A stretch of 64,000 bases of DNA from Candidatus Gugararchaeum adminiculabundum (GCA_902384795.1 CABMDC010000007.1:62001-126000), one strand, 5' to 3'; numbered from the stretch's first letter, positions 1 to 64,000 are shown. Numbers and translations are program-made. The notes: generated by a model not told the origin, from the sequence alone.

Positions 1-45
1 GTGGTAAAGAGCCTGGTTGGCGCGACGGACGTTTGCGGGTGGTAG
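1..45 (+). CDS. 3' end of an upstream gene cut by the window edge; tail (..VVKSLVGATDVCGW) resembles the tail of the next VirB2-like protein
   Basis: Frame 1 open from base 1 to TAG at 43-45; next ATG at 48. Confidence 0.4.
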   Translation: MVKSLVGATDVCGW

Positions 46-47
46 GC

Positions 48-275
48 ATGACTATAGATTTTAGCGGCATAGCCGCCTCCCTCAAACTCCTGGCCGTGTT
101 CTTCGGCGTGATAGTGTCGGCTTACGCCGGATTCGTGCTAATCACGAACCAGAACCCGGAAACGCGCAACGAGTGGAAGGAAATCATCGCAGGCGTAGTC
201 ATCGGCCTGTCAATCCTGTTCATAGCGCCTTTGCTTGCCAGCACTTTGACCGGGGGGTCGTATTGTGGAGGCTGA
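48..275 (+). CDS. Small two-TM protein, VirB2/TrbC/CedA1-like pilin candidate
   Basis: 75 aa, two hydrophobic helices separated by a short polar loop; directly upstream of VirB6-like and VirB4-like genes. Confidence 0.5.
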   Translation: MTIDFSGIAASLKLLAVFFGVIVSAYAGFVLITNQNPETRNEWKEIIAGVVIGLSILFIAPLLASTLTGGSYCGG

Positions 276-279
276 AGCT

Positions 280-1848
280 ATGAAAAGGCTGCTATTGTTA
301 TTGCTGCTTGCTGGTTTTGCTTCAGCCAAGCCAGTCTGCCCTTCCTATCCTTACGGCGACTTTGTTTGGGAGAGCGATTATAAGCCGCCTGGAGCGCCCC
401 CAGACACGCTCCTGGACGAGTGCCCTAAGACGGGAGTAGACCAAGCCATATGCGCAGCCGCTTCTAACCAAAGCCTGACAATCCAAGAGCGGAAGCAGCT
501 CGTACTAGATGGTTTGACTGAAAATGCTTCTTTCCCGGATTTTGACGCTGCGAGAAAGTGGAATGAAAAACTCGCTTTTTCCAAGTACGCGCCTGACGGG
601 GTTCAAACAAAAAGCTCCGTGAACATCCGCGATGCCTGGCTCAAAATCTCCTCAATTGAGCCCTCAGTTTATGCCAAGAACGGGAGCGAGCTGTTAATCA
701 ATTCCAGCAGCGTGATCCATTCCAGCTACAATTCCACGCTAGTAATCAAGAAAGAAGTTTTTAGCGAAGACTGCAAAACCGAGTACGAAGTTTGCGGATA
801 CAAGTATTCGCTCCAAGAAAAACTTACTGAAACCAAGGCTTCATCCAATCTGAAAATTGATTCAGAGTACTTCATCCACCACTGGCACGAAGTAGTTGTA
901 TGTTATGGTACTGACTCAGGAACCGTCTGCTTTACCGTGTGCGAGTATTACAAAAGCGAAGACAAAAAAGACTCGCTAACCCTGAGTGACGAGTCAAACG
1001 TTTCCCTGAAAAGCGAAGACGTTGCCGCTTTTTCTTTCATTGAATCTTTTGAGCACGGCTTGGCTGAAGGCTGGTTGGTATTCGTTTCAACTGAAAACTT
1101 CAATCACGCAATATTCACGCTGGACAATTCCCAAGTCAAGCTTGAGCAGAATTCTTACCAGTTGTCAGCCAACCTTTCTCCGTACAATCCAATAACCCCA
1201 GAAGCACTCGATTCTCCGGTTGATTTCGAGTCTCACGAGCTAAGCGTTTATTCTAGAAACACTTTGAAAGCAAACGGAAGCGCATTATTGGCATACCTGA
1301 AGGAAAATGATTCGGCAGTGCTCGATAGGTTAAACGAACAAGGGTTTGCGATAAAAGATTCCGAGATTTACAGGTATGAAAAAGTCCACTTTCTTGTGCC
1401 AGTAAAAGAGCTGAACTGCTCCCTAGATTTTTATGGGCATTTTTCTTACACGCATGAAGACAATTTTTGCATTTTCACTAACGAAGACCCGGTGCTAAAC
1501 CTGAGCCTGGCTAACCGAACGAATGAAAGCATTACGGTCAACGTCAGTTTTTACGAAAACAATTCAGGAATAGGCTACCCAGACAAACTCATACAGCTCA
1601 AGTACGCCAACCAGACAATCAACGTTACAACCGACGAAAACGGGGAAGCGCTGGCAGTCTTTTCTTACTTCCAATACTCGTCATTAGTTAGCGCGGAATT
1701 TGATACTGATTTCAAAACGAAGAGCGCCAGCGCGAAACTGGTAATTCCGTTTGATCCCTCGCAGTTGTGGGGAGACTTTTTCTCCATTCTCTCGCTCATT
1801 TTGGTTTTCTACTTGCTTTACAAACTTTCAAGGAGGCTGGTGCAATGA
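280..1848 (+). CDS. Secreted, C-terminally membrane-anchored protein of the transfer module
   Basis: Signal peptide MKRLLLLLLLAGFASA, many N-x-S/T sites, C-terminal TM then RR; in operon with T4SS-like genes. Confidence 0.6.
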   Translation: MKRLLLLLLLAGFASAKPVCPSYPYGDFVWESDYKPPGAPPDTLLDECPKTGVDQAICAAASNQSLTIQERKQLVLDGLTENASFPDFDAARKWNEKLAFSKYAPDGVQTKSSVNIRDAWLKISSIEPSVYAKNGSELLINSSSVIHSSYNSTLVIKKEVFSEDCKTEYEVCGYKYSLQEKLTETKASSNLKIDSEYFIHHWHEVVVCYGTDSGTVCFTVCEYYKSEDKKDSLTLSDESNVSLKSEDVAAFSFIESFEHGLAEGWLVFVSTENFNHAIFTLDNSQVKLEQNSYQLSANLSPYNPITPEALDSPVDFESHELSVYSRNTLKANGSALLAYLKENDSAVLDRLNEQGFAIKDSEIYRYEKVHFLVPVKELNCSLDFYGHFSYTHEDNFCIFTNEDPVLNLSLANRTNESITVNVSFYENNSGIGYPDKLIQLKYANQTINVTTDENGEALAVFSYFQYSSLVSAEFDTDFKTKSASAKLVIPFDPSQLWGDFFSILSLILVFYLLYKLSRRLVQ

Positions 1849-2810
1849 AAAAACTGTTTGCTTTATTCGCCGCATTTCTGCTCGTCTCTACCCTAATTTT
1901 CGCAGATAACACCGTGGACATCCAGGTTTCTTCCAGTTCGTGCAACGGCTCTGGAGGCCTGATCGAATCAATCCAGAACATTCCCGCCTGCATCGTTGAG
2001 AAGTTTTTCAACTTCATTTTTGACGGTTTGACATTCGCAGTTCAGGCATTTCTGAACGCGACTTTTTCTCTGATCCTTGCGGTTCCTGACGTGCACTGGT
2101 TCTGCTCCCCTTACAACGCGATAATGGGCATAATCGAATCCCTGTACACGCTCATAATAATGGGGCTGGGATTGTTTTACGTTGTCCGTTCCACTGACGT
2201 TGAGGGAAGGATTACCGCAAAAAAATGGCTCAAAAACATTTTCCTAATGGTCATTACTCTGGCGTTTTCCTTCTACATTTTTGAAGCCATAATCCAGGTA
2301 AACCAGTCGATAACCTCTTCCCTGCTCAATCAGGCTTCAACCAATTTCTTCAGCGTAAAGTCCAGCCTTTCAAACCTCCTCTTCGCGATAGTGATACTCC
2401 TGCTTTTCACCCTTGTAGCAGTAGTAACTTTCTTCACTCTCCTATTTCGCTACATCTTGCTCCCGTTCCTGCTGTTCCTGTTCCCTTTCGCGATTTTCTT
2501 CTATTTCCTTCCGATAGCAGAAAACTTTGGCAAATTCCTGCTCAAACTCATTCTGCTGATAGTTTTCATGTCCAGCCTGGACGCGCTCCTAATCCTAGGG
2601 TTCTTCTCTCTATTCAATGCTGCTGACCCTACCTTGGCTGATGAATTCATCCACGCAATGGCCGGGGTTGCGGCTTTCGGGGCAATCGGAGTCGCAAATG
2701 TGATCATTTACGTTATAGCGATTTTGATGGTTTTGCAGCAGGGGTTCAAACTGAGAGGGGAATTTTTGTCGCAACTGACAAGACTAGCGATTCTTGCTTC
2801 AATGCTGTGA
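1845..2810 (+). CDS. Polytopic membrane protein, VirB6/TrbL/CedA-like
   Basis: Signal peptide plus multiple TM helices; AGGAGG upstream of ATG 1845; position between pilin and VirB4. Confidence 0.5.
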   Translation: MKKLFALFAAFLLVSTLIFADNTVDIQVSSSSCNGSGGLIESIQNIPACIVEKFFNFIFDGLTFAVQAFLNATFSLILAVPDVHWFCSPYNAIMGIIESLYTLIIMGLGLFYVVRSTDVEGRITAKKWLKNIFLMVITLAFSFYIFEAIIQVNQSITSSLLNQASTNFFSVKSSLSNLLFAIVILLLFTLVAVVTFFTLLFRYILLPFLLFLFPFAIFFYFLPIAENFGKFLLKLILLIVFMSSLDALLILGFFSLFNAADPTLADEFIHAMAGVAAFGAIGVANVIIYVIAILMVLQQGFKLRGEFLSQLTRLAILASML

Positions 2811-2814
2811 TCCC

Positions 2815-3870
2815 ATGGGCTATGACATTCCAGACCAGGTAAAGTACAAAGAGAAGATAGTGTTCAACTTGGACGCGCACCAGCTAATCTGCGCGCTGTT
2901 GTTCGGAGGCGGCGCAGTTATTGCTTACGGGCTGCCGGTTCAGGGCGAGCTGAAGCTCATTGCTCCTGGCGTCATCGTGCTGATTGGAATCGGCTTCGTT
3001 TTTCTCAGGCTTGAGAACATGATTCTCATTCGCGTGGCGTTCTTCAATGAAACGCGTTTCAGGAGTTTTGTCAGATGGGTTCTCAGGAAGGCTCTCAGAA
3101 AGAATATCGACGCTAACAAGGAGTTCAAGGAGAGGGTAATCCAAGTCAAGGGGATTGAGCGGCGCACTTTTATCCTAGGCAACGAAGAGATCCGCGCGGT
3201 GCTGAGAATAACGCCGCTCAACTTCGCCCTTTTCGATGACGACAGAAAGAAGTCGCTCATCAGCAACTACCGCGAATTCCTTAACCACCTCACCTACCCT
3301 GTCGAAATGGTAATACGAACCACAAGCGTCGGCTTGGGCGACTATTATACTGCGTACGAAAAGGGCGCGAAGGGGCTGGCAAATGAGTCTTTCAACGAGC
3401 TCTATCAGGACTTCAAAAAGACGGAAACAGCATTTCTCGAAAAGAACGACACAAAGGAGAGGGGCTATTTTCTGGTCATTTCGTTCTGGACAAACTCAAA
3501 AGACCTTGAAGAATCGTTCGGAAAGCTTGACGAGCGCGTGGAGATAGTCAAAGAAAAACTTTGCGATTGCGGGATTGTCGGCGAGAGGCTCAAGGGTGAG
3601 AAACTTTTCCCGTTCATCGTTTCGTACTTCATAGCCGAGGAAAAAAGAGGTGAGAAAGATGGAGGAAAACAAAAACCAGCAGGAGGAGGAAAAAACGCCG
3701 GAACAGAAGGAGCTGGAGGAAAAGGAGAAGGAAGCAAAGGAGGACAAGGTGGCGCAGGAAAACCTGAAGGCGCTCGTACCAAAAACAATAGAGTTGAGCC
3801 CAACGGCCATAAAGATCAACGACACGTACCACAGCATCCTAAAGGCGAAAGGCTACCCGCGGCGGGTTGA
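2815..3870 (+). CDS. PrgI-like two-TM protein fused to a VirB4/TraC N-terminal-like domain
   Basis: Two TM helices near the N-terminus, then a soluble domain; precedes the VirB4 ATPase and overlaps it by about 210 nt. Confidence 0.55.
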   Translation: MGYDIPDQVKYKEKIVFNLDAHQLICALLFGGGAVIAYGLPVQGELKLIAPGVIVLIGIGFVFLRLENMILIRVAFFNETRFRSFVRWVLRKALRKNIDANKEFKERVIQVKGIERRTFILGNEEIRAVLRITPLNFALFDDDRKKSLISNYREFLNHLTYPVEMVIRTTSVGLGDYYTAYEKGAKGLANESFNELYQDFKKTETAFLEKNDTKERGYFLVISFWTNSKDLEESFGKLDERVEIVKEKLCDCGIVGERLKGEKLFPFIVSYFIAEEKRGEKDGGKQKPAGGGKNAGTEGAGGKGEGSKGGQGGAGKPEGARTKNNRVEPNGHKDQRHVPQHPKGERLPAAG

Positions 3871-6046
3871 GGACGGCTGGCTTCAGTCGTTCATGAGCAA
3901 AAATGACGCTTATGACATTTCGATTCACGTAGAACCATCCGGCATAAACGAAACTCTCGCGTTCCTGCACAACCAGATTATCCGGCAAACTTCCGATCTC
4001 ATCGCTTCGACAGCAAAAGGCACGCCGAACCCCTCGCTCGAAATCAAGCTCTCGGACACGAAGAAGCTTCACGACGCGTTGTACAAGGGCGAGGAAAAAA
4101 TGTTCAACGTGTCGCTCTACATCAACAACAAGGCGCGGGACAAGAAAACGCTTAACATGCTCCTGGAAAAATGCCGCGCCAACCTGAATTCGCTCCTAAT
4201 AATTCCCGAGCAGGTAGAATACAATGTCGTGGACGGGCTGATTTCCGCCCTGCCAATCGGAGTTGACAAGATGAGGGAGCAGCGCGAGTTCACGACAAGC
4301 GCTTTGGCTGCGACCTTCCCGTTTCTCTCAACCAGCTCGCCAGATAAGACAGGCATCCTGTTTGCGCATGAAGAGGATAGCAAGACGCCGATTTTCATAG
4401 ACTTCGGATCAATGAGCAACAAGCACTTTTTCATAATAGGGATTACCGGATCTGGCAAGAGCTATGCCGCGAAATATCTCATGATGCAGGCGCTCATTGC
4501 CGAAAACCCCAGAATTTACATACTCGACCCAAACGCGGAATACAGCGACCTCTGCCAAGAGCTGGGCGGAGAGAACATTGAACTCTCCAGATACTCGCAG
4601 AACTGCATAAACGTCTTTGATCTGGCTGGCGAGGATTTTGGCGACAAGCTCCTCAGCCTCCTGTCTGTTTTCGACATAATCACGGGCGGATTGTCGGAAG
4701 CGCAGAAGGGCGTGCTTAACGACGTGCTGCCGCGTGCTTATGCAAAGAAGGAAATACGCCAGGATGACGCTTCGAGCTGGGGAAAGGAGCCGCCCACGTT
4801 CGGCGAAGTGTTCGCCGAGATACGCGATTTCCTCAGAAGGTACTCAAAGAAAAGTTCGCAGGGCTCGCAGGACTTGCGCAGGAGCGCCGAAGTCCTGATG
4901 AATAGGGTCGGTATGTACACGAAACCCGGTTTCTTCAGCTTTCTCGACAAGCAAAGCAAGCTCAACATGGGCAAGAGGATGATGAACTTTGACCTGTCCG
5001 CCCTGCCCGCTGCAGTAAAACCTGTCGTGATGTTCTCCGTGATGGATCTGATAGCCCGCGAAATAAAACGGGACAAGGAGCCGAAAATCTTCCTGATTGA
5101 CGAGGGATGGGCGCTCCTGAAAAGCAAGGAAACAGCGAACTACCTGCTCGACTTCATCAAGACTTCCAGGAAGTTCGGCGCTTCAATCGGCTTCATAAGC
5201 CAGGAGATAGAGGACCTGATGGAAAGCGAAAGCGGAAGGTCAATTTTGAACATGACTTCGACAAAGATACTCATGAAGCAGAATTCGAGCAACATTGACC
5301 TCATCCACCGGAACATGAGGCTCAACGAGCACGAGCGGGATTTCCTGCTCAGGTGCAAGAAGGGCCATGGCCTGCTCATCACCGAGCGCGGCCATTACAA
5401 GTTCTTCACGTTCGCATCGCCGAAAATGCACGGGTTCATAACAACCGATCCAAAGGAGATTTCGGACCCTAAAAGAAGGGAAGCGATGGAGAAGAAACTC
5501 AAACAAAACGAGGAGATGAGACGCCTGGCGGAAACCGCAAGCAGGGTGGCTGCCGAGGAGAAAGACCCGCTGCGCGAACTTGGCATAAACGAACGGTTCT
5601 TTTTGGCAAGGGAACTGAACAAGAAACAAACTGAACTCTTGATTGAAAGGGAGAAGTTTGAAGCACACGAAGTGGTAGGGCTGGGGAGAAAAGGAAGAAA
5701 GATGAAGGTGTTCGTGAGGCTTGGGAAAGGCGAGGGATTCGACCACTTCGCTCTCCGCAAGCTGATTGAGCGGGAGCTAAAGGCAAGGAACGTGGCTTAC
5801 ACTCCTTTCATGAGCGAGAAGCCGGACATCGTTTTCAATACTGGAAAAGCTGACGCATGTTTTGAAATTGAAACTGGAAAGAACAAGAAGAAGCAGGTAG
5901 AGGAGAAGATGAAAAGGCTGGAAAAGGAGTACGGTGTCCACTTCATCGTTGTTACGAAATGGAAACTGAAACGGAAGTACCGTGATTTCAAGAGTGTGAT
6001 AAGCCGAGCGGAAGTGATAGAGGAGCTCGACAAACTATTCAAGTAG
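3659..6046 (+). CDS. VirB4/TraC/CedB-like (HerA/FtsK superfamily) ATPase with C-terminal putative PD-(D/E)XK-like domain
   Basis: Walker A GITGSGKSYAAKYLMM, Walker B KIFLIDEGWALL; C-term KPDIVF...ACFEIETGK; RBS gaggtga before ATG 3659. Confidence 0.8.
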   Translation: MEENKNQQEEEKTPEQKELEEKEKEAKEDKVAQENLKALVPKTIELSPTAIKINDTYHSILKAKGYPRRVEDGWLQSFMSKNDAYDISIHVEPSGINETLAFLHNQIIRQTSDLIASTAKGTPNPSLEIKLSDTKKLHDALYKGEEKMFNVSLYINNKARDKKTLNMLLEKCRANLNSLLIIPEQVEYNVVDGLISALPIGVDKMREQREFTTSALAATFPFLSTSSPDKTGILFAHEEDSKTPIFIDFGSMSNKHFFIIGITGSGKSYAAKYLMMQALIAENPRIYILDPNAEYSDLCQELGGENIELSRYSQNCINVFDLAGEDFGDKLLSLLSVFDIITGGLSEAQKGVLNDVLPRAYAKKEIRQDDASSWGKEPPTFGEVFAEIRDFLRRYSKKSSQGSQDLRRSAEVLMNRVGMYTKPGFFSFLDKQSKLNMGKRMMNFDLSALPAAVKPVVMFSVMDLIAREIKRDKEPKIFLIDEGWALLKSKETANYLLDFIKTSRKFGASIGFISQEIEDLMESESGRSILNMTSTKILMKQNSSNIDLIHRNMRLNEHERDFLLRCKKGHGLLITERGHYKFFTFASPKMHGFITTDPKEISDPKRREAMEKKLKQNEEMRRLAETASRVAAEEKDPLRELGINERFFLARELNKKQTELLIEREKFEAHEVVGLGRKGRKMKVFVRLGKGEGFDHFALRKLIERELKARNVAYTPFMSEKPDIVFNTGKADACFEIETGKNKKKQVEEKMKRLEKEYGVHFIVVTKWKLKRKYRDFKSVISRAEVIEELDKLFK

Positions 6047-6129
6047 CCGCACAGTATAATTCGCCCCTGCGACTTGCTGCGCAGATCAACGTTCTGGCTG
6101 CCAGAACTCGCGATTTCAAAGGAATCGGT

Positions 6130-6178
6130 GCGTCCCGGTTGTTTATAAAGGACGGGACGCAATTTGAGTTGCGTCCCG
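6130..6178. promoter_or_regulatory. Triple inverted-repeat operator/attenuator candidate around a TATA-like box
   Basis: GCGTCCCG (6130-6137), CGGGACGCAA (6153-6162), TTGCGTCCCG (6169-6178); TTTATAAA at about 6142. Confidence 0.5.
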
Positions 6179-6249
6179 CGCTTCGGATTAAGCGAACTGC
6201 GGATAGTTTAAATTATGGCAGAGTGATAACGAACTCATGAGGTTTTGTC

Positions 6250-7260
6250 GTGGGAAGCAGGTTTGAGAATCTTTGGACGTGTGTCAAATCCGAGCAGAAC
6301 GAAGCCAGGGAGAACTTTTTCACTGAGCTGTTCGCGCTGTTGCTCACCTCAAACAAAAAGCTCTGCGGAGAGTTCGTGTATTTGTTGTTTGATAAGAAAG
6401 AATCGGAGTCTATGACGGAACAGGAGTTTTTTGTTGAAACACAACTGTCATTTGAAGACGGAAGACCCGACATGCTGGTTAGAAACAAAGATTACTTTGT
6501 TGTTTTTGAGCATAAGGTAGGCGCTGAGCGAGGAGAGATGCAACTCGAAAGATATGTTAAGATTTTGGAAAAGAACAAAGGGGATCGGAAAGCAATGTTG
6601 GTTTATATTGATATTGAAGTTCCTGAAGATTTGGAGATAGGCGAAATTTGCAAACAGAAAGAGATTGGTTTTGGAAAATTCAGTTGGAAACAAATATGGG
6701 GAATGTTAAAAAAGTTGGAGAAGGAAAACAAGAAGACTTTTGATCCCGCATTTAAGGTTCTGTTGAAAGAGTTTTATAGATATATGGAGGTGCAAGGTAT
6801 GGACGAATTTGAAGGATTTAGTATCCGTGATTTAGGGGTATGGGGTGAGTTCCGACCTGTTGTCGTGAAGATGATGAAAATTTTGGAGGCTTTGAAAGAG
6901 CAGTTGCCAAAAAACTTCGAAACTGGGCTGTTAGGAAAAGTGGATAACAAGGTAAATTATTATGGGTGCGGAATAAAGAAAAATGGGCGGGACTTGGTTT
7001 GGGTTGGCTTCGTAGATGGTGACGAAATGTCCGGGATAAATCTGATTGTTCAGGTTACTAAGGACAAGGAATTGCTAGTGAACGCAGACCAGCTTTTACG
7101 AAGAGGATTTAAACATGACAATAATTGGGGCGGACTAAGTCGGATTGAATCGCTATTTAAACTGGCCCCACCAAACCTTGACAAGGACGAACAGAAAAAT
7201 AAGATAATAAACTTCTACCTTGACGGGATAAAGCAGGTTACGGATTGCATGAAACGCTAG
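6250..7260 (+). CDS. PD-(D/E)XK nuclease family protein
   Basis: GRPDMLVRNKDYFVVFEHKVGA catalytic signature. Confidence 0.75.
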   Translation: MGSRFENLWTCVKSEQNEARENFFTELFALLLTSNKKLCGEFVYLLFDKKESESMTEQEFFVETQLSFEDGRPDMLVRNKDYFVVFEHKVGAERGEMQLERYVKILEKNKGDRKAMLVYIDIEVPEDLEIGEICKQKEIGFGKFSWKQIWGMLKKLEKENKKTFDPAFKVLLKEFYRYMEVQGMDEFEGFSIRDLGVWGEFRPVVVKMMKILEALKEQLPKNFETGLLGKVDNKVNYYGCGIKKNGRDLVWVGFVDGDEMSGINLIVQVTKDKELLVNADQLLRRGFKHDNNWGGLSRIESLFKLAPPNLDKDEQKNKIINFYLDGIKQVTDCMKR

Positions 7261-7289
7261 CTTTTTTCGACTTTTTGCCCCGTGCTTTT

Positions 7290-8006
7290 TCATGGATTAG
7301 TTTTGATTCCAAATATTTCTTCTGCCAACACTAGAACATCATGCACGTCGCCTTCCAGGTATTTTTGGAAGTTGGGGTTCTTGCTTTTCCATAGCTCGTA
7401 AATCGTTCTGCCCTTGTCTGCCGAAGTAGTTCCCTGCGCCAGCTCTTTTACCCTCATCAGGTCTAGGTGCCTGAACATTTCGTGGTTTACCGCGCTTTGA
7501 AGAGATTTGTACTTTGCCGGAGCCTTGTCGTGTTCCGCAATGGCAAACCTTAGGGGGTGCATTAGGTCAAGGATGTAGGCGCGAGTGCACGCATCTTTGA
7601 GCGCCCAGTACTCTTTAGGGAAAGCGTTAACTTTTCCCAGCTTCTTGTTGTAGTCATCATACCATTTCAGCTTAAGGTTTAGGAGAGGGAAATCATAGCC
7701 TGAAATATTGTACCCCAAGAGCACTAATGGTTTTACTACGTTCATGTATTTTGCTGCCTCGTTCATCAGCTCTATTTCTGCCTCGTCAGAATCATCCTTT
7801 AAAGTGAAAATTTCAGACTCAATCTTATAACCAACCCGTCTGGACACGCCTATCCCAAGAAGCCGCTCGCCTGTCAAGAAGTCGTCGCCCTCCAAGATCT
7901 TCGTCTCCAAATCAATGGAAACAACCCTAAACCAGTTCTCCCTAACCAAGTCAATAATGGACTGGGTGAAAGAGTTGTAATCCAGCTTTTTTGTATCGTA
8001 AGCCAT
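7290..8006 (-). CDS. Predicted 3'-5' exonuclease related to the PolB exonuclease domain (DEDD, RNase H-like)
   Basis: SIDLETK (DxE), LGYNISGYDFPLL (NxxxxD) motifs. Confidence 0.65.
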   Translation of the reverse strand: MAYDTKKLDYNSFTQSIIDLVRENWFRVVSIDLETKILEGDDFLTGERLLGIGVSRRVGYKIESEIFTLKDDSDEAEIELMNEAAKYMNVVKPLVLLGYNISGYDFPLLNLKLKWYDDYNKKLGKVNAFPKEYWALKDACTRAYILDLMHPLRFAIAEHDKAPAKYKSLQSAVNHEMFRHLDLMRVKELAQGTTSADKGRTIYELWKSKNPNFQKYLEGDVHDVLVLAEEIFGIKTNP

Positions 8007-8024
8007 ATAACACACTTTTCCAGA

Positions 8025-8750
8025 TTAAAGTTTCGTTTTCTTTATTTCATCCATCTTCTGATATAGAAGCCTATCGAATTGCACACCAGAAATCTCCAAC
8101 TGTTTGCAGATTTTGTCTAAAACTTCATGTTCGACTTCTTCATATAGCTCCTTCTTCTCCGCAAATCCCCTCGGTAGTTTTATTCCAACTTTCTTGAAGA
8201 TTGATGCAACTCTTGTGTCAAAAGCAACTGCGTTCTCGAGCACTCCCAACGTCATTAAAAAGTCTCTTGCGCTCTTGTGCTTCATGTATCTGAAAGTCCC
8301 GATAATGCTGCCTATCTTTAGTTTATCAGAGTCAAGTTCGCTAACCTGTTTTATCATGTTTTTTGGTCCGCCCTTGAAAGTTTTTAGTATTCTGAAATTG
8401 TACGTCAAAAACTTAGCCTTATTAGCATAATACCTCGTCCCTAGTCGGTATAGTGTCTTCTGGATAATTTCCCTGACCTTTTCCTCGTTCTTTATCCTTT
8501 TCAATCTGTTATAAGAGAGAACTTTATAGAACCAGTTTTCTAACCTTTTGTTATCCTCCATTTTCTCAACTGACGCAGAAGAACCTACGACCATGGCCTG
8601 CCTAACCACAGTAAGCCAAATTTCATTATTATCCATTGTCTTCCAATTGTCTTTTGTAGGAACCTCTGTCTTGCTAAGAAAAAGGTCGCGTATCTTCTTG
8701 AATTTCTTCAAATGCTGTTCGCCTATTTTTAATTCAGTTACTTCAACCAT
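8025..8750 (-). CDS. HhH-GPD/Ogg-like DNA glycosylase-like protein
   Basis: MKHKSARDFLMTLGVLENAVAFDTRV resembles the K..A..FL...G...D.R. core of archaeal Ogg-type glycosylases. Confidence 0.5.
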   Translation of the reverse strand: MVEVTELKIGEQHLKKFKKIRDLFLSKTEVPTKDNWKTMDNNEIWLTVVRQAMVVGSSASVEKMEDNKRLENWFYKVLSYNRLKRIKNEEKVREIIQKTLYRLGTRYYANKAKFLTYNFRILKTFKGGPKNMIKQVSELDSDKLKIGSIIGTFRYMKHKSARDFLMTLGVLENAVAFDTRVASIFKKVGIKLPRGFAEKKELYEEVEHEVLDKICKQLEISGVQFDRLLYQKMDEIKKTKL

Positions 8751-9440
8751 TCAAATCAGCCCAGCTAACTCGCTTATATTATTCAGCTCATAGTCCGCTT
8801 TAAGCCCTTTTACTTTGGGCCATTTTATCTCTTCATCTTCTCCCCATTTTGCCAATGCGGCTTTCATGCCTGCATCCTGGGCTCCTTTAACATCCCTGCC
8901 GATGGAATCCCCAACCATGAGCACTTCATCAGGCTTGACGCCAAATGCTTCGATAGCTTTCAGAAATGGAAGCTTGCTTGGTTTCAGTTCTCCCGTATCA
9001 TCAAAAGTGATTACAACGCTGAAAATTCCGTATAATCCGAGTTTCCTGAGCCTATTTTCGGCTTTGATTTTTGGTGCATCGCTGAGTATGCCCAGAATTA
9101 TTCCTTTTTCTTTTAGCTTGAGGAGTGTTTCCTTGATTTTAGGATATGGTTTGAGGTGCTTCTTTCTCTCGCCCAAATATGCGAGTATTGCGGCTTCTAG
9201 CAGTTCTCTGTCTTCCTTGCCCGTTTTGCTTTTGATGAACTTTTCAAAGGCAGTGTTGTTGTCTATCCCTTCCTGCCAATAACACTGAAACAATTCCTTG
9301 AAGCACTGATCTTCATCCATGTTTAAGCCGGATTTTATCATTGCTTTGGCTGCTGCGCGGGTTGCTTCGCGCTTCATGCTAACAAAATCCGTAAGGGTGT
9401 TGTCCAGGTCGAAAAGGATTGCTTTCAGACAGTTGTTCAT
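8751..9440 (-). CDS. HAD-superfamily hydrolase
   Basis: LFDLDNTLTD, LGILSDAP, MVGDSIGRDVKGAQDAGM motifs. Confidence 0.9.
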   Translation of the reverse strand: MNNCLKAILFDLDNTLTDFVSMKREATRAAAKAMIKSGLNMDEDQCFKELFQCYWQEGIDNNTAFEKFIKSKTGKEDRELLEAAILAYLGERKKHLKPYPKIKETLLKLKEKGIILGILSDAPKIKAENRLRKLGLYGIFSVVITFDDTGELKPSKLPFLKAIEAFGVKPDEVLMVGDSIGRDVKGAQDAGMKAALAKWGEDEEIKWPKVKGLKADYELNNISELAGLI

Positions 9441-9448
9441 GTGGATTC

Positions 9449-10822
9449 TCAGCTCGCACTTTGTTGAATCAATTGATTCAGTTCTACTCTAAGAGTTTTC
9501 TTTACGTAATCTCGAAGCAGGCACTTATCCCTTTCTGTTGATTTTTGCTGGCATTCGAGATCAACGCTTATTATCGATACATCCAACTCTTTATTCAAGT
9601 GCAAAATTGGGTTAAGCCTAAAGTGAGGATTTTTACGGTTGTCCCACATGTCGTCCTTATCGTTAGCAACGATTAGAGCGCATTTGTCACTGGTTTTAGC
9701 CAATGAATAGCAGATTATCTGGTAATAATCGGATGATCCGGGTTGTAGTTTGTATTTAACATCCAGGGGTATGCACAAACCCTTTGCTTTGTTTTGGAGT
9801 AAAATATCAGGCATTATCTTCGGGGGCGTCATGTCTGACCCGGCCTTTACCAACAAATCGCTACTTTTGTTTTGGAGAAGAACCTCCCAGCCATCTTTAT
9901 CCCAGCCCTCTTCTGAATTTATCTCTCGGATGATCTCTGAAACAAAGCATTCGAAAACCCAATTCATGTCTACTAGGAAGTTTACGCCCACCCTATTTTT
10001 TTCAGAATCGTCAGCTCTGAAGCTACTGTAAACATTTTCAGAAATTATCAACTGAGCCAGTTGAAGCATGAACGCATAATGCTGGTTTAACCTATTGCGC
10101 GGCAATCTCCTCAACTCGCTTAGCGTTACTGGTTTGTACGATACCTGCTCACTCAAATCCATTGCAAACCGATTCAATTCGCTTTGAATTGTCGTAAAGC
10201 CCCTCGAACTTTTTTTGACCCAGCTTGGAAGGCGGTGCATGAGTCGGTTTATGCAGTACAGAATAACTTGATTCTCAAGGATATCATAGGTAAGTTCGTC
10301 ATACTGACAGTAAATTCGGCTCTTGTCGCTGAAGTTCGACTGTTCGTTCTTTATGAAATCTATCTGCCCGCGGAGGCGTCTGAGGTTACCTTCTTCGGTT
10401 ACATAGCGCTTAGCCAATCCGATCTTAAGTATTTTTTTTACTTCTTTCGAAAAAAGAAACACAACAAGCGGGAAGAAATGAAAGCCTGGTGGAAGTTCGA
10501 CCTGAACATCCGGATCGAAAAATATCTTTTCTTCGATTTTCTCGCGATATTGGAGGTATTCTAACATCTCGGCTAAGTCGGAATCAACTTTCTGGCTGAC
10601 TTGAATTGTCATGCCCGAAGGCAGTTGAACGATGCCAACAAATGAACTGGGTTTTATTTCGTACTCTCCATCCGCGCAGGGGTATACCTCCAGACGCTTT
10701 TTCAGTTTATCTCGCGTGTAATCCAAGTCGCCTTTAACGAGCTCTTGGTTTTGTTGGTGAACTCGTTGGGCTGGACCATACTCGCGTACCGTCACAACTT
10801 GACAGACTGGTTTATTGCCCAT
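9449..10822 (-). CDS. mcrC: McrC-family restriction nuclease subunit
   Basis: McrC-like architecture; PD-(D/E)XK core MPDILLQNKAKGLCIPLDVKYKL; downstream of McrB-like AAA gene. Confidence 0.85.
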   Translation of the reverse strand: MGNKPVCQVVTVREYGPAQRVHQQNQELVKGDLDYTRDKLKKRLEVYPCADGEYEIKPSSFVGIVQLPSGMTIQVSQKVDSDLAEMLEYLQYREKIEEKIFFDPDVQVELPPGFHFFPLVVFLFSKEVKKILKIGLAKRYVTEEGNLRRLRGQIDFIKNEQSNFSDKSRIYCQYDELTYDILENQVILYCINRLMHRLPSWVKKSSRGFTTIQSELNRFAMDLSEQVSYKPVTLSELRRLPRNRLNQHYAFMLQLAQLIISENVYSSFRADDSEKNRVGVNFLVDMNWVFECFVSEIIREINSEEGWDKDGWEVLLQNKSSDLLVKAGSDMTPPKIMPDILLQNKAKGLCIPLDVKYKLQPGSSDYYQIICYSLAKTSDKCALIVANDKDDMWDNRKNPHFRLNPILHLNKELDVSIISVDLECQQKSTERDKCLLRDYVKKTLRVELNQLIQQSAS

Positions 10823-11963
10823 ATTCACCAAACCACATCTTCACTGTAGCATCTTCCTTAAACTCGTCTCGCATAAGACCGCTAAGCATCTCACCAAGCT
10901 GATCATGATCGAAGAAATAGTACTCTTCGAGCAAGGGAATTAGTTTTCTCCCCCACACCGCGGCGACACCTTCCTCGTCAATGCCTTTTTTCATAAAGAA
11001 TGCGTGACCTAGGGCTTTCTCGCGCCCCAGCTCTCTGTTTTCTTTTATCTTTTCGTTTATTCTGCTCAGAACCTTGCAGAGCAGTTCAACATAGTCTTTT
11101 TTCAGCTTGGAGTTTTCCGAATCAGACAGCCATTTTTCAAGGTAAAATCCGTTTTCGTCTTGTTGCTCCGTGATTATTCTGGGCGGTGTTTCTTCAAAAA
11201 TAAAGCGTCTTCGTAGAGCTATGTCCAAGTGAGCGATACTGGAATCAGCTGTGTTCATAGTGCCAACGATATAGAGGTTTTTGGGTACGCCAAAGCGCGC
11301 CCTAGAATATGGAAGAATGGCGCTAAGTTCTTCATCAGAGCCTAATCGCTTATTGTCCTCTATCAGCGTTATTAGCTCCCCAAACACCTTGGATATGTTT
11401 GCGCGGTTAATCTCGTCTATAATTAAGACAAATCTCTTCTTTTCGTTAAGGTTTTCGAACAACTTCTGTCGCGTATCTTTCGGCATCCTAAAATACTCCT
11501 CGAATAGATTTGCATTCTCGGTATCTATCTGTACTGAAAAATCGTTGATGGATTTTTCTGTCCCTTCCCCAACGTCTATTTTCCACCAATCGCGCCCATT
11601 AATACTTGGACGGATCTGAAATTCTTTAGCGATTACATTAGACGCCGCAGTACTCGGAGCATACGCGACGCCGTCTAACAGTACTTTGTCTTTTATTGGA
11701 TCATACGTCGCAGTGAAAGTCTTACTTTTGTACTTGCCTATAACCTTCTTCAGTCTAGACGGCTGATCTGGCATCACCGCAGAAAGTGCACGAAGACACA
11801 TCTCTTTGAATATGCCATCCCGCCGGATTATTCTACCATCTTCGTTTGGTCTAAATCCCTCAACAAAATCCTCGTAAGCGAGCGAGGGATGAAAAGTTAC
11901 GAACTCGATCTGTCCGTTTTCACATAACTTTTCATAGTCTTTGTCTATATTTTTTTCATCCAT
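10812..11963 (-). CDS. McrB-like AAA+ C-terminal module (Walker B/sensor) lacking Walker A
   Basis: IEFVTFHPSLAYEDFVEGFRP, Walker B FVLIIDEINRANISKVFGEL, GTMNTADSSIAHLDIALRRRF; no P-loop; RBS AGAGGTG before ATG 11963. Confidence 0.85.
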   Translation of the reverse strand: MDEKNIDKDYEKLCENGQIEFVTFHPSLAYEDFVEGFRPNEDGRIIRRDGIFKEMCLRALSAVMPDQPSRLKKVIGKYKSKTFTATYDPIKDKVLLDGVAYAPSTAASNVIAKEFQIRPSINGRDWWKIDVGEGTEKSINDFSVQIDTENANLFEEYFRMPKDTRQKLFENLNEKKRFVLIIDEINRANISKVFGELITLIEDNKRLGSDEELSAILPYSRARFGVPKNLYIVGTMNTADSSIAHLDIALRRRFIFEETPPRIITEQQDENGFYLEKWLSDSENSKLKKDYVELLCKVLSRINEKIKENRELGREKALGHAFFMKKGIDEEGVAAVWGRKLIPLLEEYYFFDHDQLGEMLSGLMRDEFKEDATVKMWFGEYGQ

Positions 11964-11973
11964 AATCACACCT

Positions 11974-13503
11974 CTATTCAAAAACTTTTATGATTGCACC
12001 ATCCCTCAGAACTTTCCCGTAGTGCTTTAGAAACTCACGTAACCTTCCTTCAAATGAGGAATCGGCTTTCTCCCACTTGATGGTCTGGTTGAGAACATCT
12101 TCCGTTTCCGTACCTGTTAGTCCTTCTCTTGCATATCTCGAATACTGCTCTGGTGTCATATTCTTATAACCAATAAATTTACTGGGTCCAAATTTCCCTA
12201 AAGCCCTCGAATAGTACCAATGTTTAAACTGACTTAGCTTGTCAACAAGACCAGTTTCCCATCGTTTACTAGATTCCATTGCCTGATTGAAAACTTGAAT
12301 ATTCGCTCTTACTTCTTCAGCATCTTTAACTAGTTCAAAGCTTGGCTCTTGGTTAGTCCTAAGAGAGGGCGTAAACACTATGGTGGCAACCGCTTTTTCT
12401 CTTGTTTTGAATGTCTTCCCTGTTCCAGGTGGACCGTAGAGAATGAGGTTCAAACTTTCCTTTCCAACTGGAGGCGTACCTTCTCCGTCGGACCTACTTT
12501 CAGAGCCGACATAAGTTCTGAGCAATGGAAACAGTATCCGGAGAGCTTTCAGCGCATCGTCTTTCAAAAGCTCAACTGTTTTTTTGGATAGATAATTCTC
12601 TTTCTTATTGCCCTTGAGTAGAGCGATATGGATGCGCGGATTGGTCACAAGGTTGCTCAAGCGCTTGCTGAAATATTCGTTCCAATTTAAGGGTTTGTAG
12701 CCGCGCAATTCAGTCGTAATGTAAAAATCCTCACGTGCACTAGGCACTATGCCACAGGAGCCCTCCGTTTTACCTTCTTCGTCTTCGGTTTTCTTGTCGT
12801 CGTAGATCACAAGACTACCTGCGCGCTCGAGTTCACTCTTGAACTCGCCACGGCTCTTTTCGTCTTGGAGCAGTTTGAGAAATCTGCTTTTTCCATCACG
12901 TTCCTTGCTATCCGTAGCGATGAAACCAATAGAGTAGTATACCTGCACACGGTCTTCAGAAAAGACCAGCTCTATTTCGAAAGAGTTGTAGTTCGCAGGG
13001 CTCACGCGTGTTTTATAGTAGAATGAAAGAGTGATCCGATTTCTGAAGTATAAATTGCCATCAGAAAAATATTGACCTCCCCCGGAAGGAAGTTCGCTTG
13101 CTTTCAAATCCTCCTCACCTAAAGAACTTTGGATATAATGGGCTGCTTTATTGAGGTCTGCGAAGATATGCTGAACTTGCTTTGAAAAGTCCAAACGCGT
13201 GTGGCAGTACTCGCGTAATATGCTGCGGTAGTTAGTTGGGCTAGTTGGCAATGATTGAAGAAGCTTTTCGAATCCAGCCTTGTCCCCCGATTTAAGGTGA
13301 GTCATAAGTAATTTGTAATAGTCTTTGAGACCTTTTTCCTGCTCAAGCGTGCCTGCCTTCCGTAGAGTCTGGCGAAGATAATCATCGTTATTACCGATCT
13401 CATCACTGAGCTGCATCAAACGCTCAACCTGCTTGTAATCGATATCGCCCAAGATAGCTCCAAGTGTTTTGTTCCCGAAATTTTCGTCTATTTCGTTTGG
13501 CAT
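11974..13503 (-). CDS. McrB-like N-terminal domain plus Walker A, ending in a HWYY/FGPSKFIGYKNMT domain; lacks Walker B
   Basis: LNLILYGPPGTGKTFKTREKA then FKHWYYSRALGKFGPSKFIGYKNMTPEQY; stop before any FVTFHPS or Walker B. Confidence 0.75.
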   Translation of the reverse strand: MPNEIDENFGNKTLGAILGDIDYKQVERLMQLSDEIGNNDDYLRQTLRKAGTLEQEKGLKDYYKLLMTHLKSGDKAGFEKLLQSLPTSPTNYRSILREYCHTRLDFSKQVQHIFADLNKAAHYIQSSLGEEDLKASELPSGGGQYFSDGNLYFRNRITLSFYYKTRVSPANYNSFEIELVFSEDRVQVYYSIGFIATDSKERDGKSRFLKLLQDEKSRGEFKSELERAGSLVIYDDKKTEDEEGKTEGSCGIVPSAREDFYITTELRGYKPLNWNEYFSKRLSNLVTNPRIHIALLKGNKKENYLSKKTVELLKDDALKALRILFPLLRTYVGSESRSDGEGTPPVGKESLNLILYGPPGTGKTFKTREKAVATIVFTPSLRTNQEPSFELVKDAEEVRANIQVFNQAMESSKRWETGLVDKLSQFKHWYYSRALGKFGPSKFIGYKNMTPEQYSRYAREGLTGTETEDVLNQTIKWEKADSSFEGRLREFLKHYGKVLRDGAIIKVFE

Positions 13504-13520
13504 TGGTAGACACCGTTTGA

Positions 13521-14768
13521 TTAATATTTTGCTTCTAAAAGTTCGCGATCTAGCTTCTTCAGCAGATCGATTATTTCGCTCCAATCAGAGTCGTTCATAC
13601 GCCTAGGTTCCTTCGCTAGGTAAAGGAACACTATATCTTTCAAACCCTTAATGTAATGGGTACTTGACCATTCAATTAATTTGTTGTCTAAACCAAGCAA
13701 ACTGCACAGTCTTTCGCTGTTTTTTTGCAGGTGTGCGATTCGCTTTCTGAAATCGTTCTCTTCAGCTTTTCTGAACGGCCATGGTTGAACGTATAACGAG
13801 AGGGAGTTTCCGGAAGATGGTGACTGTACTCCAAAAATAAATTTTTTTGCTGGGTCTGAAATTTCGATATAGGGTATTTTGCGGTTATGTTCGACATCTT
13901 TGTAGATTTCTCCTGAGAACTCATTTTTTCTTTCCTTTAGAATAGAAAGAAAATGCTCAAAAACATTCTGCAGATCGATAGCTACTGATTCTGAATTCGT
14001 TTGATTTGAAGATGCAGATAAAGTGTCGATGATGGTTATAGCGCGTTCTCTTGTTTTGAATGTTTTTCCCGTGCCAGGAGGGCCATAAAGAATGACATTT
14101 AAGCTTTCAATCTCACTACTATTACTCGATTTTGTTGGGATGGATGTGGGCTTTTTTTCGTTTTTAAGTTCCTCGTCTTTGTCAATTCGGTTGAATAATT
14201 GATCTATTTCAATATTTATCGGAACTTCTGGGTGTAAAGGAGCACCGAAATAAGAGAAATAAAACTTTTTGAACTCCTCGAATTGTTCTGTAAACTCAAC
14301 ATAGTCTTTTGACTTATTAAAACCAAAAAATTCAAGCCCAGTTTTAACGCAATTGTTTTTTAACGGAAATTTGTTAATATGCATCCATCCAAATAATTCC
14401 TGCAATGTATTGTCTGCACCTATTTGTTCTATCCAATTAAAACTAAAATCTTGCGCGTTATTCATCTCCGATATTATTTTTTTGATCTCGTGAGGATTGT
14501 TGCGTTTTGCGATTCCATTGGCAACATTACCATTTCGTGAATTTCCAGAGTTCGTTAATAAAAGCAACTGTCTTATTTTCTCTCTTAGTTTCTCGGTATC
14601 GTTTTCTTTTAGTACTTCGTTCACTTGTTGTTGGATCTGCTTCAATGTTTCTCTACAATCCTCAAAATCAAACATTTCTCCTTTACTATGCTCAAACCAA
14701 GCAACGTTCTGTTTACCAATAATTTTCCACTCCTGCAAGATTTTTTTCTGCTTTTCGTTTAATTCCAT
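13521..14768 (-). CDS. Second McrB-like Walker A protein with different N- and C-terminal domains
   Basis: LNVILYGPPGTGKTFKTRERA nearly identical to the neighbour's P-loop; no Walker B. Confidence 0.75.
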   Translation of the reverse strand: MELNEKQKKILQEWKIIGKQNVAWFEHSKGEMFDFEDCRETLKQIQQQVNEVLKENDTEKLREKIRQLLLLTNSGNSRNGNVANGIAKRNNPHEIKKIISEMNNAQDFSFNWIEQIGADNTLQELFGWMHINKFPLKNNCVKTGLEFFGFNKSKDYVEFTEQFEEFKKFYFSYFGAPLHPEVPINIEIDQLFNRIDKDEELKNEKKPTSIPTKSSNSSEIESLNVILYGPPGTGKTFKTRERAITIIDTLSASSNQTNSESVAIDLQNVFEHFLSILKERKNEFSGEIYKDVEHNRKIPYIEISDPAKKFIFGVQSPSSGNSLSLYVQPWPFRKAEENDFRKRIAHLQKNSERLCSLLGLDNKLIEWSSTHYIKGLKDIVFLYLAKEPRRMNDSDWSEIIDLLKKLDRELLEAKY

Positions 14769-14777
14769 GGATTTGCC

Positions 14778-15434
14778 TCACAGTCTCGCAATCTTTCCCG
14801 CATCAGTCAACCGTAGTCCTTCTTCCGTAGTAATCAAATCCATGTCCTTCAATTCATCAATCGCGCGATAGACCATGGCGGGAGATAGCGAACCGTCCAA
14901 TTTGTCCGCCAGATCCTTGATGCTTTCAAACTTGCTCGTCTCAATCTTTTCAAGCAGGGTTTTCTGGCTGTCAGTCAGCCTAAATGACAAGCGCGGGAGC
15001 CAAACAATCGCTTTCTTATCCTCTTCCGGGTTGTAGGCTATTTTCTTCACCAAATCATGGCGCGCATATGCTGCAAACAGCAGCCCTATAGCCTTGGTTT
15101 TGCGCCCGCCGGTGATATTCACGTAAATTTCGTCTTCCTTGGGCTGCATGTCTATTACTTCGACGCACTTTCGGGCAACGCCCACAATGTCGTAAACATC
15201 AGTCTTTACTTCCTTGATATCAATCACTTTGCCCAGGGATTCGCGTATGAGCTGTAGGCTCTCGGACTGCTCCTTATCCGGTTCTTTATCTATTATCAGT
15301 ATAAGGCGGTCAGGCCCAAGCCTCGTAGACGCAAGAAGCACTGGCTCGGGACTGTAAACCGTAGCTATTAGCACCTTTTTTCCCATTACTCCCACGTCTT
15401 TTACTTCTGAATCAGGGTTTATATCCGTTTCCAT
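14778..15434 (-). CDS. Csa3-like CARF-domain wHTH transcriptional regulator
   Basis: N-terminal KVLIATVYSPEPVLLA..., CARF motif IYVNITGGRKTKAIGLLFAAYA, C-terminal winged helix. Confidence 0.8.
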   Translation of the reverse strand: METDINPDSEVKDVGVMGKKVLIATVYSPEPVLLASTRLGPDRLILIIDKEPDKEQSESLQLIRESLGKVIDIKEVKTDVYDIVGVARKCVEVIDMQPKEDEIYVNITGGRKTKAIGLLFAAYARHDLVKKIAYNPEEDKKAIVWLPRLSFRLTDSQKTLLEKIETSKFESIKDLADKLDGSLSPAMVYRAIDELKDMDLITTEEGLRLTDAGKIARL

Positions 15435-15546
15435 CTGAAATGCACCTCTTTTGACTCTTTTGGTAATATTCCATCATATCTCATAATGATATACCATTTA
15501 GTAGAAAACTATATTAAATCAACCACTGTAATTGAAACAGGTGAGT

Positions 15547-15966
15547 ATGATGTACGCGAAGATGATGCAGGATATAACGGAAAAAGGCGGGCTGCCATGG
15601 GTGCGCACTGGCGAAAGAGTCTACAGATATGCGGTTTTCCCGGTCCCTGAGGCGCTATGGAGGAGAACCGGGGAGCGCGAAATGCGACTGGTGGCAAAGG
15701 AGAGGTGGGATGGAAGCGTGTTTACAAAGATGATTTTTGTCGCGCTGAACAACAAGAAAAAGGTCACATCCATGGCTCCAGCGGGTAGGGATTACGCGAC
15801 AAAAAAGGAGTTTGAGATGATGTTCGGTGAACTGAAAAAAGGGTTGGAAGGGGACTTGGGGATGGCAGTGTGTTTGGAAATGAACATGACGGGCCAGAGG
15901 AATTTTGAGGAAACAGGGCAGGAAAATGAGTTTGAGATAACGAGCTCAAAAAATGAGGCGGGATGA
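15547..15966 (+). CDS. Hypothetical protein
   Basis: RBS-preceded ORF, first gene of the plus-strand operon. Confidence 0.5.
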   Translation: MMYAKMMQDITEKGGLPWVRTGERVYRYAVFPVPEALWRRTGEREMRLVAKERWDGSVFTKMIFVALNNKKKVTSMAPAGRDYATKKEFEMMFGELKKGLEGDLGMAVCLEMNMTGQRNFEETGQENEFEITSSKNEAG

Positions 15967-16241
15967 TGGGAGAGGATAATTTGGTAACGGATGAATTAAG
16001 GGAGAAGATCAGGAGAGCGCACTGGAAAGAAACTACGTGCGGAGGAAAAATCCCGCTGCATTCCTACATTACTATTTACAAACATAAGGAGGATGCGGAA
16101 CTGGTAAAAGAACTCGTTGATTTGATTGAGAAGCACGGGTATGACGGCTATTTTTATAAGGCGAAGTTTAGGTATCTGAACTTGGACGACTACAAGTACT
16201 GGCATTATGAAGATTTGGTGAATCGGGAAAAAATTAGGTGA
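15966..16241 (+). CDS. Hypothetical small protein
   Basis: Overlapping stop/start with the previous ORF. Confidence 0.5.
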   Translation: MGEDNLVTDELREKIRRAHWKETTCGGKIPLHSYITIYKHKEDAELVKELVDLIEKHGYDGYFYKAKFRYLNLDDYKYWHYEDLVNREKIR

Positions 16242-16245
16242 TTTT

Positions 16246-17391
16246 ATGGATAGCACGATCGAACCGCTTGTTTTCTACGACGTAAGAAACGAAGCCATCG
16301 AGCTTGCAAGGGCTTCCTGTCTGGAGGAGTTCATCTCCATCGTTTGCGACGATGACATGAATCAGCTCCAAGAGTCGTTCTTCAGGACATTGAAGCAAGG
16401 AAAGATCAGCGAATGGCTCAAAAAAAGCGGCTACAGCGAGATGGAACAGGTACTGTCCAAATTCAAATACTCCGATAGGGGGGATTATGCCATGGCGGCA
16501 AAAATCGTGTTTGACTCGCTTTACAAATCATTGCCAGATTTCTCGCAGGTTGTTGGATTTCAGGTGATAAAAAATGAAATAATCAATAATGTATTCGCAT
16601 CGGAAACTTGGAAAGAAGGCGCAGGCAATTCCGAAGGGGCGGCAATACTCCTTTATGGTCCGCCTGGATGCGGGAAAACCTATTTTGCGAGGTCGGTTGC
16701 CGGGCAGACGAAAAGAATTTTCCTGAACAAAAGCGCGGCTGAACTCGCACGCTGGAGTTCAGGTACAATGATAAGTTCATGCTTCAATATTGCGCGGAAA
16801 ATCGGCAATTCCGTGCTTTTTATTGACGAAATAGACGCTATCGGAGAAGTGAGAACAATGGCGCGTATGGAATACCTGACCATAAAGCTGCTGACCGAGC
16901 TTGACGGAGGAGAACCAAATATGGGAGTTCTGGTAATCGGAGCTACGAACTACCCTTGGAACATGGATCCAGTGCTGATGCGCAGCGGAAGGTTTGATTC
17001 GAATTTCTACGTCCCCACTCCGAGCTATGAAGATAGAATACAGTTGTTTGAGTTTTATAGCAAAAAGTTTCCAAACTCAGAAGATGTAGACTTCGAAAAG
17101 CTGGCGCAAAATACCCGGTTCTACTCGCACTCTGACATAAAACTCGCGTGCACCGAAGCGCTGAGGATTGCGTTTAGGAGGACTGCCAGCACTACGGACA
17201 GGCAAAAAGTTGCGCAAGAAGACTACGCGAATGCGCTGAAGAAAATCAATCCGATTTCGATAATTTGGTTCAAGCATGCGGCGAGCCTTTACTTTGATAA
17301 AGAATTCGGAGAAGCGTTCAAGCCGATGATGGAACAGGTAAAGGAATTCAAGGAACACTACGATAAGAAAAACGATTCCTCGTTTTTGTAG
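16246..17391 (+). CDS. AAA+ ATPase, FtsH/Cdc48-like
   Basis: Walker A LLYGPPGCGKT, Walker B VLFIDEIDAIG, SRH ATNYPWNMDPVLMRSGRFD. Confidence 0.9.
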   Translation: MDSTIEPLVFYDVRNEAIELARASCLEEFISIVCDDDMNQLQESFFRTLKQGKISEWLKKSGYSEMEQVLSKFKYSDRGDYAMAAKIVFDSLYKSLPDFSQVVGFQVIKNEIINNVFASETWKEGAGNSEGAAILLYGPPGCGKTYFARSVAGQTKRIFLNKSAAELARWSSGTMISSCFNIARKIGNSVLFIDEIDAIGEVRTMARMEYLTIKLLTELDGGEPNMGVLVIGATNYPWNMDPVLMRSGRFDSNFYVPTPSYEDRIQLFEFYSKKFPNSEDVDFEKLAQNTRFYSHSDIKLACTEALRIAFRRTASTTDRQKVAQEDYANALKKINPISIIWFKHAASLYFDKEFGEAFKPMMEQVKEFKEHYDKKNDSSFL

Positions 17392-17416
17392 AAATATTTG
17401 TGGATAAGGTGGCACT

Positions 17417-17917
17417 ATGGAAAAATTAGGCAACAATAAAGCAAAGCACTCGAAAGTTAAATCCTCTGTTGCAAAAGCGCACAGTAACCAAAAAATTAAG
17501 CGGTTCTCGGGATTGCTGACAAAAGCCCCGTCTAGCAGTCCAAAGGTTTACTATGCAGAAATACGTTATGCGCGAGGATATGAATATTTCAACTTACATA
17601 AATGGAATAACGCTCTCCGAGACTTTCTCGAAGTCGCCAGACTTACCCCTAGGCGGCGGGATGCGCACTGTTGCGCTGGAGTCGCTTATCTCATCCTAAA
17701 AAAATACAGAAAAGCGATTGTAGAGTTCAGCAAAGAAATAACACTCCGACCTGGTGATTGGCATGCGTACAACAACAGAGCGAACGCTTACAACAAAATT
17801 GGGAGGCATGACCTTGCCCTAAAAGATTGCGAAAGCGCATTGAAACGTGGAGCCGAGGAACGATTCGTGAGATACAACCGCGATTTGGCGCGGAAGTTTG
17901 GGGAAATTGAAGAATAA
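17417..17917 (+). CDS. TPR-repeat protein
   Basis: Repeats YYAEIRYARGYEYFNLHKWNNALRDFLEVARLTP / AYNNRANAYNKIGRHDLALKDCESAL. Confidence 0.75.
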   Translation: MEKLGNNKAKHSKVKSSVAKAHSNQKIKRFSGLLTKAPSSSPKVYYAEIRYARGYEYFNLHKWNNALRDFLEVARLTPRRRDAHCCAGVAYLILKKYRKAIVEFSKEITLRPGDWHAYNNRANAYNKIGRHDLALKDCESALKRGAEERFVRYNRDLARKFGEIEE

Positions 17918-17927
17918 GGTGAAGAAT

Positions 17928-18284
17928 ATGGATAAGAAAAATGGGATAACGTTGATAATCGGAGGGAACGCGAGTGGCAAAACTCGGCTGCTGAAAGAGT
18001 TGAGGGAGATTGCAGGCGGAAATGCTGAATATTACAATTACCGCGAAACCGAGGATTTGCTCGCGCAGGAAATGGATAAGGAAAAATTCAGCACACTTTT
18101 GGTTGATGAGCCGTTTATCACGGGGCAGATTGGCGGAAAGCCAATTGCCAAGTTCATCATGCAACTGGCAAAGAAAAGAAAGGTAGTGGTGGCAACCTCT
18201 TTTGATGGCGCAGAGTTTCTCTTTTCAGCTGCGGGAGATTTGAAGTTGGAAATATTTTACATGTCGTATTGGCACGCGAGGTGA
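17928..18284 (+). CDS. Minimal P-loop NTPase-like protein (paralogue of 19087-19986 N-terminus)
   Basis: Walker A IIGGNASGKTR, Walker B TLLVDEPF. Confidence 0.65.
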   Translation: MDKKNGITLIIGGNASGKTRLLKELREIAGGNAEYYNYRETEDLLAQEMDKEKFSTLLVDEPFITGQIGGKPIAKFIMQLAKKRKVVVATSFDGAEFLFSAAGDLKLEIFYMSYWHAR

Positions 18285-18289
18285 TGTTT

Positions 18290-18715
18290 ATGGACACTGA
18301 AAGTAAAGAGGATCTTGAAGCTGAAGCAATAAAATTCTACAAAAAACACTACAAAACGTGGGACGAAGAACCAGGAATAAAAGCAGAACCTGGGGCAAAA
18401 AACCAAAGAAATCTATTATTCTGGTGTATTGCAGGCGAGGTAAACGCAACTTACGGGGTAGTTTGGTTTTATGAAACAAAAGAAACGCTATTGGGCAAAA
18501 TACGCAATAGCCATAGGCCACATCACCTATCTTCCGTCCTATCTCTGGGTGAGAAAAAGGAAGTGGCAAAAAAATTCCCTAGCAAATGTGATAAGTGCGG
18601 TTTCCATCGTTTTTTTGGCATCAGGGTAGAGGAAACGTCAATCGGGCATGACATAATAATTTTCTGCCCCTGTTGCAAGGCGGATTTGATAGATGCGTCA
18701 ATAGGCGACCCGTAG
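18290..18715 (+). CDS. Hypothetical protein with C-terminal zinc-ribbon-like Cys motif
   Basis: CDKCGFHRFFG...FCPCCKAD; RBS before ATG 18290. Confidence 0.5.
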   Translation: MDTESKEDLEAEAIKFYKKHYKTWDEEPGIKAEPGAKNQRNLLFWCIAGEVNATYGVVWFYETKETLLGKIRNSHRPHHLSSVLSLGEKKEVAKKFPSKCDKCGFHRFFGIRVEETSIGHDIIIFCPCCKADLIDASIGDP

Positions 18716-18725
18716 GGTGATGTTT

Positions 18726-19052
18726 ATGGTTGATGTGAGATATTATGAAAATCGGAAGCTGCTGAAGGACAATGGCGCGGCGCTGAAGTCCCTGGAAGCA
18801 GAACTTGAGAAGAATGACTTTCGTATTTCACAATCATGGGGAGGCAAGCGTTTTTTCCTCCACCGGTATGGCAAAGGGCTTTTTGGAACCGGACTCTTTC
18901 CAACGGGGCACGAGATGGCAGAGCTCAGCTTTTCAGGCCGCAAGATTGTAATCCGCACGAATGATAGGTGTGAGGATGAGGATGTTGCCGCGCTAACTCC
19001 AATTCTCAAGGAATTCGAACAAAAGCACGGCGTTCCCTGTGTTGTTGAATGA
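18726..19052 (+). CDS. Hypothetical protein
   Basis: ORF in operon with RBS. Confidence 0.45.
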   Translation: MVDVRYYENRKLLKDNGAALKSLEAELEKNDFRISQSWGGKRFFLHRYGKGLFGTGLFPTGHEMAELSFSGRKIVIRTNDRCEDEDVAALTPILKEFEQKHGVPCVVE

Positions 19053-19086
19053 AAGTCCCTGAGGAGTAGGGATATGGGTGAAAATT

Positions 19087-19986
19087 ATGGATAAGAAAAA
19101 TGAAATAACGCTGATAATCGGCGGGAGCGCGAGCGGGAAAACCAGATTGCTTAAAGCAATGAAGGAAGCGGCTGGGGAAAACGCGGAATATTATTATTGC
19201 AATATAGAAGAAAAACTTCCGCAGATTAATGGAGGTTCCTGCGCGCTTCTTTTGGATGAGCCGTTTGGCTGTCTTGATGCCAAGCCGGTTGCGGCACGCA
19301 TTGGGCGATTGGCAAGAAAAAGAAAAGTAGTCGTGGCGACCGCCCTTTCGGAAGCGCGGGAATTCGGCTGGGATAAAGCGGAACTGAATGTAATAGAGCT
19401 GAAAGGGCATGAAATCACGTCCGAGCGAATGAGCGTCATTTGGCAGGGCGTTTCAATTGTTGAGAGGGAAAAATCGCTTTTTAGAGCCACTGATATCGGA
19501 TACCTTGAAGACGTGAAGAAAGAGATTGAAGAGCGCGGAGTGAATGTGAACGCCCGTGATTTGGGACTGAGAACCCTGCTGCATTATGCAGATAAACCGG
19601 AGATAGCGGAGTATCTGATAAAAAAAGGGGCGATGGTTGATGCAAGAGATTCTTTTGGCGCAACTCCGCTCTACGATGCTGCGTTCGGAGGAAAAGCTGG
19701 AGTAGTAAGAGTTCTACTGAAGCATGGAGCCGATCCAAACGCAAAGGGACCTGGAAGGAGTACACCACTGCATGAAGTGTGCCATATGTCTGACGTAAAA
19801 ATGAAAGGTGCAGATTATTTGGAAGTTGCGAAACTACTAGTTAAGGCAGGCGCTGATGTAAACGCAAGGAACAGTTGTGGGTATCCGCTGCTTTATTTTG
19901 CAAAAAACAAGAAAGTGATTAAATTCCTGAAAAAGCACGGGGCAAAAGCCAATAAAAGCAGAGCTAGTAAAGATAAACACCGGTGA
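19087..19986 (+). CDS. Mini P-loop NTPase fused to ankyrin repeats
   Basis: IIGGSASGKTR / ALLLDEPF, then ankyrin repeats (FGATPLYDAAFGGKAGVVRVLLKHGADPNAK). Confidence 0.75.
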   Translation: MDKKNEITLIIGGSASGKTRLLKAMKEAAGENAEYYYCNIEEKLPQINGGSCALLLDEPFGCLDAKPVAARIGRLARKRKVVVATALSEAREFGWDKAELNVIELKGHEITSERMSVIWQGVSIVEREKSLFRATDIGYLEDVKKEIEERGVNVNARDLGLRTLLHYADKPEIAEYLIKKGAMVDARDSFGATPLYDAAFGGKAGVVRVLLKHGADPNAKGPGRSTPLHEVCHMSDVKMKGADYLEVAKLLVKAGADVNARNSCGYPLLYFAKNKKVIKFLKKHGAKANKSRASKDKHR

Positions 19987-19992
19987 AACGGC

Positions 19993-22803
19993 ATGAAACT
20001 TTCAGACCTAAACAAAGAGCAACTCGCAGCCGCCACGCACGACGGCAATGTTTTCGTATTGGGCAATCCGGGAACCGGCAAGACCAAGCTCATAACTGGC
20101 CGCGTGCTTCACCTGCTGGAAAAGGGAGTCGCGCCCGAAGACATCCTTTGCATGACATTCACCATAAAAGCAACGGATCAATTGCGCGAAAAGCTTAATG
20201 AAAACCTTGGCAAGGAGCACCCAGAAGTGAATGATGTGTGTGTGGAAACATTCCACTCCTTTTCCTTCAATTCCGTGAAGCCATTTCTGGAACAGCAAGG
20301 AGTAAAGACTAACGTGCTCAGGGAAGGAATGCAGCGGTTCCTGCTTTTCAAAACAATAAAGAAGCTGGACATATTTGACTATTCTGACGAATATTTGGTG
20401 GAAATTGCAGCCGACTTCTCTTCTAAACTCTCTTATCTCAAATCATTCGGAGCCAAAAAGAACTACAGCGCAAAGGACATAATTGCCAAGCTCACCGAGT
20501 TATACGGGGAGAAAAAAGTAAAGCCGGAAGAAGAGAAAATTAAGGCGCTTGTGCCATACATTCCACGTATCCTGAAAGAATACGATGAGGAAAAGGCAAA
20601 GCACGGGATTGATTACACTGACATGCTCCTATTTTTCAAAGAACAACTTAACAAAGAACCGATGCATTTTGAGCACGTGATTGTTGACGAACTGCAGGAT
20701 GCGAACGAATTGCAGGCGGATATTGTTCTCAAGCTCGCTGAAAAAGGCATCTACTTTGTTGTCGGCGACAGGAAGCAGAGTATTTTCCGCTTTCAGGGCG
20801 CGTCGGTCAACACTTTTCAGAGATTTAAGAAAAAGGCAAAGGAATTCGTGCTTGTGAAAAACTACCGTTCAACTGATGAAATTTTGCAGTATGCAAAGGA
20901 ATACCTCATCCAGAAAACAGACTCGTACAAGGATGAACTGAAGGGGCTGTCAAGCGAGAAAAAGGGCAGCAAACCTGCCATCCTAAGCGCCGAAGGCGAC
21001 ACTTCTGTTGTGATTCATTTCATAGACAAGATGCTGAAGAAGCATGGAGAAGTTGCGATAATCGCGCTCAGGCATGCGCAGCTCAGGGAAGTTGCCGACA
21101 TGCTTGATCTTCTTGGCAAGGAATACACCATAACCGGCACTCGAAACTCCACTTCAGAGTACACGAAAGAGTGCATCACTGACTTGATTAATGTGCTACT
21201 GAACAAGGATAAGGATAGTTTCCTGCGAGTATTGGCTTCGCCGTTTGTGAATGTCAGTTTCAGAGATGTGATTGAGCTAAAAGAGGAGATGGTTGAGAAA
21301 GACATAACCGACATAGAAAAACTCAGGGGAAAGCCGGTGCTAAAAGGCTTTTTTGCCATGTACGACCGATTCAAGGAAAGCAGCGCCACGATGTACAAAT
21401 CCTTTGGCATTCTCTTTGACCAGTTTTTGCTCCCTTCTGCCTTGAGCCTGGGCAAGGATCAGTTCCTCACTACAAACGGCATCTACTCCTCTGTGCGCGA
21501 GTACTTTGAGGAAGCTGTTTTCACCAGGCACAATGACCTGATTGATTACATCTCCATTTCAAGCGAGATTTACGAGCTCGTAATCGGAGAAGAAGAGAGC
21601 AAGATAAAACTCTTCACAGTCCACTCGGCAAAAGGTAAGGAGTTTGAGTCGGTCATTTACATGCCGTCAAAAGGCGGAAGCGGTACAAAATTCATAGAAT
21701 GGACTTTTGACGGGATGATTTTGCAGGACTATGACATAACCGAGGATTTGAATTTTGAGGAGTTCAAAGTGGATTTTGTTGCCATGACCAGGGCAATGAA
21801 CGAGCTTACGGTCATAGGCAAGCCTACCTACTATTTGGAGGGAGTTTCTTCCAAGATTGATTCAACCGAGATACCAAATCTTGAGACATTGAATCCGGAA
21901 ACGAACACGCAGTTATTCAACCTCTATTCGCATATTTTGCCTCTGCTTCAGGAGTGCAAATATGATTCCGCGATTACGGAGATAAACGGGCTGCGCAAAA
22001 AGAGGCCAATTGTTTTGGATTGGCTGCTGAAATACGCAGATGACCGAAGGCGCGCAAACAAGAGCTATTCCTACTCCTACTTCAAATCATTTTTAGATTG
22101 CCCTCGCAAGTTCCTTTTTACCCAATTGCTCGAGGTGAACGCCTTTGAGCCGAGCACAGGAGCGATGGATTTCGGCACTGCTGTGCACGATGCGCTTGAA
22201 ACCATGAGCAAGAAAGGGACTGTTTCCTTAGACCACATAAAAGACAAGAAGGTCAGGGATGCAGTTGCAAACGCGTTCCTTTGTGAAGCCGAACTTTTGG
22301 AGAAGTTGAAGGCGGAAACCTCCAAGTTCGTGAGCGCGGAAGGAGATTACACAGTTCCTTTGTCTGAATTCCTTGGGAAGAAATGCGAAGGAAAGATACA
22401 CGGGAAAGTTGACAAGATTTTCGAGGCCAACGGGAAGACGGTAATTGTTGACTATAAAACAAGCGCAGGCGGTGATGCGGACAGCAATCAGCTGCATCTT
22501 TACCGCTATCTTTACAGCACTGAGAAGAAGATTAAGGATATTGAGTCGATTCTTCCTTACTTCTACTTCGTTTATGTGCGCGACAATCCTGTTAAAAGCG
22601 AAAGTGGGCGCGGGCATAAAATTGCCGGTGCGCAAAGCGCCAAATACGCAGAGAAACTTCAAGAGATGCGCTCCGCTGTGGAGCAGATTGCGCTTGGAGA
22701 TCCGGTTGTTTTTCTTTCAAAGAATGAAAAGGGATGCGACAGATGTCCCGCTAAATTGTTGTGTGAACGTTTAGAGTGGGAGAAGAGAGGGCAATCAGAG
22801 TAG
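19993..22803 (+). CDS. UvrD/PcrA-type SF1 helicase with C-terminal PD-(D/E)XK (Cas4/AddB-like) nuclease domain
   Basis: NKEQLAAATHDGNVFVLGNPGTGKT, VDELQDANELQ, QSIFRFQGA, VAMTRAMNELTV; GKTVIVDYKTS and C-terminal Cys cluster. Confidence 0.9.
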   Translation: MKLSDLNKEQLAAATHDGNVFVLGNPGTGKTKLITGRVLHLLEKGVAPEDILCMTFTIKATDQLREKLNENLGKEHPEVNDVCVETFHSFSFNSVKPFLEQQGVKTNVLREGMQRFLLFKTIKKLDIFDYSDEYLVEIAADFSSKLSYLKSFGAKKNYSAKDIIAKLTELYGEKKVKPEEEKIKALVPYIPRILKEYDEEKAKHGIDYTDMLLFFKEQLNKEPMHFEHVIVDELQDANELQADIVLKLAEKGIYFVVGDRKQSIFRFQGASVNTFQRFKKKAKEFVLVKNYRSTDEILQYAKEYLIQKTDSYKDELKGLSSEKKGSKPAILSAEGDTSVVIHFIDKMLKKHGEVAIIALRHAQLREVADMLDLLGKEYTITGTRNSTSEYTKECITDLINVLLNKDKDSFLRVLASPFVNVSFRDVIELKEEMVEKDITDIEKLRGKPVLKGFFAMYDRFKESSATMYKSFGILFDQFLLPSALSLGKDQFLTTNGIYSSVREYFEEAVFTRHNDLIDYISISSEIYELVIGEEESKIKLFTVHSAKGKEFESVIYMPSKGGSGTKFIEWTFDGMILQDYDITEDLNFEEFKVDFVAMTRAMNELTVIGKPTYYLEGVSSKIDSTEIPNLETLNPETNTQLFNLYSHILPLLQECKYDSAITEINGLRKKRPIVLDWLLKYADDRRRANKSYSYSYFKSFLDCPRKFLFTQLLEVNAFEPSTGAMDFGTAVHDALETMSKKGTVSLDHIKDKKVRDAVANAFLCEAELLEKLKAETSKFVSAEGDYTVPLSEFLGKKCEGKIHGKVDKIFEANGKTVIVDYKTSAGGDADSNQLHLYRYLYSTEKKIKDIESILPYFYFVYVRDNPVKSESGRGHKIAGAQSAKYAEKLQEMRSAVEQIALGDPVVFLSKNEKGCDRCPAKLLCERLEWEKRGQSE

Positions 22804-22808
22804 GAATG

Positions 22809-22883
22809 TTAGAGATCCTGTGGCATCACCGTTGTTCTTTTGTTTGCTTTCGCACACTTGTACGCCTCGTCAAGCGTTTCCGC
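22809..22883 (-). pseudogene. Truncated 3' half of a histone-fold gene
   Basis: Reads AETLDEAYKCAKANKRTTVMPQDL*, matching the C-terminal half of the intact gene at 23615-23785. Confidence 0.7.
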
Positions 22884-22887
22884 GAAC

Positions 22888-23541
22888 TCAAAGTTGAATT
22901 AACAAATTGAGCCGCTTTGAGCTTTTACCCAGATCCAGTTTATCTGAGTTTTTTATCAGTTCAATGAATTCGTTTCTAGTTAACCCTGATAGATTTTTTT
23001 GAACGAGTTTGGCTGCCGGGATAATTTTTACTTTTTGGTGCTCTTCGGAGGATAGGGTAGCCACGTTTGGGATGAACCTATTCGTGATCGAAACATTATC
23101 TATCTCAATCTCATGAGGTTGATTCATGTTTATTCGACCAAATTCTGGTTGATTAATGTCCAAAAGAGCATAAAGCTCTGTTGGAAATGGATCGGTGCAA
23201 AGATCACTCATCTGATTCAGGCAGGGTAAAGCATAAAAAACAGAATTTGGTTTGGAACTTGCAAGATACGTTAAGATCCTATGCTGATCTCTTGTTACGT
23301 TTGTATTTATTTTGAATCTGAACTTGAACATATTGTGGGGTCTCGGTTCAATACCAAAAGGTCGCTTGAACTGGAAATATGAAATCATGCTGCTCGGAGC
23401 CAGTTTATGAACTATGCCGCAGTCCCATCCAACTCCTCGTTCTTCCTGAAGACTAGTGCCGACCCAGACGAGATTGCTTTGTTGTTGATAGTATCTAACA
23501 AAGTTGATCTCAAACGTTTTTTCTGTTATTCTTAAAGGCAT
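22888..23541 (-). CDS. Hypothetical protein; start uncertain (23541 or 23553)
   Basis: Long ORF between histone-like copies. Confidence 0.5.
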   Translation of the reverse strand: MPLRITEKTFEINFVRYYQQQSNLVWVGTSLQEERGVGWDCGIVHKLAPSSMISYFQFKRPFGIEPRPHNMFKFRFKINTNVTRDQHRILTYLASSKPNSVFYALPCLNQMSDLCTDPFPTELYALLDINQPEFGRINMNQPHEIEIDNVSITNRFIPNVATLSSEEHQKVKIIPAAKLVQKNLSGLTRNEFIELIKNSDKLDLGKSSKRLNLLIQL

Positions 23542-23614
23542 AGACGACACCATATTAACGGAGTTTCTTACGAGGATAATCTTAAATCGTATACTGGTTA
23601 ATCTCTGTATTATA

Positions 23615-23785
23615 TTACAAATCCTGCTCCATAACTGTAGTTCTTTTGTTCGCTTTCGCACGCCTGCACGCGCTATCAAGCGTTTCAGCGACTTTTTTGT
23701 CGAGCGCTTCTATGAGTGAACCCGAAACGCGCATGCTATTTTCTTTTAGGTACACCTTCACGTTGTTTTTTGTTACAAAATTCAT
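23615..23785 (-). CDS. Small histone-fold protein (archaeal histone/CBF-NF-Y/DUF1931-like)
   Basis: Hand translation: MNFVTKNNVKVYLKENSMRVSGSLIEALDKKVAETLDSACRRAKANKRTTVMEQDL*. Confidence 0.75.
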   Translation of the reverse strand: MNFVTKNNVKVYLKENSMRVSGSLIEALDKKVAETLDSACRRAKANKRTTVMEQDL

Positions 23786-23796
23786 CTTATACACCC

Positions 23797-24942
23797 CTAT
23801 TTTTTGAGCCCTAAGAACCTGACGGCTTTCGGAGCTATAGCCGGAGCCTGCCAGCCAGGAACCTCAACATCAAAAACTTCCAGAATCTTTTTCGCTTCCA
23901 AAAGCCGGACGTAATTTCGTATTTGCCGCTTAGTCCTTTCCGCTTTTTTCGCGAACTCCGCGTACAGATCGCTGAATGTCGCTTCGCCACCCGCTTTCTT
24001 GACTATTTCAAGAAGCCATTTTTCCTCGGTTGTCGGGCTGAGCTCGCTGAGATTGAACGGGAGTTTTTCAAGCGGCTCTTTCGTTTTCTTCAGACTGTGC
24101 TTCACCGCTTCGAGTCCTTCTGAAACGTCTTTTTGGTTGATTGATTTCGCTTTCCGGTTTTCAGCTATGTTCGCGGCTCTCCAGAGAACTTCAAGCGCAA
24201 GCCGTACATTGCTTCCATTTTCTTTCGCCGCTAACGCGCATGAGTTGATTACTGATTTCGGGCAGGTACCAGGAGCGAACGCGAGCTTCGCCCGCTCGTT
24301 CAAAATGTCTTCGAGCTGCTGAACTGTGTACTCCTTGAATTCAAGGCTGGACATCCTCAAGGAAGTTTTCACTCGCTCGTCAAATTTGGAGAGAAGCGCA
24401 GAATCAGCGGATACGCCGATTATGCCAAAAAGCCCTTCTCTTTTTTCGTTTGCCCGTGCCAGGCTGTATAATAGTTCGAACTCATTCCGGTAAGCAAGGC
24501 TGTCAAACTCGTCTAAGGCGATAAGAACAGAGAGCTTTTCTTTTACGAGCTTTTCAATGATCTGACTGAAAACCTCGTCAGTCGCAAGGCCTCTTCTTGG
24601 AATTGCCAATTCAAGGGCTTCTGCGATTTTTGAGTAAACCGACATTTGCGTGTAAGTTTCCCAGCAGTTCACATAAACCGGAATGACCCTTGAAGAGAAG
24701 TCCTTGAGCTGCGAAAGGGCATATTTCATGCTGGTCGTTTTCCCAGTTCCTGACCTGCCGCAAACGAAAATATTCTTACATGGCTTGCCTTCAGTCAGTG
24801 GTTTTATTGATTCTGCAATTTCGTTGAGCTCACCTTCGCGGTGGAGGACTTCCGGAGGCGCGTACTGCGCAAGAAGAACTTCCTCCTTCCGCAGAATGGC
24901 CGGCTCGGCATGGTCTCCTCTATTCTTGAAAAGTTCGCTCAT
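23797..24942 (-). CDS. Orc1/Cdc6 replication initiator family AAA+ ATPase
   Basis: NIFVCGRSGTGKTTSMKYALSQL, LIALDEFDSL, C-terminal winged helix. Confidence 0.85.
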   Translation of the reverse strand: MSELFKNRGDHAEPAILRKEEVLLAQYAPPEVLHREGELNEIAESIKPLTEGKPCKNIFVCGRSGTGKTTSMKYALSQLKDFSSRVIPVYVNCWETYTQMSVYSKIAEALELAIPRRGLATDEVFSQIIEKLVKEKLSVLIALDEFDSLAYRNEFELLYSLARANEKREGLFGIIGVSADSALLSKFDERVKTSLRMSSLEFKEYTVQQLEDILNERAKLAFAPGTCPKSVINSCALAAKENGSNVRLALEVLWRAANIAENRKAKSINQKDVSEGLEAVKHSLKKTKEPLEKLPFNLSELSPTTEEKWLLEIVKKAGGEATFSDLYAEFAKKAERTKRQIRNYVRLLEAKKILEVFDVEVPGWQAPAIAPKAVRFLGLKK

Positions 24943-25003
24943 ATTCACACCGAACCAATTTATGGCAGGAAACCAATATTAAACTAAGCCATGAAACTTC
25001 ATT

Positions 25004-25017
25004 ATTTCCTAGGAAAT
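25004..25017. repeat. Palindrome copy 1 ATTTCCTAGGAAAT (ORB-like candidate)
   Basis: Exact 14-bp palindrome followed by GAGCTGT; next to the orc1/cdc6 start. Confidence 0.6.
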
Positions 25018-25165
25018 GAGCTGTGTCTACTCAGAGAAGGAAGATTGAATTTACGAATTTACTATAGTGGATAATCAGTGCAATAGGGCAAGGACTACTA
25101 ATGAGAAGCCAAGAATTATTGTGAAGATAGCGCGTGTTTGAAAAAATGAATCGTTGATTTTATTC

Positions 25166-26914
25166 TTAAACAGTTGCACTATTGATAAAAATTTCGAGTT
25201 GTGATTTACCTGCAGCTTTGAATACGGATTCGATAAATGCACCCGTTTCTTTTAGAGCTTTTGTTACTTCTTCAGTATTTCTAAGACCGCCTGACTTATT
25301 TAATGGAACTAGTAATTTATCTCTGGTGGGTAAAAATAATTCTACCACTGGACCCCATAGTTTTTCATAATCTTCAAGCGATTTCATCGTTTTGAATTTG
25401 AGAGTAAATGGATTAGGTATTTGCTTATCCAGAATTGTTTCCATGGCAGCACCTATAGCTGCGCTTAGAATAAGAATTGAACCACGCTCTCTAAAAAATT
25501 CAAGCGAATCCTTATCGGACTGGCTTAGTGCCACGCCACTTTCCTCTTTTTGGACCAAGCTTAACTTGTAGTTTCGAATTGCGCGATCTAGCGAATACAC
25601 AAAAACTAGGTGCTCGGCGTGAGTATTTTCATTATACAGTTTTGGATATTCTTTATCTGATAGCCATATATCGGATTTTTTGTGATAAGCAATTTCTGGT
25701 TTCTGATGGAATGAAGCTAACGCTTGGGCAACTGATTCAGAAGGGAGCAACGTGAGTTTTGAATCGTAGTTCTCTATTCCGCGCCTTCCGCCTAGATAAA
25801 GTAATTTTGGGTATTTTTCTTTGAACTCAGCTCGGAGCCTCTGCTGAACAGGATGATTACTTCTAAAATCAGCTGCTTCCAGTTTGTTTTGGCTGTTGTT
25901 GTAGCGGACTATATCTAGAACAATATCGGACTTGGAACATTTAATAAAACGCGCTTGGACCATCGCTAGTTTATCCGGCGGGTTAGTAAGATCAGAAATT
26001 GCACCAGTAGTTTGCGCGCCATTAACGATGGATATCCCTTCAATCGAAAGCTTTTTCCCATCACTGGATGGAACGAAATTATTCACAAGAGCGGATATCC
26101 CATTATTAAACGCCCAGAAGTTTTCTGGTGACTGAACTGCCGAGTCCTTGATTGCGGAATTTATATTAGAATCTCCTCGTCTAAGACCCAGGAAATCGCG
26201 TAAATTCGCGGAGAATAGTTTTTTCTCATGTTTTTTGTATAAATCATATAACCAAGATGCCGGTACAGTGGTTGAATAAGCCTCCCACGCATGAGATTTA
26301 ATTAAATGCCCTCCGGGAATATCAACTTCAAATTTTTCATTTACGAGAATTGGGGTTTGCGTAGAGTTATACCATTCTGCTAGCGTATTTAATCCGACTT
26401 CCACCACAGTTACCTCGATAGAAACTGATGGATAATTGGATTTGAGAAGACTGCTCGCAGTTTTCGCTACTTGGGCCAATTCGTTGGCAGAGTTTTTTGA
26501 CTCTGCTATATTGTGCGCATACCAAAAAGTTAAGTTATCAATCTCACCGGCATTCAATGAATCTCTCAGAGCCTTGGCGTGTGGACGGAGACGCTCTGGG
26601 AGATCGTCTATGTTGCTTGCAAGCAACCAAGACGCAGCAGTATTTAGATCTGCTGCTTTGTTGGATGGAGCCGCTTCCTTCTTTGTTTCTGAGATATATG
26701 ACTGACCGATAATTGCGATCCCACCTTCTCGATCTGTATAGACGAGATCACATTTTTTATCATCAGGACCATCCACTAGACATTCGGCAGCTACTCCGTG
26801 GATGTCTTCTAGATTCAATCTCAACTCTAAAGCATAAAGTAGGAGAGCGTTTCTGCCATAAACCTTTAGGTCACTTCTATTGTTGAATGCAGGTATTACT
26901 GGATTTTCAACCAT
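25166..26914 (-). CDS. AIPR-family (abortive phage infection) protein
   Basis: ENFWAFNNGISALVNNF...ISIVNGAQTTGAI signature. Confidence 0.8.
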   Translation of the reverse strand: MVENPVIPAFNNRSDLKVYGRNALLLYALELRLNLEDIHGVAAECLVDGPDDKKCDLVYTDREGGIAIIGQSYISETKKEAAPSNKAADLNTAASWLLASNIDDLPERLRPHAKALRDSLNAGEIDNLTFWYAHNIAESKNSANELAQVAKTASSLLKSNYPSVSIEVTVVEVGLNTLAEWYNSTQTPILVNEKFEVDIPGGHLIKSHAWEAYSTTVPASWLYDLYKKHEKKLFSANLRDFLGLRRGDSNINSAIKDSAVQSPENFWAFNNGISALVNNFVPSSDGKKLSIEGISIVNGAQTTGAISDLTNPPDKLAMVQARFIKCSKSDIVLDIVRYNNSQNKLEAADFRSNHPVQQRLRAEFKEKYPKLLYLGGRRGIENYDSKLTLLPSESVAQALASFHQKPEIAYHKKSDIWLSDKEYPKLYNENTHAEHLVFVYSLDRAIRNYKLSLVQKEESGVALSQSDKDSLEFFRERGSILILSAAIGAAMETILDKQIPNPFTLKFKTMKSLEDYEKLWGPVVELFLPTRDKLLVPLNKSGGLRNTEEVTKALKETGAFIESVFKAAGKSQLEIFINSATV

Positions 26915-26989
26915 ATAATCTCCCAATTGCTATAATAGCGAGATTAAGAATATAACATTTCCTCTCACTCGCATGAGGAGCAACGCTTC

Positions 26990-27003
26990 ATTTCCTAGGA
27001 AAT
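26990..27003. repeat. Palindrome copy 2 ATTTCCTAGGAAAT
   Basis: Same 14-mer; flanks TTCAT / GACCTGT similar to copy 1. Confidence 0.6.
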
Positions 27004-27110
27004 GACCTGTCCTCTGTCGGTCTGATGTAACAGCGGGCAGCAAGCGGACGGTCTGATGCACTTTACCGTGCCCCCTATTTTAGGCACTACAATGCTAGCG
27101 CCTCGTCGTA

Positions 27111-27152
27111 TGTAGTCACCCAAATAGAAAGATTTAATAAATGTAGTCACCT
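27111..27152 (+). promoter_or_regulatory. Two direct TGTAGTCACC copies in the fic promoter
   Basis: TGTAGTCACC at 27111 and TGTAGTCACCT at 27142, 31 bp apart, around an AT-rich TATA-like stretch. Confidence 0.55.
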
Positions 27153-27162
27153 ATAAGATACT

Positions 27163-28107
27163 ATGCACATTGAATCACGGACGAGCAGGACTCTGAAGAA
27201 ATACTACCTGGCGCACACATACCGAAAGAATGGCAAGGTACTGAAAGTTAGGATATATTTAGGTGCTAATCTTTCCGAAAAGGAACTAATGCAGAAAAAA
27301 GCGGACGCCGAAACCGAGATCAAGCAGCGAATCGTTTCACGTGAAGGAATTGGAGACCCATACGTGACTGTGCTTTCGCCTTCTGAACTAGATGAACTGC
27401 GAACATTAGAAGCAAAAGGAAAAGTAAAAATAATGCACCTCTCCGAAGAAGACTGGGTAAAGTTCAGCGAAGCTTTTACTTACGATACGAACGCGATAGA
27501 AGGCTCGAGCGTCGATGCCAAAGAAGTCATCGAAGTCCTTGAAAAAAGGAAATGGCCGGAAGACAGATCCAAAGAAGAGATAGCTGAAACCTATGGGGTC
27601 GCAGAAGCAATCAAGTACATACGAAGAACAAAAGAGCATATCTCGCTTAAGCTAATTCTTGCGTTGCACCGCATTGTTTTCAGGAACTCAAAACACTTCG
27701 CAGGGAACCTGAGGCCAAAAGGAGTCGAAGTAGTAGTCCAGGATGGACACGGAAATGTTGTTCACCGGGGAGCTCCTTCTACAGAAGTTAGGTATCGGCT
27801 TGAAGAATTAGTTCGCTGGTATGAAAAAAACAGGAAAAAGTACCCTCCGATTGTTCTTGCGGCGGTAGTACACAACCAGTTTGAGAATGTGCATCCATTT
27901 CAAGATGGAAATGGAAGGGTCGGACGACTGCTTCTTAACAATATATTGTTGAAACATGATCTCCCGCCACTCAATATCGAACTTAAAAACCGAAGACAGT
28001 ATTACGCAGCGTTGCAGGCCTATCAAAACGATCACAACTTACGTCCGATGCTCAGGCTGATGCTGAAAGAGTATCGCGCACTCAAGAGAATATTCAAAAA
28101 GAGGTGA
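27163..28107 (+). CDS. Fic-domain protein (putative AMPylator)
   Basis: HNQFENVHPFQDGNGRVGR; upstream TNAIEG fits the [S/T]xxxE[G/N] inhibitory motif. Confidence 0.9.
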   Translation: MHIESRTSRTLKKYYLAHTYRKNGKVLKVRIYLGANLSEKELMQKKADAETEIKQRIVSREGIGDPYVTVLSPSELDELRTLEAKGKVKIMHLSEEDWVKFSEAFTYDTNAIEGSSVDAKEVIEVLEKRKWPEDRSKEEIAETYGVAEAIKYIRRTKEHISLKLILALHRIVFRNSKHFAGNLRPKGVEVVVQDGHGNVVHRGAPSTEVRYRLEELVRWYEKNRKKYPPIVLAAVVHNQFENVHPFQDGNGRVGRLLLNNILLKHDLPPLNIELKNRRQYYAALQAYQNDHNLRPMLRLMLKEYRALKRIFKKR

Positions 28108-28133
28108 CTACGTCGCCAATTTTGTAGTCACCT
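28102..28133 (+). terminator. Inverted repeat at the fic stop codon
   Basis: AGGTGACTAC (28102-28111) / GTAGTCACCT (28124-28133), perfect 10-bp arms. Confidence 0.5.
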
Positions 28134-28134
28134 A

Positions 28135-28149
28135 ATTTCCTTAGGAAAT
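28135..28149. repeat. Palindrome copy 3 ATTTCCTTAGGAAAT (one extra central T)
   Basis: Near-identical to copies 1 and 2. Confidence 0.5.
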
Positions 28150-28223
28150 GATTCGTGTTTCGCTGCTCAAGTCAAGTGCGGATAGGGAGGTATATAATAA
28201 TTTATCGCGCCATCAAGCAAACT

Positions 28224-28709
28224 ATGAAGGACTTAAGCGGGTTCAGCTTTGGCGCAACATCGGCCGTCACCTCCAGCCTCGCCCTTATGGTAGGGCTGAT
28301 CCAGCTCGACGTTTCGCGCACCGGCCTGATAGGCGCGCTGCTTGTCATCGGGCTTGCTGACAACATTGCCGATTCCCTGGGAATGCACATCTATTCGGAA
28401 TCAAGATCCAGGAATCCCAGCAAACTCAGCACAATCACCAACTACCTCACCCGCCTGGGCATCACGCTGCTTCTGATAGCGTTTGTGCTGTTCCTCCCGA
28501 TTTCCCTCGCCATCATCGCATCCGTGATAGTTGGGATGCTTGTGATCGCAGTGTTGAGCTACCTGATAGCAAAGGAACACAGCTTGACCGTTCCGCGCTC
28601 CAGCTTCAGCATCATGCGCAACGTGACCGAGCACCTCGCGGTTGCTGCGCTCGTGCTGGTAATGAGCAACCTGGTCGGCTCGGCCATACACCTGTTTTTC
28701 CACAGCTGA
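28224..28709 (+). CDS. VIT1/CCC1-like membrane transporter family protein
   Basis: FSFGATSAVTSSLALMVGL...LADNIADSLGMHIYSES; several TM helices. Confidence 0.65.
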   Translation: MKDLSGFSFGATSAVTSSLALMVGLIQLDVSRTGLIGALLVIGLADNIADSLGMHIYSESRSRNPSKLSTITNYLTRLGITLLLIAFVLFLPISLAIIASVIVGMLVIAVLSYLIAKEHSLTVPRSSFSIMRNVTEHLAVAALVLVMSNLVGSAIHLFFHS

Positions 28710-28788
28710 AGCATGGTGCCAAGCGTACGCCCGCATCTCTCATTAAAGGAGAGAAAGCATTAATTATACGCAAGCGCAAAATAATTCC

Positions 28789-30099
28789 ATGGCGAGCATC
28801 GCGGACGACCCGTTTGGTTCCAGCCCGGACATGAAGAAGTATGCCCAGGGATTGCGGAGCGGATACAAGAGCGAGTTTGAAATGGCGCGGGCCCTGTTCG
28901 ATGCGGTAAAAGACGACGGCAAGCTCGGCATAAAATATTCCTATTCTTCGGTGGAACCGCGCGAGCACGGAACGAAAACAGCATTGGATGTCTGGAAGGA
29001 CAAGAGCGGGGACTGCGACGAGCTGACCGGACTATACAACGCACTCGTGAAGCTCGCTGGGATGAAGGGCGCACAGGGATTTGCCGGCATTGGATACGCC
29101 AATGTGGACATCGATTACAGGGGAGAGGAAGTCGGCCACATGTGCGCGGTTGTTTTCATAAAAGGCGATGTGCCTGAAAAATTCCGCTACAAGGATTTCG
29201 AGGGCAACAAAAAGTTTAGGGAGAGCACGCTCAAGACCGCGGGGATAGCCGACTCCAAAGACATGCACATGGTGCTCGTTGACCTGACTTACGAACAGTT
29301 CGGCGCGCAGCACAAGAAAATCTCCGTGCTGAATGAGAAGGAGGCGCTGGCGTTTTATTACTGGCAGGCGGGAACAGGCTTCAAGGCCGGTGGAAGGGCG
29401 CAGGTTGCGGAGAAGTGCTTTGAAAAGGCCCTGGACTATGCAAAGGGCAGCGCCAGGGCGCAAGTCTATATGTCTGAGGGGAACAACTACGCCGAGCGCG
29501 GCATGGCGTATAGGGCGATTGGAAAGACCCTGGAAGGAGTTGCCTCCGGGCTCGCCCACAGGAACGACATGAAATACGAGCAGAAGGTACAGCCGAAAGT
29601 GACCCTGGAGCAGGACAGCAAGAACACGGAGAAGCGGATCAAGAAATGGAACTATCTGGCTCCGAAAACCGATGGGGGCGCTGCGGCGTGCATGAAACTA
29701 GGCAGGAAATATCTGATAACGAAAAAATACGACAAGGCGCTGGATTATTTCGAGAGAGTGCTCGGATTCGACAGCAAAAATATGCCTGCGAACTATTTCG
29801 CAGCCATGGCTTGCAAGGAAAAGGAGGATTACGGGGGCGCGATTGGGCATTTGAAAAAAGTCGTTGCTGTTGACGATTCGCACGCGGATGCGCACTACTG
29901 GCTCGGGGTGAGTTATCTGAAAACCAGGGAATACGGAAACGCTGCCCGGGAATTTGAGAAGACGCTCAAGCTTGCGCCGGATTACCCCTACGCGAAGTAC
30001 AACCTCACGCTCGTGAAAATGTACGACAAGGCCAGGGATTCCGGGAAAATCATCGCAGAAAGCGCAAAGCATATGGACCCAAGCGTGCTGATGAGATGA
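28789..30099 (+). CDS. Transglutaminase-like domain protein with C-terminal TPR repeats
   Basis: DKSGDCDELTGLYNALVKLAG; TPR motifs after residue 300. Confidence 0.7.
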   Translation: MASIADDPFGSSPDMKKYAQGLRSGYKSEFEMARALFDAVKDDGKLGIKYSYSSVEPREHGTKTALDVWKDKSGDCDELTGLYNALVKLAGMKGAQGFAGIGYANVDIDYRGEEVGHMCAVVFIKGDVPEKFRYKDFEGNKKFRESTLKTAGIADSKDMHMVLVDLTYEQFGAQHKKISVLNEKEALAFYYWQAGTGFKAGGRAQVAEKCFEKALDYAKGSARAQVYMSEGNNYAERGMAYRAIGKTLEGVASGLAHRNDMKYEQKVQPKVTLEQDSKNTEKRIKKWNYLAPKTDGGAAACMKLGRKYLITKKYDKALDYFERVLGFDSKNMPANYFAAMACKEKEDYGGAIGHLKKVVAVDDSHADAHYWLGVSYLKTREYGNAAREFEKTLKLAPDYPYAKYNLTLVKMYDKARDSGKIIAESAKHMDPSVLMR

Positions 30100-30219
30100 A
30101 CAGCAGGCATCTCTCATTGCTATCTTTTAACGAGCCTTTGCGTTTTGCGCCGGTTGAAGAAAGGCTTAAATTGGACAAGAGCGCAGAATATAATACAAAG
30201 GAATTGCCGAGGCGATTGA

Positions 30220-30870
30220 ATGGCGAAAAACGAAGGCCCGATGAAAATGAAAGAAATGGAAGAGCCGCCAAAGAAAAAGGAACAGCAAAAGACCATGGCG
30301 ATTCCGCCAAAGGAAATCGAGATTATCAAAAAAAGGGACGAGCTTGTCAAATTGATTGAGCAGCTTCCAAAAGAAAAGCGGCTGGAGTATGCGAATTCCA
30401 TAAGGAACACGCTCGAAGAAACGGAAAACAAGATGTACCACAAGGATTTCCTTCAGAATGGGGTAAAGGACGAGGGGCTGAGGGACATTTATGAGGAACT
30501 TAGGATAGGGGGCGAACGCGCGGAAAAGGCGGAACTGGCCGCCCATTATCACCTGAAACGCGGAGCGTTTGCGCAGCATGTGGAAAAATATCTGGAGAAA
30601 CAGGGGCTGTCGGAGAATAGCAGTGAATACAAGGAGATTATGAAGACGGTTAAAGATGCGGGCCCTGCTGATTTTAGGGTCTTTAACCAGGTTCCACTGG
30701 ACCCGGACAACAGATTTGATATCCCGGTGATTACCATGCAACTGTTTGGCAACTCAACCCTCAATCATGTGGAGGAGTATAAGATTAATTTCGAGTACAA
30801 CAGGCAAAGCGAGGAATGGGTGATTACTTCCATCAAGAAGAATAATTGGAATTGGCCTAAAACTAACTAG
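30220..30870 (+). CDS. Hypothetical charged protein
   Basis: Long ORF with ATG, Lys/Glu-rich N-terminus. Confidence 0.5.
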   Translation: MAKNEGPMKMKEMEEPPKKKEQQKTMAIPPKEIEIIKKRDELVKLIEQLPKEKRLEYANSIRNTLEETENKMYHKDFLQNGVKDEGLRDIYEELRIGGERAEKAELAAHYHLKRGAFAQHVEKYLEKQGLSENSSEYKEIMKTVKDAGPADFRVFNQVPLDPDNRFDIPVITMQLFGNSTLNHVEEYKINFEYNRQSEEWVITSIKKNNWNWPKTN

Positions 30871-30966
30871 GGGCAGAAGATAGAAAAGAAAACTAATTTT
30901 AGATAAAAGAAAAACTAGAAAAAGAAAAAACGAAAGAGAAGAAAAAAATTAAAGGAAAAAAAGAAA

Positions 30967-31674
30967 CTACTTTTCGATGGTTAGCACGTACTTCCATAGC
31001 AGCGCTGCCAGGATTCCACCTAGCACTGGCGCAACCAGGAAAAGCGGCAGGGCTTCGAGGGCTTTTCCGCCAACGAACACCGCCGGTCCTATGCTTCTTG
31101 CCGGGTTCACCGAAGTTCCGGTGATGGGTATGGAAACCAAATGTATCAGCACCAGCGTGAAACCTATGGCGATTCCTGCAAAGCCCTGGGGCGCGCGCTT
31201 GCTCGTTGCCCCGAATATCACCAGCAGGAAGAGCATGGTGAAAACCGTTTCAGCAATGAATGCCGAGGTGGCCGAGAATTGCCCGAGGTATCCAACGCCA
31301 TAGCCGTTCTGGCCCAATCCGTTCACTGCGAGCGAGTAGCCGGGCATGCCGTTCATGATTGCGAGCAGTATTCCCGCCCCGATTATGCCCCCGATAATCT
31401 GTGATAGTATATAGCCTGCGGCATCCTTGGCATTGATTTTGCCTGCCACTAGCATGGAAATCGTGATTGCCGGGTTGATGTGGCACCCGGAGATACTTCC
31501 GATTGCGTATACCATCACGAGCACCGTAAGACCGAATGCGAATGATATCCCCAAAAAGCCGATCTGGTTGCCGGCTATGACCGCGCTTCCACATCCCATA
31601 AGGACCAGCGCCAAAGTGCCGATCAGCTCGGCCGCATATTTGTTTAGATTGTTCGAATTATCCACAAAAACCAT
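30967..31674 (-). CDS. Aquaporin/MIP family channel
   Basis: Two NPA motifs: CHINPAITI and SVNPARSIGP. Confidence 0.95.
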   Translation of the reverse strand: MVFVDNSNNLNKYAAELIGTLALVLMGCGSAVIAGNQIGFLGISFAFGLTVLVMVYAIGSISGCHINPAITISMLVAGKINAKDAAGYILSQIIGGIIGAGILLAIMNGMPGYSLAVNGLGQNGYGVGYLGQFSATSAFIAETVFTMLFLLVIFGATSKRAPQGFAGIAIGFTLVLIHLVSIPITGTSVNPARSIGPAVFVGGKALEALPLFLVAPVLGGILAALLWKYVLTIEK

Positions 31675-31762
31675 CTCAATGCTCGAATTCTCAGTATTCG
31701 CCTATAAAGCTTTTGATTTCTAATAGATAACAGATAGCAGAGAACAGAGTAGGTTTGCGCAC

Positions 31763-34318
31763 ATGAGAACTGCAACAACTGAAGAAACTTACCAGGGGCT
31801 AAGCCAGCAGGAAGCAGCCGAAAGGCTGAAGAAAGAGGGGCTTAACGAGCTGGCGTCCGCCAAAAAAAGAACCTTTCTTAATATTGCGCTGGAAGTCCTG
31901 CACGAGCCCATGTTCCTGCTCCTGATCGCCTGCGGAAGCCTTTACCTTTTCCTGGGGGATTTGCAGGGGGCGCTGATGCTTCTCTCATTTGTTTTCGTGG
32001 TCATTGGAATCACGATTTACCAGGAAAGAAAAGTTGAGCGCGCGCTGGAAGCGCTGCGCGACCTTTCGAGCCCGCGGGCGCGGGTCATCAGGGATGGAGT
32101 GCAGAAAGTGATTCCAGGAAGGGAGGTTGTGCGCGAGGACATAATTCTGCTGGCAGAAGGGGACAGGGTGCCGGCGGACGTGGTCATACTTTCCGCGAGC
32201 AATTTCATGGTTGACGAGTCGCTACTTACGGGCGAATCCGCGCCAGTGCGCAAGGCGACCTGGGACGGGGAACAGAAAATGGAAAGGCCCGGGGGCGAGG
32301 ATTTGCCGTTCGCCTATTCGAGCACATTGGTGTCCCAGGGGCATGCGGTTGTGAAAGTGCTTTCAATTGGCGGTGCGACCGAAGTCGGAAAAATCGGCAA
32401 AGCCCTGCAAACGATTGAGCCTGAGAAAACTGAATTGCAAAAGGAAACCGAAAGGCTGGTGAAACTGTTCGGGGGAATCGGACTGCTTGTCTGCGTGCTT
32501 ATAATTGTGATGTACGGGATTACGCGCGCTGACTGGGCAGGAGGATTGTTGGTGGGGCTTGCGCTCGCTATGGCGGTGCTGCCCGAGGAATTCCCGGTGG
32601 TGCTTACGATTTTCCTTGCGCTTGGCGCGTGGAGAATGTCGCGGCGCAATGTGCTGACAAGAAGGATGAGCGCGATTCAGAACCTGGGTTCGGCGACCGT
32701 GCTTTGCAGCGATAAGACCGGCACGCTGACGCTCAACAAGATGACGCTGGAAAAAATCTGGGTGGACGGGAAGGTCGCTTTGCTCAGGGACAAAAAACCC
32801 CTGCCCGATTGGGCGCACGAAACCATGGAGTATGCGATTCTTGCAAGCCAAAAGGAGCCCTATGACCCAATGGAGCGCTCGATAAAGGAAACAGGCGCCG
32901 AGAAATTGTCAGGAACGGAACACATGCATGTGGACTGGGAACTGATGCGCGAATATCCCCTGTCGAAAAAATTGCTTGCGCTTTCCCATGTGTGGAGGGA
33001 GCCTGCGGGAAACAGGCACCTGGTTGCCGCCAAGGGCGCGCCCGAGGCGATTTTTGACTTGTGCCACCTTACCCCGCGGGAAAAGGAAAGGCTGATGGCC
33101 GGAGTCGCATTGCTTTCATCCGAAGGGCTGCGCGTGCTGGGTGTTGCAAAGGCTTACTTCAGCCTTAGCCCTAACAGGCTGCCGGAGAACCAGCATGACT
33201 TTGAATTCAAGTTCTCAGGGCTAATCGCGCTGGAAGATCCGGTAAGGGCGGAAGTGCCGGAAGCTGTGCGCGAATGCTATGATGCGGGAATGCGCGTGAT
33301 TATGATTACAGGGGATTATTCTGGGACCGCGAGAATGGTGGCGAAAAATGCGGGCTTTGTGAATTACGATGACATAATCACCGGGGCTGAAATGGAAACG
33401 ATGAGCGAGGAGCATTTGCGCGAGAGGATAAAAACCGTGAGCGTTTTTGCGCGCGTTGTGCCAGAGCAGAAACTTAGGATTGTGGAGGCGCTCAAGGCGA
33501 ACAACGAGGTCGTGGTGATGACCGGGGACGGGGTGAATGATGCGCCGGCGCTCAAGGCATCCGGGGTCGGGATCGCCATGGGCGGCAGGGGAACGGATGT
33601 GGCGCGCGAATCGGCTGCGCTGGTGCTTACGGACGATAATTTTGCCTCGATTGTGCGCGCAGTGAGAATGGGGCGGGCAGTTTATGACAACATAAAGAAG
33701 GCCATGGCATACATAATTTCGGTGCACATGCCCATTGCCGGGCTTTCACTAATTCCTGTTTTGTTCGGATGGCCGATTGTGCTTTTCCCGGTGCACATCG
33801 CATTTTTGGAACTGATTATTGACCCGGTTTGCTCGGTTGTTTTCGAAGCCGAGCCCGAAGAAAGAAATATCATGAAGCGCAAGCCGCGCAAAAAGAGCGA
33901 GCCGCTTTTTGACAGGGAGATATTGCTCATGAGCGCGCTAAGGGGATTGTGCGCGCTTGCGATTGTGGCATTGGTTTACTGGAGCGCCCTGAATTCTGGC
34001 GCAGGCGAAACCTATGCACGTGCAATGGCGTTCACCACGCTGGTGTTCGCCAATTTGGCGATGATACTCTCGGGCCGCTCGCAGGCGCGCACCATGCTTG
34101 AAACTTTGGGGAACAGGAACAGGGCACTGTGGATAGTTGTTGGGATTACTTTTGTCCTGCTCGCGGTTGCGCTCTATGTGCCGGGCATGGAGCAGCTGTT
34201 TAAATTGTCCGCGCTCAGCGCAGGTGAAATAGGCGCTTGTGCGGGGTATGCGCTGGTGGGAATCGCTCCGTTTGAGATTGCAAAAGTTGTGAAACGGGCG
34301 AGAAGGGGCGCGGCATAA
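31763..34318 (+). CDS. Cation-transporting P-type ATPase
   Basis: CSDKTGTLTLNKM, LLTGESAPV, MTGDGVNDAPALK. Confidence 0.95.
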   Translation: MRTATTEETYQGLSQQEAAERLKKEGLNELASAKKRTFLNIALEVLHEPMFLLLIACGSLYLFLGDLQGALMLLSFVFVVIGITIYQERKVERALEALRDLSSPRARVIRDGVQKVIPGREVVREDIILLAEGDRVPADVVILSASNFMVDESLLTGESAPVRKATWDGEQKMERPGGEDLPFAYSSTLVSQGHAVVKVLSIGGATEVGKIGKALQTIEPEKTELQKETERLVKLFGGIGLLVCVLIIVMYGITRADWAGGLLVGLALAMAVLPEEFPVVLTIFLALGAWRMSRRNVLTRRMSAIQNLGSATVLCSDKTGTLTLNKMTLEKIWVDGKVALLRDKKPLPDWAHETMEYAILASQKEPYDPMERSIKETGAEKLSGTEHMHVDWELMREYPLSKKLLALSHVWREPAGNRHLVAAKGAPEAIFDLCHLTPREKERLMAGVALLSSEGLRVLGVAKAYFSLSPNRLPENQHDFEFKFSGLIALEDPVRAEVPEAVRECYDAGMRVIMITGDYSGTARMVAKNAGFVNYDDIITGAEMETMSEEHLRERIKTVSVFARVVPEQKLRIVEALKANNEVVVMTGDGVNDAPALKASGVGIAMGGRGTDVARESAALVLTDDNFASIVRAVRMGRAVYDNIKKAMAYIISVHMPIAGLSLIPVLFGWPIVLFPVHIAFLELIIDPVCSVVFEAEPEERNIMKRKPRKKSEPLFDREILLMSALRGLCALAIVALVYWSALNSGAGETYARAMAFTTLVFANLAMILSGRSQARTMLETLGNRNRALWIVVGITFVLLAVALYVPGMEQLFKLSALSAGEIGACAGYALVGIAPFEIAKVVKRARRGAA

Positions 34319-34352
34319 AACAAAAAGGTTTTTTAAATGGAGAATCAAACAG

Positions 34353-35957
34353 ATGAGCATGCGCGCGGTTTCGGATATCGGCTTGATTAGGCGGAGAAAA
34401 TTCTCGCCGGCATTGGCGCTGCTGATTCTCCTGACGTTTTTCGCGTTTAGCGCGTGGGCCGATGGCGGAGTCAGTACAACCACAGGGCCTTACAGCGAAT
34501 GCCCGCCAGGTGCAAGCTATGAAGACTGCTTCAACTGCGGGGCTCCGCCAAAAGGAGTTGCATGCACCACCAAATGTACGGCCGAATACGCTTGTACTTG
34601 CGGCTATGACTGGTGCGAGTGCTACTGCCCCTATTCCGGAACGGGAACAACTGCCCCGGACAACACGGACACTAATACTAATAACAACAATCCGCCAGCC
34701 GACCCCTGCGCGAACGTGCAGTGCAGCCCGGTCTGCACAAACGGAAAGCTTTACGGGAGCCTGTGCGTGAGCGGCCAGTGCCAGGTGTACATGCAAACTT
34801 ACACCACCTGTGAAAACGGATGCGCTTCCAATGGAATCGAGTGCGCCAGCGCTCTGCCGCCTCCGCCAGCGCATCCTGATTTGTGCGCAGGAGTAGAATG
34901 CCCGGACAAATGCGACAGCCCGAGGAATAATTTTGCAACCGCCTTGAGACAGGGGCAGTGCGATTCGGGAACAGGTGAATGTGTCTATCAGGATAAAGAG
35001 ACTTGCCAGATTGGATGCTCATTGGACGGGAATAAGAAAGCGGTTTGCCAGGAGGACTGCGACAATTCAATTGACGATGATGGGAACGGGTTGGTGGATT
35101 GCGCGGATCCGGTGTGCGCGGACAGCCTTTCATGCACCTGCAAAAAAGTTGCGAGCGTGCAGGGATCTATTGGCGGAAAGCCGCTGGTGATTCTCATGGG
35201 CGGATACCAGTATGCGGACACCACATTTATTTTCAATTACAAGAACCGGGATGCAATGACGCTGGTTGATGCGAATAAGATTGCAGAAACACTGAAAGCC
35301 ACTGCCCCGTTTAATCAGATGAGCTTTGAGCTTTACGCGAGCCGCATCAATTTGTACAATGAGATAAGGCGCACGGGAAGATTTGAGAACAGCAGGAGGG
35401 CGGCGCTGCTCGCCAAGTGCGGGGAGCAGGGGATCGGCGGGGACCTTACCATAATGGTGAACTATTTGGACGGCACCAGCCTCCCGTACAGCAGGGCGTT
35501 TTCCATGAACGCAGAAATATTCAGGGGAGACGGGCCAGTGACCAGGTCGGATTTTGAACTTGATGTGTTGCATGAGCTGGGCCATGCGTTTGCCGGCCTC
35601 TGGGACGAGTATACTGTTGCAGAGGGGGTCGGCTTCTTCACAGGAGTCGGGGCGACCATACGCGACTATGGATTTGCGAAAAGGTCGAATTGCGCGGTTG
35701 CGGATGATCCGCAATATTGCAATGATTATTTCTCCAGGTTTAATGTGAGCTTCACCTGCGTTCGGGGCTGCGATGCAGGCGCCTGGTACCGCTCATCCCA
35801 GGAGAGTCTGATGAACAATGTTTACGCGTCATCGGAATACAATGCGGTGAGCCAGAAAATAATCAAGGACAGGATTCAGGCGTTCGCGCATCCGAAGGCG
35901 ATTGTGATTTACACTCCGAAAAGCACGCCGGGCAGAAACCCTGAGCCGGCCAGGTGA
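34353..35957 (+). CDS. Secreted M64-like metalloprotease with Cys-rich N-terminal region
   Basis: Signal peptide; LHELGHAFAGLWDEY zinc-binding motif. Confidence 0.75.
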   Translation: MSMRAVSDIGLIRRRKFSPALALLILLTFFAFSAWADGGVSTTTGPYSECPPGASYEDCFNCGAPPKGVACTTKCTAEYACTCGYDWCECYCPYSGTGTTAPDNTDTNTNNNNPPADPCANVQCSPVCTNGKLYGSLCVSGQCQVYMQTYTTCENGCASNGIECASALPPPPAHPDLCAGVECPDKCDSPRNNFATALRQGQCDSGTGECVYQDKETCQIGCSLDGNKKAVCQEDCDNSIDDDGNGLVDCADPVCADSLSCTCKKVASVQGSIGGKPLVILMGGYQYADTTFIFNYKNRDAMTLVDANKIAETLKATAPFNQMSFELYASRINLYNEIRRTGRFENSRRAALLAKCGEQGIGGDLTIMVNYLDGTSLPYSRAFSMNAEIFRGDGPVTRSDFELDVLHELGHAFAGLWDEYTVAEGVGFFTGVGATIRDYGFAKRSNCAVADDPQYCNDYFSRFNVSFTCVRGCDAGAWYRSSQESLMNNVYASSEYNAVSQKIIKDRIQAFAHPKAIVIYTPKSTPGRNPEPAR

Positions 35958-36760
35958 AATTGATTGTGATGATTATGAAAAATAATTGCAGCAGCTGCAT
36001 TTGCATTTTAATTTTTGCGCTCACTCTCGCGCTTCTCGCGCCTCTAGCATTCGCTGATTCGATGATGGTCACGGTCACCTATAATTACGGAGAGATGGGA
36101 ATCAGGCATGTGGAAATCCTGCCAGGCTCGGCGCCCAATTATGCTTCGGACGGGCCGCTTATCCTCGCCTATGAAACTGGCGGCACGACTAATCCGGTTG
36201 CCACATTTTACATGCCGCTTGTCAGCTCGACAAAAGATGGGATAATAATAGAGGATTATGCGGAGCAGACCCTGGAAATTCCGCTGCAAACAGGGGCGCA
36301 GGCCCTTTCGATTTACAACGAGAATGGCACCCTGCTCGCGCAATTCGATTTGACCGGAGTGACCAAAGCGGGTGATGCGAAAGGAACTCCTCCGAGCGGA
36401 ACTGCCGCGGATGTTCTGGGCGAGGTGTCGATTGCTGGCGCAGACAAGCAAGTTAGGAACGGGCAGGCGAAAATACCAAACAGCAACAGTGCGGCGAACG
36501 GAGATTACGGGACAAATGGCGGAACGGATACTGGAAGCGGAACAGACACGAATGGAAATGCGGGGGCAGGCGGATTATTTGGTGCTGGAAGCGGAACCGA
36601 TTACACACTTTTGATTATAGTCGTGATTGCTGCTGGGCTTGGATTTCTGTGGTGGACAAATAGGCTGCCCTGGAAACGCACAACGCAGAAAACAGCTAGT
36701 GACCAAAAGACGACTGATATTCAGAAGACGGCTAGTGTTCAGAAGAAGAAAAAAAGATGA
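35954..36760 (+). CDS. Secreted protein with Gly/Asn-rich linker, C-terminal TM and basic tail
   Basis: Signal peptide; LLIIVVIAAGLGFLWW near the C-terminus. Confidence 0.55.
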   Translation: MKLIVMIMKNNCSSCICILIFALTLALLAPLAFADSMMVTVTYNYGEMGIRHVEILPGSAPNYASDGPLILAYETGGTTNPVATFYMPLVSSTKDGIIIEDYAEQTLEIPLQTGAQALSIYNENGTLLAQFDLTGVTKAGDAKGTPPSGTAADVLGEVSIAGADKQVRNGQAKIPNSNSAANGDYGTNGGTDTGSGTDTNGNAGAGGLFGAGSGTDYTLLIIVVIAAGLGFLWWTNRLPWKRTTQKTASDQKTTDIQKTASVQKKKKR

Positions 36761-36770
36761 GGTGGGTTTG

Positions 36771-37085
36771 ATGGTGACAGGTATGCTGAAAGCTATTGGG
36801 ATCGGAGCCGCGGCGGCAGTGGTCGGAGTGTTTGTTGCGATTGTCGGAATAATCGCAATTTTCCTTTTTGCCATAGTGGGCGCGTTCATGGGCGCGGTGA
36901 CAGGCTTCATACTCCAGTATGTGCCGGTCCTTGGGCCGCTGGTGGTCAAGGGATTCGCAACCATCGGGGTGCAGAATCCGGATTTGGTGGCGCTGGGCGC
37001 GATGCTTGGGTTCATAGGAGGATTTTTCAAAAACCATGAGCAGCAGTGGCGCGAGTGGAGGCAACCTCCTGCGAATAATTGGTAG
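36771..37085 (+). CDS. Small membrane protein
   Basis: Hydrophobic helices; ATG at 36771. Confidence 0.5.
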   Translation: MVTGMLKAIGIGAAAAVVGVFVAIVGIIAIFLFAIVGAFMGAVTGFILQYVPVLGPLVVKGFATIGVQNPDLVALGAMLGFIGGFFKNHEQQWREWRQPPANNW

Positions 37086-37104
37086 GAAGCACGGAGTGAA
37101 GCGC

Positions 37105-37383
37105 ATGAACATGAAACGGAACAAAACAATTTTGGCTGCGGCCGGGCTCTTGGCTGTGCTGATTATTTTGGCCGGATGCGCGGGCAGCGGGACAGATGCA
37201 ACTAAATAGAACCAAAGTGCGAGTGCTAAACCCTGCATAAACTATTCCTATGAAGAGTGCCCGAAAGAATGCACCGTATGCCCGCCCTGCGAAGTCTGCA
37301 GCTCAATCAGCTGCCAGAGCGATGAATTCTGCAAAAGCATCGGTTTCAACAAAACCTGGTATGAAACGGTTAGGCCGAAATAG
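37105..37383 (+). CDS. Cys-rich lipoprotein with in-frame TAG at 37207-37209
   Basis: MNMKRNKTILAAAGLLAVLIILAGCAGSGTDATK*NQSASAKPCINYSYEECPKECTVCPPCEVCSSISCQSDEFCKSIGFNKTWYETVRPK*; lipobox ILAGC. Confidence 0.55.
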
Positions 37384-37408
37384 TGCCCTCGGAGAAGTAA
37401 AGCTCACC

Positions 37409-37433
37409 TTACAAAATGTAAAGCTTTATATAC
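37409..37433 (+). promoter_or_regulatory. Operator-like palindrome plus TATA box
   Basis: TTACAAAATGTAA (37409-37421) next to CTTTATATAC, upstream of ATG 37466. Confidence 0.5.
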
Positions 37434-37465
37434 TTTTAGTAATATATACTATACAGGGTGATAGT

Positions 37466-37924
37466 ATGATTGGAAAATCTGAATGGTTTACGCCGAGAAA
37501 ATTTGGGTGGGGGCTTGGGGTCAGGACCAAGGAAGGAATAGTTTACATCATGGTAGTGGCTGCATTGATTGCGGGCGCAGCGAACCTGCCGATTCCGCTG
37601 GAGCAGAGATTGATCGCAACTTTTGCGGTCCTGGGAATTCTGGTAATAGATATTCTGCACATCATGACCAAGGTTTACGCGAAACTCGATGAGCGCGAGC
37701 AGAAGCACCAGGCAGCTGCGGAAAGGAACGCTGCGTTTGTTGCCATTGCGTGCCTGGTAGCGTATGTGGGATATGTGGCGCTGACTTCCGGCACTTTGGG
37801 GCAGAACGCACAGATTGTTTCACTGTCTGCGATTCCTGAAAAGCTGATGCTGCCGGTCGGCATATTGTTGGCAATGAGCTTGGCAAAAGGGGCGACTCTC
37901 ATTTACCAGGAGCGCGAGGGTTGA
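37466..37924 (+). CDS. Membrane protein encoded with an XRE-family regulator
   Basis: TM helices; adjacent HTH gene. Confidence 0.6.
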   Translation: MIGKSEWFTPRKFGWGLGVRTKEGIVYIMVVAALIAGAANLPIPLEQRLIATFAVLGILVIDILHIMTKVYAKLDEREQKHQAAAERNAAFVAIACLVAYVGYVALTSGTLGQNAQIVSLSAIPEKLMLPVGILLAMSLAKGATLIYQEREG

Positions 37925-37928
37925 TTCC

Positions 37929-38120
37929 ATGAAAAACAACCTAAAGGAACTCAGGGCGCGCTTCAAGATGACGCAGGATGATTTGGCAGGCAAAGTTGAA
38001 GTAAGCAGGCAGACCATTATTGCCATTGAGAATGAGAGATATGATCCCTCGCTGCCTCTGGCGTTCAAGCTGGCAAAAGTGTTCAGGCTAAAGATAGAGG
38101 AAATCTTCTCACTGGAGTGA
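37929..38120 (+). CDS. XRE/Cro-type HTH transcriptional regulator
   Basis: LKELRARFKMTQDDLAGKVEVSRQTIIAIENERYDPSL. Confidence 0.9.
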   Translation: MKNNLKELRARFKMTQDDLAGKVEVSRQTIIAIENERYDPSLPLAFKLAKVFRLKIEEIFSLE

Positions 38121-38128
38121 AGACTGGA

Positions 38129-39295
38129 CTAGGCCGGCTTGGTGGTTGTCAGCAGCTGCAAATTCTGATTTGGAAGCGGGCTGTCCGCAACATCTGTGCC
38201 GTAGACATTTCCCTGCGCATCTCCCCAGTAATATTTGTAGCCTGCATCAACCTGGTAGTGCGTGCCGGTGTCGGAGTTGTAGACATCCTCTACTCCCAAG
38301 ATATAGTTGTCCCATTCCTGGTTGATCCGGTCCATGGATTTGCTCCGCGTTTCAAAAGTTGACTGGATGGTTGCGGAGATGTCGCTCCCTGCGGATGAAA
38401 TCGCGCCGATTCTCTTCATTATTTCCGCATTCTCGCGCTTTGCCCAGTTGGCATCTACTTTGATTGATTTCTGCATGCTAAGCACAAGGAACTCGGTTTC
38501 ATTGAATGACTGCTCCGGCGAGTAGTATTCTTCGATTGAGGCATACCAGACGCCTGTTCCTGACACCTGGACAAGGAGGGTTTTCACCAGCAAAACTTCC
38601 TTCATTTTCACTCCGCTCTGCACGTAATTAAAGGACATTTCAATTGCCGATTGGTTTGCAATCAGGGGGCTTCCGCTTGAAAGCAAATCCGGCCGGTCGG
38701 CTATTTGGATATTGGTCGCCGCGACCTTGCTCTGGTTGAGCAGTGACTGGGCGAATTCAGATGCCGTGAAATAGTGCATCACAATCATGGGCTTGGCAAC
38801 TCCTGCCGATGCCTTATACTGCGAACCTTCGGTCAGGCCGGCGTAGGTCAGCATGTCGTTTGGCGTCGCGTAGACGTAGCCATAGGGGGATGCCAAAAGG
38901 AAGCCCTGCCCGGCCTGGGATTTTGCTTCGAACAGAGTGGCCGCATCGATGTAAGGGCGGACAATGCCCGAGCCGGAAGAGACCGTCCAGCCGGTGGGAA
39001 CTTCCAGGCTGAATGCGCCCTCGTTCGGGTCCGTGAAAGTGTAGAATGAATGCGGATTGGAGTACTCTGTGTAATTGGCGGTTTGCGTTTGCGTTGGCGG
39101 CTGGTAATCGGAAGGCGGAGTTGCGGGGTTGTCGGAAGGGACGCCGGGGGTTGCAGGCGCGCCAGCGGTGTCGGCGGTGTCGTTCACGCCGGTTTTATTT
39201 GATGATTTTTTTAACAGGTTTTGCGCGGTGCAGCCAGCGAGCAAAATCAGTACGAGAAATAGTGAAAATAAAATTATTGTATAGGAACGCTTCAT
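38129..39295 (-). CDS. Secreted lipoprotein of unknown function
   Basis: MKRSYTIILFSLFLVLILLAGCTAQ lipobox. Confidence 0.65.
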   Translation of the reverse strand: MKRSYTIILFSLFLVLILLAGCTAQNLLKKSSNKTGVNDTADTAGAPATPGVPSDNPATPPSDYQPPTQTQTANYTEYSNPHSFYTFTDPNEGAFSLEVPTGWTVSSGSGIVRPYIDAATLFEAKSQAGQGFLLASPYGYVYATPNDMLTYAGLTEGSQYKASAGVAKPMIVMHYFTASEFAQSLLNQSKVAATNIQIADRPDLLSSGSPLIANQSAIEMSFNYVQSGVKMKEVLLVKTLLVQVSGTGVWYASIEEYYSPEQSFNETEFLVLSMQKSIKVDANWAKRENAEIMKRIGAISSAGSDISATIQSTFETRSKSMDRINQEWDNYILGVEDVYNSDTGTHYQVDAGYKYYWGDAQGNVYGTDVADSPLPNQNLQLLTTTKPA

Positions 39296-39363
39296 GTGAA
39301 CCAACTCCAAGTTAGCTAAAGAGGGGAGGAGGTATAAAAAATGTTGCCCGGTGGGCGATTGAA

Positions 39364-39825
39364 CTAGTAGGGAACTTTGTCTTTCTTGGACAGCCACTTT
39401 TTCATCACTTTCAGGCATTCTTCCCGGTCGACATCGGAGATGGATTTCAGCGAGCTTCCACCGTTCTTCTTGAAATCGTCGTAGAATTTCTTGTCATCAA
39501 AGCCGATGGATGCCGCGTCCGCGCTGGTGCATCCTATATATAGCACGGGTATCCTCGCCCACATTATGGCGCCCAGGCACATGGGGCAGGGCTGGCATGA
39601 GGCGTAAATTTCGCAGTCTGACAAATCGAAAGTTTTGAGCTTTTTTGACGCCTTGCGGATTGCGTTCACTTCGGCGTGAGCGCTCGGGTCTTTTGTTTTC
39701 AGCACAGTGTTGTGCGCTTTTGCGATTATTTTTCCTTTTTTGACAATCACTGCGCCGAACGGGCCGCCGTGGTTGGAATTCATCCCGAGAAGGGCTTCGC
39801 GCGCGGCGAGCTGCATGAAATTCAT
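39364..39825 (-). CDS. Nucleoside/guanine deaminase family protein
   Basis: HAEVNAI and PCPMCLGA zinc motifs. Confidence 0.85.
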   Translation of the reverse strand: MNFMQLAAREALLGMNSNHGGPFGAVIVKKGKIIAKAHNTVLKTKDPSAHAEVNAIRKASKKLKTFDLSDCEIYASCQPCPMCLGAIMWARIPVLYIGCTSADAASIGFDDKKFYDDFKKNGGSSLKSISDVDREECLKVMKKWLSKKDKVPY

Positions 39826-39858
39826 AAGAAGGATTTTGGCTCGCCGGTTTTTATAGCT

Positions 39859-41139
39859 TTACAGGAACCTGTGCCCGAGCAGCATCACGTCGCGGTAGGA
39901 GATCGCGCCCATCAGCTTGTTGTTCTCATCAAGCACTGGTATTGCGCGGAACCCGTATCTTTTGAAAATTTCAGAAGCGTCCTTCAGCGTGTTGCTGGTG
40001 AGCACATGCTCCATGTTCGCGGTCATCACTTCGCTGAGCAGGGCCGATTCGTTCGCCTTGAGCAGCTCCTTGATGTCCAGGACCCCGAGAAGCTTGTCAT
40101 CATCGTCAACTATGTACAGGTACATGACTATGTCCTTGCCCTGCGCCAGCTTCTGGAATTCCCTGCGCGCCTGGAAAATTGTCTTGTTGGAAGGGACGCG
40201 GATGATTTTGTTGGTCGCGAAATTGACCACTTTCTCATCCTGCTTTTCCAGGATGGATTTGATTTTCTTCGCATTCTCGGGCGCGAGCAATTTGAGGATC
40301 ACCTTGGCATCCGCCCAGGGAAGCACTGAAAGAACGTCTGCCGCCTGCCCGGGAGTCATCTCATTGATCAGCTTGGCGACTTTTTCCTTCTTCAGCGAAT
40401 AGACGATTTCCCTCTGCACATTGGGATTGATTTCCTCCAGCGTGTCGGAAGCGATGCCCGCATCAAGCTCGTTCATGAGCAGCACCCGGTGCTCGTTGTC
40501 CATTTCCTCGAGCACGTCCGCCAGATCAACGGGCTCCAGGTTGGATAGTTTGTCCTTCAATACCTTGAGCTTGACATCCCCGCCAAAGCTGCTGATATTC
40601 GTGGGCAGCGGTTGCACATAGGCCCAGGAGATTGTCTTGTCCTTGAATTTGTCCGCAATGCCTGCGAAGAAATTTCCCAGGAAGCGGAGATGCAGGCGGC
40701 GGAGGAGGCCATAGCCCCCGAAATCCACGCCGCTCACGTACAGCTTGCCGCCCTTGAGTATGAGGTTTATGTCATAGACCATTTCCACCTCATGGTCTTC
40801 CATGTCAAGCACTTTCTTGTCCAGGATGTGGTCCTTGAGCAGGACCGCGTTGTCTGCCGGGACTCCTTCGTATTTTTCAATTTTCTCGATGTCCACTGCG
40901 GCTTCGCGGTCTTTCAGGGAAACGACCTTGTCCCAGGGGACGATGAGCGAAGGGTCGCCGAATGAGCGCGTGACATAGAGGTGCGTGACTTCGGGAAGCT
41001 TTCCGCTTTCGACTATTATCAGGTCGGCGAGCTTGCCGATTTTCTTTCCTGAAAGGAAAACTCCGTTGCCGATTATTTCGCTGAGAGCGTAGGTGCCCTT
41101 GAAATTCTTGTTTTCGGATTTTGAATTTTGATCAGTCAT
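39859..41139 (-). CDS. PRC-barrel-like, MgtE N-domain and CBS-pair protein lacking the MgtE TM domain
   Basis: MgtE-N-like LEPVDLADVLEEMDNEHRVLLMNELD; CBS pair at the C-terminus; no TM segment. Confidence 0.7.
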   Translation of the reverse strand: MTDQNSKSENKNFKGTYALSEIIGNGVFLSGKKIGKLADLIIVESGKLPEVTHLYVTRSFGDPSLIVPWDKVVSLKDREAAVDIEKIEKYEGVPADNAVLLKDHILDKKVLDMEDHEVEMVYDINLILKGGKLYVSGVDFGGYGLLRRLHLRFLGNFFAGIADKFKDKTISWAYVQPLPTNISSFGGDVKLKVLKDKLSNLEPVDLADVLEEMDNEHRVLLMNELDAGIASDTLEEINPNVQREIVYSLKKEKVAKLINEMTPGQAADVLSVLPWADAKVILKLLAPENAKKIKSILEKQDEKVVNFATNKIIRVPSNKTIFQARREFQKLAQGKDIVMYLYIVDDDDKLLGVLDIKELLKANESALLSEVMTANMEHVLTSNTLKDASEIFKRYGFRAIPVLDENNKLMGAISYRDVMLLGHRFL

Positions 41140-41191
41140 AATTGACAACTCGCGTTTTCTTTTTCATTAATTTTCTCGTTTTTCTTTTCAT

Positions 41192-41380
41192 TCATTTTAG
41201 CAATGTTACGAACTTATAGCCCAATAATAGCACGAGCAATATTAAATATAGGCGCAGGAACAGGAGCGCGATTTTCACCCCGCGCGTCATCCTTATGCGC
41301 GGAGTCGCGTATTTCCTGTTGATTTCGCGCACCTTGTCGCGCAGGTTTTCGTACATTTCAGTTATGAATTCCAATACCAT
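41192..41380 (-). CDS. Small single-TM protein
   Basis: 62 aa with one hydrophobic helix, between the MgtE-N and Nramp genes. Confidence 0.4.
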   Translation of the reverse strand: MVLEFITEMYENLRDKVREINRKYATPRIRMTRGVKIALLFLRLYLILLVLLLGYKFVTLLK

Positions 41381-41402
41381 GTTTTACACCGTTTTCATCA
41401 TT

Positions 41403-42674
41403 TCACTTGAATAAATCCGGGAATAATGCGCTAATCCCGTAGAGCGTGGACAATATTATAATGGAGCCGATTATCACTGTGCTGATGATATTCTGGAAAA
41501 GCGAATTCTTGTATTTGCCCATGAGTTCCTCGTTGTTGAGCAGCAGGAGCAGGAAAACCAAAGCTGCGGGCAGGAGAGTGACTGCGATTACCTGAACGAA
41601 TAATGTGATGAGAACCAGGGGCGCGTTTGGAATTAGCACCACCAATCCTGCGGTGAGAATTGCGAATGCATAGCTCGCGTAGAACCACGGCGCTTCCTTC
41701 ACCCTGTGGTTGAGCGAGTGCGCCCAGCCAAACACTTCACCGAATGCCCAGGAGGAAGCGAGTGAAATGCAAATCGCCCCTAGGAAGCCGGCGTTGAATA
41801 GCCCGATGGCAAGAAGAGTGCCCAGGTATTTGTCAGTTGCCATGAGCGCGATTGATGCCTGGGCGGCACTGTCGATGTTCATGCCCCTAAGAACTGTGCC
41901 GGTCACTATTACGCAGAAGATGGCTACGAGAACCGTGAAAACCGAGCCGATGAGCGTATCGAATTTGCCCCAGGGGATGTCCTTTTCCCTCATTCCCTTA
42001 TCGACAACTGCGCTCTGCTGGAAGAAAATCATCCAGGGCGCGATGGTGGTTCCGATGTTCGCCATCAGGAAAAAGAAGAGCGCGTTGGTGAAGCCGTCTG
42101 CCGGGAGATGGGGGATTATTCCCTGGTTAAGCACCGCGGAAACAGAGGGGTGGACCATGAACGCGAGCGGGATGTAAATCAGGTTCAGGCTGCAGAAAAG
42201 GAATGCGATTTTTTCCCAGGTCCAGTATTTACCCTGCAAAACCATCAATGTCATGACTGCGCAAACCACTAGGATGGTGATGATCGGCGGAATGCCGAAA
42301 ATTCCCAGGGCAGCGGTCATGCCAATGAATTCCGTGACTAAGGTGAGCCAGTTTACCAGAATTAAATCTAGGAATGAAAACCAGCCCCAGAATGGGCCGA
42401 ATGCGTCGAAAATTGCCTCGGCATGGCCGCGCTTGGTGACAGCGCCGAGCCGCACGGTCATCTCCTGAACGTAATAGGCGACCGGGAGAAGGAGAACGAG
42501 GAACCAGATTAAATCATAGCCGTATTTTGCGCCCGTTGCCGCGTAAGTGGTAATGCCTCCTGCATCATTGTCAGCGAGCATCACTATTAGTCCGGGCCCT
42601 GCGAGAATCAGATATAATTTTAGGGCTTTCGCGAACCGGCGGTACTTGTAGAATAAGTTTGACAGGAAATCCAT
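41403..42674 (-). CDS. Nramp-family divalent metal transporter
   Basis: ADNDAGGITTYAATGAKYG in TM1; about 11 TM helices. Confidence 0.8.
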   Translation of the reverse strand: MDFLSNLFYKYRRFAKALKLYLILAGPGLIVMLADNDAGGITTYAATGAKYGYDLIWFLVLLLPVAYYVQEMTVRLGAVTKRGHAEAIFDAFGPFWGWFSFLDLILVNWLTLVTEFIGMTAALGIFGIPPIITILVVCAVMTLMVLQGKYWTWEKIAFLFCSLNLIYIPLAFMVHPSVSAVLNQGIIPHLPADGFTNALFFFLMANIGTTIAPWMIFFQQSAVVDKGMREKDIPWGKFDTLIGSVFTVLVAIFCVIVTGTVLRGMNIDSAAQASIALMATDKYLGTLLAIGLFNAGFLGAICISLASSWAFGEVFGWAHSLNHRVKEAPWFYASYAFAILTAGLVVLIPNAPLVLITLFVQVIAVTLLPAALVFLLLLLNNEELMGKYKNSLFQNIISTVIIGSIIILSTLYGISALFPDLFK

Positions 42675-42802
42675 GCAGCTTTCCCCCACATTTTGCAGGA
42701 TTATTGGCTTGCAAGGTTTTCAGAGCCAATCCTTATAATTGGTTTGGGGCGATTCTGACCCGCAAAAAGATTTTTTAACTGCAGGTTGCCATATAGAGAG
42801 AC

Positions 42803-45424
42803 GTGCGAGCACTAAAAGGCCAGGCCTCCTTGGAACAATTGTTGATTACGGGACTCGCGCTCTCGCTGGTTGTGGTATTTTTTGTTTTTGCGCTTAATTT
42901 TTCCAGCGACAATGTGCGCTCGTCCCAGGCAAAGGATGCGATTGACAAGCTCGGAAAAGCCGCTGATTATGTGTATGCGCTGGGCCCGAACGCCAAGGAA
43001 ACCGTGCGCGTGAATTTACCTGAGGGAGTTCGATTTGTGAATATTTCAGGCAACAGGATTTGGCTGCGCGTTTCTTTGCAGAGCGGGGATGCGGATTTTT
43101 TTGCAACCACCAGGGGAACTGTGATTGGAAGCCTGCCGGATATCTCCGGCCAGCAGGATGTGAAACTGGCGGTTGACAACAACGGGAATGTGCTGATTGG
43201 GAATACCTTGATTACCTGTTCTCCGAGCTCTGTGACCGTGAGCATTGCACAGGGGGGAAGTGGGAGCAGCTCAGTTACTATTGCCAATGTGGGGGCAGCG
43301 CAGATTACCGGGATTGCTGCAACTCTCTCCGGAAATTTGGGAAGCATGGCGAGCTTAACTCCGCCTGCTGCAACGCTTAATGTGGGCGCGAGCTCGCCGG
43401 TTGGAATTAGTTTTAGCGTGCCCGGAGCGCAGGCGACTGGCACCTATTCTGGAAATGTTCTGGTAAGTGGAAGCGGAAACGCGCAGTGCAGTTCGAGCGT
43501 GACGCTTTTTGTAACAAGGGCGGGCGGAGCCGATGCAACTGGGCCGACTGTGAGCGGAATCGTCACCTACCCTGCGAGCGCGAACACGACCACTGCGATT
43601 ACAGTGAACGCGACCGGAAGCGATGTTGCAACCGGGAATTCCCCCATTGCGAACTGACAGCTGGAACTGGATTATTCAGGAGTCTGGAATGACATGGGCG
43701 CCTATGATGGCGCGTACAATTCACCTGCTGAAATTGCAACCTATTCGCTGGGATTGCTGGGCGCAGGAAGCCACACGATTAATATTAGATGCACGGATTC
43801 TGCCGGCAATACGGGCGCGTCAACAAGCGCAAGCATAACTGTGACTGGGCCGGCTGCGGCTGACACTACCGGGCCGGTGGTGAGCAATGTGGTTGTTTAT
43901 CCTGGCACGATTTACACGACCAGCACGATTATTGTGAACGCGACCGGAAGCGATGCGAGCACAGGAAACAGCAATATTTCAACTTGCCAATTGCAGGTGG
44001 ATGGAGGAAGCTGGAACACTATGACTGCGATTGGGGGAACTGCGTACAATACCAATGTGACCGTGAATGTCAGCTACACGGTTGGAACACTTTCGTGTGG
44101 AATTCACTATCTAAATATCAGATGCACGGATTCGGCAAGCAATACTGGAGCAACATCCAGCACTCCGATTGCGGTGAATGTGATTGTGGGAGATACGCAG
44201 CCGCCTATTGTCACGAGCCTAAGCGTTGGGCCGAGCGTAAAACAGACCACAACAGTGATTACTGTGAACGCAACTGGAAGCGACTTGACAACCGGAAACA
44301 GCAACATAACCTCGTGCGAATTGCAAGTGGATTCAGGAAGCTGGAATATCATGACCGCGGTTGGCAGCGCATACGGAACCAATGTGACCCAGACTGTGAA
44401 TTACAGCGTTGGAACCCTGGGCCCTGGCGGGCACACTGTCAGCGTGAGGTGCACTGACTCGGCTTCGCTTACTGGAACTGCAAACACAACGAGCATAACT
44501 GTAGCCGATGGGACAGGGCCGATTGTCACAAGCCTGGCAATCGGGCCAAGCAGCATTCAGGCCACCACGGTGATTAGGGTGAATGCGACTGGAAGCGATG
44601 CCACAACTGGAGGGAGCAATATTTCGCTGTGCCAATTGCAGGTGGATGGAGGCGCGTGGAATGCCATGGCCGCCTATGGCGGCTCGTACAACACGCAGAT
44701 AACTCAAAATGCGAATTACAGTGTTGGAACATTGAGCACAGGAAGCCACACCATTGGAGTAAGGTGCAATGACAGCTCGAACAATTTCGGGGCAACCAAT
44801 TCCACTAGCATAACTGTGGAGAAAGGCATGGTGATCATAACGCTCACATCGACTCCGAATGCGAACGAGGTGGCGTGGATAAATTATATCAATGCGCACA
44901 CTTCACCCTCGGGCTATGACTGGAGCCTGGACAATGTCAGCGTTGCGCAGGTCACTGGAGGGACGGTGGATATCACCGGGTACAAGATTGTGGTATTGGC
45001 AGATGCCCCGGCATCAAATGTTGCGCTCTACACGCAACTGAATAACTATGCGAACAGCGGAAATTATGTGGTGCTGCTCGGAGCGGCATTGACAAATGGG
45101 CCGCTCCAGCTCGGAATTGCGACCGCAACATGCACTTCAGCGAGCTCGAAAACGCAAACCCCGAGGACTGCGCATTATATTGATACGGGTTACACAATCG
45201 GAACCGCATACACCATGCACAGCGCGAACAGGGCGATTTACTACTGTACCACATTCACTGGCGCAACAAACATATCAACGGAAGCAGGAGGGGCAACGCG
45301 CATATCCATTGGCGACGCCAGCCACAGGCTGATCAATGGTGAGACCGCCACTGCCGCATTCAGCACTGACGGGGATATTTGGATGGCGCGCGTGCTGGAT
45401 TACGCGATTGCCAACTCGAACTGA
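42803..45424 (+). CDS. Class III signal-peptide pilin-like protein with Ig-like repeats, interrupted by in-frame TGA at 43655-43657
   Basis: MRALKGQASLEQLLI signal; listed ORFs 42803-43657 and 43694-45424 are in the same frame; repeats continue across the TGA. Confidence 0.75.
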
Positions 45425-45464
45425 TTAGAATAGCTGGAACTCACAACTGACTTGAGCTGATGGG

Positions 45465-45890
45465 ATGGAAAAAATGAAAGCGCAGGCAGGGATTGAATTT
45501 CTCATTATGGCGGGCATCATGCTCGTGCTTTTCGCGTTCTGCGTAATGATTTACGTGATGGAGAATGATGAGGCTGCGAACTGGAATGATGCGCTGGAAG
45601 CGGACAGCATCTGCTTCCGTGTTTCCTCGGCCATTAATTCGTTCGCATCACTGGGGGCGAGTGACACTAACTCGACCTACTGGTTTAGCCTGCCACCCTA
45701 TGTTAATTACAAAAGTTATTCGGTGAGAGTTGCGGGCAACGCAATGCTGGTGACTGTTGACTATGGAACAGGGGCGGTGGGGTGCAGACTGCAGACCAAG
45801 AATATTGCCAATTCCACTGGCAGCAATGTTTTCATAATGGCCACGAATGCGACCATGAAAAATAATGGAGGGGCATTAGTTGTATCGTAA
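45465..45890 (+). CDS. Pilin-like protein, class III signal peptide
   Basis: MEKMKAQAGIEFLIMAGIMLVLF. Confidence 0.7.
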   Translation: MEKMKAQAGIEFLIMAGIMLVLFAFCVMIYVMENDEAANWNDALEADSICFRVSSAINSFASLGASDTNSTYWFSLPPYVNYKSYSVRVAGNAMLVTVDYGTGAVGCRLQTKNIANSTGSNVFIMATNATMKNNGGALVVS

Positions 45891-45906
45891 AAATGAAGTG
45901 AAAACA

Positions 45907-46431
45907 ATGGCGCGAAAAAGCGCGAGGCACAGGAAAGCCCTTGGCCAGGTCAACTCGTTTGACACGCTTTCAGCGGTGATAATTTTCGCCATCTGCATAG
46001 TGTTCACCACTGTGTTCTGGACCAACATCAGCTATTCAACGCAGGCGATGGTCGATAGGAACAGGATGGAGTATGCGGCGCTTACTGCTTCGGATATTTT
46101 GATGGAGAATACCGGCACCCCCGCAGAATGGGAACTTGACCCAACGAACGCGCAGATGCTCGGGCTTGCGGGCGCTGGATCTCCGGGCGTGCTGGGAACG
46201 GATAAGATTGGGAATTTCACTGCAATGAATTACGCGACTTCGAAAAGTTTCCTTGGGCTGGCGGCTGAGGACTATTACTTTTACATTGAGGATTTGAACG
46301 GGAATAGATTGTATGCCAGTGGGAACAATTCGCTCTCCGGGAAGAACTCGGTCACCGTGACTAGGTTCGGAGTTCTGAGCTCGAGTGGCACAACCACAAA
46401 GGTTAGGATGAGGCTGACGGTTTATGAATAA
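45907..46431 (+). CDS. Pilin-like / minor pseudopilin protein
   Basis: GQVNSFDTLSAVIIFAICIVF N-terminal helix; pilus operon. Confidence 0.6.
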   Translation: MARKSARHRKALGQVNSFDTLSAVIIFAICIVFTTVFWTNISYSTQAMVDRNRMEYAALTASDILMENTGTPAEWELDPTNAQMLGLAGAGSPGVLGTDKIGNFTAMNYATSKSFLGLAAEDYYFYIEDLNGNRLYASGNNSLSGKNSVTVTRFGVLSSSGTTTKVRMRLTVYE

Positions 46432-46855
46432 AACCACTAGAAATGGGCAGGCGTTTTCCGTTGATGCCATACTCGCAGTGATAGTGCTCGCTGTTTTTCT
46501 TTCTGCCATGTATTTCCTTTCAGCAGAGGCGAACCAGGATTCGTATACCCCTGAGGTGCTGAAAAAAGGGGCGGATGACGCGCTCAGGATGCTGGATAAA
46601 TCAGGGGATTTGGGAAGCGTGAACCCGGCGCTGATTAACAGCACCTTGAATGCGAGCTTTTACCAGCAGGCGAGCTGGAAATTTGACGCAAGCTATTACA
46701 ATTATTCTGGCGGGTTTGTGAGTGCCGTGAACATTTCGCTCGGAATAGATGATTCGGGCGCAAAGAAAACCGTTTCAGCCCAGAGGGAATTTGTTGTAAT
46801 GGAAAATGGGGCGGTGAAGTATTACGGAGTTGCGAGATTGAGGGTGTGGAGATAA
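46424..46855 (+). CDS. Pilin-like protein
   Basis: NGQAFSVDAILAVIVLAVFL N-terminal helix. Confidence 0.6.
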   Translation: MNKTTRNGQAFSVDAILAVIVLAVFLSAMYFLSAEANQDSYTPEVLKKGADDALRMLDKSGDLGSVNPALINSTLNASFYQQASWKFDASYYNYSGGFVSAVNISLGIDDSGAKKTVSAQREFVVMENGAVKYYGVARLRVWR

Positions 46856-47739
46856 TGAAAATTAAAAACAAAAAAACCAGGGGGTTTGTAATTTCCATTT
46901 CGGTCATGCTGCTAGCCATTGCCCTGCTCTATTTCGCACTAATCGTTTCCATTTACTCGAATTCCCTGAAGAGCGCGAATGCGGAACTTGCAGGCATTGA
47001 AAGAGTGAATAGCCAATATGACTCCGCTTCTTATGGAATCAAATCAATCCTTTCAGCCGAACTGGTGAATGTGACAATCGCCCAGTCAACCGGCACAACT
47101 GCGAACATTTCATTCAAGCAGAATTTGTCTGAAACCGCAAGGGCGAGGTATTTCACAGAGGTTGGACGGTTCCAGAGTTTCATCCAGGCGCAGGCAATTG
47201 AGGGGAACGTGACAGTTAATTTGGCGAATGGAGTGAGCGCACCAGTGATTTATGTCAGGCCAGCGAACATAACAGTGAGTTATACTGTGGGCAAGGTTGC
47301 CTATTCTCCCCTGAATAATGCCTACAGCGCAGGCAGGGTGACGGGTTATAGCCTGCTGATTAAGCTGAACGACAGGCCGACTCCGGGGTTGAACTGGACA
47401 ACGCTGAACACGCTTTCCGCATCCGACCCGAATGCCGTGTATTTTCATATAGGGGTGCAGGGAACCAACGGAACTGTTAGTGATACTAAATACCTGGATA
47501 AGTACCAGAACAGCACCCTGCTGATGCAGAACTCGGGCGGGCAGTCAGTTATCACGGTCCAGGCCAGGTCTCCGGCATATTTGGATGTGAATTACGCGCT
47601 GAATCTGAACGGAAGCATGGAAACCATTCTCCAACTAAATAACACAGCTACCGTCGAACTGGGCAGCGGAAGCGTTATTAATATCAGCAGGGTAGGAGAA
47701 ATTGAGAAAACAGGAACGGTGATTTTGGTTGAAAGTTAG
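46855..47739 (+). CDS. Pilus-associated membrane-anchored protein
   Basis: N-terminal TM, pilus operon. Confidence 0.55.
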   Translation: MKIKNKKTRGFVISISVMLLAIALLYFALIVSIYSNSLKSANAELAGIERVNSQYDSASYGIKSILSAELVNVTIAQSTGTTANISFKQNLSETARARYFTEVGRFQSFIQAQAIEGNVTVNLANGVSAPVIYVRPANITVSYTVGKVAYSPLNNAYSAGRVTGYSLLIKLNDRPTPGLNWTTLNTLSASDPNAVYFHIGVQGTNGTVSDTKYLDKYQNSTLLMQNSGGQSVITVQARSPAYLDVNYALNLNGSMETILQLNNTATVELGSGSVINISRVGEIEKTGTVILVES

Positions 47740-48406
47740 GGATATTATGCACCAGGAGTTTGTCTCGCTGCAGGCAGGGGACAGGCTGGACCAGATACTT
47801 AAGTCCTTTGGCGAGAACCATGTCACCTCGGCGCCTGTTTTCGATGGAAAGGAATTCGTGGGCATTGTGAGCGATGTGGAGATAGTGAAATTCTTCACCC
47901 CGAAAAAATACTTCTTTTTGTGGAAAAAAGACAAGCCGACCCCGGTGGCCGAAATAATGAAAGTGAGTGCGGCAAAGCTGGTGCGCAAGCCTGAGTTCAC
48001 GCTAAATGCGGATGACCAGTTGTCTGATGTGCTGGACAAGATTTCCAGGAGAAGGGAGTGCCTGCCGGTTTTTGAAAAAGGGACGATGGTAGGACTGGTG
48101 CGGGGCAGGGATATTGTGAATTTCTTCCTCAAGGAGCTCGCCAAGAGCGAGTATAGCGCGAGCGGCAAGCCGGGGATGGAAGAGAAAGACGAGATTGACG
48201 TTAATACCGATATTGAAAAAGTGATGGAGATCATCAACAAGAGAGGGGAGGCTTCGTGCGGAAAAATTTCCAAGGAAACGGGCATACCGGTCAAGTCCGT
48301 GGAAAAGCTGTGCGAAACCTTGGAAAAGCACCGGCTGATTAAGCTGAGATATTCATTCCTGGGCGGAGTTGTCGCCAGGAGGTTAACCCATGAAAAAGGA
48401 CGCTAG
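47729..48406 (+). CDS. CBS-pair protein with C-terminal wHTH
   Basis: VRDIMHQEFVSLQAGDRLDQIL / MKVSAAKLVRKPEFTLNADDQLSDVL; HTH-like C-terminus. Confidence 0.75.
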   Translation: MKVRDIMHQEFVSLQAGDRLDQILKSFGENHVTSAPVFDGKEFVGIVSDVEIVKFFTPKKYFFLWKKDKPTPVAEIMKVSAAKLVRKPEFTLNADDQLSDVLDKISRRRECLPVFEKGTMVGLVRGRDIVNFFLKELAKSEYSASGKPGMEEKDEIDVNTDIEKVMEIINKRGEASCGKISKETGIPVKSVEKLCETLEKHRLIKLRYSFLGGVVARRLTHEKGR

Positions 48407-49895
48407 GCAAGGCGGAATAGGATTCGCAATCCAGGATTCGTATACTGTTAGCGAGGGGACCCTGACTGCGAAAATCACCATTGGCAAAAAGGAAGGGGAG
48501 AAAATACGTTCTTATATAGTGGACATCCCCCAGTGGGATGAGGCAACCGAGGCATTTGTTGAGGACATCAAAACCGACCTGTTGCGGAAAATCACGATTA
48601 CCAGCCAGGAGGCATCGAACCTCAAAATGTCCGAGGAGCTCAAGGACAAGTTCCTGGCGATGGGAAAGAAAATGGTGCGCGAGGGGATGCCCAACATTGG
48701 CGATGAGAAAGCAGAATTGATTGCGCGAAGGATTAACCAGGAAATGCTTGGCTTGGGGGATATTGAATTCTTTTTGCGGGATGACTGGATTGAGGAAATC
48801 GCGGTCAATGGGGCCGGACAGGCGGTGTGGATTTACCACCGAAAATACGGCTGGATGAAAACCAACATCACGGTTGATACGGAAAACAAAATCTGGAATT
48901 ATGCGAGCTCGATTGCGCGAGGCGCGGGAAGGCAGATCAACACCCAGAGCCCGCTTTTGGATGCATACCTTTCCACAGGGGACCGGGTGAACGCAACGCT
49001 GTTCCCGATTTCCTATTTCGGAAACACCATTACCATTAGGAAATTCGCAAGAAAACCGTGGACGATTACCGATTACATCAAAACAAAGACGATTAATGCG
49101 GAAGTTGCGGCTCTCCTGTGGCTGGCAATGCAGTACGAGGCTAACGTGCTGGTTTCAGGAGGAACCGGCGCAGGAAAAACCAGTTTGCTAAACGTATTGT
49201 CCATGTTCATTCCGCAGAACCAAAGGGTGATCAGCATTGAGCAGACCAGGGAAATCACCCTGCCTTCGCATTTGCAATGGGTTCCGCTCGTAGTCAGGCA
49301 GGCAACCAGCGAGGCGAAAGGCGAAATTGGAATGCTGGATTTGATGATAAATTCGCTGAGGATGAGGCCTGACAGAATTATAGTGGGGGAAATCAGAAGG
49401 GCCGAAGAGGCGCAGGTTCTGTTTGAGGCGATGCACACCGGGCACTCGGTTTACGCGACACTGCATGCGGAAACTGTTGCCGAAACAGTGCGGAGGCTGA
49501 CAAGCCCGCCCATCAACACTCCTGCGGTGATGATGGAATCATTGCACCTGATTATCACCATGTACAGGGACAGGAAGAACAATATCAGGAGGGTGTTCGA
49601 GGTGGGCGAAATTGTGCCCACTGACCGCGAGGGAGTCACCCAAAGGGTGCTGTTCCGCTGGAGGCCATTCAGGGATGAGCTGGTGTCTTCGGAGCAGAGC
49701 GTCCGCCTGCTGGCGCAGATTAAAACTTATACCAACATGACCGATGAGGAGATGAAAAAGGATTTGGAGGACAAGAAGAGGATTCTCGAGTGGATGGCCA
49801 AGAGAAACATCAACTCGATTGATGAGGTCGGAAAAATCATCTCGGCCTATTACGATGATGCGGCTAGCGTGCTGAGAATGATTGGCAAGGAGTAA
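48390..49895 (+). CDS. Type II/IV secretion ATPase, TadA/GspE/VirB11 family (pilus assembly)
   Basis: VSGGTGAGKTSLLNVLSMFIP, MRPDRIIVGEIRRAE, HTGHSVYATLHAE. Confidence 0.95.
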   Translation: MKKDARQGGIGFAIQDSYTVSEGTLTAKITIGKKEGEKIRSYIVDIPQWDEATEAFVEDIKTDLLRKITITSQEASNLKMSEELKDKFLAMGKKMVREGMPNIGDEKAELIARRINQEMLGLGDIEFFLRDDWIEEIAVNGAGQAVWIYHRKYGWMKTNITVDTENKIWNYASSIARGAGRQINTQSPLLDAYLSTGDRVNATLFPISYFGNTITIRKFARKPWTITDYIKTKTINAEVAALLWLAMQYEANVLVSGGTGAGKTSLLNVLSMFIPQNQRVISIEQTREITLPSHLQWVPLVVRQATSEAKGEIGMLDLMINSLRMRPDRIIVGEIRRAEEAQVLFEAMHTGHSVYATLHAETVAETVRRLTSPPINTPAVMMESLHLIITMYRDRKNNIRRVFEVGEIVPTDREGVTQRVLFRWRPFRDELVSSEQSVRLLAQIKTYTNMTDEEMKKDLEDKKRILEWMAKRNINSIDEVGKIISAYYDDAASVLRMIGKE

Positions 49896-49990
49896 GTCTG
49901 TAAGCACGGCAGTAAGTTAGCAAGCAGTAAGCCGCAAGTCAGCAGGCAGAAAGCGGGCTGGAAAGAGCAACAACGATGAACGGTGTACCC

Positions 49991-50923
49991 ATGGCTGTAA
50001 ATGCAATCCCTTTTCTCCCCGTATCTGTGAAGCGGGCCAGGAAAATCGGCCACGGATTCTATCCCATTGCAGCTTTGCTTGAGGGCATGTTCCCAGGGCT
50101 TGATTTGGATTTGGAGCAGTCGGAGAACGAGCTCAGGCCCAAGGAGTATATCGGGTGCGCGCTTCTTGTGTTCACGATTTATTTTGCGCTCATCGGGATT
50201 GTCGGAATTGGGATGGCGCTAAGGCTCGGATGGGAAATGGAACTGAAGCAGCGGCTTCTAATCCTGTTTGGCGCATTCTCCATTGCGTTCATTATTTTCG
50301 GCTATATCATGCTCTACCCGAAATGGCGCGGGTCAAAAAAGAAACTGGAGACTGAAAAAAATCTTCTGTTCGCCATGAGGCACCTGATGATCCAGACAAC
50401 CGCAGGAGTCCCGCTTTTCGATTCCATGATTTCCGTGAGCGAGGAGAGCGCGACCGGTGCGCGGGGCGAGGGAGTGAAAACAGGCTATGGCGAAATCAGC
50501 AGGGAATTCAGGCGAGTGGTTGCCGAAGTGAGGGGCGGGAAGGAACTGAGCGCGGCGCTGGAGCAGAGCGCGGAAAGGAACCCCTCGCAATATTATAGAA
50601 GGGCGATGACCCAGCTTTCGAACGCGAACCGCGCGGGAGTGAAAATAACCACGGTGCTTGCAGAGCTGGTGGATTTCCTTGCCACGGACCAGATGATCAA
50701 GGTGCGCGAGTACGGCTCGCAGCTGAACACGCTTGCGCTGTTCTACATGTTCGCGTGCATCATCGCGCCCACCATGGGAACGATTTTCCTGGCGGTGGCA
50801 TCAACGCTCACACCCATGCAGATGGGCGAGCCGATTTTCATCGGGATACTGATGGGGATAGTGACTGCGCAGATTATGTTTTTGGGCCTGATTAAAAGCA
50901 GAAGGCCTTCGGTGGCGCTATGA
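49991..50923 (+). CDS. Type II secretion F-domain platform protein (TadB-like)
   Basis: T2SSF-like TM layout downstream of the ATPase. Confidence 0.8.
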   Translation: MAVNAIPFLPVSVKRARKIGHGFYPIAALLEGMFPGLDLDLEQSENELRPKEYIGCALLVFTIYFALIGIVGIGMALRLGWEMELKQRLLILFGAFSIAFIIFGYIMLYPKWRGSKKKLETEKNLLFAMRHLMIQTTAGVPLFDSMISVSEESATGARGEGVKTGYGEISREFRRVVAEVRGGKELSAALEQSAERNPSQYYRRAMTQLSNANRAGVKITTVLAELVDFLATDQMIKVREYGSQLNTLALFYMFACIIAPTMGTIFLAVASTLTPMQMGEPIFIGILMGIVTAQIMFLGLIKSRRPSVAL

Positions 50924-51870
50924 ATTTCATCACACAAAAAATCTAGCAGCTCATAGATGACGGGGACCTGAGGTTCGAGGCAGCGGACTTCGTGATCAAA
51001 ATGCTAGTCTATGGATTGGGGCTGGGAATCGGGATAGGGTTGATATTTTTCAACTACTCGCTGGACCTTTCGCTGCTCTATGGCTGGGCAGCTTTCATGT
51101 TCTTTGAAATTTTAATCTACCTGCTTCTCTTCTCCGCGGCTCGCAGGAGAATCGCGCTCATAGAGGAGGCGCTTCCGGAATTTTTGAGCATAATGGCGAG
51201 CAATATCCGCAGCGGGCTCACCCATGACCGGGCGCTCCTGATGTCTGCAAGAAAGGAGTTCGGGCCCCTGAAAACCGAGGTGGACAGGGCTGCGAAACTT
51301 GCAATCACCGGAACCCCGCTGACAGAGGCGCTGATGGGCATGAACAACAGGGTTGCGTCCGAGACGTTTGGAAAGACAATCAGGCTGATAGTCGAGGGGG
51401 TTAATTCAGGAGGGGATTTGGCGGAACTGCTGGAAAAAACCTCGCTGGATATCAGGAGGTTCGGGGCGCTGAGAAGGGAGATTAATGCAACGGTGATGGC
51501 GTACAAGCTGTTCATCTATGCCGCGATTGCGCTGGGTGCGCCCTTGCTCTATGCTGTTGCGAACTTTTTGGTGCGCGCGCTGCAGGCTACAAGGGGAAAA
51601 ATCGATTTCAGCTCCCTGGCCCAGGCGCAGGGAAGCCTGCCCATAAACATAAGCTCCGGGACCATTCCTGCTGAAACGATGATGCTGTTTTCCATTGCCG
51701 CGATTTCCTTGACCGCCATTTTCGGGTGCATGGCCGCAGGTGTAATCACCAAGGGAAAGGAGAGCGAGGGATTTCTTACGATGCCCGTGATGCTGTTTGT
51801 TTCGCTGGGGGTTTTCTTTGCGATCAGCCTGATGCTGCAGGCTGTGCTAAGCGGGGTATTCGGCGGATAA
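50920..51870 (+). CDS. TadC-like platform protein with in-frame TAG at 50944-50946 (alternative start GTG 50992)
   Basis: MNFITQKI*QLIDDGDLRFEAADFVIKMLVYGLG...; ATGA overlap with previous gene. Confidence 0.75.
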
Positions 51871-52027
51871 GGGCAAGGCCAATGCTAAGAATTGAGGAAT
51901 AAAAAAGAAGAATAAAGAAAAAGGAAAAAAAGGAAAGAGTGTAGGGCAAGAATAAACATTAGCTAATGCTGAGAATTAAAAAAATAAAGAAAAAAAGAAA
52001 ATAAAAAAGAAAGAAACTAAGCCAGGC

Positions 52028-52495
52028 TTAGCTCACTTTTCCTGTCAAGGTTCCTGCGTCGGTGTAGGAGAACCCTGTGGCAGTGTCGGTGTAGGTAATC
52101 TTCACTGAAACCGAGTACGAGCCTCCGCTTGAAGGCGGGGTCGTGAATGTGCCGAGGGTCAGAGTCCCTGATGACTGGCCGTTTGAAACTGCCGTTACAG
52201 TCGAGAAGGAAACGGTCTGTGTTCCCAAAGTTGCGTTCACGTTTGTGATGTTTATGTCACTGCCGACCTGGTTCCTAAATTTCGCCGTAAGGGCTCCGGA
52301 GCCTGCAACATTCCATCCGGTTACACCGACCTTGGTGAACCCTGCCGCCCTGCTTCCGGTGAACATCCCGATGTCGAATATTCCCAGCGCAAACAGCGCG
52401 CCCACGACGAGGACTATTAGCAACAGTGCCCATCCGTAGGTCATTAAAAAATCCAGGGCCGCTTGGCCTTTCTTCTCTCTTTTACTGATCAACAT
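52028..52495 (-). CDS. Archaeal type IV pilin, likely major subunit
   Basis: REKKGQAALDFLMTYGWALLLIVLVVGALF. Confidence 0.85.
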   Translation of the reverse strand: MLISKREKKGQAALDFLMTYGWALLLIVLVVGALFALGIFDIGMFTGSRAAGFTKVGVTGWNVAGSGALTAKFRNQVGSDINITNVNATLGTQTVSFSTVTAVSNGQSSGTLTLGTFTTPPSSGGSYSVSVKITYTDTATGFSYTDAGTLTGKVS

Positions 52496-52633
52496 ATCAC
52501 CTTAGGGGCGATTTGCCCTCAGGGGGTTAATAAATATTGCCAGAAATCCATGGGTGTGTGGGAAAAAGTTGAACTAAGGTTTAATGGAAGAAAAAACATG
52601 AAAACTGAAAACAGGCAAAAAGAAAAAATGAAA

Positions 52634-53353
52634 CTAGAAGACTTCCGCATCAGGGTAAACCGCAATCCCCTCTTCCCCGATTTCCATGGGTATCAGCTTG
52701 AGCGAGTGGTTTGTTGTTTCCATTTTCCGCACAAACGCGGTGCGCACGAATGAACTTGAATCTTTTTTCAGAATCACATCAAGCACAATCACGCCGCTCA
52801 CAACGAATTCCTCGAACCCGGTTGGCGAGAAAGTCTGCTCGCCTTCGCGGATATCGGCGATGACCAATGTGCTGCAGCCAAGTTTTTTTATGAGCCTGCG
52901 CAGGGTTGCGAGCGAGCGGCGCGTGTCATAGACATTGTCGAAATAGGCGCTGATTAAACTAAAGGGCTCGATGACCAGGCGCTTTGCGCCTATGCGGTCA
53001 ATCTCGTCCTCTATGAGCATCTTGAAGGAATCGAATTTGGTGAGTTCAGGATTGATGATTGAGAGCTTCTTCTGCTTTATCAGCCCTTCCAGGTCCCAGT
53101 CAAACCTTTTCATGTCGTCCAGAACTTCGGCAGGCTCGTCTTCCAGGCTGATGTAAAGGCCGGGCTCGTTCTCATTTTTCGCGCCGTGGTAAAGGAACTG
53201 CATGCCAAAAGTGGACTTGCCTGTGCCGCATTTCCCTGCGAGCAGGTTTAATGAGCCTGCGGGAAACCCGCCTTCGATTACCTCGTCCAGGCCGGGAATT
53301 CCTGACTCAACCCTTTTCACAACTTCTTTGCTTTCTTTCCTTAATTGGGCCAT
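52634..53353 (-). CDS. KaiC-like RecA-superfamily ATPase
   Basis: GKCGTGKSTFGMQFLYHG Walker A; single KaiC domain. Confidence 0.85.
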   Translation of the reverse strand: MAQLRKESKEVVKRVESGIPGLDEVIEGGFPAGSLNLLAGKCGTGKSTFGMQFLYHGAKNENEPGLYISLEDEPAEVLDDMKRFDWDLEGLIKQKKLSIINPELTKFDSFKMLIEDEIDRIGAKRLVIEPFSLISAYFDNVYDTRRSLATLRRLIKKLGCSTLVIADIREGEQTFSPTGFEEFVVSGVIVLDVILKKDSSSFVRTAFVRKMETTNHSLKLIPMEIGEEGIAVYPDAEVF

Positions 53354-53447
53354 GGGATTAACCATTACGCCAAAGTATAAATAGCTGACTGTGGTTTAGT
53401 TAGCTGTTAATGAAAAAGTTTGTTGGATGGGAGAAAGGGGGAAATGC

Positions 53448-53798
53448 ATGGCAAAAATACTGGTTGTTGATGACTCGTTTGACGATTTAGAAACCATAAA
53501 ACAGGTGCTTGAAACGAAAAAGCACGAGGTGACGGTTGCCACCAACGGGGCCCAGGCGCTGAACGCCGCTAAAATCACAAATTTTGACCTTATACTGCTG
53601 GACATCCAGATGCCCACACTGTCGGGCTATGATTTAATCGGGCTGCTCAAGGAAAAAATGAACGGCAGGACTAAGGTAGTGTTCGTATCCATTATACCGA
53701 GAAGGGAAGCGGACCTGACTGAAGTTGACGGCTTCATACAAAAGCCGTTTTCCCCCAAAGCCGTGCTCGAGGAAGTGGGAAGGATGCTAGCCGCATAG
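53448..53798 (+). CDS. CheY-like response regulator receiver
   Basis: ILVVDDSFDD, LILLDIQMP, KPF. Confidence 0.9.
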   Translation: MAKILVVDDSFDDLETIKQVLETKKHEVTVATNGAQALNAAKITNFDLILLDIQMPTLSGYDLIGLLKEKMNGRTKVVFVSIIPRREADLTEVDGFIQKPFSPKAVLEEVGRMLAA

Positions 53799-53874
53799 GG
53801 TGGGCAGAGTGGAGAATGGAAAGTTGAGGAATGGAGCGTGGACTGGGAAAGGAGAGAATGGAGGGTGAATGCGC

Positions 53875-54228
53875 ATGGCAAAAATACTTGTTGTTGATGA
53901 TTCGTTCGAGGACTTGTCCGCCATAAAGCAGGCGCTTGTAAAGGAAAAACATGTGGTGACCACTGCCACCAACGGAGCCCAGGCGCTGGATGTGGTGAAG
54001 GCAACCACCTTTGACCTGATTTTGCTGGACATCAAAATGCCCACGCTATCGGGCTATGACCTGTTCCGGCTGCTCAAGGAAAAGCTGAACGGCAGGACGA
54101 AGATAGTGTTCATTTCGATAGTGCCGAAGGGCGAAGTTGACGGCAGCGGGATTAGCGGATTCATACAGAAACCGTTCTCCCAGAAAAGCCTGGCGGATGG
54201 AGTGAAAAAGGCTTTGGGCAACAAGTGA
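53875..54228 (+). CDS. CheY-like response regulator receiver (tandem paralogue)
   Basis: ILVVDDSFED, LILLDIKMP, QKPFS. Confidence 0.9.
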   Translation: MAKILVVDDSFEDLSAIKQALVKEKHVVTTATNGAQALDVVKATTFDLILLDIKMPTLSGYDLFRLLKEKLNGRTKIVFISIVPKGEVDGSGISGFIQKPFSQKSLADGVKKALGNK

Positions 54229-54320
54229 AAATGAAACGCAGATGAGGGATAGGAGAATACGTATGGCGTATGGAAGAGAAAATAGGGATGGAAGAAAATT
54301 GAAGTTATGGGGTGCAACGC

Positions 54321-54674
54321 ATGGCAAAAACAATAATGGTTGTTGACGATGAGCCGGATATCCGAGAAACGGTGAAGACTATCCTGGAAAAGAACGGCTA
54401 CCAGGTGGTGACCGCGGTCACCGGGGATGACTGCCTGAAGCAGCTGCCCAAGCAGAAGGTTGACCTGATACTGATGGACATCATGATGCCGGGCACGCCG
54501 GTGAAGGACATTGTGCCCAAGATAAAGGGGACCAAGGTCTGCTACCTGAGCGTTGTCAGGACCTCCGAAGCCGAGAAGGAGGATATGCTCAAGTCCAAGA
54601 ACATCGTGGGCTTTGTCCAGAAACCGTTTGACATAAAGGAACTGCTGAACACCGTGAAAAAATTGGTAGGCTAG
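54321..54674 (+). CDS. CheY-like response regulator receiver
   Basis: IMVVDDEPDIRE, LILMDIMMPG, QKPFD. Confidence 0.9.
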   Translation: MAKTIMVVDDEPDIRETVKTILEKNGYQVVTAVTGDDCLKQLPKQKVDLILMDIMMPGTPVKDIVPKIKGTKVCYLSVVRTSEAEKEDMLKSKNIVGFVQKPFDIKELLNTVKKLVG

Positions 54675-54746
54675 GAATGAACTGGAATTGGTTTGATTGG
54701 GGAAGATACGAAATTGAGATGCGGGATTGAGATCGGATTGATTTGC

Positions 54747-55274
54747 ATGGCTTTGAAAATAAAGGAAAAACTTGAGCAGGCGAACATCATCCTGGTGCTT
54801 GTGCCCAGCGTTGACTATGGCAAAACAGTGGTCGACATTTCCAAGGAGCTGAGCGACAAAAGCCTTTGCTATGTCAGCCTGAACAAGACATTCGGCTCGC
54901 TCAAGGAAAATTTTGACAAGGCGAAAATGAGGATGGACAGCGTGATTGTGATAGATGCGATTTCAAAAACCATAAGGAACACTCCGAACCAGACCGCAGG
55001 CTGTTATTTTGTGAGCTCGCCCGCGGCGTTCACCGAAATCTCGATTCTTGTGAGCAAGATCCTGAGGCACAAATTCGAATACGTGATTTTCGATTCGCTC
55101 ACAAATTTGCTGGTGTACAGTGACAAGGGGCAGATTGTGCGGTTCGTTTCGAACATCGTGAACCAGGCGCGGGAGAACAAGGCGAAAGTGGTGCTTTTCG
55201 CGCTGGACATCGACGAGCAGCAGGCGCTGATAAAGGAATGCACCATGGCTGTGGACGAAGTAATCAAACTATAG
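54747..55274 (+). CDS. KaiC-like domain protein with degenerate P-loop
   Basis: YVIFDSLTNLLVY Walker B-like; PSVDYGKT in place of a Walker A. Confidence 0.6.
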   Translation: MALKIKEKLEQANIILVLVPSVDYGKTVVDISKELSDKSLCYVSLNKTFGSLKENFDKAKMRMDSVIVIDAISKTIRNTPNQTAGCYFVSSPAAFTEISILVSKILRHKFEYVIFDSLTNLLVYSDKGQIVRFVSNIVNQARENKAKVVLFALDIDEQQALIKECTMAVDEVIKL

Positions 55275-55328
55275 CTGTAGCGGAGTGGCGGAACAGGATT
55301 AGAAATTAGAATAGGGCGGGGTTGTTGC

Positions 55329-56366
55329 GTGCGGCAGAAAAAACATTTGGCAGGATTAATTGGGACTACGCTAGTAGTGGCATTGGTCGCATCGCTGGTT
55401 TTGCTTGCAGGATGCACATCAGGCGGGCAGGGAGGCGCTGCCGCTGGGGCGAAAAAGCCGCTGAAAATTGCGATCGACCCCTGGCCAGGATATTCCTATG
55501 CTTTTGTTGCCCAGGAAAAGGGATTTTTCAAAAAGAACGGAGTTGAAGTCGAACTCGTGGTAAAGGACAGCTCGCAGACAAAGCCGGCTTACAAGAACGG
55601 CGAAGTGGACGGGATGTTCGGGGTCTACAGCGACATGCTTCTCATGAATTCAGAGGGATACGGCGGCACAATCGTGTATGTGGTTGATTATTCCGTGACA
55701 GGGGATGCGATTGTTGGGCGGGCCGAATTCAATTCGCTTGCTGATTTGAAGGGCAAAAAAATCGGGGTCGAGGGAATAAACACCTTCTCGCACATGTTCG
55801 TTCTCGCGGATTTGGAAAAACACGGGCTGAAGGAAGGAGATTTTTATATTGTTAATGTGCCCGCATCCGAAGTGCCCCGGGCGCTTGATGATGGAACAAT
55901 AGACGCAGGCCACACCTGGAACCCCATGAAGGACGAGGCTGTTGTAAAGGGATATAAAATATTGGGGACTGCTGGCGAAGTGCCTGGCACCATAACGGAT
56001 GTGCTTGTTTTCACTCCTGCAACAGTGCGCGACAGGCCGGATGACGTGCAGGCGGTGGTGAAATCCATGGCAGAGGCGCGCGAGTACCTGGCCACAAACA
56101 GGCAGGAGGCGCTGGGGATAATGGCAAAGAACACCAGCATGAGCGTGGCGCAGATGACCGATGGGATTAATGGCGCGAAGCTGCTCATGCTTGATGAGAA
56201 TATCGAGGCGATGAAAAAGAGCAATGAAACGACTTCACTCTATGGGAGCGGGCGAATAATTTCGGATTTCTTCATCGGGCACGGGCAGATGACCGCGGAG
56301 CCGGAGTTTGACAGGATAATCGATAGGGAATTCGTGAACAATGTGAAACAGGCAAAAACCGGTTGA
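55329..56366 (+). CDS. ABC transporter substrate-binding lipoprotein (NMT1/TauA-like)
   Basis: LLAGCTSGG lipobox; KIAIDPWPGYSYAFVAQEKGFFKKNGVEVELV. Confidence 0.85.
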   Translation: MRQKKHLAGLIGTTLVVALVASLVLLAGCTSGGQGGAAAGAKKPLKIAIDPWPGYSYAFVAQEKGFFKKNGVEVELVVKDSSQTKPAYKNGEVDGMFGVYSDMLLMNSEGYGGTIVYVVDYSVTGDAIVGRAEFNSLADLKGKKIGVEGINTFSHMFVLADLEKHGLKEGDFYIVNVPASEVPRALDDGTIDAGHTWNPMKDEAVVKGYKILGTAGEVPGTITDVLVFTPATVRDRPDDVQAVVKSMAEAREYLATNRQEALGIMAKNTSMSVAQMTDGINGAKLLMLDENIEAMKKSNETTSLYGSGRIISDFFIGHGQMTAEPEFDRIIDREFVNNVKQAKTG

Positions 56367-56401
56367 GGCAGTGAGGAGCGGGTACGGGGTAATCTGAGAA
56401 T

Positions 56402-58423
56402 ATGAAACTAAGCATAAGGCTGAAGGTATTGGCGCTTGTACTGGGCGTGATTTTGCTAGTTGTGCTGGTTACCTCGCTCATCTCATTTACCAGCGTTAGC
56501 GGGGAGACCAAAAAAACAGTAGTGGAAAAGATGAGCTATGAATGCGCGGAAAAAATAAAAACAGTGGACAGGATGATGTTTGAAAGGCTGGTTGACATTG
56601 AAATGCTTTCCAGCCCGCAAAACCATGAGATGTCTAGCAGCGAGCACACGCTCGGTGAAAAAATGGACTACCTGCGCGCCCTGGAAAGGAATGTGAAATC
56701 CTATGCATCAATTTCCATCTATGACGCCGATGGAATAAGAATCGGGGATACTCGGGGCGTGGACATTGGGCTGGATGAGTCGTCCAAGCCGTTTGTCATT
56801 GAGGCGCTGAATGGGAATGTTTACTATTCTCCGGAGCCGGCCATGTCCCAGAGCCTGGGGATAGAGGTCATTTATTTCTCCGCACCGCTCAGGGATGAGA
56901 ACGGAACCATCACCGGAGTGGTTGCAACAAGGATGCCGATCACCAAAATCACCGAGGTGCTGGGGGCAAAGGTTGAGGGGCAGCAAGTGGAGATTCTGAA
57001 TGCCGAAAATGAACTCATATTCGCGACCAATCCGCAGGAGCACGCAGGCGAGAAGGATTACCCGGTTGAAGTCTCAAAAACTCTCAGGGAGGGGAAGGAG
57101 TTCATAGGCCCGTATGAGGGGGAAGATTATGTCATTGTTGGCGCAAATGAAACAGGTTTCCTGGATTATAAGGGAAGCAACTGGCTTTTGATCGAGCACA
57201 TGCCGCAGGATGTGGCATTCGCAACGGTTGCCGAACTGCAGACCAGGTTCCTGCTCATTGCGCTGGTGCTGATTATTATTGCACTGCCGGTTTCATTGCT
57301 GGTTTCAAACTATTTCACCACACCCATATTGAAATTGTCGGCAGCAACCGAGGAAGTTGAAAAAGGGAATTACACGGCGCGCGTGGATATCAGGACAAAT
57401 GATGAGATGGAGCAATTGGGGAATGAATTCAACAGCACCATTGAAAGGCTGGAGAAAATTGATGCCGAGCACAAGCAATTGGAAAAGGCGAAAACCGAAT
57501 TCATGTCCATCACCAGCCATGAGCTCAGGAGCCCGATGACTCCGATGAAGGCGCAGCTGCAGATGCTCATGGAGGGGTATTTCGGGGAGCTTGACAAGAA
57601 GCAGAAAGAATCGCTGGACATCGTGCTCAGGAACACGGACAGGCTGGACCATATTGTGCTGGACCTGCTGGAGATTTCAAGGATTGAGGCAGCGCGGCTG
57701 AAATTCAATTTCATTGAAACTTCCCTGAATCCCTACATTGAAAGGCTGGTGAGCGAGATGGACGGGTTCATGCCTGAAAAGAAAATCGAGATTGCACTGA
57801 AGGCGGAAAAGCTTCCGGTGATGAGCGTTGACCCTGACCGGGTGATGCAGGTGTTAAGGAACCTGCTGAACAATGCGAAAAAATTCTCCAATGAGAGCAG
57901 CAAGATCCAGGTGGCTGCCGAGCTTACGCCGGAGAGGGATGAGATCCAATTCTCCGTGAAGGATTCTGGAGTGGGAATTCCGCTTGACCAGCAGAAAAGG
58001 GTTTTCGAGCCGTTCTTCCAGGCGGATAACACGCTTTCGCGGAAATTCGGGGGGACCGGGCTCGGGCTTGCGATATGCAAGGGGATAGTGGAGGCGCAGA
58101 ACGGGAAGATTTGGTTTGAGAGCAAGCCAGGCAAGGGCGCCACGTTCTGGTTCACCCTGCCCCTCAAGCCGACCACTGAAATCAAGCCCATCACTTTGCT
58201 TTTCTCGCGCAAGGCAGAGGTGGAGCAGAAGGTGCAGGAAATTTTCCTGGAGTTTTTGGGGCCGCTGGGAAACAAGGAATTTGAGAGGATAAGGAGCAGG
58301 GCGATGGATTACAATGCCATGGCTAAATATGTGGCGGAACTGGAGAAGCAGGGCGTGCTGGCAAAGGGGCAGGCTGAGAAAATGAAAGCCGGGCTGGCAA
58401 GGGTTTTGGGAAACAATCCCTAG
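56402..58423 (+). CDS. Membrane sensor histidine kinase (CACHE-like, HAMP, HisKA, HATPase_c)
   Basis: MSITSHELRSPM, VLRNLLNNAKKFS, FGGTGLGLAICKGIVE. Confidence 0.95.
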   Translation: MKLSIRLKVLALVLGVILLVVLVTSLISFTSVSGETKKTVVEKMSYECAEKIKTVDRMMFERLVDIEMLSSPQNHEMSSSEHTLGEKMDYLRALERNVKSYASISIYDADGIRIGDTRGVDIGLDESSKPFVIEALNGNVYYSPEPAMSQSLGIEVIYFSAPLRDENGTITGVVATRMPITKITEVLGAKVEGQQVEILNAENELIFATNPQEHAGEKDYPVEVSKTLREGKEFIGPYEGEDYVIVGANETGFLDYKGSNWLLIEHMPQDVAFATVAELQTRFLLIALVLIIIALPVSLLVSNYFTTPILKLSAATEEVEKGNYTARVDIRTNDEMEQLGNEFNSTIERLEKIDAEHKQLEKAKTEFMSITSHELRSPMTPMKAQLQMLMEGYFGELDKKQKESLDIVLRNTDRLDHIVLDLLEISRIEAARLKFNFIETSLNPYIERLVSEMDGFMPEKKIEIALKAEKLPVMSVDPDRVMQVLRNLLNNAKKFSNESSKIQVAAELTPERDEIQFSVKDSGVGIPLDQQKRVFEPFFQADNTLSRKFGGTGLGLAICKGIVEAQNGKIWFESKPGKGATFWFTLPLKPTTEIKPITLLFSRKAEVEQKVQEIFLEFLGPLGNKEFERIRSRAMDYNAMAKYVAELEKQGVLAKGQAEKMKAGLARVLGNNP

Positions 58424-58542
58424 AGGGAGAATGAAGGGAGCGGAAAGAAAAAATAAGAGAGTTTAAATACAATGCAAAAACAATAATCGGGAAACAATGA
58501 GGGAGAAAAACAAAAAATAGATGGAATAAAACTGAGACGGGG

Positions 58543-59223
58543 ATGAAGGATTTGCTGGAAAGAATCGGGATGACAAAGGAAAAACAAGGCGCAACAGCGC
58601 TCGCTTTGGCCATGACCGTGATTGTCTTGGCACTGGTAATAATAATGGGCTGGGTTCTCAGCATGCCTTTTTTCATCAATCCCATCCCGAGCCTTCCTGC
58701 GATCAAGTTCAATGCCGCGCTCTGCGCCCTGCTCTTGGGAATGGCGCTGGGCATGATGGCGAATAGGGTGCGCACCATGAACGCCGAGCGGATTGACGTA
58801 GGAATGCCCCTGATAGTCATGCTCGTGATTCTTCTCATGCTTCCAAGCATGCTTGCCATGATGTTTAACACGCAGACCGGATTTGAGCAGTTCTTCCTGC
58901 AGCTGCTTGCGGAAAAAGGAGCGACCACTGCGGCTGGGAGAGTGCCTTTCGCCGCTGCCGCTACATTCGTGATGACCGCGTTGTTTTTCTTTTTAATGTT
59001 CCTGCGCCCGGGCACTGAGAAATACGCAAAGCCATTTGGCGCACTGCTGGCGATTGCCGGAATTGCCGCGATTATCGGCTATGCCGTGAACATGCCGGCG
59101 CTCCACTACCAGCTGAACGAGACCGATTATGGCATGTCGATTTACACCGCAATTATGTTTGTGATGATTGGAACCGGGCTTGCGCTGTTGCAAAAGCCCG
59201 GACCGGAGTTTGTCGCCCAATGA
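58543..59223 (+). CDS. Polytopic membrane protein of the sensory cluster
   Basis: Multiple TM helices; ATGA overlap with the next gene. Confidence 0.5.
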   Translation: MKDLLERIGMTKEKQGATALALAMTVIVLALVIIMGWVLSMPFFINPIPSLPAIKFNAALCALLLGMALGMMANRVRTMNAERIDVGMPLIVMLVILLMLPSMLAMMFNTQTGFEQFFLQLLAEKGATTAAGRVPFAAAATFVMTALFFFLMFLRPGTEKYAKPFGALLAIAGIAAIIGYAVNMPALHYQLNETDYGMSIYTAIMFVMIGTGLALLQKPGPEFVAQ

Positions 59224-60845
59224 AACTGAGATACAGGCTTGCATTGATTGTTTTCCTCCCGCTTTTGCTAGTGCTTACCTACCAGGTAGGCGCGTACCAG
59301 TCGGTTATCGGCCAGGTGGCAGCGCAGGATGCCGCCATAGCCCAGTTAAACAGCGAGATCCTGGATATAAACGCAGTGCAGCAGGCGACCATGGATGTCG
59401 GAAACGCAAGAGATGACGCGATACTTGCACTGATTTCCGGGGATAGCAAAGGCGCTGCGGAACAGTTGCGGATGCTTGAAGGATTCGAGCAGGTGCGCTT
59501 GGATGCGATGGCGCAGATGGAGAAGGATGAGGCTGGCGCGGCCGTTGATGAAGAGAAGAAAAATCTCCAGGAACGGATGAAAGCGGACGTGCTGAAATCG
59601 GATGCAAGCGATGCCGAATTCGGGAAAAAACTGAAGCTTCTGGCGCAGGAGCCGGATGAGGCGAAAAGGCGGGTCGGAATCGTGGATGCGATTGAAACCT
59701 ACGACAATGCGGTCGACCCGGTAAATTCCGACCTTATGAATGGAATGCAAGCGCGCGCGAAAAAAGTCACTGGCGAGATAGCGGGCAGGCAGGCCGAAAT
59801 TGCAAGGGAAAAGGAGGAAGGCCTGAGACTGCTCTATATTGTGGCGATCACCTCCATAGTGATATTCGGCGTTGTGATCCTTTCCATAGATGCGACCGTC
59901 AACGCCCCTGTAAGGAACATAACCGATTCGGTCAGGAAAATAACAAAAGGGGATTTTGACGTCAGCATCCGCAGGGTCACAATTACTGAACTGGAAGATC
60001 TCGGGGAATCGCTGAACAGGGTGCTGGCCAGCTTCAAACTCGCAGTACTGAGGGCCGGGATGACCCGGGAGGACATGGGAATCGGCGAGGCGCTGAAAGC
60101 CAAGGAGGAGGCGGAGAACAGATACCGGGCGCTTTATGAAAGCTCGGCTGACGCGCTGATGACCATTGAGCCGCCGGACTGGAAATTCACCGCAGGAAAC
60201 CAGGCAGCGGTCAGGCTTTACGGGGTGAAGGATGAACAGGAATTGACCGCGCTCGGGCCCTGGGATGTTTCACCCGAATTCCAGCCGGACGGCAAGCGTT
60301 CTTCTGACATGGCAAAGAAGATGATTGAAAAGGCGATGAAGGAAGGGAGTTCATTCTTTGAATGGACGCACAGAAAATATAGGGGGGAGAGTTTCCCGTC
60401 CACAGTGCTTCTTACACGCGTAAAAATTGGCGGGAAGGATGTGGTGCAGGCAACCGTGAGGGACATCAGTGAAAGAAAGAGGGCGGAGGAGGAATTGCTG
60501 CGGTCCAAAACCCTAACCCAGGCAGCGCTGGATGCCGTCACAGACATATTTTATGTGTTTGAGCTGGGTGGCAACTTCAAGCTGTGGAACCGAAAGCTGA
60601 AGGAGGTTAGCGAATATAGCGACAGGGAACTGGCAACCATGAATCCGAGGAATTTGCTTTCAGGAAAAGATCTGGAACTAATGCTGGTGGGCATTGCAAA
60701 AGCGGTGAAGGAAGGTTCCGGGGTTGTCAGGGCAAATCTTACGACCAAGAGCGGAAAACGCATTCCCTATGAATTCACCGGAGCGGTGGTGAAGGACGCC
60801 GATGGAAAGATGATTGGCATGGCCGGAAGCGGAAGAAAAATCTGA
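59220..60845 (+). CDS. Membrane HAMP-PAS-PAS protein without a kinase domain
   Basis: 4-helix-like sensor, HAMP (VNAPVRNITDSVRKITKGDFDVS), two PAS domains, ORF ends after the second PAS. Confidence 0.75.
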   Translation: MKLRYRLALIVFLPLLLVLTYQVGAYQSVIGQVAAQDAAIAQLNSEILDINAVQQATMDVGNARDDAILALISGDSKGAAEQLRMLEGFEQVRLDAMAQMEKDEAGAAVDEEKKNLQERMKADVLKSDASDAEFGKKLKLLAQEPDEAKRRVGIVDAIETYDNAVDPVNSDLMNGMQARAKKVTGEIAGRQAEIAREKEEGLRLLYIVAITSIVIFGVVILSIDATVNAPVRNITDSVRKITKGDFDVSIRRVTITELEDLGESLNRVLASFKLAVLRAGMTREDMGIGEALKAKEEAENRYRALYESSADALMTIEPPDWKFTAGNQAAVRLYGVKDEQELTALGPWDVSPEFQPDGKRSSDMAKKMIEKAMKEGSSFFEWTHRKYRGESFPSTVLLTRVKIGGKDVVQATVRDISERKRAEEELLRSKTLTQAALDAVTDIFYVFELGGNFKLWNRKLKEVSEYSDRELATMNPRNLLSGKDLELMLVGIAKAVKEGSGVVRANLTTKSGKRIPYEFTGAVVKDADGKMIGMAGSGRKI

Positions 60846-60981
60846 GTTGAAAGCGAGAAGGCCGCGTAATTCTCTTTTGTTTATTTTTCTTATTGACTAA
60901 ATTTCGTTTTTCTTTTTCTAAAAGAAAAGGGCCGAGGTTATACAAAATGTTTATATGCTCCCTAGGAGTGAAATAGCAACT

Positions 60982-61536
60982 ATGAAAATCAAGGGGAAAT
61001 TGCTACAGGGAAAAGTTACTCTGCTTCTTGTGCCGAGCCATAAGTATGAGAATGTGGTCATGGACGTGGCAAAGGAGCTGGAAGAGCACAAAGTTTGCTA
61101 TGTGAACCTTAGCCGGACCCATGGCGCGCACACAAAAAACCTCAAAGCGAACGGGATAAACGCAAGGGGCACTACTTACATAAACGCCATTTCAGAAGCA
61201 ACCACTGCGAGAGTTGCCGTGGGGCAGCAGCCGAATGGGCACTATTCCGTAAGCTCGCCGGGCGCGTTTACCGAGATTTCGGTCCAGGTCAGCAAGGTGC
61301 TGAAAAAGAACTGCGAATACCTTGTGCTTGACCAGCTGACAAACCTTGTGGGCTACCAAGATAAGACAAAGGTGATTAAGCTCGTTTCAAACATCGCAAA
61401 GCAGGCAAGGCAGAACGGGGCAAAGGCCGTTTTCTATGCGCTGGACAGCGAGGAGCACCAGGACATGATAAAGGAATGTGGTGCGTGCGTTGACAATGTG
61501 ATAAGGATAGAAAACGTAAAAGCCGGAAGAGTATAG
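60982..61536 (+). CDS. KaiC-like degenerate P-loop protein (paralogue of 54747-55274)
   Basis: VSSPGAFTEISVQVSKVLKKNCEYLVLDQLTNL matches the paralogue. Confidence 0.6.
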   Translation: MKIKGKLLQGKVTLLLVPSHKYENVVMDVAKELEEHKVCYVNLSRTHGAHTKNLKANGINARGTTYINAISEATTARVAVGQQPNGHYSVSSPGAFTEISVQVSKVLKKNCEYLVLDQLTNLVGYQDKTKVIKLVSNIAKQARQNGAKAVFYALDSEEHQDMIKECGACVDNVIRIENVKAGRV

Positions 61537-61562
61537 GAGTATGTCCTCAAAACTTTATAGTT

Positions 61563-62387
61563 TCAGAATTTCTTTGACCTTGATGCTTCTATGTCCCTGA
61601 GCTTTTGTATGAATAGCAGGCTGCTCAGGATTATTATTGCGCGGCTGGCCTGGTAAAAGAAGTCAAGCAGGCCCATGGGAAGATAGGAAACACCTATTAC
61701 TGAGGAAAGATAACCGAGGTTGGCCATGCCATTGATTGCCACTGCCACTGAAAGCAGGATGAAAGGGATTTCCAATTCTCCGCCAACCAATAGGATAAGC
61801 AGGAGAAGGGAAATGATGAACAGGGAAAAGTCCACTGCAAGATGAAGGTAAAAGAACAGCTTCTGGCTCTGGGAAAGCGATGATGTTGCAAGCGGGATTA
61901 TTAGGAAGCCGAAGAGCATCAGGCCGGCTATGAACGAGGCTGCAAGAACAAGGTACAGGGCAGGGGCCGCATCCTTCAGGGATTTGACATTGGACTCAAG
62001 AAGCCCGCCTTTGCGCGAAAGGATGACGGAGCAGTAGCGCAGATTGATGAACAGCGCGGTTCCGAGGAATAAATCTCCGAGGAAAACGGCAATTTCCCTT
62101 GGCGCGGGGAAAGTGGAAATTTCAGGGGATTGAAGCGAAATCACATCGGCAACAAGCCAGAATAACATGCCCAGGGAAATTAGCACCCAGACCTTTTTTT
62201 CCACCGAACCCTGGCGGGTCATTCGATAGGCCAGAAAGACCCCCAGGAATGCCAGGAGGGAAATCAGAATCCCAAGGGATGTCTGGAAAAGCGAGAATTC
62301 CGGCTTTCCCAGGAAAAACAGGAATTCCAAAAACATTAGTTCAACAAAGGTTATTGCGCCGATTATTGAGAGCTGCCGGCTGTCCAT
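61563..62387 (-). CDS. Polytopic membrane protein
   Basis: About eight hydrophobic helices. Confidence 0.55.
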   Translation of the reverse strand: MDSRQLSIIGAITFVELMFLEFLFFLGKPEFSLFQTSLGILISLLAFLGVFLAYRMTRQGSVEKKVWVLISLGMLFWLVADVISLQSPEISTFPAPREIAVFLGDLFLGTALFINLRYCSVILSRKGGLLESNVKSLKDAAPALYLVLAASFIAGLMLFGFLIIPLATSSLSQSQKLFFYLHLAVDFSLFIISLLLLILLVGGELEIPFILLSVAVAINGMANLGYLSSVIGVSYLPMGLLDFFYQASRAIIILSSLLFIQKLRDIEASRSKKF

Positions 62388-62413
62388 AGGGACTAGTTGC
62401 CAGAGGGCCGAAT

Positions 62414-63364
62414 TTAAAGCTTTTGCATCGCGGACTTTACACAAAATTCCAGGGCTTCTTTTTCCTTTGAAACATTGTTGGTGGTCAGGCCTGCCGCTGG
62501 CGGATGCCCGCCCCCGCTCCCCCCGAATTTCCTGGAAGCCTGGTGCATTATTTCCGCCAGATTGAGCATGTGCTCCATGCCCTGGCGCATTCTGCCTGAA
62601 ATTCTCAGGTCCTTTCCAACGCAGGAAACAAACGCCACATCGGCGCCCAGATCCACGAGCGAATTCGCCGCGGCCGCCTCGTTTGAGCCGATGCTGGAGA
62701 ACGCGATCAGGTATTGGCCGACTTTTTCAAATTGCACGCGCTGGGCCGCCTTAAGGAGGGCGATTCGCTGGGAGAAATCCGGGCGCAAATCTATGAGTGA
62801 AAGGATGCCGTGGTAATCCAATTTTGCTTTTTCAGCAACCGGCAAAAGTTCGGAAACCGCCTGGAAAGTGCGCTGGTTCGCTGACCTGAAAAAGAATGAA
62901 TCCGCGATTATTCCAGCCAGCAGGCAAACGGCAACCTCGGGCTTCTTCACTGGTTTTATCAGCTCGTAGACTATTTCGCAGGAGGAGGAAGCCGTGTCAT
63001 CAATCAGCTTTATTTTTGGCTTTACTGCGTCCAGATGCTTTGAGTGGTGGTCGATTACCAGGGAAATCTGCTGCGAGCCGATTGCTGGGAGAAGGGTGCG
63101 CGAGGCCGTGTCGATTACGATTATTCCATCGTAGCGCGGGGCAGGTAAAATTGAATCAAGTTTCAGCCCCAGATGCTCGATCATGTTTCTTGCTTCGCGC
63201 GTGATGTGATCCTGCTTTAGAATTATTGAATTGGGAAGAACTGATTTGAGCGCAAAGGCTGCGCCGACAGCGTCCGCGTCCCCCAGGGAATGGAAAGTAA
63301 TCAGAATGCGCCTGCTCCTGGAATCCCTGAGGAATTTTTTTGCTTCAAGAAAAGGAGTGCCCAT
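62414..63364 (-). CDS. DHH-family phosphoesterase (nanoRNase/pAp phosphatase-like)
   Basis: TFHSLGDADAVGAAFAL, VIDHHSKH, GSGGGHPPAAG. Confidence 0.85.
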   Translation of the reverse strand: MGTPFLEAKKFLRDSRSRRILITFHSLGDADAVGAAFALKSVLPNSIILKQDHITREARNMIEHLGLKLDSILPAPRYDGIIVIDTASRTLLPAIGSQQISLVIDHHSKHLDAVKPKIKLIDDTASSSCEIVYELIKPVKKPEVAVCLLAGIIADSFFFRSANQRTFQAVSELLPVAEKAKLDYHGILSLIDLRPDFSQRIALLKAAQRVQFEKVGQYLIAFSSIGSNEAAAANSLVDLGADVAFVSCVGKDLRISGRMRQGMEHMLNLAEIMHQASRKFGGSGGGHPPAAGLTTNNVSKEKEALEFCVKSAMQKL

Positions 63365-63367
63365 GGC

Positions 63368-63712
63368 TCAGTTTGCTCCGGCTTTTTCGGATGCCTCTTC
63401 CAGGACTTTCTTCAGCTCGTTCAACCTTCCTTTTGCCTTTTCCTCCTGCTTGTCAAGGATCGAAACCCTTGTTTCCAGGAACTTGGTCTTTTCACCGAGC
63501 TCTTTTTCAGCCTCCGCCTTGGAGGTTTTTACCAGAATCGGGCCCCGCGCCATGTAAACTTCTCCGCCCTTCTTTAGCAGATCCAGGGCGCCTTTTGCCT
63601 CGTCGCCTTCAACCTTTGCCTGCTGCTTTTGCATCATGATTGTCTGCAGCTGGCGCTGAAGCACCTGGAATTCCGCGACTTCCTTTTCAAATTCTTTTCC
63701 AACTTCTGCCAT
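63368..63712 (-). CDS. pfdB: Prefoldin subunit beta
   Basis: FQVLQRQLQTIMMQKQQ...VYMARGPILVKTSKAEAEKEL coiled-coil layout. Confidence 0.85.
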   Translation of the reverse strand: MAEVGKEFEKEVAEFQVLQRQLQTIMMQKQQAKVEGDEAKGALDLLKKGGEVYMARGPILVKTSKAEAEKELGEKTKFLETRVSILDKQEEKAKGRLNELKKVLEEASEKAGAN

Positions 63713-63778
63713 GTAATTCACCTTCCTTGATTAATCGTGAAATCATTATTCTTATTGCTCATCTTCATTTTTCTTTTC

Positions 63779-64000
63779 CTATTCATCGGCTGTTTCTTCC
63801 ACTGATTCTATCCCCTCAAAAATGTACAGCAAGCGGATATAAGAGTTTAACGCAGCGCGGAGCACCGGCAAATCATCCGCTTCCAGCGAAATCTCCAGCG
63901 TGTTTCCTTTTGAAGCAACCGATGCCCGGCATCTTTTCTTGAATTCGGTTTCCTGCAAAAGAGAATCCTTTGCGTTTTGAGCCAGCTTTGAATTCTTGAA
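63779..64000 (-). CDS. KEOPS complex Pcc1-like subunit, partial at window edge
   Basis: Hand translation ...NTLEISLEADDLPVLRAALNSYIRLLYIFEGIESVEETADE*; 5' end outside window. Confidence 0.65.
   Translation of the reverse strand, partial: FKNSKLAQNAKDSLLQETEFKKRCRASVASKGNTLEISLEADDLPVLRAALNSYIRLLYIFEGIESVEETADE

Follow-up and report, generated by a model that had tools for sequence, protein, structure and literature searches.

How an McrB-type AAA+ GTPase can be built when its P-loop and its Walker B motif lie on different polypeptides is the question raised by five adjoining minus-strand genes, CARF-wHTH, A1, A2, B and McrC, at positions 9449-15434 of the window (the whole stretch of 64,000 nucleotides analysed here, taken from one draft genome of 26 contigs and representing one strain). 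The ORFs of the two Walker-A chains, A1 and A2, and of the Walker-B chain, B, are all present and intact, and they are colinear with the McrC gene, with intergenic gaps of 9-17 nt or a small overlap. Since the three ORFs, McrC and the motifs make up one colinear operon, chance is not a concern. The locus has the following features.

14778..15434, minus strand: CARF-wHTH regulator (Csa3-like), opening the apparent operon, 9 nt ahead of A1
13521..14768, minus strand: A1, Walker-A subunit, 415 aa, with an McrB-type N-terminal helical domain, a P-loop and a tail without Walker B
14061..14084, minus strand: P-loop of A1, GPPGTGKT (residues 229-236), with an aromatic F directly after it (sequence)
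11974..13503, minus strand: A2, Walker-A subunit, 509 aa from ATG 13503, with an N-terminal domain, a P-loop and a tail
12412..12435, minus strand: P-loop of A2, GPPGTGKT (residues 357-364), with F directly after it (sequence)
12007..12339, minus strand: C-terminal domain of A2, residues 389-499, ..FGPSKFIGYKNM.. (tblastn, alignment)
11969..11974, minus strand: Shine-Dalgarno sequence of B, GAGGTG, overlapping the A2 stop codon
10812..11963, minus strand: B, Walker-B subunit, 383 aa from ATG 11963, starting at the McrB AAA+ beta-2
11883..11903, minus strand: FVTFHPS, McrB beta-2 element, residues 21-27 of B (sequence)
11559..11762, minus strand: insert of B, lying after beta-2 and ahead of Walker B, residues ~68-135, ~70 aa (alignment)
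11406..11429, minus strand: Walker B VLIIDEIN, residues 179-186 of B (sequence)
11244..11255, minus strand: NxxD signature NTAD, residues 237-240 of B (invariant columns)
9449..10822, minus strand: McrC nuclease subunit, 457 aa (Pfam McrBC, E=6.3e-43)

The P-loops are LNVILYGPPGTGKTFKTRERA in A1 and LNLILYGPPGTGKTFKTREKA in the 536-aa ORF of A2. Both chains carry the pattern LN[LV]ILYGPPGTGKTFKTRE[KR]A and neither has a Walker B, so that the first-pass annotation was right to describe two adjacent chains with near-identical P-loops. Its statement that they stop without a Walker B also holds, although neither ends directly at Walker A: 179 residues follow GKT in A1 and 145 in A2. The N-terminal domain of A1 matches single-chain McrBs of the archaeal genome G080 (27% over 281 aa) and of haloarchaea (29-43%). 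BLAST alignments that extended the A1 tail beyond the P-loop onto other McrBs were dismissed as spurious on inspection. A search for relatives of the A2 N-terminal domain found none, and a DUF3578/ADAM identity suspected by eye gained no profile support. The structure of A2 predicted from its single sequence had a mean pLDDT of 38 and was set aside. The C-terminal domain of A2 is complete, and the chain stops a few residues after it; elsewhere this domain occurs as a stand-alone protein or as the N-terminus of an HNH endonuclease (bacterial plasmids; tblastn E=6e-8 to 4e-3). Viral contigs yielded no relatives of A1 and A2, and phages none of A2.

B opens with ...YEKLCENGQIEFVTFHPSLAYEDFVEGFRP (MDEKNIDKDYEKLCENGQIEFVTFHPSLAYEDFVEGFRP), contains no GxxGxGK[ST] and matches McrB structures in the PDB with E=3.2e-48, which bears out the earlier description of a third chain that lacks a P-loop, begins at the next McrB element and has a Walker B and arginine-rich sensor motifs. 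Its motifs are VLIIDEINR, MNTAD and ALRRRF, and Pfam AAA_5 aligns to it only from profile position 66 onward. In the alignment, F24 and H25 of beta-2 are invariant and T23 is near-invariant, D183/E184 are invariant, and the arginine-finger motif ALRRRF at residues 249-254 occupies invariant columns. B has the Walker B, the NxxD (MNxxD) and the arginine finger of an McrB AAA+ core, and the P-loop that belongs on an McrB polypeptide lies instead on the two upstream chains. The McrC adjoining B, whose start overlaps the end of the B gene by 11 nt, has the DUF2357 and PD-(D/E)xK nuclease features, with PD...DxK visible in the sequence, and is the single McrC found in its genome. The system is filed as McrBC: one defining feature, the P-loop on the McrB chain, is missing, and the set as a whole is McrBC-like.

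An AF2 model of B alone has a mean pLDDT of 72.6 and is confident in the AAA+ elements; its confidence falls around the NxxD region, and its TM score to a whole McrB is ~0.37 (Foldseek). The low TM score and the weak NxxD confidence are compatible with a missing piece and are not proof of one. The insert of B, which is absent from the same-phylum genome G166, has low pLDDT and weakly resembles DUF4357 (Pfam E=1.1).

In single-chain McrBs, the P-loop is usually 45-50 residues away from FxTFHxS, or ~150 residues when a domain is inserted. Since B begins ~20 residues before this motif, it lacks just beta-1, the P-loop, alpha-1 and part of the linker. The distance from the start of B to the beta-2 motif is 19-21 residues in each of the three split loci, namely the window and the genomes G673 and G710 described below. 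Because residues 389-499 of A2 form a whole domain and the chain ends a few residues later, the cut falls at the distal boundary of an inserted domain.

The start codons chosen in the first-pass annotation, TTG 13584 for a 536-aa A2 and TTG 11981 for a 389-aa B, have been replaced. A2 most likely starts at ATG 13503 (509 aa), as TTG 13584 has no Shine-Dalgarno sequence and lies ~60 nt inside the upstream gene, and B most likely starts at ATG 11963 (383 aa). The Shine-Dalgarno sequence of B is a 6-nt match at a spacing of 5 nt, and 1.8% of all window ATGs do as well. The A1 and A2 starts have 4-nt matches (GAGG and GGTG), as do ~24% of window ATGs; a ribosome-binding site, once assigned to every start, is strong for the third chain and for that chain only. 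The A2 stop and the B start are 10 nt apart, and the two frames differ by +1.

We consider it quite probable that the locus encodes a functional variant of the antiviral restriction system McrBC in which the GTP site is built in trans: specificity subunits that carry Walker A would be interchangeable and would share a single Walker-B subunit. The AAA+ GTPase module of McrB would be severed between helix alpha-1, just past Walker A, and strand beta-2, and so every nucleotide site would need two chains. A1 and A2 would each bring their own N-terminal domain together with beta-1, the P-loop and alpha-1, docking onto B, which would supply beta-2 to beta-5, Walker B, the NxxD loop, the arginine finger and the lid. 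If one B can take either A, A and B would assemble into composite protomers and presumably into mixed or alternative hexamers, which may differ in the targets they read while driving a single McrC nuclease. The composite site would hydrolyse GTP.

The GTP site of Thermococcus gammatolerans McrB requires two groups of residues: the Lys/Thr of Walker A with the aromatic residue that comes next, and the Walker B Asp/Glu, the NxxD, a base-stacking His and arginines of the neighbouring subunit (PMC7680126). The first group of these residues (GPPGTGKT-F) is conserved on the A chains and the second (DE, NTAD, GH, RRR) on B, whose His probably corresponds by motif position to T. gammatolerans His501. 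Judged by these motifs, a lone B is unable to bind nucleotide in the established manner, and a lone A is unable to hydrolyse it. By analogy with McrB family domains, the N-terminal domains of A1 and A2 may recognise the target. Recognition, which had at first been assigned to the Walker-A chains, may reside not only in them, because B has its own ~70-aa insert with a weak resemblance to DUF4357.

Almost all of the 80 best B relatives from the genome collection are single chains; only contig ends, a C-terminal remnant (L042) and two broken genes (L019 and L073) depart from this. McrC occurs in 3 of the 303 genomes of the window's phylum. In G080 of this phylum, an N-terminal domain like that of the 415-aa chain, a P-loop and B form one chain of 769-785 aa. 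G166, also of this phylum, has the McrC closest to that of the window (42% identity) and a B core of 46-60% identity, and its McrB is continuous across the junction. With ~130 other McrB loci, the closest relative included, also single-chain, the split is derived. This single-chain state of G166, G080 and the ~130 loci counts against an in-trans reading, as does the origin of the window in a single draft genome and strain. Joined segments in close relatives, which the first-pass annotation would have taken as evidence against a split motor, do therefore occur in the literal sense (in G080, and across the junction in G166); as the split recurs elsewhere, they show only that it is derived.

A search for McrBs split at the same point, suggested in the first-pass annotation, found two in a different archaeal phylum, G673 and G710, with the same build of two A chains, one B and McrC and the same cut point. 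The surveys covered 397 genomes of another archaeal phylum, 55 of them with a match to B, and 188 genomes of the order of G673, 33 of them with a match, and the surrounding DNA was read for most matches in both. In G673, A chains of 259 aa (stop 15 residues after GKT) and 212 aa (stop 18 residues after GKT) are followed by a 319-aa B (MDDNLNKKFNEFKQKGYIEFITFHPS...) with a Walker B and no P-loop and then by McrC; the gaps are 1-2 nt, and AAGGAGG precedes the B start. G710 encodes chains of 139 aa, 213 aa and 433 aa (LIDEVNIKFSKYMNEGRINFVTFHPS...) and McrC, with GGAGG before B. At least two further, distantly related archaea thus share the layout. This recurrence carries the most weight, and it makes the locus look like genuine modular design rather than a damaged gene.

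In G530, a 432-aa A-only chain, with its P-loop at 410/432 and its end 14 residues after GKT, is followed by a complete 563-aa McrB and then by McrC. This chain carries an EVE domain (Pfam E=1e-5); over 418 aa it shares 55% identity with the A half of the single-chain McrB encoded in G629. The partner McrB of G530 has its own P-loop, leaving no obviously vacant partner there, which counts against an in-trans reading. The other intact loci that were read have the P-loop and Walker B on one chain. A further 191 genomes contain 21 with a match to B, all of them, as judged from the matching frames themselves, in open frames of 522-1600 aa.

Within each of the three split loci, the N-terminal domains of A1 and A2 are unrelated to each other, and their P-loop segments are mutual best matches, with identities of 60% over 50 aa in the window, 71% over 41 in G673 and 74% over 43 in G710. 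Over 25 codons, the paired segments differ at 71-79% of synonymous and 8-13% of nonsynonymous sites. As read from these differences, the segments are under purifying selection, the amino acids being held while the DNA has drifted to near saturation. This pattern would fit a docking piece matched to one shared B; by itself it does not place the constraint after the split.

Among the other explanations, decay or assembly error fares best, and we regard it as unlikely. One or two ordinary McrB genes would have been frameshifted or stopped, and the ORFs would be their remnants. The single-chain state of the closest relatives and the +1 difference between the A2 and B frames of the window speak for it, as do the truly broken McrBs in the same data: G166 is frame-broken between Walker B and NxxD, G369 is broken inside its EVE domain, and L019 and L073 are broken as well. 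L019 and L073 were therefore rejected as splits, and G369, which has no clear Shine-Dalgarno sequence at its break, was counted as a frameshift. The mid-domain breaks of G369 and G166, however, look different from that of the window, which falls at a domain boundary with a strong Shine-Dalgarno sequence and leaves all motifs and McrC intact. G673 and G710 show the identical break, again with two A chains, and the purifying selection on the paired P-loop segments also argues against remnants. G673 and G710 have kept the split while A2 diverged to 37% and B to 41-50% identity, which is hardly expected under decay if the split is shared by descent. The early judgement that the locus does not look decayed is upheld by the intact motifs, the position of the break and its recurrence.

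One A chain could instead be the working partner of B and the other a regulator or decoy that competes for B, as a dominant-negative or for self-protection. The A-only chain beside a complete McrB in G530 and the CARF-wHTH gene at the head of the operon, which suggests control, lean towards such a role. We nevertheless hold it to be decidedly unlikely, because both P-loops are fully canonical and because an extra chain can bear a known reader domain (the EVE of the G530 A-only chain), as expected of a specificity subunit.

The split would be only apparent if programmed frameshifting or readthrough of the stop yielded A2 and B as a single polypeptide, to which the 10-nt distance in the window and the shared frame in G710 might point. 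We regard such recoding as highly improbable. The two frames are offset by +2 in G673 and by +1 in the window and coincide (0) in G710, and inspection of the window junction by eye revealed no slippery motif. Every B also begins at a start codon of its own with a Shine-Dalgarno sequence, and A1, with no B behind it, would be left unexplained. That a single TGA interrupts the common frame of A2 and B in G710 also counts against an in-trans reading. In-trans assembly from alternative Walker-A subunits, as proposed at the outset, is still the best explanation, and G673, G710, G530 and the within-locus P-loop matches support it.

In the McrC tree, the window pairs with the single-chain G166, and G673 with G530/G629, both with full support. 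Three changes of state are needed, and the topology test rejects both a single clade for the three split systems (p-AU 1e-98) and a grouping of G673 with G710. The B-core tree also needs three changes, and there one clade of the three splits is not rejected (p-AU 0.18). These trees suggest that the split likely, though not certainly, arose more than once, with re-fusion and exchange of McrC as the alternatives to multiple origins.

In type I restriction, one motor/nuclease core works with exchangeable recognition subunits (HsdS), as is proposed here by analogy only. HsdS itself contributes nothing to the nucleotide site of the motor. Unlike HsdS, the putative recognition chain of the window brings Walker A. 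BsuMI and LlaJI are not known to split their AAA+ module over several chains. These cassettes combine McrB-like and McrC-like subunits in a multi-gene restriction cassette (YdjA-YdiS, PDB 9A5M), and B has a distant fold match to the YdjA-YdiS entry (Foldseek).

The B chain and McrC are clear members of the type IV McrBC families (E. coli K-12; T. gammatolerans, PDB 6UT3-6UT8), and the locus as a whole has in common with them Walker A, Walker B, NxxD, the arginine finger, PD-(D/E)xK and the order mcrB then mcrC. Unlike McrBC, the window has its GTPase module on two chains, with two alternative Walker-A chains for one Walker-B chain. PMC11090510 gives a census of McrB GTPases whose AAA+ module carries inserted specificity domains. 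The tail of A2 and the insert of B lie at such positions, whereas those insert-bearing McrBs are continuous chains, and text searches of the paper found no mention of a Walker A/Walker B split. CoCoNuT (CnuB/CnuC), which is marked by NxD and by long coiled coils on both of its subunits, was rejected as an identity, as the NTAD of B is NxxD and not NxD and no coiled-coil family matched above the cut-off. Literature text searches, with subscription papers outside their scope, returned no report of a split McrB or AAA+ module.

We rate the chances as even that the locus represents a class of restriction motors, of more than one archaeal origin, in which an inter-subunit GTP site and swappable or mixable Walker-A specificity subunits give one nuclease several modification specificities in an HsdS-like manner. 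AAA+ modules are treated as indivisible folds, and a separate, exchangeable chain with beta-1, the P-loop and alpha-1 would make the core site a plug-in. If true, type IV restriction could become multi-specific in a simple way, and a naturally split motor would be open to reconstitution; how McrBC systems change specificity could then be tested directly, by combining each A with the B they share.

A type III CRISPR system might supply a ligand to the CARF protein, and a search of the genome for the Cas10 palm domain found none; the ligand, if any, would therefore come from another source. The CARF-wHTH protein matches NCBIfam TIGR01884 (E=2.3e-19, above the cut-off) and PADLOC CARF3--CARF (E=3.7e-69), and GAGGTG precedes its gene start. 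PMC11090510 reports, for CoCoNuTs, that CARF proteins are linked to McrBC-related systems.

Split or broken McrB genes are also present in other archaeal genomes. In G710, whose locus resembles that of the window in encoding two Walker-A-only chains, one Walker-B chain and McrC, a single TGA separates the second Walker-A chain from the Walker-B chain (L188, 3672-3678, minus strand), and since both lie in the same frame, readthrough of this TGA would produce a full McrB. A TTG start lies behind GGAGG at this junction. G530 encodes a Walker-A-only chain that stops right after alpha-1, the helix just after Walker A (L185, 2199-3497, plus strand), and adjoins a complete McrB with its own P-loop. 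The reading frame of McrB is interrupted in G166, the closest single-chain relative by McrC, at a point from Walker B to NxxD (L106, 4032-6298, plus strand), and in G369 within an EVE domain (L148, 3585-5698, minus strand).

The second Walker-A chain of the window ends in a domain of about 110 residues (FGPSKFIGYKNM..; 12007-12339, minus strand), for which Pfam gives no match. This domain is also found in L090, L091, L092 and L112-L114, being fused to HNH in L091, and plasmids encode it as a stand-alone protein.

The split McrBC genes of the window are flanked as follows.

7290-9440, minus strand: genes downstream of McrC and on its strand, encoding a HAD hydrolase, an Ogg-like HhH protein and a PolB-type exonuclease domain protein
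14778-15434, minus strand: gene for a Csa3-like CARF-wHTH protein, which precedes the split McrBC genes by 9 nt
16246-18284 and 19078-22803, plus strand: adjoining divergent cluster, encoding an AAA ATPase, a TPR protein, a small ABC-type P-loop protein, an ankyrin protein and a UvrD helicase with a PD-(D/E)xK nuclease

No Cas10 palm domain was found in the genome carrying the CARF-wHTH gene and the split McrBC genes. An AIPR-family protein (Pfam AIPR, E=3e-34) is encoded at 25166-26926 on the minus strand, and its gene is likely to be a further defence gene.
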